This document shows positions 1 to 64,000 of a stretch of DNA of 64,000 nucleotides, piece after piece; position 1 is the first letter of the stretch; each line of letters opens with the position of its first letter. Origin of the DNA: Amyelois transitella. Its lineage: Eukaryota; Arthropoda; Insecta; Lepidoptera; Pyralidae. The notes below the pieces were generated by a model. It saw only the letters and a program-made list of their open reading frames with translations, ran no database searches and was not told the DNA's origin. A program made the translations under genes and the position numbers. The stretch covers positions 7,043,501 through 7,107,500 of the forward strand of contig NC_083523.1 of the NCBI RefSeq assembly GCF_032362555.1, given 5' to 3'.

Positions 1-196
1 GTTAAAAATTCTTTCAAACGAATGGAATGTGAGTCAAGGTGGGCCCGGGTAAGGGTCTAGAGAAACTGTGAGAGACAATAAGATATTTTAATGTAATTAA
101 CGAGTAGTAGCTAAGTGGTGCCGCAATAACATCGGGCCTTCAACTGGCGACCCCTCTGAAAAACATTATGTTAAAGTTATCTGTCTACGTTGACGA

Positions 197-330
197 ACTT
201 ATTGGCGCAGCGGTTGTGTTCTTGCCTCTGATCCAACAAGTCCCAGATTCGAATTCCGACCAGGCAATGATGAAAAGGAACCTTTACATACCCCTGATCT
301 TGAATGTGTAATTTTATATGTATATATTAC
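197..330 (+). repeat. tRNA-derived SINE, degenerate copy 1
   Basis: The stretch has a tRNA-like head with an A-box-like GGCGCAGCGGTT near 205 and a B-box-like GATTCGAATTCC near 249, followed by the linker CAGGCAATGATGAAAAGGAA. The same head and linker recur at 530-672 and, best preserved, at 6443-6711 on the minus strand. It is a decayed Pol III-type SINE, not a functional tRNA gene. The boundaries are approximate. Confidence 0.6.
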
Positions 331-529
331 AACGTAAAGTCCCTCTATTTTGTCTGTTTGTACGTATGCGCTATTAGAACCACCGACGCTCTTAGAGCTA
401 TTTATTTATTCATTTAAAACTTTATGGCACAAAAAAATGTACAAAAGGCGGACTAAATGCCGTTTGGCATTCTCTACCAACCTACCAGCTGACCAAACAG
501 AAAAAGTTTATGTTGGTGGTAACCTATCC

Positions 530-672
530 TTCTAACCCAAGAATTGATGTTTATTGCTGCCAGTTTGGCAAAATTGTTGTATTTCAGGTCTCGAAACCAC
601 AGATCCCAGGTTCGATCCTCGGACAGGCCATGATGAAGAACGATCTTTTCCTGATCGACCTGCATCTTGGTT
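530..672 (+). repeat. tRNA-derived SINE, degenerate copy 2
   Basis: A B-box-like GGTTCGATCC near 611 is followed by CAGGCCATGATGAAGAA and a CCTGATCGACC segment that aligns with the same part of the intact copy at 6443-6711. The A-box half has decayed beyond clear recognition. Confidence 0.5.
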
Positions 673-673
673 A

Positions 674-1082
674 TCCTAACTACTTATTATAAATGCAAAA
701 GTAAGTTTGTTTGTTTGTTGTTACGCCAAGAATATTTTTTTTTATTTGCGAAAAACTTGTATTCTTTTGAAGGTGGCACGCGGCTTCCGTAGATTAAAGC
801 TAGGTTATGAATAAGTGTATTTAGGTTAATAAAACTATTAAGGCATCTGAACCACAATTCCATAATTGGACCATTCAGCTGAAAGTGACTTTTATATATT
901 TGTTTAAAATCGATTGAAATTTATAGAAATCGGATGAGTAGTATCTGTGATGAAGTAACAAACAAACTTACTCGCAATTCCAAATATCAGTTTGGATTAT
1001 AAAATTTACCCCGTATAGATCGACATACATCTACTAACCCTATTTTATATTTCACGAGGCAAAAGCTGCGGGCAAAAGCTAG
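674..1082 (+). mobile_element. Helitron-like non-autonomous element (TC...CTAG)
   Basis: It opens with TCCTAAC and an AT-rich segment ending in ATAAATGCAAAAGTAAG, then a TTTG microsatellite. It ends with AGCTGCGGGCAAAAGCTAG followed by T. A 5' TC, a GC-rich motif close to the 3' end and a terminal CTAG are the hallmarks of Helitron-derived repeats common in Lepidoptera. No coding capacity is visible. The assignment to Helitrons is inferred from the termini only. Confidence 0.5.
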
Positions 1083-3503
1083 TTATCAGTATTATTATGA
1101 ACACTGACCTCCAATTTCCGGAGAAAAAAGCGCAGTGTGAAAATATGTCAAGTGCCTTTCTGTCACGCGTTAATGTGGGCTTTGTCGTGGCCGTAAACCT
1201 ATAGGTATATGAAATTCGGGACACTTTTTATGTTTATTTCTGTTTTGCTGTCACCAATTGAACTATGAAGGTTGGTTAAATAGAAAAACTATTTATTCCC
1301 AATTAATAATACAAGCAAATTAATGTCGCACTGTCTTTATTGATTTGTTAGCACTACGTTTCTTCTCAAAATGTCTCAAAAAAGATATTTTTATATCCCG
1401 GAATATCTTTTGCATACGTTCCGTTTATGTCTTGTGTAAATACTGACCTTTTATGGTGGAGGATATTTAAATGGAGGATACCAATTCGACTCTTAAACGT
1501 CAAATTGATAAATCCAAAGATCCCTTAACTCCACATTCGTAAGCTAGTCTTTGATAACCAGATACAAACGAAGTCTTGAACTAATTTGATAATAATTTTT
1601 ATATTTGAAAGTATGTACCTTTATAGGTACTTTGGAAGTGAGTGATACCATAGTCGTGGGGAAATTATTGGAATGATACAGATACGCTCATAAGATAATA
1701 ATTTTTAAATTTTTTTAGGTGTTTGCAACTTAAAGTCATCATTTATACTAACAGCTGAAATTTATTTAAAATTTTAGTCGCATTCTTACAAGACGTTTAC
1801 TTTGAAAACGATATCAAAATTTGATAACATTCAACACAACGATCATAAAATTATATAAACTTTAATATATAAAATCTGACATACAAAACTTAAGTCGAGT
1901 ATTCACTGATGTAATGAAATTGCGAAATCATACGTCATTCCGGGTCAGATCATGTCAAAGCAGTTGTTTTTAATTGTAGTGGTTTTCCTCAACTCTCATA
2001 GTACCAACTAACCTAATTTACCTTTTTATTATATACCCAGCCATAATAAAATGGTCTTAGAACTGTTAAGACTGAGGTTTATGAGCTATAGAAACAAGGT
2101 TGTTTGACAAAACTTATATGATTTGAAAGGATTTTTGTACAAGTTGTAATTTATTTTATATAAGCTATGGTTTGCGGCTTTAAAATTATAATAAAATCTT
2201 TGATTGCAATAGATATAGAAATAGGGAGTTAATAATGTCAACACAACTTATAATCTACCTCTGCTTCTGAAGCGCAAATATCGAAGAAGTGGCGGAAGTA
2301 ACAGCAGATTTCTAAGGCTATACTTTGGGATAGTCACATAATTTATTAGGGCCTACGGCACTCAATCGCACTTACATACGTATATAGTATATATATAGAT
2401 ATATAAATTATGTGACTATCTAAAAATCTCAAATCACACAGGAACACAAGATACTTTTTTGTAATGAAAAAGATCAACAACAAAACACGATCTAGATGTG
2501 CCTTAGGTAATTCAGTATAATAATATGAAACGCCACCAGTAATAACCTTAACTTGGAACCTTAAGTATTCCTCACGTTTTTCCTCCGGATTACACATTAT
2601 TCAGGTGTTTTATTATTAACGATTTTCTAAGATAAAAAATAAAGTACAAGCTAGGGATGTCACTAACATTGTCGACCGTGACGAAATTCAAATTGGTTAA
2701 AATGTGAAGCCCTTCGACATTGTAGCAGGTATCGATAATTTTGAAACATTAAGCAATCACCAACATCTGCTTGTCAAACACTGTGCCCCGCGATGACTGA
2801 CAAATTTTGTGTACAATTTACGAAATTTTCTATGTTCATTATTTCTAAATATTCATACATTGTATGTATGTTCCTTGCAATGTCTCTCTTCTTCTATGTT
2901 AATACATATTATAAGTTACATTCAACGTGTGTCAGGTTGTGCAAAATTTATGACATTTCTAGATATTTTACAAAGTTACCAACTCCATGTAGCAGTCCAT
3001 AACGCAAACGATTTTAATTGACTTTATGAGAATCTTGTGTTTTTGTCCGATATACATATATATTTTAATAACAGACAGGTTTAAATAAATTTCTAATTTC
3101 TGTTTTACTCTTCGTCATAATATTCTCTATGATGTACTCTCATTGCATTTTTAGGGATTTCCTTCTATAGTTTCTGAGTTTTATAGCCGTAAAAGATTTT
3201 CGAGGACATGATAATCTTTTTACTCATAAACACTATAAAAGCTTTTCAATTAAATTTTATAGGTTTGGATAAATTAACACCAAATGAATATATCTAAAAT
3301 TTTCACTAGTCTAGACTCAGGCATCTTTTTAATATAAATTTTAAAATATGTTGCTTCAGTTTATATTGCACTTTTAGTTAGTCTCTTAATGCAAAAATAT
3401 TAATAATAATCAATTTCTTTAAGAAAAAAAATCAATTCAATACTTCTTCTCAAATTTAAGACTTGCCGGTGGAGTTAAGTGAAGCGTCCTTCATTCATCT
3501 CTT
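1083..3503. other. Non-coding AT-rich interval
   Basis: No convincing gene or repeat is seen. Open frames here stay at or below 83 codons and have AT-driven composition, which is within chance expectation. The longest, on the minus strand at 2346-2597, has no recognisable domain. Confidence 0.5.
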
Positions 3504-3675
3504 ACATACATACATATTGTAACGTCTACGGCCCTTGTGGGGTGGATAGAGCAGAGACAGGATGTTGTCCCATCGCGTTAAAGAAGGATCCTAAGTTTAT
3601 AAGCCTATCCCTTAGTCGCCTTTTACTACATGAGATATAAAGATATGGAGCAGTTCTATTCTAAAGTGCTACAAA
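3504..3675 (-). repeat. Element A, internally deleted copy
   Basis: Starts with ACATACATACAT, then the segment around GGGGTGGATAGAGC, and ends with the CCTTAGTCGCCTTTTAC block. The middle part, seen in the full copy at 9281-9545, is missing. Confidence 0.65.
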
Positions 3676-4009
3676 CCATTCATCTCTTTCATAAATAAAT
3701 TAATGAACATTAAATACTCATGGGTAGCCGTGTAATAAGATCTTCTTCATTAGCTTTCGTTACTTTCATATTGATAGATAGTGCATCATCATCTACACCG
3801 ACTTGATAGAGTCCTGCATCGACTTGAAAGATATATTAAAATATATTCATTACACAGGTAGTAACAGCTGAAAGTATAATTTCAATACATTAACCCTAAC
3901 GAAACTTAGCTCATTACAAAAACAATGCACGTAACAATATCCGAATGACCTAACACCTCAAGACTATGACTAATTAATCCTACATCGCAGGAAACTGAGG
4001 AAAACGGGG

Positions 4010-4260
4010 TGGCTCTGAAAATCGGTGAGAGGTAGCGGGGGGCGGGAGGGGGTGTCGGAGTCTAGAGGCGGGCGTACGCGCAGCCGTCGGAAAGACATTC
4101 GTTCGCGCGCGCTCGAACCGCACGCACGCGCCGTCTCCGTCCGTGTCCGAACCAGTGCTGTCTCGAGTCAGTGTCCATTCTCCGACCATTGGTAACGTAC
4201 CGCATAAGTCCGCACACAACACTAAACCGCTTGCATAACATTTTCCGTAAGATTATGAAA
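4010..4260. promoter_or_regulatory. CpG-rich putative promoter and leader exon
   Basis: A sharply GC- and CpG-rich island in AT-rich surroundings, with many CGCG steps at 4067-4130. An arthropod initiator-like TCAGT lies at 4168-4172 and an inverted CCAAT motif (ATTGG) near 4187. No protein exon of clear quality overlaps it. It could supply the non-coding first exon of the secreted-precursor gene at 35,899, whose first visible exon begins at a splice acceptor. That would imply a leader intron of about 31 kb. The link is inference. Confidence 0.4.
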
Positions 4261-4347
4261 CGAAATCACGAAGTGACCCGCAGTGACACACGGAGGCATA
4301 TTGGTGATATTTAGTGCCATAACTAATTAAAATTTGCCGTCTAATCA

Positions 4348-4521
4348 ATGCAATCAGTTGCCACACCGGCGCAACCTCGCCGCCCGACATTGGGCGCGTT
4401 TCGACATTACCACTATAGAAAACCGATTTCGGTCGCTTCGAAAGTTTTTAACCATATTTTGTGTATTTCATTTTTCAGTGCTGTGTTTGTTTGTGTTATT
4501 TTTTCAGGATTTTTCATATAA
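4348..4521 (+). other. Small ORF next to the CpG island (57 codons)
   Basis: An ATG in a fair context (ATCAATG) just downstream of the island opens a 57-codon frame. Its first half is GC-richer and its last third hydrophobic. No domain is recognised. It could be an upstream ORF, a first coding exon, or chance. Confidence 0.2.
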
Positions 4522-6290
4522 AAATTGCTATTTCAGCGACCTTATTTCCGTTGCAATCGTCAAGGTCAATCCTTTCTATTTTAACGTGTTTTTTCTATAA
4601 ATATACATCCGTATTTACCGCGAAAATATAAAAAAAATAGTTTGCATTAGTTACGTCATAGCCACGTGCATTTAATATGTCAACAAACAATATATACGTC
4701 TGTTTGTTTGTACACATCGCAAATAACGTTAGACGTTAGATGTCTTCATTAACTGTGAAAAACCACATTTACACGGTGTATCTCACGCTTTTTTGATACT
4801 ATTCGTCTTATTAGTATTCAAATTAGTAACGACTTGTAACACGCGAATTGAATTATTACTCAAAAGACAACATGACTTTTATATTCACCGTTATGCAAAT
4901 TACATAATAATGTACATAAAAATAAAATATTCACGTGATTACCTTAATTTCGTACATGCAATTATTAAAAAAAAACAATTATAAAATTAAAAAAAGAAGT
5001 TGATTGATATCCATAAAACATACAAAATTTTATTATCGATTATCATTGAGTTTTTTAGACCCTTAGAAATAAAATAGAATTTTTTAAATCCTGGAAATTT
5101 CCACGCGAGTGAAACCCAAAAAAAAATATTACAAATTTGTCCCGTCAACATAGGAATTTTTGGAAATCTTCTTCAGTGTTCTCCAACGTTCCACTACAAA
5201 ACTTATTCCAACTTTCCATACATAAAAGTTTACGCTACACGTTGCCTATCTGTCAGTCACTGTGCGACGGAAGAGAAACATTAATTAATATGCAAGTGGC
5301 CTGCTCTTGTTCGGACCATGAATCGGACTTTCAATCAGCTATTTTAATTGATTCCTTACATAATAAAAATATATTACATTTAATATTATTTATCCCACAC
5401 TTTCTCCATATTTATTCTTACTTTTCTGATTCAAAAAGGATTCTGGGTCCCAACTTATGAAATAAAATATCTTTTTTTTTTATACCTACATCCACTGTCT
5501 ATACTAAGAACAGTATACTAATTTCCTCTACAAGCTATCTCATTTGATACACATTCATACTTGAGACGGCAGCTTTTAATTCTTGATAAGTTGATAATTA
5601 CAAATACATACAATAAACGGGATAAACAGAGCTATGAGTGATTGACAGGCCACGTTCAGTTGTATGGCTTAATGTTAGTAATAATCCCATTTTTGACCAA
5701 ACCATTACCTCTTCTATCTACTATCTCTTTTTGTAGTTGACTACAGGAAAAGGAAGGAACTTGAGAAACACAAGACATTGCCGTTCTGTTTTATTAAAGT
5801 TCAGAAATCGGCCCACAATTAAGCAGAAGTATTTACCTCTTACCAATATATTTCTGGCATCAAACCTCGCCTTAACAAGCCAATTATAGCCAAATTATTT
5901 CAATTTGATCAATGGTCAAGCGTGAAATGGAGAAATGTAGTGTCAAGGTCAAATCCCCCACTTAAAGGTTGGACTTGATAAAACAGTATTTATTATACTT
6001 TTATTAAGTTTAATTAATTATAAATTGATGAAAATTTATATAAGTAAGATTAAATATTCAACGTTCGACATTGAGTCTAATGACACAAATAAATGTAGGC
6101 AAAAATGTATCTTTAAATCATTTTCTACTTTATTCAACTAATTTAGTATTTAAAATATTTTCATAACTGCTTGTAAAAATAAATGATTAACAATCTGAGT
6201 TTGACCTACTGAGAAATATAACGTGCAAATATGAACGAAAATAAACTGTAGTAAAAGACATAAACGCGCTCTTGGCTTTTTATATATTGT
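4522..6290. other. Non-coding AT-rich interval
   Basis: No gene or repeat could be supported. A 107-codon frame at 5137-5460 starts at TTG and looks like random AT-rich translation. Confidence 0.4.
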
Positions 6291-6442
6291 GTCGTGTGGT
6301 TCCGGGCCGTGTTGAGTAGTTCAAAGCACTTTAGAATACGACCACTCCACATCTTTCCCATGAATATCGTAAGGTGACTAAGGGAACCTTTCACTATTTG
6401 AACCTCATTCCATTATTAAGCTATACAGCTGAATGTGGCATT
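6291..6442 (+). repeat. Element A, 5' part, split by a SINE
   Basis: Begins with GTCGTGTGGTTCCGGG, the conserved head of element A, and runs to GAATGTGGCATT. The remainder of the same copy resumes at 6712, after the intervening SINE. Confidence 0.75.
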
Positions 6443-6711
6443 AAATATAAATATAAATAAATAAATATATACCGGACAAATTACACTGATTGAGTTAGCC
6501 TCGAAGTAAGTTCGAGACTTGTGTTACGAGATTCTAACTCAACGATACTATATTTTATAATAAATACTTATATACTTATATAGATAAACATCCAAGACCC
6601 AGGCCAATCAGAAAAAGTTCTTTTCTCATCATGCCCTGGCTGGGATTCGAACCCGGGACCTCCGATGACACAGACAAGCGTACTACCGCTGCGCCACAGA
6701 GGCCGTCAAAT
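6443..6711 (-). mobile_element. Intact tRNA-derived SINE nested in element A
   Basis: Read on the minus strand it starts with a tRNA-like head: A box TGGCGCAGCGGTAG, B box GGTTCGAATCC. A linker GCATGATGAGAAAAG and an AT-rich body follow, ending in TATTTATTTATATTTA repeats. CATT flanks both ends (6439-6442 and 6712-6715), a short target-site duplication. The copy is well preserved, so it is younger than its host element. Confidence 0.8.
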
Positions 6712-6792
6712 CATTTCAGTCATTGCGAGGCTATTGGCTCTATCTGCCCGGTAAGGGTGTAGACGTGATTATAATTATGTATATGTATATGT
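6712..6792 (+). repeat. Element A, 3' part, split by a SINE
   Basis: Continues the 6291-6442 copy with CATTTCAGTC, GGCTATTGGCTCTATCTG and GTAGACGTGA, ending in a decayed ATGTATATG tail. Confidence 0.75.
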
Positions 6793-7211
6793 TGACTATT
6801 TATTTAGTTCAACAACGGTTAATATAATGTATGCATTCATAAAAAAAATAGTTATTTGTTTTTGAGATACATTATGTACAAAAGTATATTTTTTTAATAT
6901 TCAACTCAGCGGCATCTCTTTCTTAAATTTATTTTTCAGTAGGGATATGTCACCTTTTCCTTTTGTTTATAGAGAACCAGATAACTTAATAGAATTATGA
7001 AAATTAATTAAATTAAAATTAATTGTTTCATTCAACATCACTATAAATCATCGTAATCTCAGTCCATTGTTACTCCATTCATGATTAAAATCGGTTTTTA
7101 TTTGAATCCACTTCGGGTGGACTGTGTAATTCAATTTAACGCCAGCCAATGAAACTTATCAATACCACTAATGGTTACGAGATACAAAAAAAATAACATA
7201 ATAATACAAGT

Positions 7212-7336
7212 TTCAGTCTTTTCAAGACTGTTGGCTCTGTCTACCCCGCAGGGGTATATCCCTTGTGGGTCGTATCTTTTACGTCATCCAGTGAAATAAG
7301 ATAATCCTTCTTTAAAGTACGGAGAACCACAAGGCA
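7212..7336. repeat. Element A, opposite-orientation fragments joined
   Basis: 7212-7257 is the plus-strand 3' segment, with the CAGTCTTTTCAAGACTG hairpin and CTACCCCGCAGGGG. It abuts 7258-7336, which reads as the minus-strand 5' part (TTTTACGTCATCC, then ACCACAAGGCA). This looks like an inverted rearrangement of two copies. Confidence 0.55.
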
Positions 7337-7381
7337 CAACATAACACTCTTTTATTTTACCATCGCATTTTTTTCAACCTC

Positions 7382-7584
7382 ATACATACATACATATGGT
7401 CACGTCTATATCCCTTGCGGGGTAGACTGAATGGCCACGTTCAGCTATTTAACTTAATGATAGAATAGAGATTCAAATAGTGCCAAGTTTGTAGGCCTAT
7501 CCCTTAGTCGCCTTTTACGACATCCATGGGAAAGAGATGGAGTGGTCCTATTCTTTTTTGCATTGGTGCCGGAAACCACACGGC
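7382..7584 (-). mobile_element. Element A with target-site duplication
   Basis: Runs from CATACATACATA to CCACACGGC, with part of the middle deleted. TCAACCTCA occurs at both flanks (7374-7382 and 7589-7597), consistent with a 9-bp target-site duplication. Confidence 0.75.
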
Positions 7585-7653
7585 AAACTCAACCTCAACC
7601 TTATGTCGGTCACTATTACATATAACGTCGACATACATTCCACTACGTTTGTC

Positions 7654-7841
7654 ATTTCACTTTCAATTGACACTACATAGTATAACCCTACAAAATTTAG
7701 AAGACAGGTTGTTTAATACAAAGTGAGGTTCTTATGAGACTTTTTTATTTTTCACTTTCAATTGACACTCTATTACGCTATAAAATTTTGGAAGACATGT
7801 AGCTTAATACAAAGTGTAGTTCTAATGAGACTTTTTTATTT
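7654..7841 (+). repeat. Diverged tandem duplication, about 92-bp unit
   Basis: TTTCACTTTCAATTGACACT begins both units (about 7655 and 7749). Both then have AATACAAAGTG and end in ATGAGACTTTTTTATTT. Internal substitutions show that the duplication is not recent. Confidence 0.75.
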
Positions 7842-8206
7842 AGCAACGTTGTGGGCGGCGATGCTGAAATCGAAAGTAATGAAAGTATTATATTGAGACA
7901 CTCGTTTGGGTGCCATCGGCGGTATAAAACTAGAGTTTATGTTATACTTGTTTCTTGCCTGCGGCTTCACACGCGTATTTTTTCTTTCTAGCATCAAAAG
8001 TATGCTACATAAATCACATCTCTTTTCTGAAGTGGAAGTCATCAACTTTCCACATGCCAGGATTCCTGAAAACTTTTCACGATTAAAATTTAAATTGATA
8101 CGAATACTTAAAGTTTACGGTCAGCCACATTGTTTAATTCGTTAGTGAGAATAAAAAATATAGGTTCATATTAATACTATAAATAACAAGAAACGGACCC
8201 CGGATC

Positions 8207-8245
8207 ATCAATAATGGGAAAATAATCAATTTTCCCATTATTGAT
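8207..8245. repeat. Perfect 17-bp inverted repeat (hairpin)
   Basis: ATCAATAATGGGAAAAT is followed by a 5-base spacer and then its exact reverse complement. No neighbouring gene explains it. Confidence 0.8.
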
Positions 8246-8271
8246 TTTTCGGTTATTACGCTAGTTTATCC

Positions 8272-8328
8272 TTTTTCGCCTCTTACGACACCAGCACACA
8301 AGAGGAGTGGTCCTATTTTAACTGCCGG
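8272..8328 (-). repeat. Element A fragment
   Basis: A short remnant of the 5' part: TCGCCTCTTACGACACC, then GGAGTGGTCCTATTTTAACT and GCCGG. Confidence 0.5.
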
Positions 8329-8707
8329 TTTAATATTTATAAACTTCCAAGTGTAATAATTCTCGAGCCGGTTACCCAACAAACCAGTCTGGCCAATAAC
8401 CAATATTTTTCCTTTCAACCAATTTGGTAACGACATTGAGTGCACAAAGTAGTGCAGCCTTCGATTTGCCGAATCTGAGTCACGTTGCTAAATTGAGAGG
8501 AAGTTGAGCATATAAGGTATAATTTGCTGATTGAATAATCATACTAATATCATAAAAAAAAATATTGAGCATTGTAACATATGAAGTTCTTGTTTAAGTT
8601 ATATAATAGTAGACACTCGCGCGGCTTTGCTCGCGTATATCCCATTAATTCCCGTTTTCTTAAATTCTCTTATAGTGCACCAGTAAACTTCACCAGCCCT
8701 CGTAGCA

Positions 8708-8822
8708 TGGCACGCGCGACGCCGTTTTTATTGCACGAAAAAACTATCGCTGTTCTGTTTCACGTCATAATAAGAAGCGAAACAGCGATAGCTTTTCACG
8801 TGATAAACGCGGGCTGGGACTG
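8708..8822 (+). repeat. Element C copy 1 (GGCACGCGCGACGCCG repeat)
   Basis: Shares GGCACGCGCGACGCCGTTTT, GTTTCACGTCATAATAA and GAAACAGCG with 37,848-37,945. An 11-bp perfect inverted repeat (CTATCGCTGTT at 8744-8754, AACAGCGATAG at 8781-8791) sits in the middle. It is unusually GC-rich for the surroundings. The class is unknown. An open frame at 8581-8874 runs through it and is not believed to be a gene. Confidence 0.6.
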
Positions 8823-9280
8823 TGATGTAGTCAGTCTGTGTCTTCTACCAACGACGACGTTTGGACGCTCTTAACAACCTTTTGGCATTATTTCCGGTGT
8901 TGTCCTATAGGTAGGAAGCTAACTCTTGCATCATGATTATATATCTATTTGCCTGAATGCACAGGTTTACCTACAAAGTCTTAACCATTACCGGTTATCA
9001 ATAAAACTCCCCAAAATAAGTGTCATTAACACACACAGCAGAAGTAGGTTTCGAACTTGTGCACGTTTTTTTGAACATCTGTAACTTTAACCGCTCAATC
9101 ACCGATGCCATAGCCTAAAGCTCATTATCTTTTATTATAATTTCAAGTGCGTTTGACTAGAATTTGCCTGATTGTTAGCATGATATGTATAAGCTAGGTA
9201 TAAGATGGTGCTCGCAAACTAAAACGATGCCTATTCACTCTCGCCTTTAATATTAACTTTTTACCGAAAACAAACTTTAA

Positions 9281-9545
9281 GCCGTGTGGTTCCCGGCACC
9301 AATACTAAAAAGAATAGGACCGCTCCATCTCTTTCCCATGGATGTCGTAAAAGGCAACTAAGGGATAGGCTTACAAACTTGGGATTCTTTTTTAGGCGAT
9401 GGGCTAGTAACCTGTCACTATTTGAATCTCAATTCTATCATTAAGCCAAATAGCTGAAAGTGGCCACTCAGTCTTTTCAAGACTGTTCGCTCTGTCTACC
9501 CCGCAAGGGATATAGACGTGACGATATGTATGTATGTATGTATGT
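9281..9545 (+). mobile_element. Element A, full-length reference copy with 12-bp TSD
   Basis: Starts exactly at GCCGTGTGGTTCCCGGCACC and ends in an (ATGT)n tail, 265 bp in all. AACAAACTTTAA flanks both ends (9269-9280 and 9546-9557), a perfect 12-bp target-site duplication that fixes the element boundaries. It contains a CAGTCTTTTCAAGACTG hairpin and a 3' stem GTCT...AGAC just before the tail. No ORF and no clear tRNA-like A/B boxes are seen. Confidence 0.85.
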
Positions 9546-10248
9546 AACAAACTTTAAATTTAATAGTCAAACCGTTCCTGGCATCCCATAAGATTGTGTG
9601 ACCTTACACTTTACTTATATATCCGCAAGTTAATACGCAGTGAAATTAATTTTCTTTGTTACCGGCGTCACGTACCAAGTTATTAATAGTTGTGACAGTG
9701 GACTTAAAGTATACTTGAATGTGACTTGCATTTTGTATTTGAGTGTTAAATCATTTGACTTTATCATAGAACAGTTTAAGACATTTGTCATTAATTGTAT
9801 AAACGAATACTATTAGAATAAAATTATAAATACTGCATATACAACTTAATGCTATATTTGTTAACCATTACCGCGGGAAGTTTTATAAATTGATTTGCCA
9901 TTACTGATTTAAAATCTCGTTTATTTCTCGCTTATGAGGAAATTTCGAGATAGGCTCTCTTAATAATTCCTTTCTTAGGAACAAACATGTCAAATTTCAA
10001 CTTATCCTACTCCCTCTGTAATACAAAGTTTTATTTGACATCTTAAACTGGTATAAGCTCTTTCTTACTCTACGTTTTATACAATAACTATTACAAAACA
10101 CAATAATTAGCCACTAACAAAGTAACATACTCGTAATTAAGAAAAAACCGAAGGGTAAGCCGGTAGTTGCTCAATATGGCTCAGTGACGTAGCGAACTGT
10201 GCTGAATAGTAAACAGTTTGGCAACACTGACCCAAGACTGAATTATAA

Positions 10249-10371
10249 ACATACATACATAAAGTCACGTCTAAATCCTTTGCAGGATAAATAGAGTCCC
10301 AAAAAGACTGATAGGCCACACTCAGCTGTTTGGCTTAATGATAACCCATCGCTAAAAGAAGAGGGGATAAT
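10249..10371 (-). repeat. Element A fragment
   Basis: Begins ACATACATACATAAAGTCAC and reaches the CATCGCTAAAAGAAGA block. The 5' part of the element is missing. Confidence 0.6.
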
Positions 10372-11080
10372 TTTTGTAGTTAAAACTGAGCTATTCAATG
10401 AATTGATAAAATGTTGACTTAATTAATTAACTAACATAATATTTAGCATAAAAAGTAATATTTATTTTTCCTCCCTTTCAATGGATTCTAATACAATTTC
10501 TAACTGGAACTGGATGAGGTTTTTGTGATGCGACAAGAAGCAGTTAGTTTAAATTTGACCGTATCTTGAAGTTAATATTTAAATCAAAATGGAGAGATGT
10601 AAATGTCTGTACTAATAAAATCTGAGTCACTAAAACGCACATCATTATTTATTAAATCATAAATATTTGTATGCAGGTTATGATCTAGGCTAATCTTTGT
10701 CTATCTGTCATCTCTGACTAGCATAACTACCCACGTTTTGTGTAGCAACAATGACGAAAACTTAATACCGGTTACACAATACAACTCGGAATTCTATGAC
10801 ACTGAGACATTTTATAACATTTTTCACGGTACAGGAAATATTAAATTTAAAAAGACAAAATATATTGCAATGATAGCAGACAGGAAGAAGCTGTTTTTTG
10901 TATAATAAGTAGAAAACAGCTGTACATGTACATGTAAAAGGTATTTAATATACTTCAATACTCAACAGATTTTTATCTGTGATGTAGCATAATAAAGAAA
11001 ATGACATTATTTTTATATGTTAGTTACAAAGGATTCATAAGTAAATTGTGACTTATTCATACTAACATTTATTCGTATCC

Positions 11081-11215
11081 AACTATAATATTAGATATTA
11101 ATGTCAAAATATGTTTATTTGTTTGACACCTCTTCACGCTTTATCTTCCTGACCAAACTGTATGTAATTTCGCGGACTAAGTTGAGATAATTGAGAAGGA
11201 TTGGATAAACATAAA
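11081..11215 (+). repeat. Fragment of CTAG-type interspersed repeat
   Basis: TAATATTAGATATTAATGTC followed by TTTATTTGTTTGACACCTC is the 5' signature shared with the repeats at 674 and 27,870. The 3' end is not recognisable. Confidence 0.4.
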
Positions 11216-12125
11216 TAAACAGAAAAACCTAGTATTAATATAAACTAATAAAAAATAAAGAATCATTTATATTGCGACGCCTGATTTATAATGATTCTAT
11301 TACATTAGAAGTCAGTCTAGCCTTTATTTTACTAAACATAAAATAACGTTATTATATCATAAATTTAATATAATGAAGACCCTTCAGGAAACAAACTGTA
11401 AGTCTTGAGAATACAAATACAATAAATTATGCCAAGCCCAGAATTTATAGGGTACCATATCACTCACCAGACGTAGGACTTTCTAAATTATTTACGTACA
11501 TTTATTGTCTAAAATAAGTGTTAATTCCTGACAATGCGTTTTTCTTCCGGCAGAGAGATATACTAAACTATAGAATTTTTTAATGAAATTTGGAACACTA
11601 TCGTCCAAAATTCCGACTAATATTTTCGAAAACTAAGAGAGAAGAATTTTTGTATTTTTACACAAAATGAATGTGTCACTGTGGTCAGTTCATTTCACGA
11701 CGTTCAGATCACGACATAAATGTTAAACAAAGTCTCTCTTCACCTCTGTCTATTTAAAATTTCTATTTTTAAACCACATATTAAAATATTTTTATTTGAC
11801 GCAGTTTTCACATGTTCAAAAAAATTACTTAAAGGACGTGCGAAACCGGGTCTCTTCTTGTATATTCATATTATTAAGCTTCCCCAACACCTCTTAATGT
11901 AAAATTAACATGCATGGTTACGCAATGTAAGAAAAAATCGTCGACGTAATGTTGGCCCGGTGGGTGTGACATCAGAAACTGGTTATTATTACTTATTGAT
12001 GGCAAATCTGTTAAGTGTGAAAATTAATAGCTTATGCAGTTGATTTTTTTCATGATAGGTCTCCAAATAACTAGTTAGGTTTTGATATTTCCGTTCTGTT
12101 AAATTGTACTCGATATAATATTAGC

Positions 12126-12314
12126 CTACAGTCTTAAAAGACTGAAATGGCACAGTCAAATGTGTAGCTCAATGATGGAATTAAGATTCAAACAGTGAAA
12201 GGCTAGCCTAAAGCCTACAAGATGAATCCCAAGTTTATCTCTAAGTCGTGTTTTACGACAGCCATTGAAAAGTTGTGGTGTGGTCCTATTCTAAAGTGTC
12301 GGGAACCACACGGC
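12126..12314 (-). repeat. Element A, tail-less copy
   Basis: From CTACAGTCTTAAAAGACTG to GGGAACCACACGGC. The ATGT tail and the adjacent stem are absent. Confidence 0.65.
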
Positions 12315-13227
12315 TCTGTAAGCACTATATTAAAACTTAAAATAATGACAATGAAAAGTGCAGAAAAAACTTTATCATAAGGCTTTCAGACAAATTTGTT
12401 TAGACATGCGAAATAACCTTGTTAATCACATAGAGTCAACATTAATAGAAGGATGACGACTCTATTTCGACACCTCGCACTTGACCAATGACCCCGGTTC
12501 GTGCTGTCAATGCGTATGTATGTATATAGCACTATACCTCTGAACCTTGTAGCTCTATATATGGTCGAATACTGTTATACTAACTATATATGGTCTATGG
12601 GTAAAGGAAAAATTGACAAAGGTTCATTTTGAGAAAGCAAATGTTTAAAAAAATTATTTTATAATTTAAGAAGACATTCTGTCCATAGGTACTAATACCA
12701 AAAAAGGTATATATCTACTTTTTTGTTACGAATGAATTGAAAAATTACTGAAGCGCTTTAGATAAAATAATACAAATAACTTCAGAAGTAGCTAATTAGT
12801 TGTTTTTATATTTGCGAAATCCCATCAAAACATAACCCTAGGCAAGAACTAAGTATGCTACAATTGCTCCATAAAAGTCATTATAATGAAAATAAGTTCA
12901 ATAATGTTTTAAACAAATTACTAGTTCAATCTAAAGTTTACAATAAAAAAGCCAATAAAATCGATTAGCCGTGGTCTTCAAAGTTTGGTTAATGGCTGAC
13001 ACCTCATTTTGTCTTCGTTTGACAAATTACACGTTATAATGGGGACAAAATGTTGGCAATGAATTAAAAAGTCTGTTTTCATAATTTTTGATGTTTTTCC
13101 TATGCTTTAATGCAGGTACTTACTTTAATTTGTTGTAAGGTGATACATATATTGGAATAACAACGTTATATTGCATATTAGTTAGGCTTCCCTCCCGTTA
13201 GAATTTATAGAAAAAAGGTTTGTTACC

Positions 13228-13280
13228 CCTGAAGATTTTGTGTAAATATAATAACGCTATATTTACACAAAATCTTCAGG
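13228..13280. repeat. Perfect 23-bp inverted repeat with 7-base loop
   Basis: CCTGAAGATTTTGTG and the following TAAATATA (13,228-13,250) are exactly complementary to 13,258-13,280 across ATAACGC. The arms show no mismatch. A stem of this size is compatible with a foldback element or a small-RNA hairpin; nothing else in the sequence decides. Confidence 0.85.
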
Positions 13281-13730
13281 AATATTTTGTATAAATAAAT
13301 ACAAAAACGCATATGTAGTTTGGAATGCAAAAAATTCTACGTGGGGCCTGGCACCTTTGACAATACAGATTATCAAGGGAATAAACAATTATTTAATAAA
13401 AACTTCTTTGTTTTAAGTTTTGGGCAATCTTTTTACTATATTTTCAATTGTGTTAGAGAATATCATCTTTGCCAACACTTATATTTATGACAATTAGACT
13501 AAGCCTATGATCTATTAAAAGTAAGATAAATTAACGTGAAATATTTATAATGTAAACTGTGTCACAAGTATCATTTGTCAAACAAAATGAGTTGCTCTGT
13601 GACCTCGGAGCAATTTGTGTCTTTGAAGGAACATGTCCTTTTTAATGAGAGGCCATGAGGGTAATGACACTTAGAGGGACTGGTCTTTTTTTATTATTTA
13701 TTATTATGTACATTTTATTAGGAAATTTGA

Positions 13731-13905
13731 AAAATCACGCCTCCGTCCCGGAGGGGTAGACAGGCAGAGACAACTTGCTCTCTGCATCTCTGCATGCTTC
13801 TTTCGCTTCATCCACATTCATAACTCTCTTCATGCAAAGTTTCGGGTACTCTTGACCTGATCTTTTGCCAGAACGTCCCCAATTTGGTCAAGAAACGGTC
13901 GTTAG
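13731..13905 (-). repeat. Element B (LINE 3'-end-like) copy
   Basis: On the plus strand it reads AAATCACGCCTCCGTCCCGG, then GGGGTAGACAGGCAGAGAC, TTCTTTCGCTTCATCCACAT and CTTTTGCCAGAACGTCCCC. The same blocks occur at 22,450, 31,744 and 46,513. It is tentatively the 3' terminal part of a non-LTR retrotransposon. Confidence 0.55.
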
Positions 13906-13941
13906 CATTATCATAAAACCAAACTTAATTTGATAATATAA

Positions 13942-15559
13942 CTAGTCGTTCGCCGCAGATAGGCGAACTCTTTAATATTTTACAAGATTATGAATATCTA
14001 AAAACTATTAAACCGAATTTAGTGCCCCCACGAACTTAAAAATTGCAAATGCGATAAGGCCGCCTCTTGCACATTACCTTTAAATAATCTCAGGATAAAT
14101 CTTGTTATAATTGTATGTGCTTATTAAAGGGTCAATTTTATTCTTGTATAAAACCAGTAAAAATATTCCAGTAGGACTATTCACGCCCTTCTTACTGAAA
14201 TTGAAATACCTTATTCCTTGTGCAGAACGTACGTATTTTATTAGAAACAATAAACTGTTTCCGTTCAGATATTTCGATAAAAATAAAAAGAAGCAAATTG
14301 TCAAAGCGGAACTCTGCAACCAGTTATTCCGTGATCGATTGAACTTCGTACCGTTTTAATCTCGCAATTTTCTCAACAGCGGAAATACTTAACGTTTTTC
14401 CTTCGCAATGCCGAGAGAAATAAGGTCCGAGCGGTCCCTTGAACTTTGAACACTGTCAAGTTTAAAATAAAAGTAGCACCCTTGAAAGTAAGGCTTTTTA
14501 ACATAATGTTCTGCATTTTTAAACGAGATTTGCCCAAAAAAAAATTTATTACAAGATTTGCATGGAGCATAAAAAAATGGAGGTACCAAAGTGGTCTTGA
14601 AGATGGAGACATTTTCTGTTTATTCGTGAATAAGGAAAGTTGAAATAAAAATCAAAATCTTATCTTTTACTATATTTGTATAAATACATGAATGACAAAA
14701 TAAACATTTAAAAAAAATTGTAACAAAATATAACTCACAAAAATTTTTGAATAAAATATTATTAAACAAAATAAATAAAAAGAATGAAATTGATTGTTCG
14801 TTATATTTATACAATATAAAGATATTTTACGCAAAATTAACAGGCCTATACTAACCACAAACTTTGATATGAACCTTGAAATCTAGTTTATTAACATTTT
14901 AATATGCTTGACATTTGAGTACTTAACCCGTGTAACTTAACCAGTTTTATTAGGGTAAAATTAAATATATTTTATTAATTTATACATCACACCTGTACCA
15001 CCTAAAAAACTATAAATGAAAAGAATAAATTCGTATAAAAAATTATATATAAAAAATTTAAAAGCAAAGAAATATTATTAAGCATTTAATTAATCAAGTT
15101 AAATTCTTGTATTATTGATTGAAAATAAGATTCAGATACGAGTGCCTTGTTGCCAGCTCATCGCCTAAAAGAATAATCTTAAGTTAATCAACCTTAAACT
15201 TTTCGAATATACACGAGAAGCAACTAAGAATAAGCAACTATCACATTCTTTATTTCCAATGCGCTAACAGAGCAAAATTAAAGCTGAAATTGTGATTAAT
15301 CTTTAGAAAAAAATACTAATATAAATATCTCTATTAGCCTTGATCTTGCGCATCTCACACGCAAATATATACCGGCTCTTGAACTTGACATAAGTAGAGG
15401 TATTGTGTGCCACAGATGACACCCACATAATAACAGAACTCTTGCAACAGTCCCAGGTAGGTTTAATGCTCGCTGTGCATGTAATGATACGAGTACTATC
15501 TTGAACTCAATTTATTGCTTTTTTATTAAGTAAGTAGGTATGTCAATGAAATTTTCTTT
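13942..15559. other. Non-coding AT-rich interval
   Basis: A CTAG-type repeat remnant (ACTAGTCGTTCGCCG) lies at 13,941-13,990. The overlapping open frames at 14,080-14,860 on both strands are of random composition and match no domain. Nothing else is supported. Confidence 0.4.
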
Positions 15560-15629
15560 ACATACATATGTATGATCACGTCTCTATCCCTAACGAGCTA
15601 GATAGAGCCAATAGTCTTGGAAAGACTTT
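15560..15629 (-). repeat. Element A tail fragment
   Basis: CATACATATGTATGATCACG, then AGAGCCAATAGTCTTGG. Only the 3' third of the element is present. Confidence 0.5.
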
Positions 15630-15865
15630 TTCTGTATTTTGTTGAGAAAACTAAAATAAAGAAACTTATATGTTTTCGTACTTTTGTTTGTGAGTGGGTT
15701 TTTTCAAGCTTCAAACTATTAGCATTTAAAAATATAATTTTAGTTTTTTTTTTCTTAGAAAAACCCACCAGATCGAAGTCCGAGCAAATTTCTAGTAAAG
15801 AATGAAATGTAAATCAATCTTTTTTATTTAACGTCCGTTTTGAGCTTAGAACTTTAGTTAGGTTA

Positions 15866-15910
15866 TACATGTCTATTTCGCAAGGGACATAGGCGTGATT
15901 TTATGTATGT
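15866..15910 (+). repeat. Element A tail fragment
   Basis: CGCAAGGGACATAGGCGTGA followed by TTTTATGTATGT corresponds to the 3' end of the element. Confidence 0.4.
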
Positions 15911-18900
15911 TCATTCATATATTTTATGTAATTTTGATATTTAACAAATTTATTTTCCTTATAAGGCAAGCTGTTTATCACTTAAACATTGAGTAATAAT
16001 CAAACATTTATCAATTTATCGCACTTACTTGCAATACGCGTTTAAGGGCTAATAACTTAATTATATTTATTTACATAGAAATTAATTCAGAACGGAAATT
16101 ACATTAGTACAGTTGCAGTTGTACAACCTCACTAAAATAGAGATAGTTATAACTGATATGAAACAGAACTGGTTTTTTTATATGCGGTACAGATAAATAA
16201 CAATACTTAATCCCAATAGATGTTATTGGTATTAAGAAATTTGGTTATATACCTTTACTTTTTTAAATAGTTATAAACTTTTTTCACTGACTGTACTTTC
16301 AAGTTTTCCAAAGGAAAAGGAAGTTCACTTGGATATCGTTATAATCTTAATTATAATTATTTAAGATATGCATTTATATTTAATATCCGTTTTTATATAA
16401 CTTACGCCCAGTTATTAATTTAAAAAACGGATAATAACATGTCATTTTTTATATTTAATGATTATCTAGATTTTATATTTAGTGAAGAAGGCACATTGAT
16501 ACTTTATATACAGACAAAAAATATTTAAATCTTGGTATACTATACTTACCATGTTTCAAAAAGTTAGTCGATATATATATGCAAAAATGTAAAAAAATAA
16601 GTCAGTTATATCTCCATTTCAATGACAGTCAAATTTGTTCGGGCGTTAAAATAGGCAAAAAAACCTTTTTTGCATAACTAGTTACGTGAATGAAGTTAAT
16701 TTTGTCTAACTGCAAAATGTCTAACTGTGATCAATAGTTAGACCATAGTAAAATATCATTATTACGCGCATGTCAGTCGTTTGCAATACAAAATGATGCA
16801 AGATTAGGAATCATTTATCAAAATGCGCGTTGCAGCGCACTGAATAAGTAATTGCTTGGACTTTCTAGAGACTTGGTTTTGAAATAGTATCATACTCATA
16901 CGAGTCATTAAATATTATGTCATTTTTGTCTCAATTAAGCGTTTTAAGATCCACCAGTTGCATTTCCAGCTGTTTTCTTCAAAGGCCAAATTCACAGAAC
17001 TAATATTAAAATTAATACAAAATTATCATTATTGTTGTTACTCTCGGTTACGTCCTCATCAATCTGGGTGCCCGAGGGCACCTGTGACCCTATCTTAAAG
17101 TGGTCAGACATGAAACGTATCTCGTGTGACCTCCACAAGCTTGCAAAGGAAACCTCAATCATATTGGATCATGATAACACAGTTCACAGTTGCTTGATGT
17201 ATTTTTGTGTGTATTGAAATTCTTTTGTTTTATTTCTTTCCATTACTTTGTCAGACTTTAAGTCCCACCATTTGTAACCTTTTGTAAAATGCCTTCAACT
17301 TACTAAAATGTTTTAATAAATGGTCAAAGCTGTACATACAAAGCGTTTTGCATTATTTCAAAGCGACAAATTTTCTTAAGCACTTAGCCTTTGTCAAGCG
17401 CGGACCATAAACTCTAATCAATATGCACCAAAGCGTACACAAATATTGTGCTGAGTTGTTTTTGCCATTAGTTGCGCTCACGCAATACTCGCAGTTAAAG
17501 AGTTAAATAGTTTTTTGCATTTACTGTCCTGACCAAGCTTTGTCAATCTTCAATGTTATTTTTACATATTTTGTTTAACAGCAGGTGTGTCAGCTGCTCC
17601 CTTATTTTTGTTTTAAACCGTAATTACTTTGTCAATTATGCTGAAATTTGGCGCAGAGATGAAATAGATATTCAGTAGTAACATAGGTTTAATTTAAATT
17701 ACAAAACAAAGATACGAATGTTTCTCATTATAATACCAGTATAGACGCTGTCAAAAAATTCAAAAATCCGTCTAAAACATAAAGTATACTTTGTTAAATT
17801 TTGTCTGTCATACAATACCATACATTAATTCAGGCATACTATAATTTAACAGTTCTTGAAGCGACGTGGCCAACCAACTATAACTTCATCCGACCGCTAT
17901 CCTCACTCCAATAACTCTGAAAAGCCTACATTAAATTAGAGTATTAGGTCATTTTGTATATTTACTAGCTCTTGCCGATGGCTGTATTCATGTTCAGTAA
18001 TTTTATTTTTATAGAATTTTTCTTTTGCGTATGAACTATTTTCTTTTGATTTGGTAAACATGTCTTATTTTATCGAACCGCAAAATGAATTTGCTTTTAA
18101 TTTTATACTTGTCTGGGATAAAAAGTATCTACCGGGTGCCCAGAATAAAGTATAATCATTCCAAGTTTGTAATCGCAAATATTATTTATAATTCTGAAAA
18201 CAGACATAAAATATTTTTAATCACATTTTTTGGTATCGATCTAGCAAACACTCTTTGCTTTAATTTTTTTAATATTTTCAAAGCACAGAATTAACACCTC
18301 TATAATAATTTTATTATATGTGTACACTTATATAATATTAAGTTGTTAAATATCTTGCGTCAGTGACTTTCCTTGTATACACATAGTGTGGTGTTACCAC
18401 ATAGTGACGAGGCAAAACTGCCAAAAATAACATGTTGAGAAATGATTGTGTTAGTAGAACAATGTACTTATAATAGATTTATTGTACCTTTTGTTGTTTC
18501 TTAGTTTAGTCGGTATAATGAGAAATTGATTGTACCAATTTAAATTTTATTAAGGTTGCTTTTATCCGATCTATAAAAGTTCGACCTTATTTTTTTTTTT
18601 CAAATTATTCAAATATTTTTACATTATACTGTTAGATATTAGGCCTGAGGTTTCCTCGTTATACTACTACTATTTACCCGAAAACAGAAAATTAAAACAA
18701 ATGTACCTGTACTTGGCAAATAAAGATAATAATATTGTTTTCCTTAACCCTTTCCGATAAGAGGGGTTTTGATCTTTTACCGATCTTTTCACAGAGCAAG
18801 GTCGATTGCAAACGACACTTTTATGTTCGCCTTTTAAATTAAAATGTGCCTTGACCTGACAGTTGAGGTTATAAGTTCGAATGCACTTCATGAAAATTAC

Positions 18901-19700
18901 GCCAATTTACAATAAAAAAATCGATCGTTTTGTCGGATAATTGAAAATATAGTGTTTCAAAAATATTTATGCTGTATTCAATCATTTTTACATTGAATTG
19001 TGGACAACAGAGAAACAGAACCTTTTCATAAAAACCAAAACCATAGGAAAAGGAAAAGTTTTCTCTATCGTTAACTATAAATATGCTTTCAGTTAACTCT
19101 ATTTAAAAATCTGGAGGGTTGCAAAGGCCTCGATTTTATGACATCAAAGTCGCGCTCTAAAATGTTTGTGTGGTATGATTTTACATCCCAGTCATATATC
19201 GGCTTTATATCCCTTATGAAAAACATGACGGAAAAGCGTCTCTTTAGTTTTGTTTTACTTCATATCTCTGAGAAAGCATGCTTGCAACGACTAATGTGCC
19301 CTAAGCTTTGAAACCAACAGATAAAAACTCATTAAAGCAGTCAATAAATAAATTAAATCTTACAATGCACAATTGCCTTAACACCAGAAATCTTGCTCTT
19401 TAAATTTATCTTTCCTTCTAACACCAATTTATATAAGATGACAATGTTTCTTTATATTATCGAGACTCATAAAAAGTAATCGACATTGAGATTTATTTGT
19501 TGGTGTAACGGATTTGCGAAATCAATTTAATATAACTCAGTAAATTTGTCTGTAATTGGCACTAATATTTGTTACTAAGTATTTTGCTTTTATTATATTA
19601 ACGTTCTCTTTTACTGTTTTGTTCCGTCGTTTTGTTTTGTTCTTTTTTTTTAACAAATAAATCTTAATCCCAATCATTATAAAGATAAATCATTTTCCAG
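15911..19700. other. Long non-coding interval
   Basis: A minus-strand CTAG-type repeat remnant begins near 17,965 (CTAGCTCTTGCCGATGGCTG). A GC-richer patch at 17,040-17,160 has an open frame of 61 codons with no recognisable domain. No other gene or repeat is supported. Confidence 0.4.
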
Positions 19701-19719
19701 TTTAACCTAAAAAGTGAAA

Positions 19720-19915
19720 ATAATTCCCGTTCGAATACATTAGTAACCTAGAATCGATGCCAGAACCATACAATTCAATAACGAGAACTTTACCACTACT
19801 CCACATGAGCCTTTTATCAAACCACATTCCCCATCCAGCCGACTGAGAATCGAAGCCAGAACCATATGATTCAGAGACGACCATTTTACCACTACTCCAC
19901 AAAGGCCTTTACCAA
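19720..19915 (-). repeat. Tandem pair of tRNA-like SINE heads
   Basis: Read on the minus strand, two units of about 95 bp each carry GTGGAGTAGTGGTAAA (A-box region), then ATATGGTTCTGGCTTCGATT or GTATGGTTCTGGCATCGATT (B-box region). The duplicated tRNA-like module makes a short open frame with a repeated MWSSGK motif that is not believed to be coding. The sequence is too degenerate to be a tRNA gene. Confidence 0.65.
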
Positions 19916-20599
19916 ACTAGAGTAGGTTATCAAACTGTTTACACTGACCGTCGGTGACGTAAGACAACGACGCAGACGCAGAGAATTGTCCAATCTCTTT
20001 TGAACAAAACTATACACTTCCGTTCATTCTTTTGAATTGTTTGTTACATCTTTATTGTATAGAAAAATGTACCTATTACGAACACATCAATGGTTATTTT
20101 GTTCTAATATTTTTTTATTTATTCAAGGTTTAGGATCTTCATGTCTTTTTCTTTAATATAATATATTTTTTTTTTTTGTATTAATACATACATCATTTTT
20201 TTTTAGAAGGGAATAGGCATATACCATCTTTTCCATTATCACGTATTCCGCATAATTATTTTCCTTCATCTATATTTACCAATTTTTTCAATAATTGACA
20301 GGCTCAAAATACGTTAATAATATAAATAAGACACTTAATAATTATTTATGTTTTTATTGAGTATAAAAACAATATAAACATATATTGATTATAAAAAATA
20401 GAATATGTAAATCATTTAAGTTTTCACTTACAGGCAGGCACTAATAGCAAAGCCTCACAAGTACTAATGTAAATATACTGACTAATTTGGCCGCCAGTAA
20501 CATTACTCATAACATAACATAATAATATTAATACCCGACGTTTCACCCCATTCCGAACTGGTTTAATTTTGTAACCCACCCACACAGCTGTGGGCGCGA

Positions 20600-20628
20600 T
20601 GACGTCACAAGCTGTCACTGTGACGTCA
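20600..20628. promoter_or_regulatory. Twin CRE palindromes, 21 bp apart
   Basis: Two perfect TGACGTCA sites lie at 20,600-20,607 and 20,621-20,628, two helical turns apart and close to an E-box CAGCTG. The flanks to 20,700 are GC-richer than the neighbourhood. CREB/ATF-type bZIP factors bind this motif. The target promoter is unknown. Confidence 0.4.
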
Positions 20629-20830
20629 CTTGTTGCAGTAGTGTGCGTTTCCTTTCGCTCTCAATGTTTCCGAGGCGAAAGTAGCGCGACGAAGTGGCAT
20701 ACGACAGACGAACAGGTAGACCTTTGGGGACTCATTTTTTGTATATGTTGAAGAAATATTGGTGAAGCAGCTGATTCTCTGCCCGTATTTATTGTAAAAC
20801 TCATTAAGAATAAGCCTTAAACATGAAGGC

Positions 20831-20951
20831 TTAAACATGGGATTCTTCTTTAGGCGATTAGCTAGCAACCTGTCACTATTATATAGGCCAGTTAAATGTG
20901 ACTAAGTCTTGTTATTATTGGCTCTGTCTAGCCTGTAAGGATTAGAAGTAA
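20831..20951 (+). repeat. Element A fragment
   Basis: TTAAACATGGGATTCTTCTT, TAGCAACCTGTCACTATT and TTGGCTCTGTCTAGCCTG follow the element A order. There are small deletions and no tail. Confidence 0.55.
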
Positions 20952-21120
20952 TTTCACTTAACGACTTAAAGAAAATTCAAGTAAGAAATATTAAACAGTT
21001 ATGTCAATGATACGAAATGAATTTAGCTCGTGACATGCATGTTAATAAGTATCAACAAAACTATTTTCTATGGCAAAATCTTCCTTTTTGGTAATAATCT
21101 GACACATAGTATACGGTGTA

Positions 21121-21222
21121 TACAGTGGGGTAGACAGAGTCAACAGTCTCGAAAAGACCAAGTTTAGCTGTATGGATTCATGATGGAATTGTGCTTCAAA
21201 AAGTGACAATTCAAATACTGGC
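21121..21222 (-). repeat. Element A fragment
   Basis: GGGGTAGACAGAGTCAACAG through TGATGGAATTGTGCTTCAAA matches the 3' half of the element. Confidence 0.5.
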
Positions 21223-21621
21223 ACAGAATAAAATAATTATGACCTATTTCTTACATTTCCGTCGCCAGATAAAAGTTTAACTTGATGAAATCAGCCGGTT
21301 TTATAAAACACTATTGAGCTCATCCAATCGGAACTGTCAAAGAACATACCAATCAACTTTTTAGACAATTATAATTAAGTACACGTTTAGCTAAACTAGT
21401 CTTAAAGCGAAAGCGCTAAAGACCTTATTTGCATGCGCACCGCGAATCGGAGAGTTATGCAATGCGATGAAATGTGTGACACAACATAAGTATGTTACAC
21501 GGACGTCCTATGGCGACGCCAAATATGTTCACAGTTGTAGGTCAATGGCGGAAATTCTTTATATGTATTTATGAGGTAATGTTTTGTCTAGCTTTTGTGT
21601 TATTTAATCTTTTATCGTAAG

Positions 21622-21770
21622 ACTAGCTGTGCCCGCGATTTCGTCCGTGTGAAATAGTTATTTTGGGCATCATTGAAGCCCTCAAGGATGAATAATTTTC
21701 CCTGTTTTTTTCACATTTTCCATTATTTCTTCGCTCTTAATAGTTGCAGCGTGATATTAGTATAAATTGT
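21622..21770 (-). repeat. CTAG-type interspersed repeat
   Basis: ACTAGCTGTGCCCGCGATTT, TTATTTTGGGCATCATTGAA and TAGTTGCAGCGTGATATTAG are typical of short lepidopteran repeats whose 3' end is GC-rich hairpin plus CTAG. It is here in minus orientation and cut short after about 150 bp. Confidence 0.55.
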
Positions 21771-22449
21771 GGTGTTACCTCAAATGGAGTTAATATGGAT
21801 AAAAAGGAGGACACTTAACTCCACCGACAAGAGTAAGCTCTTAAATTTGAGAGGAAGATTGTAAGAAGTCGCTTATACCTGGCGTTAGTTAACCATGTTC
21901 CATTATGAGTCAAGTTCTCCTGCACAGGTTGTGGAGGTCAGATAGACCCAATCCAGGATGATCAAAAGGCCTTTTCTGCGACTTTGTTCGTCTATTAGGT
22001 CTGTAGTTTCTTGTGTTGTGTGTGTGAAATTTCAAGAACACTTTTAAGGAAATATAACTTGAACGAATTTCAAAGCGAACAGTTATACAAAAGTTACGTT
22101 AATAAAATATTAGTTGAGATTTTTATGTTACATTTTTTCAATTGACACAATCCTTGCCTACCACAAAAGTATTTTAAAAAATTGTGATAACAATTCTGTT
22201 TTCAAATTCAAACATCATGACCCTCGAAAAGAAATGTGCTTTCAAAAATTACATTTACATAGACAAACTACTTTCTCTGTCTTAAATTACTCTTAAACAA
22301 TAATAATAATGTATGTGGAAGTAGTTACTTCCGTCTGTACGTAACAAGTCGCATGATAGACATGTGTCGACTAAGAAAAGGTATAATATGTGACATTGGT
22401 TGAACGGGTCAATAGATAAAAAACAATCATTATATTTACAAATATGTAT

Positions 22450-22620
22450 ACACATAAAATCACACTTCCTTCCCAAAGGGATAGGCAGCGACATGATCTT
22501 TGCTTGCTTTTTCATTACCATTCTTCGCTTCTCGCAATAAAGCTTGTCGGATTAAGGTTCTCTTGACTTGACCTTTTGCCAGGACGTCACCAATCGTCGT
22601 CATCAAAGAGACACCGAGGG
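22450..22620 (-). repeat. Element B copy
   Basis: ACATAAAATCACACTTCCTT, GGGATAGGCAGCGACATGAT and GACCTTTTGCCAGGACGTCA follow the order of the 13,731 copy. Confidence 0.55.
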
Positions 22621-22770
22621 TTCGCCTATAATCATGATGACTTAAGTCAGGTTTTTACACGAATCGACTCCGCTGACCTCCGCAACCTTTGCAGAAGAAT
22701 ATATACCCGTATATTAATAATGATTATACATATAGTTCTCTGTATTTGTTGATATTCACACGAGTCTGAA

Positions 22771-22821
22771 CGTCTTTTCCGAACTGTTGGCTATGTTTAC
22801 GTATATTATATGTATGTATGC
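22771..22821 (+). repeat. Element A tail fragment
   Basis: CGAACTGTTGGCTATGTTTA leading into ATGTATGTATG. Confidence 0.4.
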
Positions 22822-22918
22822 AAAATTTGATACAAATGCATCGAGATGAATTTGTATCAAGTTCGTGCGAAATTCGAATAAAATGATATCCACCACATTC
22901 TAATTAGATTTATTTTTA

Positions 22919-23115
22919 CTAGCGACACGGCTTCATCCTAGCCCTATCCTACCCTATAGGGTACGATACATTTTCTGTTGATTATTTCTTGAACTTTATC
23001 TTTTCAACTGTGACAGAATTTTCACGATCGGTCCAGTATTTCCGAAGATTAGCCCATTAATTTACAAACAATGTAAGTCTCAAAGTTTACCCCTTTACAA
23101 TATAAGTATAAAAAT
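22919..23115 (-). repeat. CTAG-type interspersed repeat, degenerate
   Basis: Begins ACTAGCGACACGGCTTCATC and ends near CAATATAAGTATAAAAATC. The layout is that of the 21,622 copy but the sequence has diverged. Confidence 0.4.
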
Positions 23116-23349
23116 CTAATTTTATACTTTTCAGAGTGTCACGCGGCGACCAATCCAAGGTCGCGACCTCGATACAGTTGCTTACCCGCCGCCGTCAAAT
23201 CATGCGATTTTGACAATTATTCTTGATTGAACTTGATTTGATATTTTTCTAGTGAACGGATTTATTATTTTTTAATATCGCGGTGAAGGTATTTCGTAAT
23301 TGCCGTGATAGGAGTTTTTAAACTATGTTTATACATTGTATTTATTTTT

Positions 23350-23425
23350 TGCGGGATAGACAGAGCCAAAAGTCTTACAATACTCAAAAGCCACGTTCAT
23401 CTAGACGAGGTTTTCGCCTAATAGA
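23350..23425 (-). repeat. Element A fragment
   Basis: TGCGGGATAGACAGAGCCAA, then CCACGTTCATCT and TTTTCGCCTAATAGAA. Confidence 0.45.
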
Positions 23426-23831
23426 AATGAAAGAAAAATCTTAGCGTTCCCTACAACGTAACTATTCTAATAACAAATGCATTAGATATGTTTAAGCAGT
23501 TATTGACGTGTTCAGTCTTAAAATATATAAGTGTTGTTCGAGAACAATAATTTAGGATGATATAAATAATTCAAAATACCTGTAACCAAAAGATATGTTA
23601 TTTAAAAAATATAAAATCACTACAGAAAAATAATAGAAGTAAATTTACTAAGTAACACAAACGTTTTCAATTTAAAATTGTTTAATTTATTACGAGTAAT
23701 TAGCTTCGGACGAATATCGCACCATCATCGTATTTCCTATTTCCTGCAAATCATATGAAAGGTTATATTATTTTAATAACTCAGCTAAATATATCTTGAC
23801 TATAATTAGTATGACCCCAATTCATTTTTGA

Positions 23832-23887
23832 CGCTACGCCGCTCGTAGCGGGCGCTACGAGGTGCTACGAAATCATTTTCGTAGCAC
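23832..23887. repeat. GCTACGA palindrome cluster
   Basis: CGCTACG and CGTAGCG form a 7-bp stem (23,832-23,850). GTGCTACGAAA and TTTCGTAGCAC form an 11-bp stem with a TCAT loop (23,862-23,887). A further GCGCTACGAGG lies between them. Repeated GCTACGA units in both orientations suggest a transposon terminus or a factor-binding array. Confidence 0.65.
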
Positions 23888-23928
23888 TACGCGTTGATGT
23901 CTTTTCAATGACTTGATTGCTTAATCCA

Positions 23929-24171
23929 ACTTATATTATAAATTCGAAAGTAACTTTATTTGTTTTTTACCTGTTAACTCGTTATCTACTGAATTAATCT
24001 TCTTGAAATATCACGTATCATATAATAAGAGGCCGGAGAACATAGGGTACTTTTCATCATGGTATAAAATATAGTTCCGTGGGATTTGCGAATAATTTAT
24101 TTCGTAGGTGGGGCTAAATTCGTCGCTTTTTTGTTAAATAGCGCTAAATACACGCGGGCAAAGCTGCGAGT
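23929..24171 (+). repeat. CTAG-type repeat, family shared with 27,870
   Basis: Shares TGAATTAATCTTCTTGAAA, ATCACGTATCATATAAT and GCTAAATTCGTCGCTTTTTT with the 27,870-28,086 copy. The 3' end has ACGCGGGCAAAGCTGCGAG but no clear CTAG. Confidence 0.6.
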
Positions 24172-24433
24172 GATACTACGAGTATAAAGAATAATTCATT
24201 CATCGAACCTTTAATTTCGTCAACATTTAGCAAACTATTTCGCATGGTAATACAGCAATTACGAATTAACCAACACAATTCTTTCCTGACAAGTTTGTGA
24301 GAGAACAATCAGAACACAGTACCTACTTGTAATCGAATGGTTTTTCTGTGAGACTGCTTCACTTGTCGCCGTGTGGGAAAATAGCTTATTAACACGTGTC
24401 ATTGGCTGATTACGTTTTTATATATGTATATAT

Positions 24434-24590
24434 GCTAGCTGCTGTCCATAACTTCGTGGGCGTAAAAAAATTATGGGACAAATAGTTTACTGACAATTTC
24501 AATAAAAACTGACCCCGTATTGCCCGCATTGAAACCGCATTAAAATCGGAGTAATAGTTTTCGCCTGATACTATTAATATTATGGATGGA
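24434..24590 (-). repeat. CTAG-type interspersed repeat, degenerate
   Basis: Starts GCTAGCTGCTGTCCATAACT and ends TACTATTAATATTATGGA, the reverse layout of the TAATATTA...CTAG repeats. Confidence 0.4.
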
Positions 24591-25985
24591 TAGGGGTGTA
24601 ATATATTACATTCTTTATAGTACAAAAGATAATAAATAGACTAATAAATTAGTACACAAAAATTCATAAAAGCATAAGATCCTTTTTTTAAAACAGACAA
24701 AAAATCTAAGTATGTCACAGCTGAACGGATTAACAAGCAGGTTTATGACCACAAAAACTAAGGGTCAAAGTCGATTTGAAAGTGTCATGCGGTACAGAGG
24801 TCACGATCTGTTTGACCGCATTTATGTGAATTTGGCCATTTTTTGCAATATTTTTCTTTTATAACTCGTGTCTAGTGACCTGGTAAAATTTGTCTGATAA
24901 CATTTAATTTTTAATTAGGGAAAAAAGCACATAAGATAATCATTATAATTGCAATTTCATTCGTAAAAGATATATAATATTTAATTAATTTAATTATAAT
25001 TATTAAACTAACTTGGAACAAAAATTCTTAACTAAATTCTAACTGTATGGATTTTTGTATTATACTCGTTAACTAACTTTTATAGTTAAGAAAGAAGAAT
25101 AAGAAATAATAAATTCATAACATTATTCAACCTATGAAGTGTACCAAACTTGTTTCTTGTAATTATGTGTTGTAAAGCACATAAAACTACATCCACTTTT
25201 CCAGCAGTCGAGTAGTAAGACCTCTGTATATTTCCATAGCCTCATAAATGCATTATGAAAGGTTCGGCGCATTAACTGTCATTTCAATAGGAGCGTGCGT
25301 ATGCGCATGCACTTATTTCGTAAAACTTGCAACAGAGGCGACATGAGATCATGTTTACAACGTTTTTCCTACGTAAGAGTACTAAAACTAAAGAGAATAA
25401 TTAAAACAACTCATTTTTTTTAATTAATCCTAAATTAATTTCTCTGTAAAATTAACAAAATTTTAATTTTGTTAATTTATAGCGAAAAGATTGGTTTCGT
25501 TTACACTCTATTTGTACTAAAATATTGTAAAAGCAGACTTGACTGACTCAATCGTGATTATACGCAGGCAGAATAGATAATATAAAAAATTAAGAAATAT
25601 AAACAAAATATTTGCGAACAAGTATGTGAATCCTGAAAATATAAAAATCCAATTCGGTGTCACAGTCTAATCAAAACAACAGCTAGTAGCCCCGCGCCAA
25701 CCAGTTCACCAAAAGTGTGTCACAGCTCGTAACCATACTGTAACACTTTCGCACTTCCTGGCTCCCCGTCTTTTGTCTCGCTCTCACTCGTACGATCACA
25801 CGTTTACGTAACAAGGCAGTAAGATATCGGCGATCGAACTCTTCCTGATAGGTCAATAGAAAGTCTATACTATCAATATTGTCACTCGAGATAAATTTAT
25901 TAGGTTATTTAAATATGTGATGTGACATCGAAATGTTGGTTATGTGATGAGGCCGTAAATCGACAAACTTTCATGAAGTGTTATT
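24591..25985. other. Non-coding interval with a small palindrome
   Basis: A 14-bp inverted repeat (AAATTAACAAAATT, loop TT) lies at 25,449-25,478. A GC-richer stretch at 25,680-25,850 (GTAGCCCCGCGCCAACC onward) has no exon-like frame. It may be regulatory, but the sequence does not show it. Confidence 0.35.
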
Positions 25986-26087
25986 AATGTGGATGAAGCG
26001 GAAGAAGTATGTAGGGATAGTAGCAAGTGGAAAGATGTAATCTCTGCCTACTCCACCGAGAAATAGGTGTAATTTTATGTGTGTATT
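25986..26087 (+). repeat. Element B 3' end
   Basis: AATGTGGATGAAGCGGAAGA, GCAAGTGGAAAGATGTAATC and CTCTGCCTACTCC lead to a TTTTATGTGTGTATT tail. Confidence 0.55.
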
Positions 26088-26660
26088 TACACTATCTTAA
26101 AATGTTCCTTTACTCACTGTTTTGTAAAACACGGATTTTTTGTTTATCCGTTTTTAAGCCGCTATATATGTAGTACGTTCAATATTACAAACATACCTAA
26201 TTTAAAGGTAAACTCTGCGTTCGTAAATTAAGTTATCCATATTTCGCTTTGTACAAAATTCCAAAGATTTATTTAAATAAATTGTTTCAAAATTTAACAA
26301 AATCATTAATCAAAAAGTTCCGGCTAACATATCAATCAAACTTACACATTACAAATAACAAATCGATCATGGACCCCTAATCTCGATCACCAGTTAACCC
26401 ACTACAGTTTCTGAAGGGCGTCTACCCACGTTTCGGGTTTTTTCCTCTGTCTGACTCAGAACAGGTCAGTAAGTGAAAGGGTGTTGTGCAAATCGCAAAT
26501 CCCCCCCACCCCTCCTTAACATAACCTCAAAGTATTACGTGTATTTATCGCAAAAGGTCAGAATGTCAACGAACCTATCTATAAAATTGTCATAATTTTT
26601 GCTGAAATGAATTAAATTTATTTTCAAGAATAGACTACAAGGTCGTTCGTAGTCTAATGT

Positions 26661-26842
26661 GCCGTGTGTGGTATTTAGAAAAGGACTACTTCACATCTTA
26701 CATGTTGTTAAAGGCGACTAAAGGAATAGCTGATAAACTGGAGATTCTTCTTTAGGCGATAGGCTAGCAACCTGTCAATATATCTCAATTCCATCGTAAA
26801 GCTACAAAGCTGCATGTGGCCTTTCAGTCTTTTCTAGCCCGC
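26661..26842 (+). repeat. Element A copy, 3' truncated
   Basis: Head GCCGTGTGTGGTATTTAG, then TTAGGCGATAGGCTAGCAAC and GGCCTTTCAGTC. It stops inside the hairpin region and faces the inverted fragment at 26,860. Confidence 0.65.
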
Positions 26843-26859
26843 GACTGGAGTCGTGACTA

Positions 26860-26954
26860 TCCCAAGTATAAAATCATATCCCTTAGTCGCATTTTACGAC
26901 ATCCATGGAAAATATATACAGTGGTTCTATTATAGGTGGCGGAAACCACACGGC
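26860..26954 (-). repeat. Element A 5' fragment
   Basis: ATCCCTTAGTCGCATTTTAC through GGAAACCACACGGC. It is opposite in orientation to the fragment just upstream. Confidence 0.6.
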
Positions 26955-27590
26955 ATAGTTCAAACAAATACAATTAAACTAAAGCAGCGTACGGCCCCGC
27001 CCAATTCGAACTAGTTCACTTTTACCGTCCTTGTTGACCGCTCACCAAAATACATCGCCTGAACATCCGGGGTTGCAAAACGCTTTATGCAATGCAATTA
27101 GTGTTGAACATAGACTACTCAAGTATTGTAGATATACAATGTTTGTTTATGGTGCTAAGCTCAAAAAAAAAGCGTCTCTGCCTAAAATTATACAGGTTAA
27201 AATCCTACTGAGGTCATGAGAAAATGACTCTTTTTTTTTTGAGATACTCTTAAGGTGAGTTTAAAATATCGTGAAGAAAACTGTATATTCAGGCATCTAT
27301 ATTACCATCACTAAGTCACTTCGTGTGAAAACCTGACAAATCCAAGATCGTGGTTATAGACCAAACCTAGTTCCTATCTTAGGGTTAAGGTCTGAAAGGT
27401 GATTTAGTGCTTAGAAAGTTTGTAGCTTGTAGTTTTTTGACAAATATATTACATAAATATAACTTAAATTTGATTTATTGAAATGTTAAATGACGTGAAA
27501 AAGTGCTTGCGAGAAAGTAGTAGTATTTTTTTAATATAATATTAATTTTAATTTCGGTAGCAACTTGAACTAGCGCCAATAGGATTCTGA

Positions 27591-27598
27591 TGACGTCA
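27591..27598. promoter_or_regulatory. Single CRE palindrome
   Basis: A perfect TGACGTCA beside a GCCAAT motif about 18 bp upstream. A single 8-mer may be chance. Confidence 0.2.
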
Positions 27599-27869
27599 TA
27601 TAGAGGGCACACTTATAATATATGTGTTGGTGGACATCTAGCCTTAACTGCAATTTTACGACAAAATTTTATAGCAAATACAGGCTATAGGTGTCAAACA
27701 GCTTATATATCTTGCTTACAAAATAAGCTATAACTTCATACATCTTATGACCACTAACTGTCTTCTCACGAAACGCATTTAGCTTGAAAATATTAAAGCT
27801 TATTGTTAGATATCTACCACATAATACAGTTATAAAACTGGAGTGTTTGAGGCCTAGATTATTCTAAGT

Positions 27870-28086
27870 AATATTATGAGTTTATTTGTTTGTTTGTTAC
27901 CTCTTAAGAGGTTATCTAATGAATTAATCTTCTTGAAAAATCACGTATCATATAATTAGAAGTCTGGAGACGAGGACGTACCTTTCATCTAGGTAAATAT
28001 TATACTTTTTGTGTAGGTGGCGCTAAATTCGTCGCTTTTTTTTTAGATGGCGTTAAATTTACGCGGGCGAAGCTATTGATATCTAG
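27870..28086 (+). repeat. CTAG-type repeat with CTAG terminus
   Basis: TAATATTATGAGTTTATTTG opens the copy. TGAATTAATCTTCTTGAAAA and TTACGCGGGCGAAGC precede the terminal ATATCTAGTT. It pairs with the 23,929 copy. Confidence 0.6.
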
Positions 28087-29809
28087 TTATATACAGACCG
28101 AGGTCTCTGAAGAATTTAAATTTGGTAACTTTAAAATTAATTTAAAATTAGGTAATTTTTAATACTGAACTGATTTTGTAAATTGACTTCGTTGATGAAA
28201 ACTATGCAGTGTAATTTGTTCCGCCGTTTCTATATTTGCGTTAAAACTGTAAAACTTTTATTTTTTGTTTGTAATATCTTTATTGCAAATCTTATTATTT
28301 ATCTTGATTTATATTTATCTTTATTGTAAGTATTGTTTTACCTCATTAAGTGATACCTAATCCTATTTTGAAAATAAATATTAACATATTGTGTAGTTTT
28401 TCCTCAAATATGTGCAAAATAGTAAAGGATGTGTTAAAACGGTCCGTAATTGGCTGTTACCCAAGACAATTAACACTACAACAGTTTCGAAAGCCTTCTT
28501 AGTAAACTATCATTCATTATATTGAAAATGATATTTTCCTGTTATTACGTATATAATACGAGATATTTTTCATAATTAAGCAATTATCATTAAATTACTG
28601 GTAATTTTTATAAATATTTTTTAATTATTTTACATATTTTCTCAATAAAACTGTTAAAAAATACTTAGTATAAATACTTTTTCTTAAATGACACAAAGTA
28701 ACAAGTGTCAATTAACTCATTATTATTCTTCTTTTGTTCAAGAACAAATTCCTTGTAAATCATTTGACAAATGACTTTAAGACTTCCTTAGGTATTTGCA
28801 ATAGAACCTAGCGTTGATTTACCTTGTAACCTGAAACCTAGGACTTACACCACGAGTGAATTTGCTATTTGGATCATTTTAGACTCCATAAAGTTAAAAT
28901 GCCGTATTAAGTACAGATTAAGTAAGAAGGTAACATATAAGGAGAAAAATATCTAAAAATGCTTATTACATTTGCACTATACACTTTGTCCATAAAACGC
29001 GTCATAATCACAGACGTATACAGCAGTGTACATACAATTACACTGATTGAGCTACAGCCTGTGTTTCTGCGCTGTCGCCTACTGTAATTGTAGTTCGCAG
29101 TGTAACATTACACTGGAATGTCACTAGTAGTCAGTTGGAAAGTGAATCAAAAAGTAAATTAAATTATCATCAATCCTTATTTATATCCTTTTTTAATATC
29201 AGATTCAGATCAGATCAGAAGAGATCAGAGAAAAATAGTGAATTTTTTTTAAATGATTTGTGAATCACAAAAACCAATGAGAGCCAGCCATTTTATTTAA
29301 AGGTTTATTTCAGCTTTTTACTTGTAGGTTCATACCTACTTAGATTAGGTACGTCTGTTCTCATGTTAATTAAATTGCTATTAAATTAAAATATTAAAAA
29401 TCTTCACTACAAGGAAACAAAAGTTCAATTAAACATACTTATATTACGCGATGACAATAATTTTGCGCGTAACAAATAATTTTACAAAATGACTGGCGAT
29501 TCTAAACAATCGCTCTTCCTTGGTGTTACGGCGTTATAACGCACACGGAACATAAACAATGGAATTCTCATAATTATCAAATAACAAAATTACAGAGATC
29601 ACATCAAAATTATAAAATAAATACTACGTTCTTTGGGATAATTGGAGATTCGTCAGGTCGATGTTAAGTTATTAATTACAAAAATTATTTTTGTTACAAA
29701 ATGTCATTGGTACTTAAGTTGTTGTTTCCAAAGAGATAAGCAAAGATGTCGCTACTTCTTATGCCTTTACAATTTCCCTCACATGTTGCAATCAGTTTAT
29801 TTTTCCATA
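28087..29809. other. Non-coding AT-rich interval
   Basis: A GATCAGAT-rich run at 29,203-29,232 is a minor simple repeat. No gene or mobile element is supported. Confidence 0.4.
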
Positions 29810-29950
29810 AATACATATATTATAGTTACGTCTATATCCCTTGCGCGGTAGACATAGTCTTGAAAACACAGAAAGACTACATTCAGCTGTATGGCTAAAT
29901 GATGGAATTGAGATTCAAGTAGTGACAGGATGCTAGCCCATCGCCTACAA
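29810..29950 (-). repeat. Element A fragment
   Basis: CTATATCCCTTGCGCGGTAG through TGATGGAATTGAGATTCAAG to CATCGCCTACAA. Confidence 0.6.
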
Positions 29951-30381
29951 TATATCTTTTTTCAGATTTATAATAAATTAGTTTAATGGAAAAACGTGCA
30001 CTATTAATGGAGCCAATCAAGGTTAAGTTCCCGTAAGCTTGCGAAGATCAGGCAGAAATCATTTCATGAATAAACCCTGAAGATATAAAGGATCTGGCAC
30101 TAACAGTCAGACTATAATGATTTAAAGTAACTTTATCAAAATCAACTCTACACTAATTCATAAAATAATTACAAAATAATTCTTCACAAATTAACGAATA
30201 AATCAGTGATAATAGTATACATTACCGGTAATCATCACGATGTATTGTCCAACAGCTTGCGTAATCGTGGGGCCATGACCACGCCTCGTCTTTGTCAAAC
30301 ACGCGTAATTGACCAACGTGTTAAATGCTTCTGTTTTACTGCCAAATATTTTTTTTCTGAGACACAACAATGTTTCCCGCA

Positions 30382-30507
30382 GTGCCGTGATTCCCAGCAC
30401 ATTAGAATAGATAAAAGGCGACTGAGTGTAAGGCTTTTTCAACTTGGATTCTTTTTTTGGGCAATGGGCTAGCAAACTGTCACTGTTATTCTATCATTGA
30501 GCCATAT
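30382..30507 (+). repeat. Element A copy, 3' truncated
   Basis: GTGCCGTGATTCCCAGCAC, AAAAGGCGACTGAGTGTAAG and GGGCTAGCAAACTGTCACTG are in element A order. Confidence 0.55.
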
Positions 30508-30523
30508 ATTAACTATATACTAA

Positions 30524-30769
30524 ATACATACATACATATAATCACGTCTTTATCCCTTGGGTAGACAAGGCCACCTTCAGCTGTTTGAAGGCTACGTTCA
30601 GCTGTTTGGCTTAATGATAGAATTGAGATTCAAATAGTGACAAGTTGCTAGCACATTGCCTAGAAGAAAAATCCCAAATTTATAAGCATATCCCTTGATC
30701 GCCTTTTACGACATCTACGAGAACCAGATGGAGTGTTCCTTTTCTATTGATGCCTGGAACCACAAGGCA
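30524..30769 (-). mobile_element. Element A, near full length
   Basis: ACATACATACATATAATCAC to GGAACCACAAGGC. It has a small internal duplication of the CACGTTCAGCTGTTT block. Confidence 0.7.
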
Positions 30770-31065
30770 TATATATAGTTAAAATATAACGGATATAGTT
30801 AATCATACTTATTGGTCATACGCATTTGGTCCCATAATCATTTGCTATTACGTCAATTCGGTATCATTAAAGTTTAAGTACGTCAACTTACAGTGGTCTA
30901 ACTTAATGCTAGAGGATTTTCGCATCGGTTGCTCAACGATAACTTTATCCTTTGGATAATTGCACGAAAGTGGAACAATGTGGTAACTATTGGTTGGAAG
31001 TTTAATACATTTTGATAGCATCGCATCAGGTAAATAATTAAATATCTATCTAGATACATAATATA

Positions 31066-31230
31066 CTACTATATGCGCGGGAGTCCGCTTCCCTGAGAAA
31101 TTTCAGTGAACGTGTTAATTTCGAAGGTTTTTCCTATCTCTTTGCCAAATATCATCATAATGGGTCGTGTAGTTTTGAGTTACAAATGAAAGTACACATT
31201 TTTATATTATATTAATATAATCTGGGCCGG
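31066..31230 (-). repeat. Degenerate interspersed repeat
   Basis: GCGCGGGAGTCCGCTTCCCT is followed by conserved-looking text through ATCATAATGGGTCGTGTAGT and an ATTATATTAATATAATC end. It resembles reverse-oriented TAATATTA...GCGGG repeats. Family membership is uncertain. Confidence 0.35.
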
Positions 31231-31310
31231 ACTTAATTTATCTGGTTTTTGGCATTTGTTTCCTCAATCTTCCCCATCATAGTAATAATACTACTAATAA
31301 GCCTACTGTA

Positions 31311-31410
31311 CTAAGCCAAACAGTTGAGCGTGGCCTATCAGTCTTTTTAAGACTGGTGGCTCTGTCTACCCCGCTAGGTATATAGACGTGAATATATGTA
31401 TGTATGTATG
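31311..31410 (+). repeat. Element A, 5'-truncated copy
   Basis: AAGCCAAACAGTTGAGCGTG to the stem and a TATGTATGTATG tail. Only the last 100 bp are present. Confidence 0.65.
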
Positions 31411-31743
31411 TCAATATTTACTAGTTCATTGGTTTGGTTGGAAAGAATAGCAAATAGAAAAATAAACTGTATGGAATGTAATATCACGTAAAGCAGTTAC
31501 ACAAACTTTACACGTTACAAAAAAATATATCTTGATGGTGTGTAAATCAAGGTTACACAGACGGAAGCCATGTCTAATCATGACTATATCTTACACCTAC
31601 CACTAATTATCATAAAGATTACTAGAGTAATTAAATCAAATTTTTGAAGTGCACTGATCCGCGCACGCGCACTGGAGCGCAATGAAGGACGTTGCGTGGA
31701 ATTTTACTGAACTATGTAACTTATTTGTTTCAATTTCTTATAT

Positions 31744-31851
31744 ACAAACATAAAATGACGTCTCTTTTCCGGAGGGGTAAGCAGAGACTACATATTTACA
31801 CTCGCCACCGATCCCTCCATACTTCTTTCGTTTCATCCAAATTGCAAATTC
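31744..31851 (-). repeat. Element B 3' end
   Basis: ACAAACATAAAATGACGTCT, TTTTCCGGAGGGGTAAGCAG and TTCTTTCGTTTCATCC on the plus strand. Confidence 0.6.
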
Positions 31852-31872
31852 TTTACTTAAAATAATTATTCT

Positions 31873-32052
31873 ACATACATACATATAGTCAGGTCTATAT
31901 CCCTCGCGGGGTAGACAGAGCCAACAATCTTGAAAAGACTGATAGGCCACTTTCGGCTGTTTGGCTGAATGATAGAATTGGGATTCAAATAATGTCAGGT
32001 TGCTAGCCCATCGCCTGACGTAATAATCCCTAGTTTAAAAGCCTATCCCTTT
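31873..32052 (-). repeat. Element A, 5'-truncated copy
   Basis: ACATACATACATATAGTC to AAAAGCCTATCCCTTT. The head is missing. Confidence 0.65.
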
Positions 32053-32540
32053 AATTATTGTACATTTTTAATTAACATTAACAGGTATAATATTTGGATC
32101 TGATATTAATCACATGTTTTATAATTTCAGTGATAAATAAATATGATTTCTTTACTCAGAATGTGTATTTTCTGTACACTCTACAATAACCTTATTTAAT
32201 GTAAAAATATTTAATTAAAAGTCGAACAACAAGAAAACAACTTTCAATTTTTTGGCAGAATTATATTATTACAAAGTCTCTTTAAGAAAGTGATGTTTTA
32301 TAATAACTATATTTTCTTTAAACATACTCAGACCATCAAAAATTTAAGACAGGCGTGGTCGGTAGGCGAACTCAAGAAATTTTTAAAGCCTTTCAGATTT
32401 TAATATCATATAAAAGTGACTTGAAAACCTTGAGACCATTCTTATTTGCGAAACCCGTGCAAGTGGCTACCAATTATGTAGTATGTATGTGTGAATGAAG
32501 TTTACATAGTATCCGAAGTAGGCACAACAAGTAGAACAAT

Positions 32541-32772
32541 ACATATATAAAATCATTTCTATATCCCTTGCAAAGTAGGCAGAGTCAACATCCATGAAAA
32601 TATACTGAAAGGCCACCTTTAGCTATGGTTTAGTGATGGAATTAAGATTCAAATAGTGGCAGGTTGCGAGCCCATCGCTTCCAAGAAGAATAACAAGTTT
32701 ATAAGACATTCCCTTTGTCGCTTTTTTAGGGAAGATATAAAGTCCTATTCTAAGAGCCGGAAATCACACGGC
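32541..32772 (-). repeat. Element A, near full length, diverged
   Basis: ACATATATAAAATCATTTC to GCCGGAAATCACACGGC, with many substitutions. Confidence 0.6.
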
Positions 32773-35700
32773 ACCTAATAAATAACCTGCTGTGCTCATT
32801 TTTACAAATCAACTTATAAATCTTTCAGTTCAATGTTTATAAGTATTGACACAGCGTTTCATATTATTTTTTCGTCAATAAATTACTCTGATATATAACA
32901 ATATTTTATTTATTGCTATAATTAGATTTCGATTAAATATTCGTGTCTCTCACTCTACTAAATGCTTTATATTGAAATCATGTGATTTATATCGATACTC
33001 ATCACACTCAGTGATACCCATTTGTTTACACGTGGTTCCATTAATCATGCGCAAGGGCTGATTAAATTGACGTATTATAAGACGGGACACAATACAAGAC
33101 AATTGAAGTAATTGCGATATTAAACCATTATTCCATAATCGTTGTACGTTGTACTAATATAGTTAAATGACAATCTTCTTTTGATTATTGCCAATTAAAG
33201 AGCACGCGATGTTGGCTCAAATAACATGTTTTTTCACTTTTTATTGACTGATATTTTCAATTTTTTTTTAAATTCATTATCTCGTCAGTTAAGGAAATGA
33301 CGAAGTGACTCCGGAAGTCTATCTAAGTCATATAAATATCACGATTTTGTCTCTTACGAGGTAGATATGTACTTAGATATAGTGCCACAGTCTCGAAAAA
33401 CTCAACGTCTTTTACAATATTCGCGTGTTTTAGTAGTATTTCTCTGCAGCAGGGCCCAGGGTCTCTAGAAATGTGTCATCAATCACTCCCATGAATGAAC
33501 TTATCAGACCATAAACTTTTGTTTAAAGTAACGTGCATCAACTAAGTTTCATAAATAATTATAGCCAATTTTTCGCAATCCAACGATCTTATTTCATCGA
33601 ACCTTATTATGATTTCAAAATATGAAACCATCGTCAAATTCATATTCTTCCATTCACGTTCCTTTTAATCATTATACGATTAATACATACCTACATACAA
33701 TGCATGTTACAAAATATTTCGAAAATGTTTGCAACCTAAAAATAAAAGAATTGCACGATTTAAAGGTTTCCTATGACCTTGCCAATCTGCGTTCATCTAA
33801 CTGTTTAGAAATTAAAAAAGAATGTGTAACTGCCTATTCTTTTTTTAACCTTATTACAAAACTACCTACCACAGGTACCTACTACTAAATATGTATTCCG
33901 CTTTTAAAATTTCCATTATGCCTAGGTGCTAGTAAAAAAATACTAGCTGTTCTCCTCGAAACTTCGAAAGATTAATAATGTAAAGATTGATAATGTAACG
34001 CGGGAAACCAGTACCTATGATGAAAAATATAGTTTTAAAAAGAACGAAAATAAGATTTTTCAGATTGACTTGAGTGGGTATAGGAAAAAAATTAAGAAAA
34101 GAAATATAATGTATGAAAAAATAGGATTGTTTAGTTAGCATCCCAAAACAATTCTGGAACTCTTTAGGCTAGTTTCATTTAAGGGATTTTCATTATATTT
34201 CTATAATATCAAATTTTGTCTGTTCTGTGGTAATGTCGAAACTTTCGACAAAACTTAAAATTTATTAACTTAATATTATTATCTCATTTTAAAACGACCT
34301 GTATTTACCTCTACCTGTATTTGAGAATATCATTATCACTAACCTGCTGATCTCAATAGAATGCAAATGCACATGTACCACAAACAATTAATTAATATAG
34401 CTTAAGCAACATGTTTCAAAACTAATATGTTGTTGCTACACTATGGAAAAACTCCAAGTGACCGCCTCTCACTTCTACATTATCGCCTGTTTATACTCAC
34501 TTAACTAACGACCCATCTCTAAGTGCATTTAAAAATATTAATTTTACATAAAACTTTTTTCTTCATGGCTGTGTGGCATTGTCGAAGACAAAAACAGACT
34601 AGATAAGTTTTAAGTGATACGCTTATTAAATTGTTCCATTAAAAATATAACAAAATTTGTTTTGTAATCATTATAATGTTGTTCTTACTCCATCCCTTTT
34701 TGTAGATAGAATAAAAAGTAACAAGCGTAGCAGTAAGAGTAATATTAAAAAAAAATAAAATATTAAATACTCGGACGACCCCGCATAAAAAGTGACATAT
34801 TGAAGATGATTACTATCATTAGCCTATATGACTTTTGCAATGTTATAATTATATAAGCAAGACTGTTATATCAAACTAGACTCACGAGTCGAGTACATAA
34901 CGAACAAACCATTTAGAACTACCTTTGATCCCATTTCGCCTTTTGTCCTTAAATAAAATTAAAGTTTACGAAAGTACAGCAATAATTGCCTACGTGTTGG
35001 GTCAAATGTTGGACCCAAATGTTGGTCTGACGGTATTAGACAATTGGAGCCAGTAACCTCTAAAGGTCGGGTTGTCCCTCCAAAGTCACCTCGCGCTTGT
35101 TGCCCAACGCACAGACGTGACAAACATATGTATTATATGTCTTGTATAATTTTATATACATAGGCCGTCCTGTTTTCTCTTATACCTTATGTTGTTAAGT
35201 TTTCTTACGATTTTCTTGAATGAGAAATCCCGTTATCTCCAATTTAAAAAAATCCTTTTGTGGATGTCTAGTAGACAATTAAGTATTATCTTTCTGCCAA
35301 ATTTCATCTACATTCAACGTTTTATAGTGAAAACTACTCAATATGGCACGAAATATAACTAGTTCCTACACAAAACACAAAAACATATAAACTCACATAT
35401 GTGACTTGACACATACATATGTATATACATACAAACAAACGTTGTGCGGTACGAACCAACTCAATTTTATGTTTATTATTATTTTATCAAGTTATATACT
35501 CTGCTCAATCATTAAAATATTTAATTTAATTTCATACAATATTTAAGTATTTTTAAAATTTGTAGGCATAATTTTATTTTGATCACATTATCGACACGTT
35601 CTCGAATCTGAATCAAACACTCTGGATTCAATCCCCGTTCAGATTTAGATGGAAAATGACCTTTTTTAATCATGTCTATTTATTTATGGTTTTATTTAAA

Positions 35701-35898
35701 AAAGAATTCTTAATATATGTATCTTACATATCTCATTAAACAGCTAACGAACAGTAATTTACTTTGGGGCTAGCTCAATCAATATAATTTTCAACTTCTA
35801 TTCTTTTATTTCGAGTTTAACTTACTATTTTATCTATTGAGCAGAGATATAACCCAAAACGTACATCTTACTAATTCACATCTCTCCATTTTTTATAG
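32773..35898. other. Non-coding interval upstream of the secreted-precursor gene
   Basis: No gene is supported. A frame at 33,622-33,888 (88 codons) has AT-driven composition. A weak B-box-like GGATTCAATCCCCG near 35,625 may be a SINE relic. The stretch ends in a good splice acceptor (TTTTTTATAG, 35,889-35,898), so the last part is probably intron. Confidence 0.4.
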
Positions 35899-35918
35899 GT
35901 GGCAACAAAATTACAACA

Positions 35919-38900
35919 ATGAGGCCGTCAATGTACCTGATCGCCGTGTGCGCAGCCCTAGTCGCGGTGAACGCTGCGCCGGCGCCGGAGCCGAACCCAG
36001 ACCCGCAACCCAGCCCGGTGGCCAACCCACAGCCCGGCCAGGACGACAGGCCAGAAATCATTGAAATAATCGCCCCAGCTGCAAGTGCACAGGTGAGCAT
36101 CCTTAGGGACATCCAAACGAGTATTTTATCTGTGCCCTGGAAGCTCAACGTATATAAAATCACACCTCTTTCTTGGAAGGCTAGACAGAGACTTCATATC
36201 CTTTTACCTTCTTAGTTTTAGACCTTTTAGTTTATACTTTAACTTAATTCCCAAATGAGGCATTGTTCATTTCCTTCTGCACAGTTTATAAAAATCAATC
36301 ATGGTCTCTTCCTTAATCTGACTAACAACTATATCTGAATATCCATTTCTTCAATGAGCCATCAAGTAACATGCGGTTTCTAGTCTTATGACTCTTAGCT
36401 CCATGTTAAAGGATAATGACGAAATATTGTACCCTCTTACCACTTCACTGAGGACGACACGGATTTGCCTTTGACCATGGTTTTGAAGTAGAAGAGCCAT
36501 ATTACTTAAGTAATATAATGTTCTAATTGAAATGTTAGCACCCCCGATCTCTTAAGAGAGCTCGGTCTACAAACACTATTTCGGTTTCAAACGTGACTGT
36601 TTTGGTCTCACGGTCCTGTCGTCAGGCCAAACCAATCACTATTGGCTAGCAACTTTGTATAACACGTCATCAATGCGCATGAGTGAATAAAAAGGACGCG
36701 CACTTAACGTTGACCTTAGCCTATGAAATTTGTTGGTCCTTCTGTCCTGATTTATGGTCGATTGTCTTACACACGCTAAAAATCTTTTATACTTATCAAT
36801 AATATTGTACAGTAATATAATTTGTATAATCATTAAATATTAAAATATAGAAGTCGTATACTTATATGTAAAACTCTTTCGTGGAGCCCCTATATCAATG
36901 AAATCAGCCGTAAGATGTATTTATCGTTACATTCACTTCGCCGAATGCAAAAATTTTTACCCACCGCCACTAAAATTTTACTTGTACAATCACTTCTCTT
37001 TCCTCTTCTTGATTATTCCGATGTGGCTTGTCTTAACGTTACTGAAGAGTTGCTTGACAAATTAGAGCGTTTACAGAACCAGGGCATTCGCTTTGTTTTC
37101 GGTCTTCGCAAATTCGATCATGTTTCTGAGTTTCGTCGCCAATTGAATTGGCTCCCCATTCGCCTTAGACGTAATGTTCACACACTATCTCTCTTGTTTA
37201 ATATCCTTTTTAATCCTTCATTTCCTCACTATCTTCATAAAAATTTCTCGTTCCGTGAGACGGATAGTCGCATGCGATCTCATAATAATCTTAAACTACT
37301 TATTCCTCCTTATTCTTCTCGGACTTATGGCTTGTCTTTTAGTGTTCGTTCTGCTCAGCTTTGGAATAACCTCCCCCAAGATAGGAGATCTGCTCTGAAC
37401 CTTAGTTCTTTTAAATCACTTATCAAGAGACTGTATTCTGATGCATCTGACAATTGAGTGTACTTATAAATATGTAAGTTTATAAATATATATGTATATT
37501 ATTTATGTATGTTTATCTTTAATTAGATATGTAGAAATGTATTGTTTACTTGCTTTTTATGTGCGCTGCCTTTTAATTATGGATTTTCCTTTATATTTTG
37601 GTTGACTGGAAGAAATCCCATTGGGGATAAGTCCGCCATTGTACATATTCTGCTAAATCCAATAACTGTTTTGTAATTTGTTTTATTTATTTTTATGTGC
37701 AATAAAGAGTCTACAAACAAACAAACAAACTTGACTAACCGTGACTCTTATCACAAACGAGTTCCAAACTCATCTCCGAAGAATTGGTGAGGACGTAACG
37801 GGGGCTAACGCCAGGAGGAGGATAAATGTGGCACGCGCACAAAAGCGTGGCACGCGCGACGCCGTTTTTATCGCGCGGTTATCACTGTCCCGTTTCACGT
37901 CATAATAAAAAGGAAACAGCGTTAGTTTCCCCCGCCCGCAGATCATCGAGATTTATCATTACATGATCGCAGCATACTAAAAAGTAGATAGATACAATTA
38001 AGTAACATAATGTAGATTTTTTAAACGTATCTTAACATATCATCAAGAATAAATATCCTAATATATTTAGCTTGACACCATTGCGTGAGTAATAAAATGA
38101 CGATCCATTAATGAATTAATTGCTTTGAGTAATTACCCGTATCTATGGGAATTTGGTTAATTCATGTACATAACATCGATCATAATCACATTAAATGATA
38201 ATTCCTCTTGAAACCTAAAACATACATACATATAACGTATATATTCTTAGCCGGGTAGACAGAGACAGTAGTCGCTAGTCACAATTAAAATTTATAATTA
38301 AACATCTGGGTCTTAAGATGTCTCAGGTCGAATTTGGAAATCTTTACAATGTTGTATGCAATTTGCATAGTTCAAACAAACATTATGAAAATTTACAACT
38401 ACAGCTAGCTCAGTGAAAATACAAAAGCAGCGGAATTCTGTAGGTTAAGAATCAGGGCCAAAGGTCACCACTGCCTTTTCAGGTATCGGAAAAGGTCATT
38501 GAAAATAAATTTAAGAAATATCCGATTGCATGAAGTTTTAATTGAAGATTAAATTGATGTTGGTTATGGGCTTCGGCAGAGTGAAATGAGGTCAATAGGG
38601 TCAGTGGAAAAACAAAGCGGACTCAGGGTTCTGAAACAAGCTGAGGATCTAATTGGAGAGTGTCATAAAGAGGAAGATAAAGTTTCAGTTTTCTGTGATC
38701 TTTTGCTTTTATACCTAAGAGTATCGACTTAATTATAAATAAATTGTTTACACACATCAGGGGCGTTGATAGGACAATTTTCTCTCTAAATCTTCATAAT
38801 TGTTTCCATTCATAGTCAAATATTTTTCTATTTTTCTGCTCCATCTAAACATTCCTTTTAAATTTCCAGGAAACGCTAGCAACATTGAACCTGGGTGCTC

Positions 38901-41900
38901 CAGGTTCTGAACTAAGCGAACGAAACAAACGCACCATTGGGATCCTCAGGCAGCTCTTCCCGACTCTTACACAGGTAGATACAACTTTCTATTCTATAAT
39001 ACTAATCATATTATAGTAGTAGCTATATGAGTCTTTACTATCGACAATCCCACAGAAATATTTGTGACCACTTTGATTTACAATTCAAGGCTGTGTTTTA
39101 CCTAGTAGACTACTAGAGATTATATATTATATGAAATATACAAGGGTATATCAAAAATATTTTGTCCCAAAGAAAAGCAAACCAGGCGGTGTACTATTAA
39201 TCTGTATAGTTTTGTAAACAATGTTCGCTCGGAAAATCAAGAAAGGGCAACCACGTAATTAATTCTCCTAAAAATAATTATATCCTAAATAATCGACTTT
39301 AAATGCTCCAGTAGTTATTAATATTGATTTAACAGGATTGACTACGAGAATATTCTTTTCCAGGCCGCAGTATCTATAACCGTTTCAGAAGCACAGTTTC
39401 CTAAGGGCAGTATATGTTCTAGATAATCGAACAAAAAGTACAGCAGATCACAAGCATGGTGCTTCAGACCTTCGGCCCCGTAGTTCTCAGGGCGTTCCTC
39501 GGGAACCGCAACGGTGGAGGCAACACCGGCGGCGGGGGCGGCACCGTCGAACTGGACGATGATGAAGACGACGACGATACAGAACCTGTCACACCTACAA
39601 CTACAACGACGACAGAAGCAGCGAAAACAGAAGAAACGACTGAGGCGAGAAGAAGAAAGCGAGCGTTATTCTTCTTGCCGGTATTATGCATGAGGATCAA
39701 TATCAGCGCACTAACCCTAGCCTGCCAAGGGACGGCAGAGCGGGCGCGCGCAGACCGCGCGCCTTCATCGTCATCACATCCAATCATCGATGAAACACCA
39801 CAATATAAATCTAATACAACAATTTAATTTACAGAACGCGATAGCTGAAGACCAAAATTCGTTGCTGTCGGGAGCAGAGTCTCAGCAAGCGGAAGTACGA
39901 GTAGCCTTTGGGGAAGGCGGCCAGGACCAACAGGTGGCTGCGAGTGAAGACCAGCAGACGGCGGCACAGACCAACTCGGCCAGCATCGACGAGATCACTC
40001 TCGATGATGCTGACAATAGCGAAGAAAACAGAAACAAGAGGTACATTTTTGTTTGTATGGAATTTTACACCGATTATATCCTCACTCATCTCATACTATG
40101 CTTGTGTTGTAGCGTTTAAAAATAATTACCACCCTCTAAGAGAATTTGAAATACCTTAGAATCACCCCAAGTATTAATTTGAACCCGATATTGATAACAT
40201 TTAGGAATTAGGATTTTCTAATATTAATGCTAGCAAAGTTTAAAATTTCACCTGGAATGCATATGAGAAGACCACTGAGCTTGTCGATAAATTGCTAAAC
40301 CAGTGTGTGACATTGGTAAACAATAGAATATGGAGCACGCCATTGTGATTTTTTGCTCAACTTTTCAATTCGCACGTTCGATTTCTTCTAGACTTACCAT
40401 AAGTTGGAGCATTCGCATTACTTGCTCATGTAACGGTTGCGTGTGAGCATAATTTACTACTGTTACGATACCGGCGGTTTTAGCAACCAGAAAATAATGT
40501 GGGTGCAGAAGGACTTGGCACTAAACATAATTCCAATCCAAAACAAAATGTAGCTACACCAAAAATATAATATATCATATAAGACTTAAAATTCTGAGAT
40601 TTCGTAAATTTCTGCCAAAATATGATATTTCTTACAAAAAATTCCTGAATTCACATACAGCCTACATTTTGTAGGTACAGAAATAATCATAAATTTGAGT
40701 TTCCCTATATGCCGAAGAGACGTGGTTGCGTTGATAAAAACACTCGGTGAAAACTTTCAGCTCGCTATATTTTGTGCAACAAACTCGCAACGCTCATGAC
40801 TATCGCAATAATTTCACCCATTTATGTATGAGATCCTAATTCATAATGGCAAGTCGTATGCTCTCTTAGTACCATTGCACGACAACTTATATCTACGTCT
40901 TCCTAAACTCATAAATACTTGGCCTTGCTGCATTGTAGAGAAAAGTACCTCGAAATTACCGTCGGCAAGCTGCCTAACTAGTTAGACTTGCAACACGCAA
41001 TACCTAAACGACATTCGTTTTAATATTCACAATTTCAAAACTTATTTCCTTCACTTACTTTCAAAATATTGATAGTCACAAAAATTCGTATTCTGGACTA
41101 AACGCTGATGACATTTCCGTTTTCGTAAATTAGATTATTTCCAGAAACTGATCAGAATTATACCTTTCAAAAATCCAAAGAATAATAGTTATTCATTAAT
41201 CTTCATCGTTATTTCCAGATTCTTACTTGGAAACCAAGGCGCGTCCTCTGGCGGCGGCTCCGGCAACTTCTTATTCGACATCGTCAGGGTGAGTATGAAT
41301 ATCTACTCCGAAAGAAATCATACCTTTAAAACCTTTAATGTGCCTTTTATCTCCATTCTTTCTCTCTAATATTATATCTTTGCAAATATATATTTCATCA
41401 ATAACATGCCAAAAACTCTTATCGATTCAGCAATAACTTCTTTCTAAACAACATATAAAAAGACATTGTCACAATCATTTCATCTGAAGTAAGAAAGAGT
41501 GGCAAGATGTTTATGAACATAGGTGCGAGTGAGAAGCAATAATGTTACAGCGACCAGCGGAGGCGATGGCTCGAGCAGCAGGGACCGCATTTAGGCTGTT
41601 CGCAGGAACTGATTCCCTAAACGTGGGCCTTACAGCCTCGCACACAGCAACACTGGACCCCAATAATCCACAAGTACATTCACACGACACAGCACATATA
41701 AACGCTACACGGAGTAGACTTGATTGGCTTTTGAATGTCTAAATTGTAGCAATTGGAAATTGAACATCCTTTGAAATTACCGCATCCTTCCATTACATCA
41801 TATACATCCTTCTCATTGGGTTAGTTCATCTCACTGAAATAAGAAACACTATGTGACTCATTGAGATGTTTTAGTCTGTGATCGTCTGTAACTCGTATAT

Positions 41901-42587
41901 TATACGACTATGTAGTGCGTTGACTAGAAGATGGACTGACTCTTTCAGCTTTATATCCTCTGGCCCTATTTTTTCCTATTCTACCTTCCAGTAGTTTCGT
42001 AGTACTAAACCCTTTAGTTCAGCACGTAGATATCTTGGCTTTGCACGACTGTTGTATGTAGTATTTTCCTATATCTCACTAACTTTATTGGACGAGTCTT
42101 CATCGTCAATTTTATTTAGATTAACAAAATGAGTCAACGATATCAAATTTAATTAACTGTAAATAAGTAGGTACCGAGGTATATAGTGAAAGCTGTGTGT
42201 CCTTGCTCAACCAGCTTCATGGTCGTTAAAAGACCTCGCTGTATAAAGGTTTACTTAACGCCTATGCTTTAGAATGTGTCAACGATTACCTTGGCAAGGC
42301 GCACAATTTTAAATTCATAATATTTATTATTTATATCTTTATGTTCACAGTTGGTAGCCGGATCATCATCTGGAGCAGGTGACACAGGAGCCCCCGCGGA
42401 AGGTGATGATGCCACTGCAGCCAAAGGAGACAACCTTACCGAAGGTGTTCCTGGCCCCATCACGAGGCTATTCATCATAGCCAACAGAGGCATAGCTAAC
42501 CTCATCCAGGACTTGATCCTTCGTATCGCGCAGACCTCAGAGAGGATAGTCAACTTCAAGGCACGACTGATTACCTCCATCATTTAA
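35919..42587 (+). CDS. Secreted precursor with three R-X-K-R sites (unrecognised family)
   Basis: The coding exons are 35,919-36,092, 38,870-38,974, 39,423-39,680, 39,835-40,040, 41,219-41,288 and 42,351-42,587. All have GT/AG sites and frames join (phases 0, 0, 0, 2, 0), giving 349 aa. A 5' UTR of 20 nt precedes the ATG from an acceptor at 35,898, so a leader exon lies upstream. Residues 1-19 are a signal peptide (MRPSMYLIAVCAALVAVNA), followed by a Pro-rich pro-segment. Furin-type sites RNKR (76-79), RRKR (170-173) and RNKR (245-248) would release three segments, each starting with hydrophobic residues (TIGIL, ALFFLP, FLLGN). AFLGNRNGGG and FLLGNQGASSGGG look like a repeated module. An Asp/Thr-rich stretch lies at 135-165 and an amphipathic C-terminus at 310-349. 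The 39,423 acceptor is weak; 39,442 is the in-frame alternative. I infer a processed extracellular protein and do not recognise the family. Confidence 0.75.
36151..36210 (-). repeat. Element B tail fragment in intron
   Basis: TATATAAAATCACACCTCTT, then TTGGAAGGCTAGACAGAGAC, matching the 3' end of element B in reverse. Confidence 0.5.
36864..37730 (+). mobile_element. 5'-truncated non-LTR retrotransposon (CR1/Jockey-like)
   Basis: An open frame from about 36,864 to the TGA at 37,455-37,457 encodes the C-terminal end of a LINE reverse transcriptase polyprotein. Seen in order are SWSPYINEISRKM, PLLDYSDVACLNV, LERLQNQGIRFVFGL, LNWLPIRLRRNVH and SAQLWNNLPQDRRS, the usual order in CR1 and Jockey clades. 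A 270-bp 3' UTR follows, with AATAAA at 37,700-37,705 and a (CAAA)n tail at 37,714-37,730. The catalytic part of the RT and the endonuclease are absent, so the copy is dead on arrival. The frame has no stops, so the insertion is fairly young. The clade call is by motif only. Confidence 0.8.
37848..37945 (+). repeat. Element C copy 2
   Basis: GGCACGCGCGACGCCGTTTT, GTTTCACGTCATAATAA and GGAAACAGCGTTAG match 8708-8822. The inverted-repeat arms have diverged here. Confidence 0.6.
37946..38220. other. Intronic AT-rich stretch
   Basis: Nothing recognisable is seen. Confidence 0.4.
38221..38275 (-). repeat. Element A tail fragment
   Basis: CATACATACATATAACG, then CCGGGTAGACAGAGACAGTA. Confidence 0.45.
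40041..41218. other. Intron 4 of the secreted-precursor gene
   Basis: Bounded by AAGAG/GTACAT and ATTTCCAG/ATTC, phase 2. No repeat or second exon is recognised inside. Confidence 0.6.
41551..41742 (+). CDS. Optional exon of the secreted-precursor gene
   Basis: An acceptor (TGTTACAG, ending 41,550) opens a GC-rich frame in the phase set by the 41,219-41,288 exon. It can be used in two ways. As a terminal exon it adds 63 residues (RPAEAMARAAGTAFRL...) and stops at 41,740-41,742. As an internal exon it ends at 41,673 before GTACAT, adding 41 codons, and joins the 42,351 exon in phase 0. GC content falls after 41,673, which favours the internal reading, but that donor is weak. Transcript data would decide. 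Confidence 0.4.
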   Translation, partial: RPAEAMARAAGTAFRLFAGTDSLNVGLTASHTATLDPNNPQVHSHDTAHINATRSRLDWLLNV

Positions 42588-42833
42588 CGCGGTTGCGAGT
42601 AGAGAAATATCCTAGTTTAGAGTTAAGGTAGACGCATGGACCTACAAAGGGTGGACGCGTCTTTTAAAAACCTAAACGTCAAGCCAGGTTTAACAACCAC
42701 AAGTGATTAGTCATTCAAGACGTCTACTGATGTCTGTGATAAGTTCAAGTTCCATTCATCGCCACAAAAATTAACCTTCCTCATTTTATTCGCATTCCAT
42801 CAACTTAAGTTCTTGATTACACTTGTGGTTGTT

Positions 42834-43007
42834 TTATATAAGGACAATTAGTTTAATAGGTATTTTGGGATTGGCTTTCGAATCTGGTTTGGTTGTTCCT
42901 TGAGGCGCGTCGTCTCTTGATGTAGGTCCATGATAGTGAGCTGCGTCAGGGGCATACCGTTCGGCCACGAAGACGGTCTGCGGCAGGTATCCGCTGTATT
43001 TTTCCAT
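42834..43007 (-). other. Antisense small ORF (57 codons)
   Basis: An ATG-initiated frame (MEKYSGYLPQTVFVAERYAP...) lies opposite the 3' UTR, within GC-rich sequence. A second minus-strand frame through the same DNA is also open. It could be an exon of an antisense gene with the GC-rich segment at 43,632-43,866, or chance caused by high GC. Confidence 0.2.
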
Positions 43008-43193
43008 CGGAGATGTAAAATCGCTTAGGTTTCAGCGCAAACGTTTCTCGTGGCCAATGTGTGTCTGCGGGCGGTGGCGTGGCGCGCGTTGCCCGGCGCC
43101 GCCGCCAAAAATGCTCAAGCTTTTTTTATAATGTGACAATCTTGATTCGTTTTTATGTTTGTAAATATGTATTATAGCGGAATTTTTGTATAA

Positions 43194-43199
43194 AATAAA
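43194..43199 (+). terminator. Poly(A) signal of the secreted-precursor gene
   Basis: AATAAA is followed after about 25 nt by a GTTGTTG and T-run element. It is the first good signal after the stop codon at 42,587. Confidence 0.6.
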
Positions 43200-43631
43200 A
43201 CAATAGTTAAATTATAGTTGTTGTTTTTTTTTTTCTTACTTATATCACGTGAAACCCTATCTACATTTAATTAAGATCTGCTGTAATTTTCCGATTTGTT
43301 GATATAATGACTTCTAATGGCAATTTGGCAAATGTTAAAAAATCGATTATACAATCTGGCCACCGTCATTTTTTTAACTTGAAATTAATTGTGCTATAAA
43401 CAAAAACACAATAAAATTCAAGTAAAAAAAAATCGCACATACATAACTTTTACGGTACAGAAATTTTATCAAGCCTGTAATGAGAGGTAGGCAAATAATC
43501 TACTTTAATGACCCACACCTACTGTTCCTTTATCTATATGCATCAGCACAGCACAATCTATATCTATCAGCAATATCTAGCTATTTTATACAAAATAAAA
43601 ACAGATACAGTTTAGCTCATTTTATTTTGGC

Positions 43632-43866
43632 TCACGAGTAATTAGTTAGGAATGAGTCCAAAAACTTCGCTAAGCATCCAGCATAACTTGGATGAGAGAA
43701 CCTTCGACTAACCCTTGGATGACGGCGGGCCGGGAACCGAGGAGGAACGGGGTACGTCTTCTGGATAGGAGGCGAAGATGATGATAGGTAGAGCGGTATC
43801 CGGGAGTAGAGTCTTGCGGGCCGGGATATCCTCATTTCCATATCGGAGACATTAATTACTGGAAAA
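43632..43866 (-). other. GC-rich minus-strand open segment
   Basis: After a possible acceptor (AATATTTTCCAG) the minus strand has two open frames in GC-rich sequence: one of 69 codons from ATG, rich in Pro, Ser and Arg, and one that reaches a GTTAGT donor-like site. No domain is recognised. It lies between two plus-strand genes and might be part of an antisense transcript. Confidence 0.2.
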
Positions 43867-44416
43867 TATTATTTTGTTAGCAGAGTCGCAACTATGAGTG
43901 ATAGAAAATTCTGTGTCTTTGACTACCCACAATAATTATTTTTACAGCTTCTGAAGACTGGATGTAAAAAAATATTATAAAACATAAAATAATGCTCAAA
44001 AAGGTGTACAATTCAAATCAAAATCAAGTCATGCCATAACTTGTTGACAGCATCATCAACATTACGTAAAATAATTCAAGCACATTAGGTAGAAAAAAAA
44101 AGAAGAATATATGTATCTCAGAAAATAAAAAATAATCTTATATTCATATTATTATTGGTCTGATACATACATAAATACCTTTAATTTAATAATGACTTTT
44201 ACAAATACTTTTATCCACAGCGGTAAAATAAAAAAGTTGTGAGTATTAAAAAAAGTGGTCACGTCAATCAAAGTCATTAAAATGACGCATAAATTACGCT
44301 GTCTGGCTTGGAATGTTTTGATTCTACGTTTTGATTGAATCATTGAATTTTTCTCATTTTGTAACGAATAATTTATCAACATTACATTAGAAAAGTAACT
44401 TTGTGTTATTATAATA

Positions 44417-47400
44417 ATGGCTCTATATGAGGGCATAGCCCTCATCCAAGAGAAACAAGCAGTTGTTCTGGATTTGGGTTATGATTACACCAAGTAAGTA
44501 ATGTTACCACTGTACGTGTGGTTCCACTGTTTTTTAGATTCTAATTTTAAAATGGATATGAGAAATCAAATTTTCGGTAATAATTTAATCCTACCATGCC
44601 CAAGATCTATTATCGTTGCCCTACATTAAAAGAAAGTCAGTCTTCAATTTTACATACTGTTGATTTGAACCAAGTTTTCATTGCTGATCCAATACCTTCT
44701 TTTGTAGATTTGGCTTTACGGGAGAGGCGGCTCCACGATGTATTATTCGCACAGAATTTTGGTGCCCAACAGAACGTCGATTCAAAAGAGTGCACGATTA
44801 CAAAACTCCTGAGGAATTATATGACAATCTTGTTCAAATGTTACATCTGCTATATTTCAGGTAAGTACTTATTTTTTTATACTTTTGTTTGTAAAAAATG
44901 CTTTTGACATATTGATTGCTGAAGCCAACTAGATTCTTTTTACATTTCAAACTTTTGTTGTTATCCAATAAAAGCTTCATGTTATCAAGTGTAGATAATA
45001 CTTATCTTAAGACTTAGACTCAAAAAAAGCCCAAGGAAGAAAGCAGTTCTGAAGTTATTTTTAATTTTGGACCAGTTTTGGCATCCTCATCTCTTAGTCC
45101 TATTTATATCTTTTACCTATCTGTTAATGCTAGAAAACCCTAAATAAACATAGCTTGATCTAATCAGGGATGTCCTAGTGACAGGTCAGGTTAAGACTAT
45201 CTGAAACTGCCAAGCTAGCATGAAGAGACTTGTAATTATGAATAAAGCAAAAGAAGTATATAGGGATCCCAGCAAGTGAAAAGATGTAGTCTCCGCCTAC
45301 CTCTCCAGAAAAGAACTTATATATCATCACATCTTTATTGCTTATGGGGTTGACAGAGCCACCAGTCTCACAAAGACTGAAAGGCCGTGTTCAGTTGTGT
45401 GACTTAAAGATGTTATTGAGGTTAAGATTGTGACAGGTTGCTGTCCCATCGCCTAAAAGAAGAATCATAAGTTTATTAGCCTATCCCTTCATCGCCTTTT
45501 ACGACATCTTTGGGAAAGAGATAGAGTGGTCCTATGCTAAAGTGCTAGTATAGATATGCAGATGGAGACTGATGTGTTATTATTACTGTTGTATATGTGT
45601 AATTGTAAATCTGTAAGTTAGCAATAAAGGCTTTTGAAATTTAAATTGAGCATCTATGTATATTGTTAATGTCAAATAACTATATAAACATTGCAGACAC
45701 GTGTTGGTGAATCCAAAAGAGCGTAAAGTGGTGGTGGTGGAGTCACTGCTCACCCCCACTCTCTTCAGGGAAACTCTGGCCAAAGTGCTGTTCAATCACT
45801 ATGAGGTATGTTATCAGAACTACTGTACGTACATACATACATATAATCACGTCTACATCCCTTGCGGGATAGACAGAGCCAACAATCTCGTAAGGACTGA
45901 TAGGCCACGTTCAGCTATTTGGCTTTAAGATAGAATTGAGATTCAAATAGTAACAGATTGTTAGCCCATCACCTAAAATAATCCCAAGTTTATAAGCCTA
46001 CCCCTTAGTCGCCTTTTACGACATCCATTGGAAAGAGATAGAGTGGTCCTATTCTTTTTTCATTGGTGCCGGGAACCACATGGCACCAGAACTACTGTCT
46101 GTTCCATAATAACTTTATGTAACACCCACTTAATTCCTGCATAAAGCCGCACAGCTGAACATGGCTTTTTTAGTCTTTTCGAAACGAGATATAAGTATGT
46201 ATGTTCGAATCTGTTTTTTTTTATGTATTGGTTTGTTATATACTCATAACTAAAATAAACTCGATTTGAATCCTATTAATATTATAAATGTGAAAGTTTG
46301 TGAGTATGTCAGTGGATGTTTGTTACTCTTGCACGCAAAAACTAGTGAACCGATTACGATGAAATTTGGTATGTAGATAGCTGAAGAGCCAGAATAACAT
46401 ATAGGCTGCTTTTTATCCCGAAGTTCCCGCAGGATTGATAGGGTTTCCATGCGGACGGAAGTCGCGCGCGGCCACATGTAGACAATAATGTTAAGTTTAA
46501 AATTATTAATGTGTTATGAATGTGGATAAAGCAAAGGAAATATGCAGAGATCGTGGCAAGTGGAAAGAGGTAGTCTCTGCCTACCCCTCCGGGAAAGAGG
46601 CGTTATGTATGTATGTATTATTAAAATTATTTCTATCCCAATATATAAGAGATTTTTTGTGTTTCCCAGGTGTCGGGAGTAGTATGGGCGGACAGTCCAC
46701 GGCTATGTGCATTAACTCTGGGTACACCGATCACACTCGTGGTCTCCATTGGGGCCAGGGAAGCCGAAGTGGCAGCAGGTATTAATAATTTATTTTCTAC
46801 TTACATTAATATTATCCTTATCCTTTAAGACTTTCCAATTTGTTTGCCTTTTAAACAGTAGTTCTAAAAAAAGGAAACAAGAAAACCCTAGTTAATATTG
46901 TGCAGGAACATATAAATAATACTGTGGGATAGTTATAATTGTCCCCGATAGATGGCGCCTCTGTCAAGCAAGAGGTGGCGCAGGTATCTCCTGGGCCGTG
47001 TGTAGGATCATAGTCTGCTTTGTCTCTCTCTAACTGCCCTTATTCGAAAAGGATGAAAGGAAAATATTATCATTCAACGTAATTTTTTAATTCTGATATT
47101 TATTGTTTATTTTTTTTTTTACGGTAACAAGTTACTTAGGGATAGGCTTACAAACTTGGGATTCTTTTTTAGGCGATGGGCTAGCAACCTGTCACTATTT
47201 GAATCTCAATTCTATCATTAAGCCAAATAGCTGAACGTGGCCATTCAGTCCTTTCAAGACTGTTGGCTCTGTCTACCCCGCAAGGGGTGTAGACGTGAAC
47301 ATATGTATGTATGTATGTATTAATTTTCTTCGGTAACAAGTTACTAAAACATTATGTTTTCTTGCAGTTGTACACGCGTCGGTGGTATTGCGCGCTCTGC

Positions 47401-49241
47401 AGTCCCAGCCTCTCGGCGCCCGCGCAATTCACGACGAATTGGCGAGACTGTTGGACGAGGATAACGGAGAGCAACTGAATTTGTCTGATGACATCCTTGA
47501 AGATATCAAAGGTAAATAAAACTTTAAAAATTGACATATATTAGTCAGAGTCATTCTGGTAGCCCAAGGCAACTTACCGACGAGCATTTATGAAAAAATT
47601 GTGCTCTGAAATTTTATTTAGGAGTTTGACCACTGGTATGTATTTTATTCGTGCGAATAACTGTTTTAAATGTTTTTTACGTATCTTCCCTTTGTATTAA
47701 AATACGCACTTTTAATCACGTCTTATCCCTTGCAGGGTAGATATAGCCTTTGAAGGCTCAAAGGCCCTGTTCAGTTGTATGGCTTAATAATTGAATTGAC
47801 AAAGATTCAAATAGACAGGTTGTAAGTACATCGCCTACAAGTGTAAAGTTTATATATTTACAAGTTTATCAACCTACCCCTTAATCACCTTTTACGACAT
47901 CCCTGGGAAAAATATGGAGAGGTCCTATTCTTAAATGCCGGGAACCGCACGTCTTAGACATTTAATTAACATAAATTTAATTTCCAATTACATATACTCT
48001 TTTAACGTTTTAACCCGACCAATCTGATTTCCAGTGAAGACCTGCTTCGTGTCGTCCCTAGCGCGGTCCCGGCAGTGGGCGGCGCGGCCGCCGGCGCCCG
48101 CGCCGCGCGCGCTGTACGCCGTGCCGCACCGGGCGCCGCTTATCGTCAGCGGCGCCACGCGGGAGCGCGCCGCGGAAGTCTTGTTTGTACGGGACAACGA
48201 GCTCGCTTCACTGCCCGATATAGTTCTGCAGTGTATTATGCAGGTAATAATATACATACTTCTTATTATGTGTACAAATTTCTATGCATTGCCGAAGATA
48301 TTTTTTTTTTTAAATGACAAACAAGAAATGTCTTTTATAGCACCTTATCGAGGCAATGCGCCCAATATGCTGGAAATTTCCCTTGTAAATAGCCAGACTA
48401 ATTTGTTGCTTTAAATTTTTTATAACAAGCAATTACTTAATTTACTGTCATGGTGTATTTCATAGTAAATATGTGTATGTGTTTATAATTGCAATAAGAA
48501 TTCATATAATAATAACGTGTAATTTATTTTCGGCCCATTTTATATTTTTAAAGTGAATGTGTTTTTCTTAGTGTCCAATCGACGCACGACGAGCCTTAGC
48601 TTCAAACATTCTGGTGACTGGAGGCTCGGCTTGTCTACCAGGATTGAAGGCGAGACTTGCTCAAGAACTGAGGGACCTTATCACACAGCCTCCTTACAAG
48701 TGAGTAGCAGTACGGGATAAATCGCACGCACAGATGGTGCAATGTTAAAAGAACAGGCACCCATTGATAATTTAAAACTGCCAATTTTATTATTAATTAC
48801 AGTACAATCACTTTTAAAAGTCGCATCGGCAATATTCGGCGGCGCAGAATAGCGCTACCTACCGCCGAAGCAAATCGAATGAAAACTCAATTAAATAACA
48901 ACCTTATTACAAGCACATTAAACTTAAAATCCAAAAACAAAATGTTTCCTGTTATCTCGCTCTTTACTGCTTACAAACGAAGATGTAGGTTATATACTAT
49001 ATATTTTTAATTTTGTTCCAGCGAACGTCTCTACGTCCAAACGTTCAAGTTCCACACGGCGCCGGCGCACGACAACATCGTAGCTTGGGTCGGCGGCGCG
49101 CTAGGCGGCGCTGCGGACGCCGGCGCCGCCAGAGCGCTGCCTCGAGACGTGTGGACGCGGTCACAGCGCCTGCGAGACTGGGTGTGCCTGCTGGACAACA
49201 CGCCGCCCGACCACCCGCATAGAGACAACCTGGATATTTGA
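44417..49241 (+). CDS. Arp10: Actin-related protein 10 (dynactin pointed-end subunit)
   Basis: Eight exons join in frame to 382 aa: 44,417-44,493, 44,708-44,860, 45,697-45,805, 46,670-46,778, 47,368-47,511, 48,035-48,243, 48,572-48,699 and 49,022-49,241. All have GT/AG sites. The product is the ARP10/ARP11 (ACTR10) member of the actin superfamily, part of the pointed-end complex of dynactin, which supports dynein-driven transport. Seen: the N-terminal phosphate-loop region [38 protein letters not shown] and [14 protein letters not shown]; the C-terminal actin-fold motif [13 protein letters not shown]; and [12 protein letters not shown]. Length is close to animal orthologues. Exon 6 carries an Ala/Pro/Arg-rich stretch of very high GC ([17 protein letters not shown]) that is probably lineage-specific. 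Introns 2-5 are crowded with elements A and B. Confidence 0.92.
45235..45317 (+). repeat. Element B 3' end in Arp10 intron 2
   Basis: AATTATGAATAAAGCAAAAG, CAGCAAGTGAAAAGATGTAG and TCTCCGCCTACCTCTCCAG. Confidence 0.55.
45318..45547 (-). mobile_element. Element A in Arp10 intron 2
   Basis: From CACATCTTTATTGCTTATGG to GGTCCTATGCTAAAGTGCT. It directly abuts the element B copy. Confidence 0.65.
45827..46086 (-). mobile_element. Element A, full length with 12-bp TSD, in Arp10 intron 3
   Basis: CAGAACTACTGT flanks the element on both sides (45,815-45,826 and 46,087-46,098). The unit runs from ACATACATACATATAATCAC to GCCGGGAACCACATGGC, 260 bp. It is one of the best-preserved copies. Confidence 0.85.
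46141..46206 (+). repeat. Element A 3' fragment
   Basis: AAGCCGCACAGCTGAACATG, TTTAGTCTTTTCGAAACGAG and AAGTATGTATG. Confidence 0.5.
46271..46480 (+). repeat. TCCTATTAATATTATAAATG-type repeat in Arp10 intron 3
   Basis: Starts TCCTATTAATATTATAAATG, then AACTAGTGAACCGATTACGA, TGAAATTTGGTATGTAGATA, TATCCCGAAGTTCCCGC and ATGCGGACGGAAGTCGCG. This is a widespread lepidopteran short repeat with Helitron-like ends. The terminal CTAG is lost here. Confidence 0.6.
46513..46618 (+). mobile_element. Element B 3' end in Arp10 intron 3
   Basis: ATGAATGTGGATAAAGCAAA leads to CTCTGCCTACCCCTCCGGG, then AAAGAGGCG and ATGTATGTATTA. One frame reads [20 protein letters not shown] then SAYPSGKEA. That sequence looks like the C-terminus of a retrotransposon ORF, which suggests element B is a LINE 3' end. 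Confidence 0.65.
47137..47330 (+). mobile_element. Element A, 5'-truncated, 15-bp TSD, in Arp10 intron 4
   Basis: CGGTAACAAGTTACT occurs at 47,122-47,136 and again at 47,331-47,345, exactly flanking the insert. The insert begins inside the element at TAGGGATAGGCTTAC and ends in ATGTATGTATGTATT. Precise duplication, 5' truncation and a 3' tail are the signature of target-primed reverse transcription. Confidence 0.85.
47710..47955 (-). repeat. Element A, near full length, in Arp10 intron 5
   Basis: AATCACGTCTTATCCCTTGC to GCCGGGAACCGCACG. It has moderate divergence and a small internal duplication. Confidence 0.65.
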
Positions 49242-49283
49242 ATTCGGAATGTGGAATGTGACTTTTGAATGGAAGACCATTTG

Positions 49284-49442
49284 TTTAAAGCTGCGTACAC
49301 AGCGACCAACTAATTAGATTCGCTAGCCTTCTTTGATCTTAAGTGGATGAACACTAAGATCAACAAACTTTTACACGTTAGTTTGCTATGGCGTGCGTGC
49401 GTTCGTTGATTTTCGTCGGCTCAGTGTGTACGCAACTTAAAA
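49284..49442. mobile_element. MITE in the Arp10 3' UTR
   Basis: Terminal inverted repeats TTTAAAGCTGCGTACACA (left) and TGTGTACGCAACTTAAAA (right) enclose about 160 bp. Inside is a second palindrome around TTGATCTTAAGTG and CACTAAGATCAA. The insert lies between the stop codon and the poly(A) signal, so the mature mRNA would contain it. The 123-codon frame at 49,388-49,759 starts inside it and is not believed to be a gene. Confidence 0.75.
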
Positions 49443-49668
49443 TGAGTAGACAAACACAACATACATTTTTTTTAATTAACGCACAGCGTAATCTTTGCTA
49501 TAACAAAATATATAACATAGTAAAACGGTCACATCAAAAAAAGTCATCAGATAATAATGACACCCTTTTTGGCGCGGCTTCTTTCAGGAACTACGGAAGG
49601 GTGCAAATGTGGCTTCCACTGACATTCCAGGCGTTACTTTGTGGGAGTGTACCTACCACCAAAAATGG

Positions 49669-49674
49669 AATAAA
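49669..49674 (+). terminator. Poly(A) signal of Arp10
   Basis: The first AATAAA after the stop codon at 49,241. It would give a 3' UTR of about 450 nt. Confidence 0.5.
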
Positions 49675-49839
49675 AAAAAGTAACAATGTACATAACAATG
49701 TATTCACATTTTTTATTAAAACTTATTTACTTGCACCATATTGTGTTTTATTAAAATAGTGAAAAAATATATTTTATTTAATTAAAACTACTTTACCTTG
49801 ATAATGATAAGTAAACCACAGAAAGTAAACATACTTTAA

Positions 49840-50300
49840 AATTACGCCACTTTCCCGGAGGCGTATCTTTCCACTTGTCACAATCTCTGCAAAATAGGCA
49901 TGATGACAATTTTAACACCTTAGTTACCCTTAGAGACCGAAGCAACATAACACATTATTTAAACGAAGCCAAAACGCCCCTTACTAAACGCTACATAAGT
50001 GACGTCACACCTAAGTTGTTCGCGTCATGAACTTATTTGTATGTCAGCTACCTTACTAATAATTATTACGTTTTTGGATATGATGTCGTAATAAAAGTTA
50101 TTTAATCTCTCCTTTCATAGTTATTTTTTAATAATTTTGAATGTTTTAAATAGACTTTCCTATCCTACTTTGAATGAATATAGGACATCTAAATAAATAA
50201 TTCACGCAACGTATTTTCTATCATGTTATTGACTCACTAATTCATTATTGTTTAAGAACTTGTCATCATCCCTATTCTTTCGCTTCATCCACATAGATTA
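49840..50300 (-). repeat. Element B remnants between Arp10 and Sgt
   Basis: TTAAAATTACGCCACTTTCC, TTTCCACTTGTCACAATCTC (49,840-49,898) and CTATTCTTTCGCTTCATCCA (50,272-50,291) are separated pieces of one element B copy. A CRE palindrome TGACGTCA lies at 50,000-50,007. The rest is unremarkable. Confidence 0.45.
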
Positions 50301-50639
50301 GATCGTCTGAAGTATACTATATAAAGAAATCCCTATAGAAGCGAAACTGAGGTAAAAGACTGAAATGGTACTTGTGAAGAATTAATGTCGCGTCCAAGGA
50401 AAGCAGAGGAATTTTGCTACCTAATGGAGATATAAGTAGTCTTCCTTCATATCCAAATTGATGATTCCGGTATTTTCCATGTCTCTGCTCGTTCTTACGT
50501 ACGGTCAACTGTACTGTATTGAAAAGTCAACACATTATCGTACCCTTTGCATTTATTACCGGGTCATTAAGTTTGATACAGAGTAACTATGCGGTAACAT
50601 TGTTAATGTATGTTCTTTAGCCCCAAGAAATCTAAAAAA

Positions 50640-50791
50640 AAAGTCATCTTGGAACGTCAACTGTCAAGTCAGTCATTTTGTGTGTGGTGTGCATGTCATT
50701 ATTTGACTACGATTCACTAATAACTAAAAATAATAGAATTTTCTGATAGTTTCATCATTTCCAAATAGTGCCAGTGAGAAAATTTAACAAA
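50640..50791 (+). promoter_or_regulatory. Sgt core promoter region and 5' UTR
   Basis: An initiator-like TCAGT lies at 50,669-50,673, about 120 bp before the ATG. No TATA box stands at the expected distance. The sequence before the ATG (ACAAAATG) is a good insect translation start context. Confidence 0.4.
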
Positions 50792-51655
50792 ATGTCGGAT
50801 GTAAAAATAGTAGCAGCCAGTATAGTAAATTTTCTGAAAAAACAGCTTGAAGGCGACACTTTGAGTTTGGATTCTAGGGAGAGCGTTGAGGTTGGCGTGC
50901 AGTGTATAGAAACCGCATTCGAGCTTAGTGCCGAAGATACGGCTCGAGGTGTCGATTTATTGCAGTTAGTGAAACAACAACGAGGTGCAGGCCCTACACC
51001 AGACTGTGCCGAGGCGGAGAAATTGAAAAATGAAGGCAACGAACTGATGAAGGCAGAACGGCATCGTGAGGCGCTCGAAAAGTATACTCGTGCCATCGAA
51101 CTAGATCCTCGAAATCCTGTTTACTTCTGCAACCGCGCGGCTGCTCATTTCAAGCTCGAGGAACACGAAGCCGCAGTTGCTGACTGCACCGCTGCCTTAG
51201 CATTACAGCCCGATTACAGCAAAGCACACGGTCGTTTAGGCCTGGCCTTGACTGCATTAGACAGGCACAGAGAGGCTCGGGCGGCTTACGCACGCGCCGC
51301 TCAACTGGAACCGGAGAATGAATCATACAAACAGAATCTTCGTTTTGCTGATGAGTGCCTAGCACAACGCGGGGAACGTGGGCCGCTAGACTTAGGAGGG
51401 CTGCTACAAAACCCTGCTTTACTGAATATGGCCACAGAAATGTTAGCCGACCCTAATATGCAAAATCTTATATCTGGATTAATGACTAATACACAAGCCA
51501 CCGGTCCAGCAGGCCCTGGAGGTATGAATGCTTTATTAGAAGCTGGTCAGGCTCTAGCTCAGCACATGCAAGCTGCAAATCCAGACTTAGTGGAGCAACT
51601 GCGTAGACAAGTCCGTCCGCCGGGTGGGCCAGGCGGCAACCCTCCTTCACAGTGA
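50792..51655 (+). CDS. Sgt: Small glutamine-rich TPR-containing protein (SGT/SGTA)
   Basis: An intronless gene of 287 aa. I chose ATG 50,792 (MSDVKIVAASIVNFLKKQLE); the frame is open upstream but has no earlier ATG. Residues 1-65 match the SGTA dimerisation domain, which binds the ubiquitin-like partners of the tail-anchored protein (GET/BAG6) route. Three TPRs span about 73-185. The carboxylate-clamp residues for Hsp70/Hsp90 C-termini are in place: K79, N83, N114, K144 and R148. Residues 204-231 (LLQNPALLNMATEMLADPNM...) are the Asn/Met-rich segment. The tail 238-287 is Gly/Pro/Gln-rich and binds hydrophobic clients in the family. Length is normal, if slightly short. It ends convergent with the EHD gene. 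Confidence 0.93.
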   Translation: MSDVKIVAASIVNFLKKQLEGDTLSLDSRESVEVGVQCIETAFELSAEDTARGVDLLQLVKQQRGAGPTPDCAEAEKLKNEGNELMKAERHREALEKYTRAIELDPRNPVYFCNRAAAHFKLEEHEAAVADCTAALALQPDYSKAHGRLGLALTALDRHREARAAYARAAQLEPENESYKQNLRFADECLAQRGERGPLDLGGLLQNPALLNMATEMLADPNMQNLISGLMTNTQATGPAGPGGMNALLEAGQALAQHMQAANPDLVEQLRRQVRPPGGPGGNPPSQ

Positions 51656-52360
51656 GCACAGATTATACATAGGTTTCTTAGATAAATAAGCTACTGCACT
51701 ATAATGGGAAAATGAAACTATGTGGTGCCAGTTTGTAGCGGAGCCGTCTGACATCCAAGAAATACATTTTAGCATAAAGTTTGAATATTCCTTATAGTAT
51801 TTATCCAAGGAATTTTATATTTAGTAATGCCGTACTTTTCTACTTAATGTCTCCTTTTTTTTTTTGATGTTCTTATTATGTGGCGAAATAGTATTTATTT
51901 CAATGTTCAAAAGTTGTAAGCAATTGACATCACAGACAAGTTTTTTGGACAAATTGAGTGATATACTTAACACTAAACTGTCTGTAATTTACACATGTTG
52001 TATTGGTTGATTTCAAGATCATTGTTTCCATAAAATTTATTAAGGTACAAAACGAAAATTTTGTAGAATAGCAGGTGTATGTTTTCTTATACTTAAGTTT
52101 TCATGTAGATATCGAGATTTGGTCATTGCATTATGTGCATTTATTTTTCCTTTTTTTTTATCAGGCATATATCTTAATATAGCTAGGAAAGTGAAAGAAA
52201 TTTGATGTTGAAGGAGTTGTGTTCAGGCATACTAAATAACTAGTATATTTATATATAGATGTCGTAAATATGTACCAAACAATGTTGAATGTGGGAATAC
52301 TTGTAACCATTCTTGTTTTCAACAGAAATTATTTCTAGCGTAAGTTTGGAATTTAATGGT

Positions 52361-52366
52361 AATAAA
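52361..52366 (+). terminator. Poly(A) signal of Sgt
   Basis: AATAAA about 705 nt after the stop codon. The palindrome begins about 40 nt further on. Confidence 0.55.
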
Positions 52367-52404
52367 TTTATTTCAACTTTTAACCCTTTTATTATTTATT
52401 ATTT

Positions 52405-52501
52405 TTTTTATCAAAGAGTTATCACTTGGTGCATAAAAATCACGTAGGAGGTCCTACTTGATTTTTATGCACCAAGTGATAACTCTTTGATAAAAAAAAA
52501 A
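52405..52501. repeat. Long near-perfect palindrome between convergent genes
   Basis: The left arm carries ATCAAAGAGTTATCACTTGG and TGCATAAAAATCA. The right arm carries TGATTTTTATGCACC and AAGTGATAACTCTTTGAT. They meet at TAGGAGGTCCTA (2-nt loop), with one mismatched pair (CG to TG region) near the loop and T/A runs outside. The stem is about 47 bp. It sits just past the Sgt poly(A) signal and before the 3' end of the EHD gene. Confidence 0.85.
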
Positions 52502-55500
52502 GAAATTACTTTAATTTAATTGGATACTTGAATAATATACAGAATATATACAGAAAAGATTATTGTGTTCGATTCCAACTGTAATTGGCGACATCTATTG
52601 GCGCATGATTTACATAACTTCTTCTATCAGGCATATCTTTATCTTCTCTATTTCATACAAGTTCATCGTAAAGAGAATATATGCCTTGTCGAATCTGTTG
52701 AGTAACCCTTTATCATCACTATCCTCCTGGCCCTTATCTGGTTGTGTCCTGAGAGGTTCCTGGGATCAGCCCACGCAACTCGCAATCAACTTTTTATAAG
52801 CAAATAATTGGAAGGCAATCAGGAAAAAATAATTAGTAAAACACTGCATCTTAACTATTTATTACACTATGTATAATTTATTATATTAATCAATACATTT
52901 ACATATCTTTATGTACACACAATAGCAAAATGTAACTCCAGTATCGATGAATAACTGTAGCACATAGATGGCAAAATATATATTTTTTTAAACAGAAGAT
53001 GCAAAGTAAAATATATAGAAATATCAACTTGTTCGCCATCTTTGAGCTACATTCGTAAAACAGGACGCCAAAAATCTATCAAAAACGAGTACATATACAT
53101 ACATATAAAAGTCTGTATTTACATACCTCGTTCCCTGTTAAAGTTAATTATTTCACTTGTAAACAAATATGCGCACTAGGTGTTCAAACCCGTCATATAT
53201 AAAAGTTGTACAAAAGCTATCTGCGTTTTACAATAGTGTCCTGCCATATAAAAGTCGTATAAAAGCTATTTTATACTGCAAGCAAGGCACTGAACAACTA
53301 TTAATATTAAACCACTTATCAATTTAAAGATAATAAAAAAATTATGTGCACTTTAAAAATGTACTAAACATTTGTTGAGTGATTTTTATATAAGTACCAA
53401 AATAGTAGTTATTTTCAATGTGTTAGTAGAAGAAAAACAATTTGGATCTCTAATAGGAACAACTGATAGCCATAACGATCAGTTTGGGTATACAATTTTT
53501 AATGATTAACATAAGTTTAAATAATATATTTAAATCGTATTATTTCTTTTTTAAATTTCGAACAATAATACTTCTATAAATAATGCATATATAAAAATGC
53601 ACCAAATAAAACTTGCCAAATAAATATCTTATGAATTAAAATTAAAAAGAAAATAAATTTCACTTTTCATTCTAACAAACAAATAGGTATATTTTTTTCG
53701 AATGTTAAATTATTTGCACCTAAATTTGAATGTGATTGAAAATGATTTTCATTACTAGTTCTAGGGAATTTATCACTATTTTGTTATGGTATGTGTGACT
53801 ACATATACCATCATAACTAAATTTTCTTTCTTAATTTATGAAATAATTAGGCCAAAAATAACTTTACGTTAAATATCCAATAAAAATAACCAGCATTTAT
53901 AAAATATGTGATAATTTAAGTTACCTATAGGGCTTGTGTATGTAATATGAATTATATTTTATTTAATTAAATGTATAAGGTGATGATACTAGCGCTATTG
54001 TTTAGCGTTGCACTTATTTTGCATCACGTCGCATATTAATAACGCTAATAACTTTAGAGAGTCTAGTACGGTGTTAAGTCCTCATTAAAAAAAAACTTTG
54101 AAATTGATGGATGGAGCCTGCAGTCAAACAATACGGTCTCACAAAAAATATATACTAATGAATAGTAAAATTAGTTTTCACAAATGTGAATTCAGAATAA
54201 GTATTGATGGTTATGCCCGCTCAGACAATGCCCCTACCACACAAAATAAATATGTATGAGAAACTTAGCATTCATAACAAATCTTCATCTCTTAGTAGTT
54301 TACTTTCGAATCGTTTTACCGTACGATTTTAAAATTGAAGTTTCAACAAATTAGGCTGATAACTCTTATCGTTTTTAAATTTTATCGATTTGGATCGGTA
54401 TTATACTCCCAGAATAATTACAACATGACTTATGTTGAATATCATGGGTGTATAACTTTTTTAGGATTCGAGCGATAATAAAATGTTTTATAAAAAATTA
54501 ACAGTGCGAATCAATGAATTAGCAAAAAAATTAAATTTCAAATGTAATTATTTACATCGATGTGAATAAATCAAGTATAGACTTACAAAAAAATAATATA
54601 CTCATGTACCAAACATTTCTGCCTACAGTACAATAAACCGAAATTTTTACTAAACCTTCTTTTTACGTAACTTTTAATACTTAATTTCGACAACAATTGT
54701 TTTTGTACAAACATATTTAATCTTGTTTTAGAAGCCTTTTACAATTTAAAATCGTGGTGAGGACTAAAGTTAACACTGTTTTGTAGACGGATGTATACAA
54801 AATACAAACACCGCCATACCAAGATTATACAAAAACAAGGATTCATAAGTATACTACAAATATAATTATGGCTACTTTGAATGATTCTAAAAAAAAACAA
54901 TTTAGCTAGCTATTCACCACAGATAAAACTAGGTAGTGAAACCTAGTAACTAAATTAACTAATGAAACAAAAAAAAGATGTAATATATAATTCGCTCAAA
55001 GAATTTACTGTATCGACTGAATCATAAGATAATAGCAAATATTAAATGCGAATAAATGTGAAGTCCTACAACACAATACAAATCTGTAGCCACAAATTAT
55101 TATGCCAAAATATTCATTAATGATACGCGAACATCCTCAAAGCTGATAATTACGTACTTAAGCGACTTAAGATCTTAGAGCGACGTATTTTAATATTAGA
55201 ATATGAGATAGTTGCAATTTGTTATCGCTCATTAGAAGGCCAGTTCCATGCATCTGTTTTCAGCCTTCTAGCGATTATAAACTATAGTACAGCTATCTCT
55301 TTACAAGTGTAATAAAATCAACTTAGTATTAAAAATTCTGTGAAAAAATCAGATTACTTATACAAATAAAATTTAATTTCTTATGAACTTGCGTTAAGAT
55401 GCACGGTGATATCGCAGTTTTAATATTCAAACTAATTTCTGCTCAATATATTTATTGAATAGATCTTAAATTGCACTCTTTAGTAGCCCCAACTCTGCAT

Positions 55501-56193
55501 TCAAACAAGGGGTTATTATGAATAATTATAAAAATTAATTAAATATAAATTAATTATGAATAAATACTTGAAGTAATCAAAGGTTCTGAACAAACGGTGA
55601 TAGTTATTGCAAAGAATGTCCAGCGAATATATTTATAATCATAGGTATAATTGATCTAAAACCCCTTTAACGAAACCTCAATGTTAAATTAAACGTTACC
55701 CAATGAATCAGTGAGTATAACGTCTAGCTTCGACTCGATCTGACCTAGTAATTATTGCAATGTTATGTAACATTTTTAGATCATCTATATATAATTGCTG
55801 TTTCGAATTATCTATTCATTGCACTCAATAATTGAAAAGAAATCGAGCAGATTTAAAAGTAAAACAGCTATTACATAATTCAAAAGAAGTTTTAGTTGCT
55901 ACGCTTATGTTTTTAAACGTAATACCAAAATGTACTGATTGTTTTTTTTTAAATATGCAGTTATTTAAAAAATATTAAATTTATATACCTAATATAGCTT
56001 TAAAACAATATTCGGAAATCTGTGCATGATAAAGTTGATGAGTGTAAGAATTGCAAAATTGACCCCTTAAAATGTTGTAATATCTTGCTTATTAACTTCA
56101 CAAACACGCGCCCGCTTTTTTTTTTAAACAGTTCAATATTCCAAAAAATACGCCGCTCCAGAGCCTAGCTAAATAGATTTAAGTATTAACAAT
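52502..56193 (-). other. Likely long 3' UTR of the EHD gene
   Basis: This AT-rich stretch has no gene. The first strong poly(A)-like signal approaching Sgt is AATAAA on the minus strand (52,858-52,863), which would give a 3' UTR of about 3.3 kb. Nearer signals, such as 55,449, are possible. No repeats of families A or B occur in it, in contrast to the flanking introns, which fits transcribed and constrained sequence. Confidence 0.35.
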
Positions 56194-56396
56194 TCAGTTC
56201 CTTTTGCTCGGTGGCACGAGATGGGCCGGAAGTTCCGATGGTAAGTCGTGTCCATCTATCTTCACCCTGATGAGATGCATGGCCAGCGCGAACTCCTCCT
56301 CGTCCAAGAACCCATCACTGTCAATGTCGGATAACTTCCAAATCTTGCCGAGAACAGAGTTAGGCAGTTTCGATTTCACCATTTCGGTCTTGGCAG
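56194..56396 (-). CDS. Past1: EHD-family ATPase, last exon (EH domain)
   Basis: The terminal exon begins after AAATTCAACAG and completes the codon from the previous exon (GCT G / CT GCC). It encodes the core of the C-terminal EH domain: LPNSVLGKIWKLSDIDSDGF then LDEEEFALAMHLI, with an EF-hand loop DIDSDGFLDEEE. The exon ends in LPAHLVPPSKRN and a TGA. EHD proteins (EHD1/RME-1; Past1 in Drosophila) are dynamin-like ATPases that remodel endosomal membranes. Their EH domain binds Asn-Pro-Phe motifs. The dynamin-type G domain and the start of the gene are beyond the right end of this window. Confidence 0.93.
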
Positions 56397-57189
56397 CTGT
56401 TGAATTTAATGATTATATGTAAAAAAATAAATATAATACTCAACTTTTGGTAAAAAAAGTAGGTACATTACAACACAAATGCTTTGACATAAACTAAATA
56501 AATTAATAAAAAATACACTGATGACATGAGCGTTTTCTCCTCCACACGAATTTTTTAAATTTAAAATTTACGAATAACGTATTTAAAATTAAAAAGCAAA
56601 AGTTGAGTTTCATTTACAAAGTACCTACTCGTAAGAACGACAAAATATATAACGCCCCTAATAATTGCTATGACGTCATTACCATAACCTAATGGTTAGT
56701 ACCAGGATGAATTTAACTACTAGGTAGTTTGGTCAAGGAATGTTAGTGTTTATGATATTTACTTATAACAATTTATGTAAATACCTATTGGTATGCAAGA
56801 TATAATTAGTAATGAGGTAGTTTCACTTGCGTCTTAGCAGGTGCACGATGAAGGAAATATATTGAATAGTTGATTATTTAACGTCATTCGATGTTAGTCA
56901 TTTAAGTAAAAAATATAATAATTTAGATAATTAAGTGAAGAATTGATGTATTTTTCTTGTAAACATAAAATTAAAATCTATTCTACAAAGTAATCATTTT
57001 CAATATAACATTCGAGTGCAATCACTGGGGCCTGACTAGAATAATAAAATGCTTCAAAAGCTGATTCAAAATTAAATTATTATCACTTAAATGTATAGCA
57101 CCATATAATAGATCAAAGATATAAAAAATTCCGAATAGAAAATCAACAAGGTTAAAGTAATATTTGCGACAACGAAAACCTCTTATATT

Positions 57190-57987
57190 CTATGTACTCG
57201 ATTGAAAATAATCAGTATTATTACCGTTTAAAGTATGAATAAAGCTTTTTAAAATGCTTACTAAATGGGGCCCATGTAAAAGCTTAAATATCGAATTAAT
57301 CCTAATAGTTTCTTCCTCGGGACCAAACGCTACAACTTTTGCCCTATCTAACCAAGTATCGGGAGTTTTTTCAACAGTAAGCTCAATAAAAGTATTGCCT
57401 GTTATGATATAAGCCATAGTCATAAATAATACTTCAACCGTAATCAACAATGTAACTATATTCAGAGTAACAAGAAAAATAAACTTTATTGTGAAAAATA
57501 TCGGTTGAAAAAACCCATATTCATTTTCATTTATTAACTCATCATTTAAATTAAATGGTCTTCTAATCTCATCAACATCAGAATCTGAATCGTGATTTAC
57601 TCCAGAATTGATTTCAGATCTTCTAGAATTTGGTCTGCTATCAATTGCACTAATGTCTTCTAAAGCCACGGATTCATTTACGCTATGAATAGATATATCA
57701 GATGACATCCTCCTACCACCTACACGAGCATCGCGTTCGCTAATCAAAAGCTGTGTTATCATACTAGAGTTATGAGCGGCCAATGTCAAGGCATCAGCTA
57801 TTTTGTTGAACCTATCATCTGTTCCTTCCTCGTCTTTTAGTTTCAAGCAAAGTTCCGTTAACATCGAACAATTTTGTGTGGAAGAGAGCAACGCTTCGAG
57901 TGTCCTATCAACCGTTAATATGCTACGAAAATTTGGTGTTCCTAACAGTTGTGTTAATGTGCGTATATCAGAACGGGTGAGTTGCAT
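57190..57987 (-). CDS. 265-codon ORF in the last EHD intron: alternative tail or nested gene
   Basis: An open frame with no stop follows directly on the upstream EHD exon: its codons GGA GCT continue as GGT ATG in the intron. Read-through would append it to EHD after residues ...GKVTGAG in place of the EH domain. Features by residue of the 265: helical N-terminus 1-95 with two similar motifs (NCSMLTEL near 39, NSSMITQL near 73); Ser/Asp-rich acidic linker 95-150; hydrophobic segment about 157-195 (FFTIKFIFLVTLNIVTLLIT... plus VEVLFMTMAYII), long enough for one or two membrane passes; then a 65-residue tail. In AT-rich DNA a 265-codon gap between stops is very unlikely by chance, so it is or was coding. 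I recognise no domain. Confidence 0.6.
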   Translation of the reverse strand: MQLTRSDIRTLTQLLGTPNFRSILTVDRTLEALLSSTQNCSMLTELCLKLKDEEGTDDRFNKIADALTLAAHNSSMITQLLISERDARVGGRRMSSDISIHSVNESVALEDISAIDSRPNSRRSEINSGVNHDSDSDVDEIRRPFNLNDELINENEYGFFQPIFFTIKFIFLVTLNIVTLLITVEVLFMTMAYIITGNTFIELTVEKTPDTWLDRAKVVAFGPEEETIRINSIFKLLHGPHLVSILKSFIHTLNGNNTDYFQSST

Positions 57988-57989
57988 AC

Positions 57990-58160
57990 CAGCTCCTGTG
58001 ACTTTGCCATCGATGGGATTGAGTGACCTGAAGATTTCGTCATACTTCGGTTTCTCTTTACTGCATATCCATTCAGGGTCTCCGTGGCCAGCGTCGACGC
58101 CCTCGCCTCTTCCGTAGCCGAAGGGTGAAACTTGATCTTCTACACCTTCGAACGCTCCTC
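57990..58160 (-). CDS. Past1: EHD-family ATPase, penultimate exon
   Basis: The exon lies between acceptor AAAATTCCAG and donor GTATGC, phase 1 in and phase 1 out. It encodes the linker and start of the EH domain: GGAFEGVEDQVSPFGYGRGE, GDPEWICSKEKPKYDEIF and RSLNPIDGKVTGA. These match the known C-terminal region of EHD proteins, and the frame joins the last exon exactly. The intron between the two exons is 1,593 bp and contains the 265-codon frame. Confidence 0.9.
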
Positions 58161-61100
58161 CTGGAATTTTGTTTATGTTTGATTAAATATTGCATTGTTT
58201 ATATTACCGGACTGCAAGGTTGCGTTATTATGAAAGTGGGGCAAAAGTTTTTGCACATGTATTGTCCTTGTTTCTTTTGCAATAATTTCCAGTAAAACAA
58301 GTAATGATTAAATACGATGGACATTCAAAATAATTCGACAAATCAAATTTTCAGCTTAAGTACCATATAAACCAAGCCTTAATTTTAATTAAGCTATAAA
58401 AAATTCATAGAAACATTGTTTCATAATTTGTGCCTGACAGACTTATCGCTATTGATGAAATTTTTCACAAGACAACAAATTTCAATTTCAACAAGACCAT
58501 GGCATTTGACGAACAATGATAAATGATTTCAAAGCCAGCGCCCGTATTATTGCCATCGAAGGTCTGTTTGTATCAATAATTAATTTTCAACTACTGAACG
58601 TGGCGGAAATGTAAACCATACATCTGAATTCCCGCGGTCATAACTGACTAATCCATACTGTCGAAATATTATATAATTACTTCAGGATATTACAATTTTG
58701 TAATGTTATAAAAAATTAAGTGCTCTTTCAAAACACAGTATCATTTCAATGAGTAATCACGAATTTATTCTCTAAACTGTCTCATAGTCGTAATGGTAAC
58801 TATACTTAATTGATCATAAGAAACACTAAAAACATACATGTATATATGTTTAAAATTTAAAACATATCAACAATTTCACAAAATTGCTTGAGTTCATTCA
58901 TTTTAAACAATCATTTTATGATTTGGCCAATTATCTTGTTCACTATCATAATCATTTCTAACATCAGCAGACATTTAGCGTATTGTGCAATTGTAATTTT
59001 AATTTATTTATGGCCACAAAATTATATACTGGAGCATTTAATACAGTAATTGTAGCACAAAGGTGTTACTTATTTCAATAGAAATCTCTTCCAGTAGACC
59101 TATGAGACAACTTAGAAAAATAAACCTTTTTTTAGAAATCCTAATTATGTAATGGCCACAGAGTAATTTATCTTCGGAATTTAATTCAAAAATACCGAAA
59201 TGATTTACAGTTTCACACGTCTAAATTCACAGGTTAAATTCTCATGTCTGTATACCGTACAATGGTTTCAATTAGGTCAAACACATGTGTCAACAGTTTC
59301 TAGATTGTTTACATATAGATGTTGTTATAATACCTTACGGAATGATCAATCAACGACATCTGTAACTGTGTAATTCTCTGCCATATAATCGTCTTACTTG
59401 TATGTAATTTCATCAGCATTGATGAGAATACTTCTCGTAATATTTTTAAAACTATAAACGATAGTCAATCGGTATATAAATTTAATAAACAGAAGAAGAG
59501 TGCAACCTTGCAACTCCATCGACCTTTTTATCAGAAATGCAAATGGCTCCAGTTTTAATGTTGTCGTTAAAAATTGCTACATACTTATAACATTCTTTTT
59601 AACATTGTAATTTTTTTTAAATTTCGGCTCCTCAGGACTTCTTCCGATTTTTACATTATATGATTGACTAGCTCGTTCCCGCGACTTCATCCTCACGAAT
59701 ACAACCACAAAAGAAAAAATAAATGCTTAGTTACCTATATTGTCTCAACAAGGCCGGCTGTTAATTTTGATATCGATCTGTTGCTGCAGATATTTTTTTA
59801 TAATCACACTTCATGATTGAACGAGCGCTTGTTTTTCTTCCGTTTTACTTATTCAAATCGTCAATTGCTAGACAATTGAACGAATAACTTGTAATTTCAA
59901 TGACAACATTGAGTATAAGAAGGTCACTGAATCTTGTAATAAGGGGTACGTTTTTAAAATTTGTTTTAACTGTTTCATATGGAGCCGGGATGATAACGAA
60001 GGAACTACAGAGATAGGTCCTATTTTTTGAAACCATAGCTAAAATTACTTAATGCCGATGAATGTAGTATCAACAAATATCTTAACTGATTCAGTTCAAA
60101 TGTGCAACATAAAATCTTTATAAACACAAATTGGCCTCGACCCACTCTTCACAATATCATCTGATAGTGATAGAAGATAAGGTGCGTCGAAAACTGAGCT
60201 TGAAAATTAGTGTAACAAATAAATCTGGTAGCCACTCTCAGTTCGTAAGATCGACTATGACTAGGCTTGGTGAGAGAGATTATAATATTTATCCAACAGC
60301 TCAGCAAGGCTTAAAACCGCTCCAAGAATTCGCATATCGGTAGCACAAGATTCGGACGTCTCGAGAGAGGCAACACAAGAATGGCAATAAATCAGGATGG
60401 TGTTAAGAATTTTTATTTACAAAACAATCAAAATAAGGAGGTTCAGGACAGATTAGGGTCCGTTAGTGATAGCATGGCTATGCGAGGAACGTGTGTCGTC
60501 AAGGACTAGATCATAAGGGTTCTTCCTAACTGCGTTTTGGGTGTGTTATCAGTATTAGTATCGACCAAATTCTCTAAATTGGACCTATTTATTTAACAAA
60601 ATACCATTCGTATCCTGCTGATATTACTAAGTCGACGTGACCCTGTTTATTGGTTAGTGGATTTGTTTACATTCAATATATCTGCATGTGACTAATGATT
60701 AGAAGCAAGTGTATTAATTGGGATATCTTTACGCAATAAATATTCCTAACCGGTAAACATCTCGATTCGAAGATTTTGTCTGGATTGTGATAGCGTTTGT
60801 GTTTGTTTGTTTGTAACTCTATATTGCACTTACAAAAAGACATAATATAATACTCAATATAGTGAATTTTTATTGGGTAAAAACCTTAGTAGCTAACCTT
60901 TAAAATTTCACGTATTCTTCATCACATACGTAAACCTGAGTAAGTTTATAAAGGAAGATCATATTCGAACAAATGGATGTGATTTAGGACAGACTATTTA
61001 GACAATAAGTTCTTCCCTGTTCTAAAATTATACCAATCGATGCATGCGCATTTAGCGCATGCTCACTTAGGATCACCTTACCTGGTTTGTATTGTATAAG

Positions 61101-61579
61101 TTTCGTTAGTGTGATATAAAAGTCTCTGTCAGTTCTAGTCTAGTGGTCAAGACTTAAATGTCTTAAGTGCAAAATTACGTCAAAATCGGTCCCGCTGTTA
61201 CACTATTACGGACTACTCGTATGTTACTTTGTGTAAATGTTGAAGCATACTTATATTAGTTATTGAAATTATTCATAAAACAAAATTTAGTACATTTGCA
61301 GCATAATATAAGTAGTGGATGTATATCAAAGAATAAGAAGGTATAATGAAGAGAAACTAGGTTTATAATGAAAGACTAATGGTTGGTTGACGACACAAAA
61401 AGGCGCTTTGTGTTCTAAAATTGATGTGAAACTGCAAATACGAGTAAGTGCAACACTTAAGGAGACAATACTACATAATGTTATAATGTTTCTGCATTTG
61501 TCTTTACGAGCCAAACCTAAGAACTTTTATAATTTATTTTGCTTTTTGCTTGTACGACACTCTGCTCTAGAATAATATA
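58161..61579 (-). other. EHD intron (continues to the right)
   Basis: No further EHD exon is found up to the window end, so this intron is longer than 5.8 kb. A CTAG-type repeat remnant (ACTAGCTCGTTCCCGCGACT) starts at 59,671. An 8-bp palindrome GCATGCGC/GCGCATGC lies near 61,042. Nothing else is supported. Confidence 0.5.
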
Positions 61580-61584
61580 TACCT

Positions 61585-61735
61585 ACATAAATATATAATC
61601 AAGTCTATGTCCCTTGCGGGGTAGACAGAGCCAACAGTCTACACAGATAGGCCACGTTCAGCTGTTTAGTTGAATGATAGAATTGAGATTCAAATAGTGA
61701 CAGGTTGCCAGCCCATCGCCTAAATGCAATACTCA
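61585..61735 (-). repeat. Element A, 5'-truncated copy in EHD intron
   Basis: TATAATCAAGTCTATGTCCC, GGGGTAGACAGAGCCAACAG and TAGAATTGAGATTCAAATAG to CCCATCGCCTAAATGC. Confidence 0.65.
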
Positions 61736-64000
61736 TAAATAATATCTCCAGGATAATAATATGAGATTTGTCCGGCCACCTATTATGAAGACCATAACTA
61801 TATATATTGAAAGATGATACACTATCATTGGAGTGAATAACTCCAGAGATCCTGCTAAAGAGCTTAATATTCTAAACGATAACGACACGTCTAAAGCTTT
61901 TTCACTTATAGAACGCAAAACCGCTAACCAATAGTCGCAAATTATTAATCAAAATGACATCGCCGATATCCCAAACGATCATCACACAAAACGTGTAAGT
62001 GATAGCACGATTGTATAAAAATAAAACGCACGCAACAGTGCAGTGAAAGTAGTAGGTGGTAGGAAGTGGGTGGTACACGACGTCATAATAACACAGATAA
62101 CAATTACAATACGACTACATGCACCAGTCCTATTCCTATACTGCATAATTCAACAGTTTGTTACAATTCCACTTACAACAACAGAAGTTGTTTAAAAAGT
62201 ATTTAATATAATCAAACTCCTTTGACGTGTTAATGTTAAAGTTGAGATTGAAATAAGAGTCATACAATCTATAGCTATTAATAATGAAGTTATCAGGGCG
62301 TAAGATAAATTTTAGTGAATCCACAATTTTCGTTTTCCAATTTATTATTGTAAAACATAACCTTGTCTTTCCGTGATAAATGTATATGACTTAAATGTTA
62401 ATAACTACACCTACTAATATGATACGATGAATTTATTTATCGCTGAAACGTGCTGGATCCAATTTCATTTTGTAAGTTGTAGTCGAGATAAATATACGAG
62501 TATATTCCAGGCATTAAATTCACAATATATGATGCGATTGATAATATTATCACCCTCTTTTTTCAACTTCATAGAACATCTAAAAATTTATTGAGTTGTT
62601 TTACTCAAGTTACCTTAGATGTGTGTGGTATAGGTCATTTACCTTAGGTATATGACCTATATATTATTTGTTTTATAATTAATGATAATTAGGTCTATTT
62701 CGTAAGTATTGATAGTTGAAATGTGGTCAAAACATGAAAACATGCAGGCTGACAATGGCAATCAGTAGTATTGATGACTCCGTTAAAAAATCCCTGAATT
62801 CTTATAAAAAAATCATAAGATATGTTTGAAAACAGAAAAAATAGCTTTAACATTAGAATAGCCTTAGGGCAAATTATGACAGTCAAGTGGATCGACACAA
62901 GCAAGTTAAAACAAAGCGTTACATACGTTTATTATTATGTGACTTACAAGCCAGAAGATAAACAGGTGATTATAGTTTATTATTTTAGTTGAACAACAAT
63001 AATAATCGTACTTGATCTTAATGAAAATGTAATTGATAGACGGGCGGATCTCTAGAAAAACAATAACATCACATCATAAGCATAGCTGCAGCCATCCTTT
63101 TTATGACCTCGAAAACCATAGTGGAAAGTCTGCATCCTACGGCGCAGTCTTAGTCATTTGTATAATTAAAATCTACAAATGGATTCGATGCACTCAGCTT
63201 GCTTTGATAATCATTCAGTCAAAATATAAAATTGGCATGGAATCTAAAATCCAGGACAATAACGGCGGAATTTCAAGGTCAAGATTTCTTTCACTCTCCA
63301 TAGAGGATTCACGTGACTTGATGGCAATAACAACCCAAGCTTACGACACACAACCCATAAGCTAAAGAATGGAAGGAAGATTGCACATTTATTACACTAC
63401 ATATAACCGAAAAACATTACCGGCTAGTAGTCCGTTCGTGTAATAAGCCTGAGTGTGGTGGGCATTCATTCCTTCTGCAAAAAAAAAAACAAAGGCAAAG
63501 AAATGTTACGCTAGAAAGTTAAACAAACGCGCTTAGCTATCTAACAATATGTTTAGTTTGTGTATAATTAACTTGCGATGATGTGTTAATCTGGTAAAAT
63601 CCTTGCATAGTGTAGTATTATCGATAGACCCATTCATTATTCGGGAAGATGAAATGCAATCTTCGGTTAACATAATTAGCATTGCTTCGGACGTAAGAAT
63701 GGAGAATGACCTTATAAATAATCAATTCAATCATCATATATTTCATACGTAAAAGAAGAAAAAAAATTGTCTTTTAGACATACTCAATTCTGGAACAAAT
63801 TACTTTTCTATCACAAAGAACCAGAAGAGGATTATACTGCCATTTAGTGCAGTATAATATCGTCAAAGGTAAACTGACTGGACTGAATTGCAACTGTCAC
63901 TAGAGAAATATATGATGCAGCAAAATCGTTAGTCCCAATAAAAGGTGCCCCACCGGACAACGCTCAAGGTCGGTCTCTGGTCAGATGCAGGATACCTGTA
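61736..64000. other. EHD intron or upstream region to window end
   Basis: No exon is recognised. A 10-bp hairpin (ATTATACTGC/GCAGTATAAT) lies at 63,831-63,858. The 110-codon plus-strand frame at 63,033-63,365 has no recognisable domain. The last 100 bases are GC-richer, but their nature cannot be judged at the edge. Confidence 0.4.

Follow-up and report, generated by a model that had tools for sequence, protein, structure and literature searches.

The window analysed here, a 64,000-nucleotide stretch of the Amyelois transitella genome, carries on its minus strand exons of a gene of the EHD family. The main exon of this gene lies outside the window, on the minus strand at L003:7506-8730 (C19:7,124,506-7,125,730), and the next candidate exon follows about 17.5 kb downstream. 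In the PDB the main exon aligns to EHD4 over residues 17-404 with an E value of 6.2e-193; EHD2 chains were also matched. The family PF18150 (labelled DUF5600), which we take to be the EHD helical family, was found above its cut-off at one place in the genome, inside this exon (three first-look candidates were scored). The dynamin-type ATPase and helical domains of an EHD protein are thus both present.

The penultimate exon (57990..58160, minus strand) encodes the linker with the PFG motif and the first part of the EH domain; PDB chains of EHD1, EHD4 and EHD2 are matched by residues 1-56 of the translated exon, with a best E value of 2.4e-14. Checking of the exon joins showed that it is entered and left in phase 1. 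The last exon (56194..56396, minus strand) completes the EH domain and carries the canonical stop; its best match to an EHD1 EH domain has an E value of 4e-31. The two exons join in frame, so that the host gene has a C-terminal EH domain; the canonical protein has 532 residues, its frame is unbroken over the joined exons and it ends at TGA 56,196-56,194. The first AATAAA past this stop is at 55,456. Splice signals and phase also predict an optional in-frame cassette exon of 54 nt (63421..63474, minus strand), whose acceptor is strong (7.23) and whose donor is fair (2.68). Its phase fits between the main exon and exon 58160-57990, and it would add 18 codons in the EHD linker.

Several other open frames were seen nearby and elsewhere in the genome. 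A single open frame on the plus strand at 50792-51652, some 4.5 kb away from the last exon of EHD, encodes an SGT/SGTA-type co-chaperone with TPR repeats and an SGTA dimer domain. A LINE-type reverse transcriptase frame, open over 921 codons (L004:2506-5271, plus strand), is found upstream of the main EHD exon and is preceded by a 277-codon frame (L004:1153-1986, plus strand) which gave no Pfam match and may be the first ORF of the element. A 206-codon plus-strand frame at 36837-37457 resembles by eye the end of a LINE reverse transcriptase and gave no Pfam match at E values up to 0.1. A mariner-type transposase frame of 354 codons, with a Transposase_1 match, is found at L008:5191-6255 (plus strand); it shares sequence with a second mariner-type frame, of 232 codons in the frame listing, at L020:9104-9802 (plus strand).

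The sequence-only reading had claimed that the frame of the penultimate EHD exon continues without a stop through the splice donor and for 265 further codons, to position 57,190. Both the ORF listing and the sequence itself confirmed this: exon and extension belong to one stop-to-stop ORF of 330 codons (57190-58182, minus strand). The donor of the last EHD intron, GTATGC (57984..57989, minus strand), stands in the context GCTG/GTATGC, with the GT from 57989, and is read in the frame GCT G/GT ATG, so that an ATG at 57987 lies within the donor and in frame with the extension. It is the only donor scoring above 3 within 56101-58200 on an approximate matrix, and the EHD frame suggests that it is functional. 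The extension (57190..57987, minus strand), delimited by sequence reading together with ORF and coding tests, has 265 residues counted from ATG 57987-57985 and stops at TAG 57192-57190.

In a composite terminal exon, reading continues into the following intron and terminates there, which gives the protein a new C-terminus. At this locus the frame of the penultimate exon is open over the donor and reaches a stop inside the intron. A signal scan of the remainder of the last EHD intron (56397..57189, minus strand) found no AATAAA between the extension stop and the last exon; the poly(A)-like words there are one ATTAAA, at 56410, and weaker variants. AATAAA words do occur at 57535 and 57490, both within the extension, whose frame would be truncated if they were used.

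Exon and extension together form the longest stop-free run of the window; the 265 codons of the extension by themselves rank behind the SGT frame (301 codons). The stop density measured on the minus strand was 6.6-7.1% per triplet, near the rate of about 6% assumed earlier. From this density, the probability of a 265-codon gap was calculated as 9e-9 to 8e-8 per start. The chance of 1e-7 to 1e-8 proposed from the sequence alone ignored the number of places looked at: over the six frames of the whole window 8e-5 to 6e-4 such gaps are expected, and in a genome of the same size 0.4 to 3. In Markov-3 simulations of 64 kb (n=60), the longest run had a mean of 136 codons and a maximum of 175. The length of the extension is far beyond chance within the window; given the genome-wide expectation, length alone would not be decisive for someone scanning genomes. 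Runs of at least 265 codons were also counted in a 230-kb sample of the same genome, made of 23 loci (L002-L004 and L006-L025) and excluding L001 and L005, which bear the frame. Eight were found, three without a Pfam family and five recognisable, the latter being EHD itself, two reverse transcriptases, a transposase and one Baculo_FP_2nd match.

The three-base periodicity of the extension was G = 44.3, a value reached by none of 1000 stop-free null runs (mean 11.2, maximum 38.3). Among 159 local pieces, which overlap and a few of which include the last EHD exon, the maximum was 30.8; in the 230-kb sample, 11 of 805 pieces of 795 nt, coding pieces included, equalled the extension. By segment, the first 80 codons showed weak periodicity (6.6) and the remainder strong periodicity (26.8 and 30.0). 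Stops were frequent in the two sister frames over the extension (30/264 and 38/264), with 55 and 1 of 1000 null runs, respectively, as high. Under a model of amino-acid and third-base composition, exon and extension scored positive or close to zero, and scores in the intron beyond them ranged between -15.7 and -40.2. The full extension scored 33.1 bits under the same model, a value matched by 0/400 intron-trained and 9/400 composition-matched nulls. For the first 80 codons the corresponding counts were 0/400 and 24/400; for the first 40 codons they were 20/400 and 143/400, a neutral signal.

Codon usage in the extension was unlike that of EHD and SGT (training set of 752 codons): 235 of 1000 null runs did as well, and reverse-strand frames outscored the extension under this model when stops were ignored. 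As coding evidence, codon usage is neutral to adverse. The G+C content at third positions was 0.28 in the extension and 0.41 in the main EHD exon. Given how long and how periodic the extension is, the surplus of stops in one sister frame and the failure to find a match to a repeat or transposon, we consider, with good confidence, that it probably codes for protein.

Four parts can be told apart in the translated extension: an N-part that contains an internal repeat, then an acidic linker, a hydrophobic stretch and a tail. Residues 1-90 are mixed-polar, and residues from about 91 to 155 are rich in S, D, N, E and R. Self-comparison showed that a 26-residue unit occurs twice in similar form, at residues 27-52 and 61-86 (57730..57909, minus strand). 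The two copies align without gaps at a score of 42, which 4 of 1000 shuffles of residues 1-110 attained; both NxSM(L/I)T(E/Q)L motifs noticed earlier are present and lie inside this repeat. The N-part might conceivably resemble armadillo-type helices. The long hydrophobic segment, which the sequence-only reading had also pointed out, was found by a Kyte-Doolittle scan at about residues 160-196 (57400..57510, minus strand; about 37 residues): 19-residue windows scoring above 1.6 start at residues 160-178. It is followed by 69 residues. Hydropathy suggests a possible membrane anchor, and the run, which is long for one helix, could form a hairpin.

Four explanations of the extension were weighed. 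A transposon, viral or retrocopied gene landed in the last EHD intron would account for a single intact frame in an intron and for its A+T-rich third positions. Against this, the extension was found once in the genome (327,366,114 bases in 33 contigs were searched), with no second match at E values up to 10 for the one first-look candidate scored, and the 2.1 kb around it were likewise found once. Searched against Pfam, the 265-residue extension matched nothing at E values up to 10, and the 330-residue frame gave a single match, to Thioredoxin_3 (E 0.27, 11.7 bits against a cut-off of 24.8), at residues 255-294 of the frame, inside the extension; it was taken as chance. PHROGs held no family for the extension at E values up to 1. 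PDB matches of the extension, all with E values of 1.1 or worse, were also taken as chance, and residues 1-96 gave no PDB match at E values up to 10. Three scans of viral contigs and one of prokaryote contigs, each with six short peptide patterns that suit close relatives only, found no relative of the extension, and a bacterial origin was rejected on the prokaryote scan within that same range. A match to a transposon protein, named in advance as a refutation of the earlier proposal, was not seen in the Pfam search. A pair of short direct repeats flanking exon and frame was judged to be chance because it would enclose the EHD exon too; scans for bacterial-type promoters and terminators were set aside as uninformative for an insect gene. 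With no copies and no convincing matches within the reach of these searches, we judge a transposon, virus or retrocopy origin unlikely, and the least probable of the four. Alternatively, the extension may be a chance or decaying open frame with no product. Such a frame would fit the lack of relatives in the searched collections (viruses and prokaryotes, Pfam, PHROGs, PDB), the neutral codon usage, the number of such runs that a genome this large should contain by chance and the equally periodic pieces of the 230-kb sample. Since the searched contigs were those of viruses and prokaryotes, missing relatives say little on conservation among insects, and the combination of length, periodicity, sister-frame stops and internal repeat, together with the recognisable majority of equally long runs, makes a frame without a product improbable.

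The two remaining explanations both take the extension as coding. It could belong to a separate gene that lies on the same strand within the last EHD intron and encodes a lineage-specific small membrane protein. Such a nested gene would be intronless, or longer and with the extension as its final exon, and would start at ATG 57987 or have an upstream exon spliced in. The layout of the translation looks like that of a complete small membrane protein, which speaks for a nested gene and against an EHD isoform, and composition and codon usage differ from those of EHD. Weak acceptor-like sites lie in the frame, e.g. at 57941 (-2.67) and 57719 (-0.57), with scores similar to those of two EHD acceptors (-2.43 and -2.20), and a TATA-like word of weak consensus is found at 58203. 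Genes within introns are common, about 6% of Drosophila genes according to the available part of PMC3786989. The low third-base G+C, the un-EHD-like codon usage, the weak early periodicity and the null-level score of the first 40 codons also count against an isoform, and long coding composite exons are, in our judgement, rare. A nested gene, however, needs coincidences: it would have to start at the donor or be open up to it, and share its frame with EHD. A frame open right up to the donor is required for an isoform and is a coincidence for a nested gene; for a later start, at residue 42, the calculated probability of the frame being open to the donor by chance is about 0.02. If transcription began upstream of the exon, four out-of-frame ATGs in the EHD exon would precede ATG 57987. 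The missing AATAAA makes a nested gene, and likewise intronic polyadenylation, slightly less likely, but does not count against retention of the whole intron. A nested gene is accordingly a reading that we hold possible but doubtful.

The reading that we favour over a nested gene, on the basis of frame and position, is that the extension codes for protein and serves EHD as a composite terminal exon, through retention of the last intron; we place it a little short of an even chance. A retained last intron leaves no exon junction 3' of the stop, a point that matters under the rules of mRNA decay. The isoform is the likelier of the two coding readings because the last intron can be retained without a change of frame or a downstream exon junction, and because no good start belonging to the extension itself was seen. 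The earlier proposal of an EHD isoform with a hydrophobic anchor and no EH domain is supported in part: the frame is probably coding, and the isoform itself is possible, somewhat more so than a nested gene.

In the composite terminal exon, the last intron would be retained up to the normal poly(A) site, or the transcript would end at an intronic one; with whole-intron retention the last EHD exon would turn into 3' UTR. Translation would continue past EHD residue 466 into 265 further residues, ending at 57,190. The conceptual product is in frame throughout its 731 aa and is without the C-terminal EH domain, the last 67 residues of the canonical EHD being missing. It would retain the ATPase and helical domains and the linker, and shed most of the EH domain and hence NPF binding. 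The hydrophobic segment gained, of about 37 residues, could hold an EHD-type ATPase stably in the membrane, and the choice of partners may shift from the EH domain to the new N-part. We tentatively propose, with less assurance than for the composite exon as such, an integral-membrane EHD ATPase made by last-intron retention, in which the EH domain would be exchanged for a new helical partner domain and a hydrophobic segment of hairpin length, possibly in a tissue-specific manner. If this isoform is real, it would uncouple the engine of remodelling from targeting, and the role of each could be studied in the animal. If instead the extension belongs to a nested gene, it would encode a small, unclassified membrane protein, and the frame for that protein would overlap the host gene's splice donor.

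EHD proteins are peripheral membrane ATPases which choose their partners through the EH domain. With an EHD4-like main exon, followed in order by the linker and EH exons, the host gene is a full member of the family that includes EHD1-4, Drosophila Past1 and C. elegans RME-1. Binding of the EH domain to NPF motifs of partners is described in the available part of an EHD review (PMC13282721), which also gives two transcripts for Past1 and five splice isoforms for RME-1. Past1 is reported, in an excerpt of PMC5218476, to make two proteins that differ by seven N-terminal residues. The difference between these described Past1 isoforms is N-terminal, whereas the EHD-tail product would differ by a C-terminal membrane-type tail. 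The term 'EH domain' was not found in the text of PMC6281616, and the parts of the literature on insect EHD proteins, nested genes and terminal exons that were accessible to us contain no EHD protein with such a tail, although one may be in print.

Composite terminal exons arising by last-intron retention or intronic polyadenylation are of a known kind, according to the part of PMC5928244 available. As in these, the EHD exon reads into its intron and acquires a new C-terminus. The tail here is long, with 265 aa, and would exchange a ligand-binding domain for a hydrophobic segment, and no AATAAA follows the extension stop within the EHD intron. A likeness also exists with 2mit, which is nested in timeless2 (PMC3786989, in part): in both cases a coding unit lies within an intron of a host gene. 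However, 2mit is antisense to its host timeless2, whereas the extension shares both the strand and the frame of the host exon.
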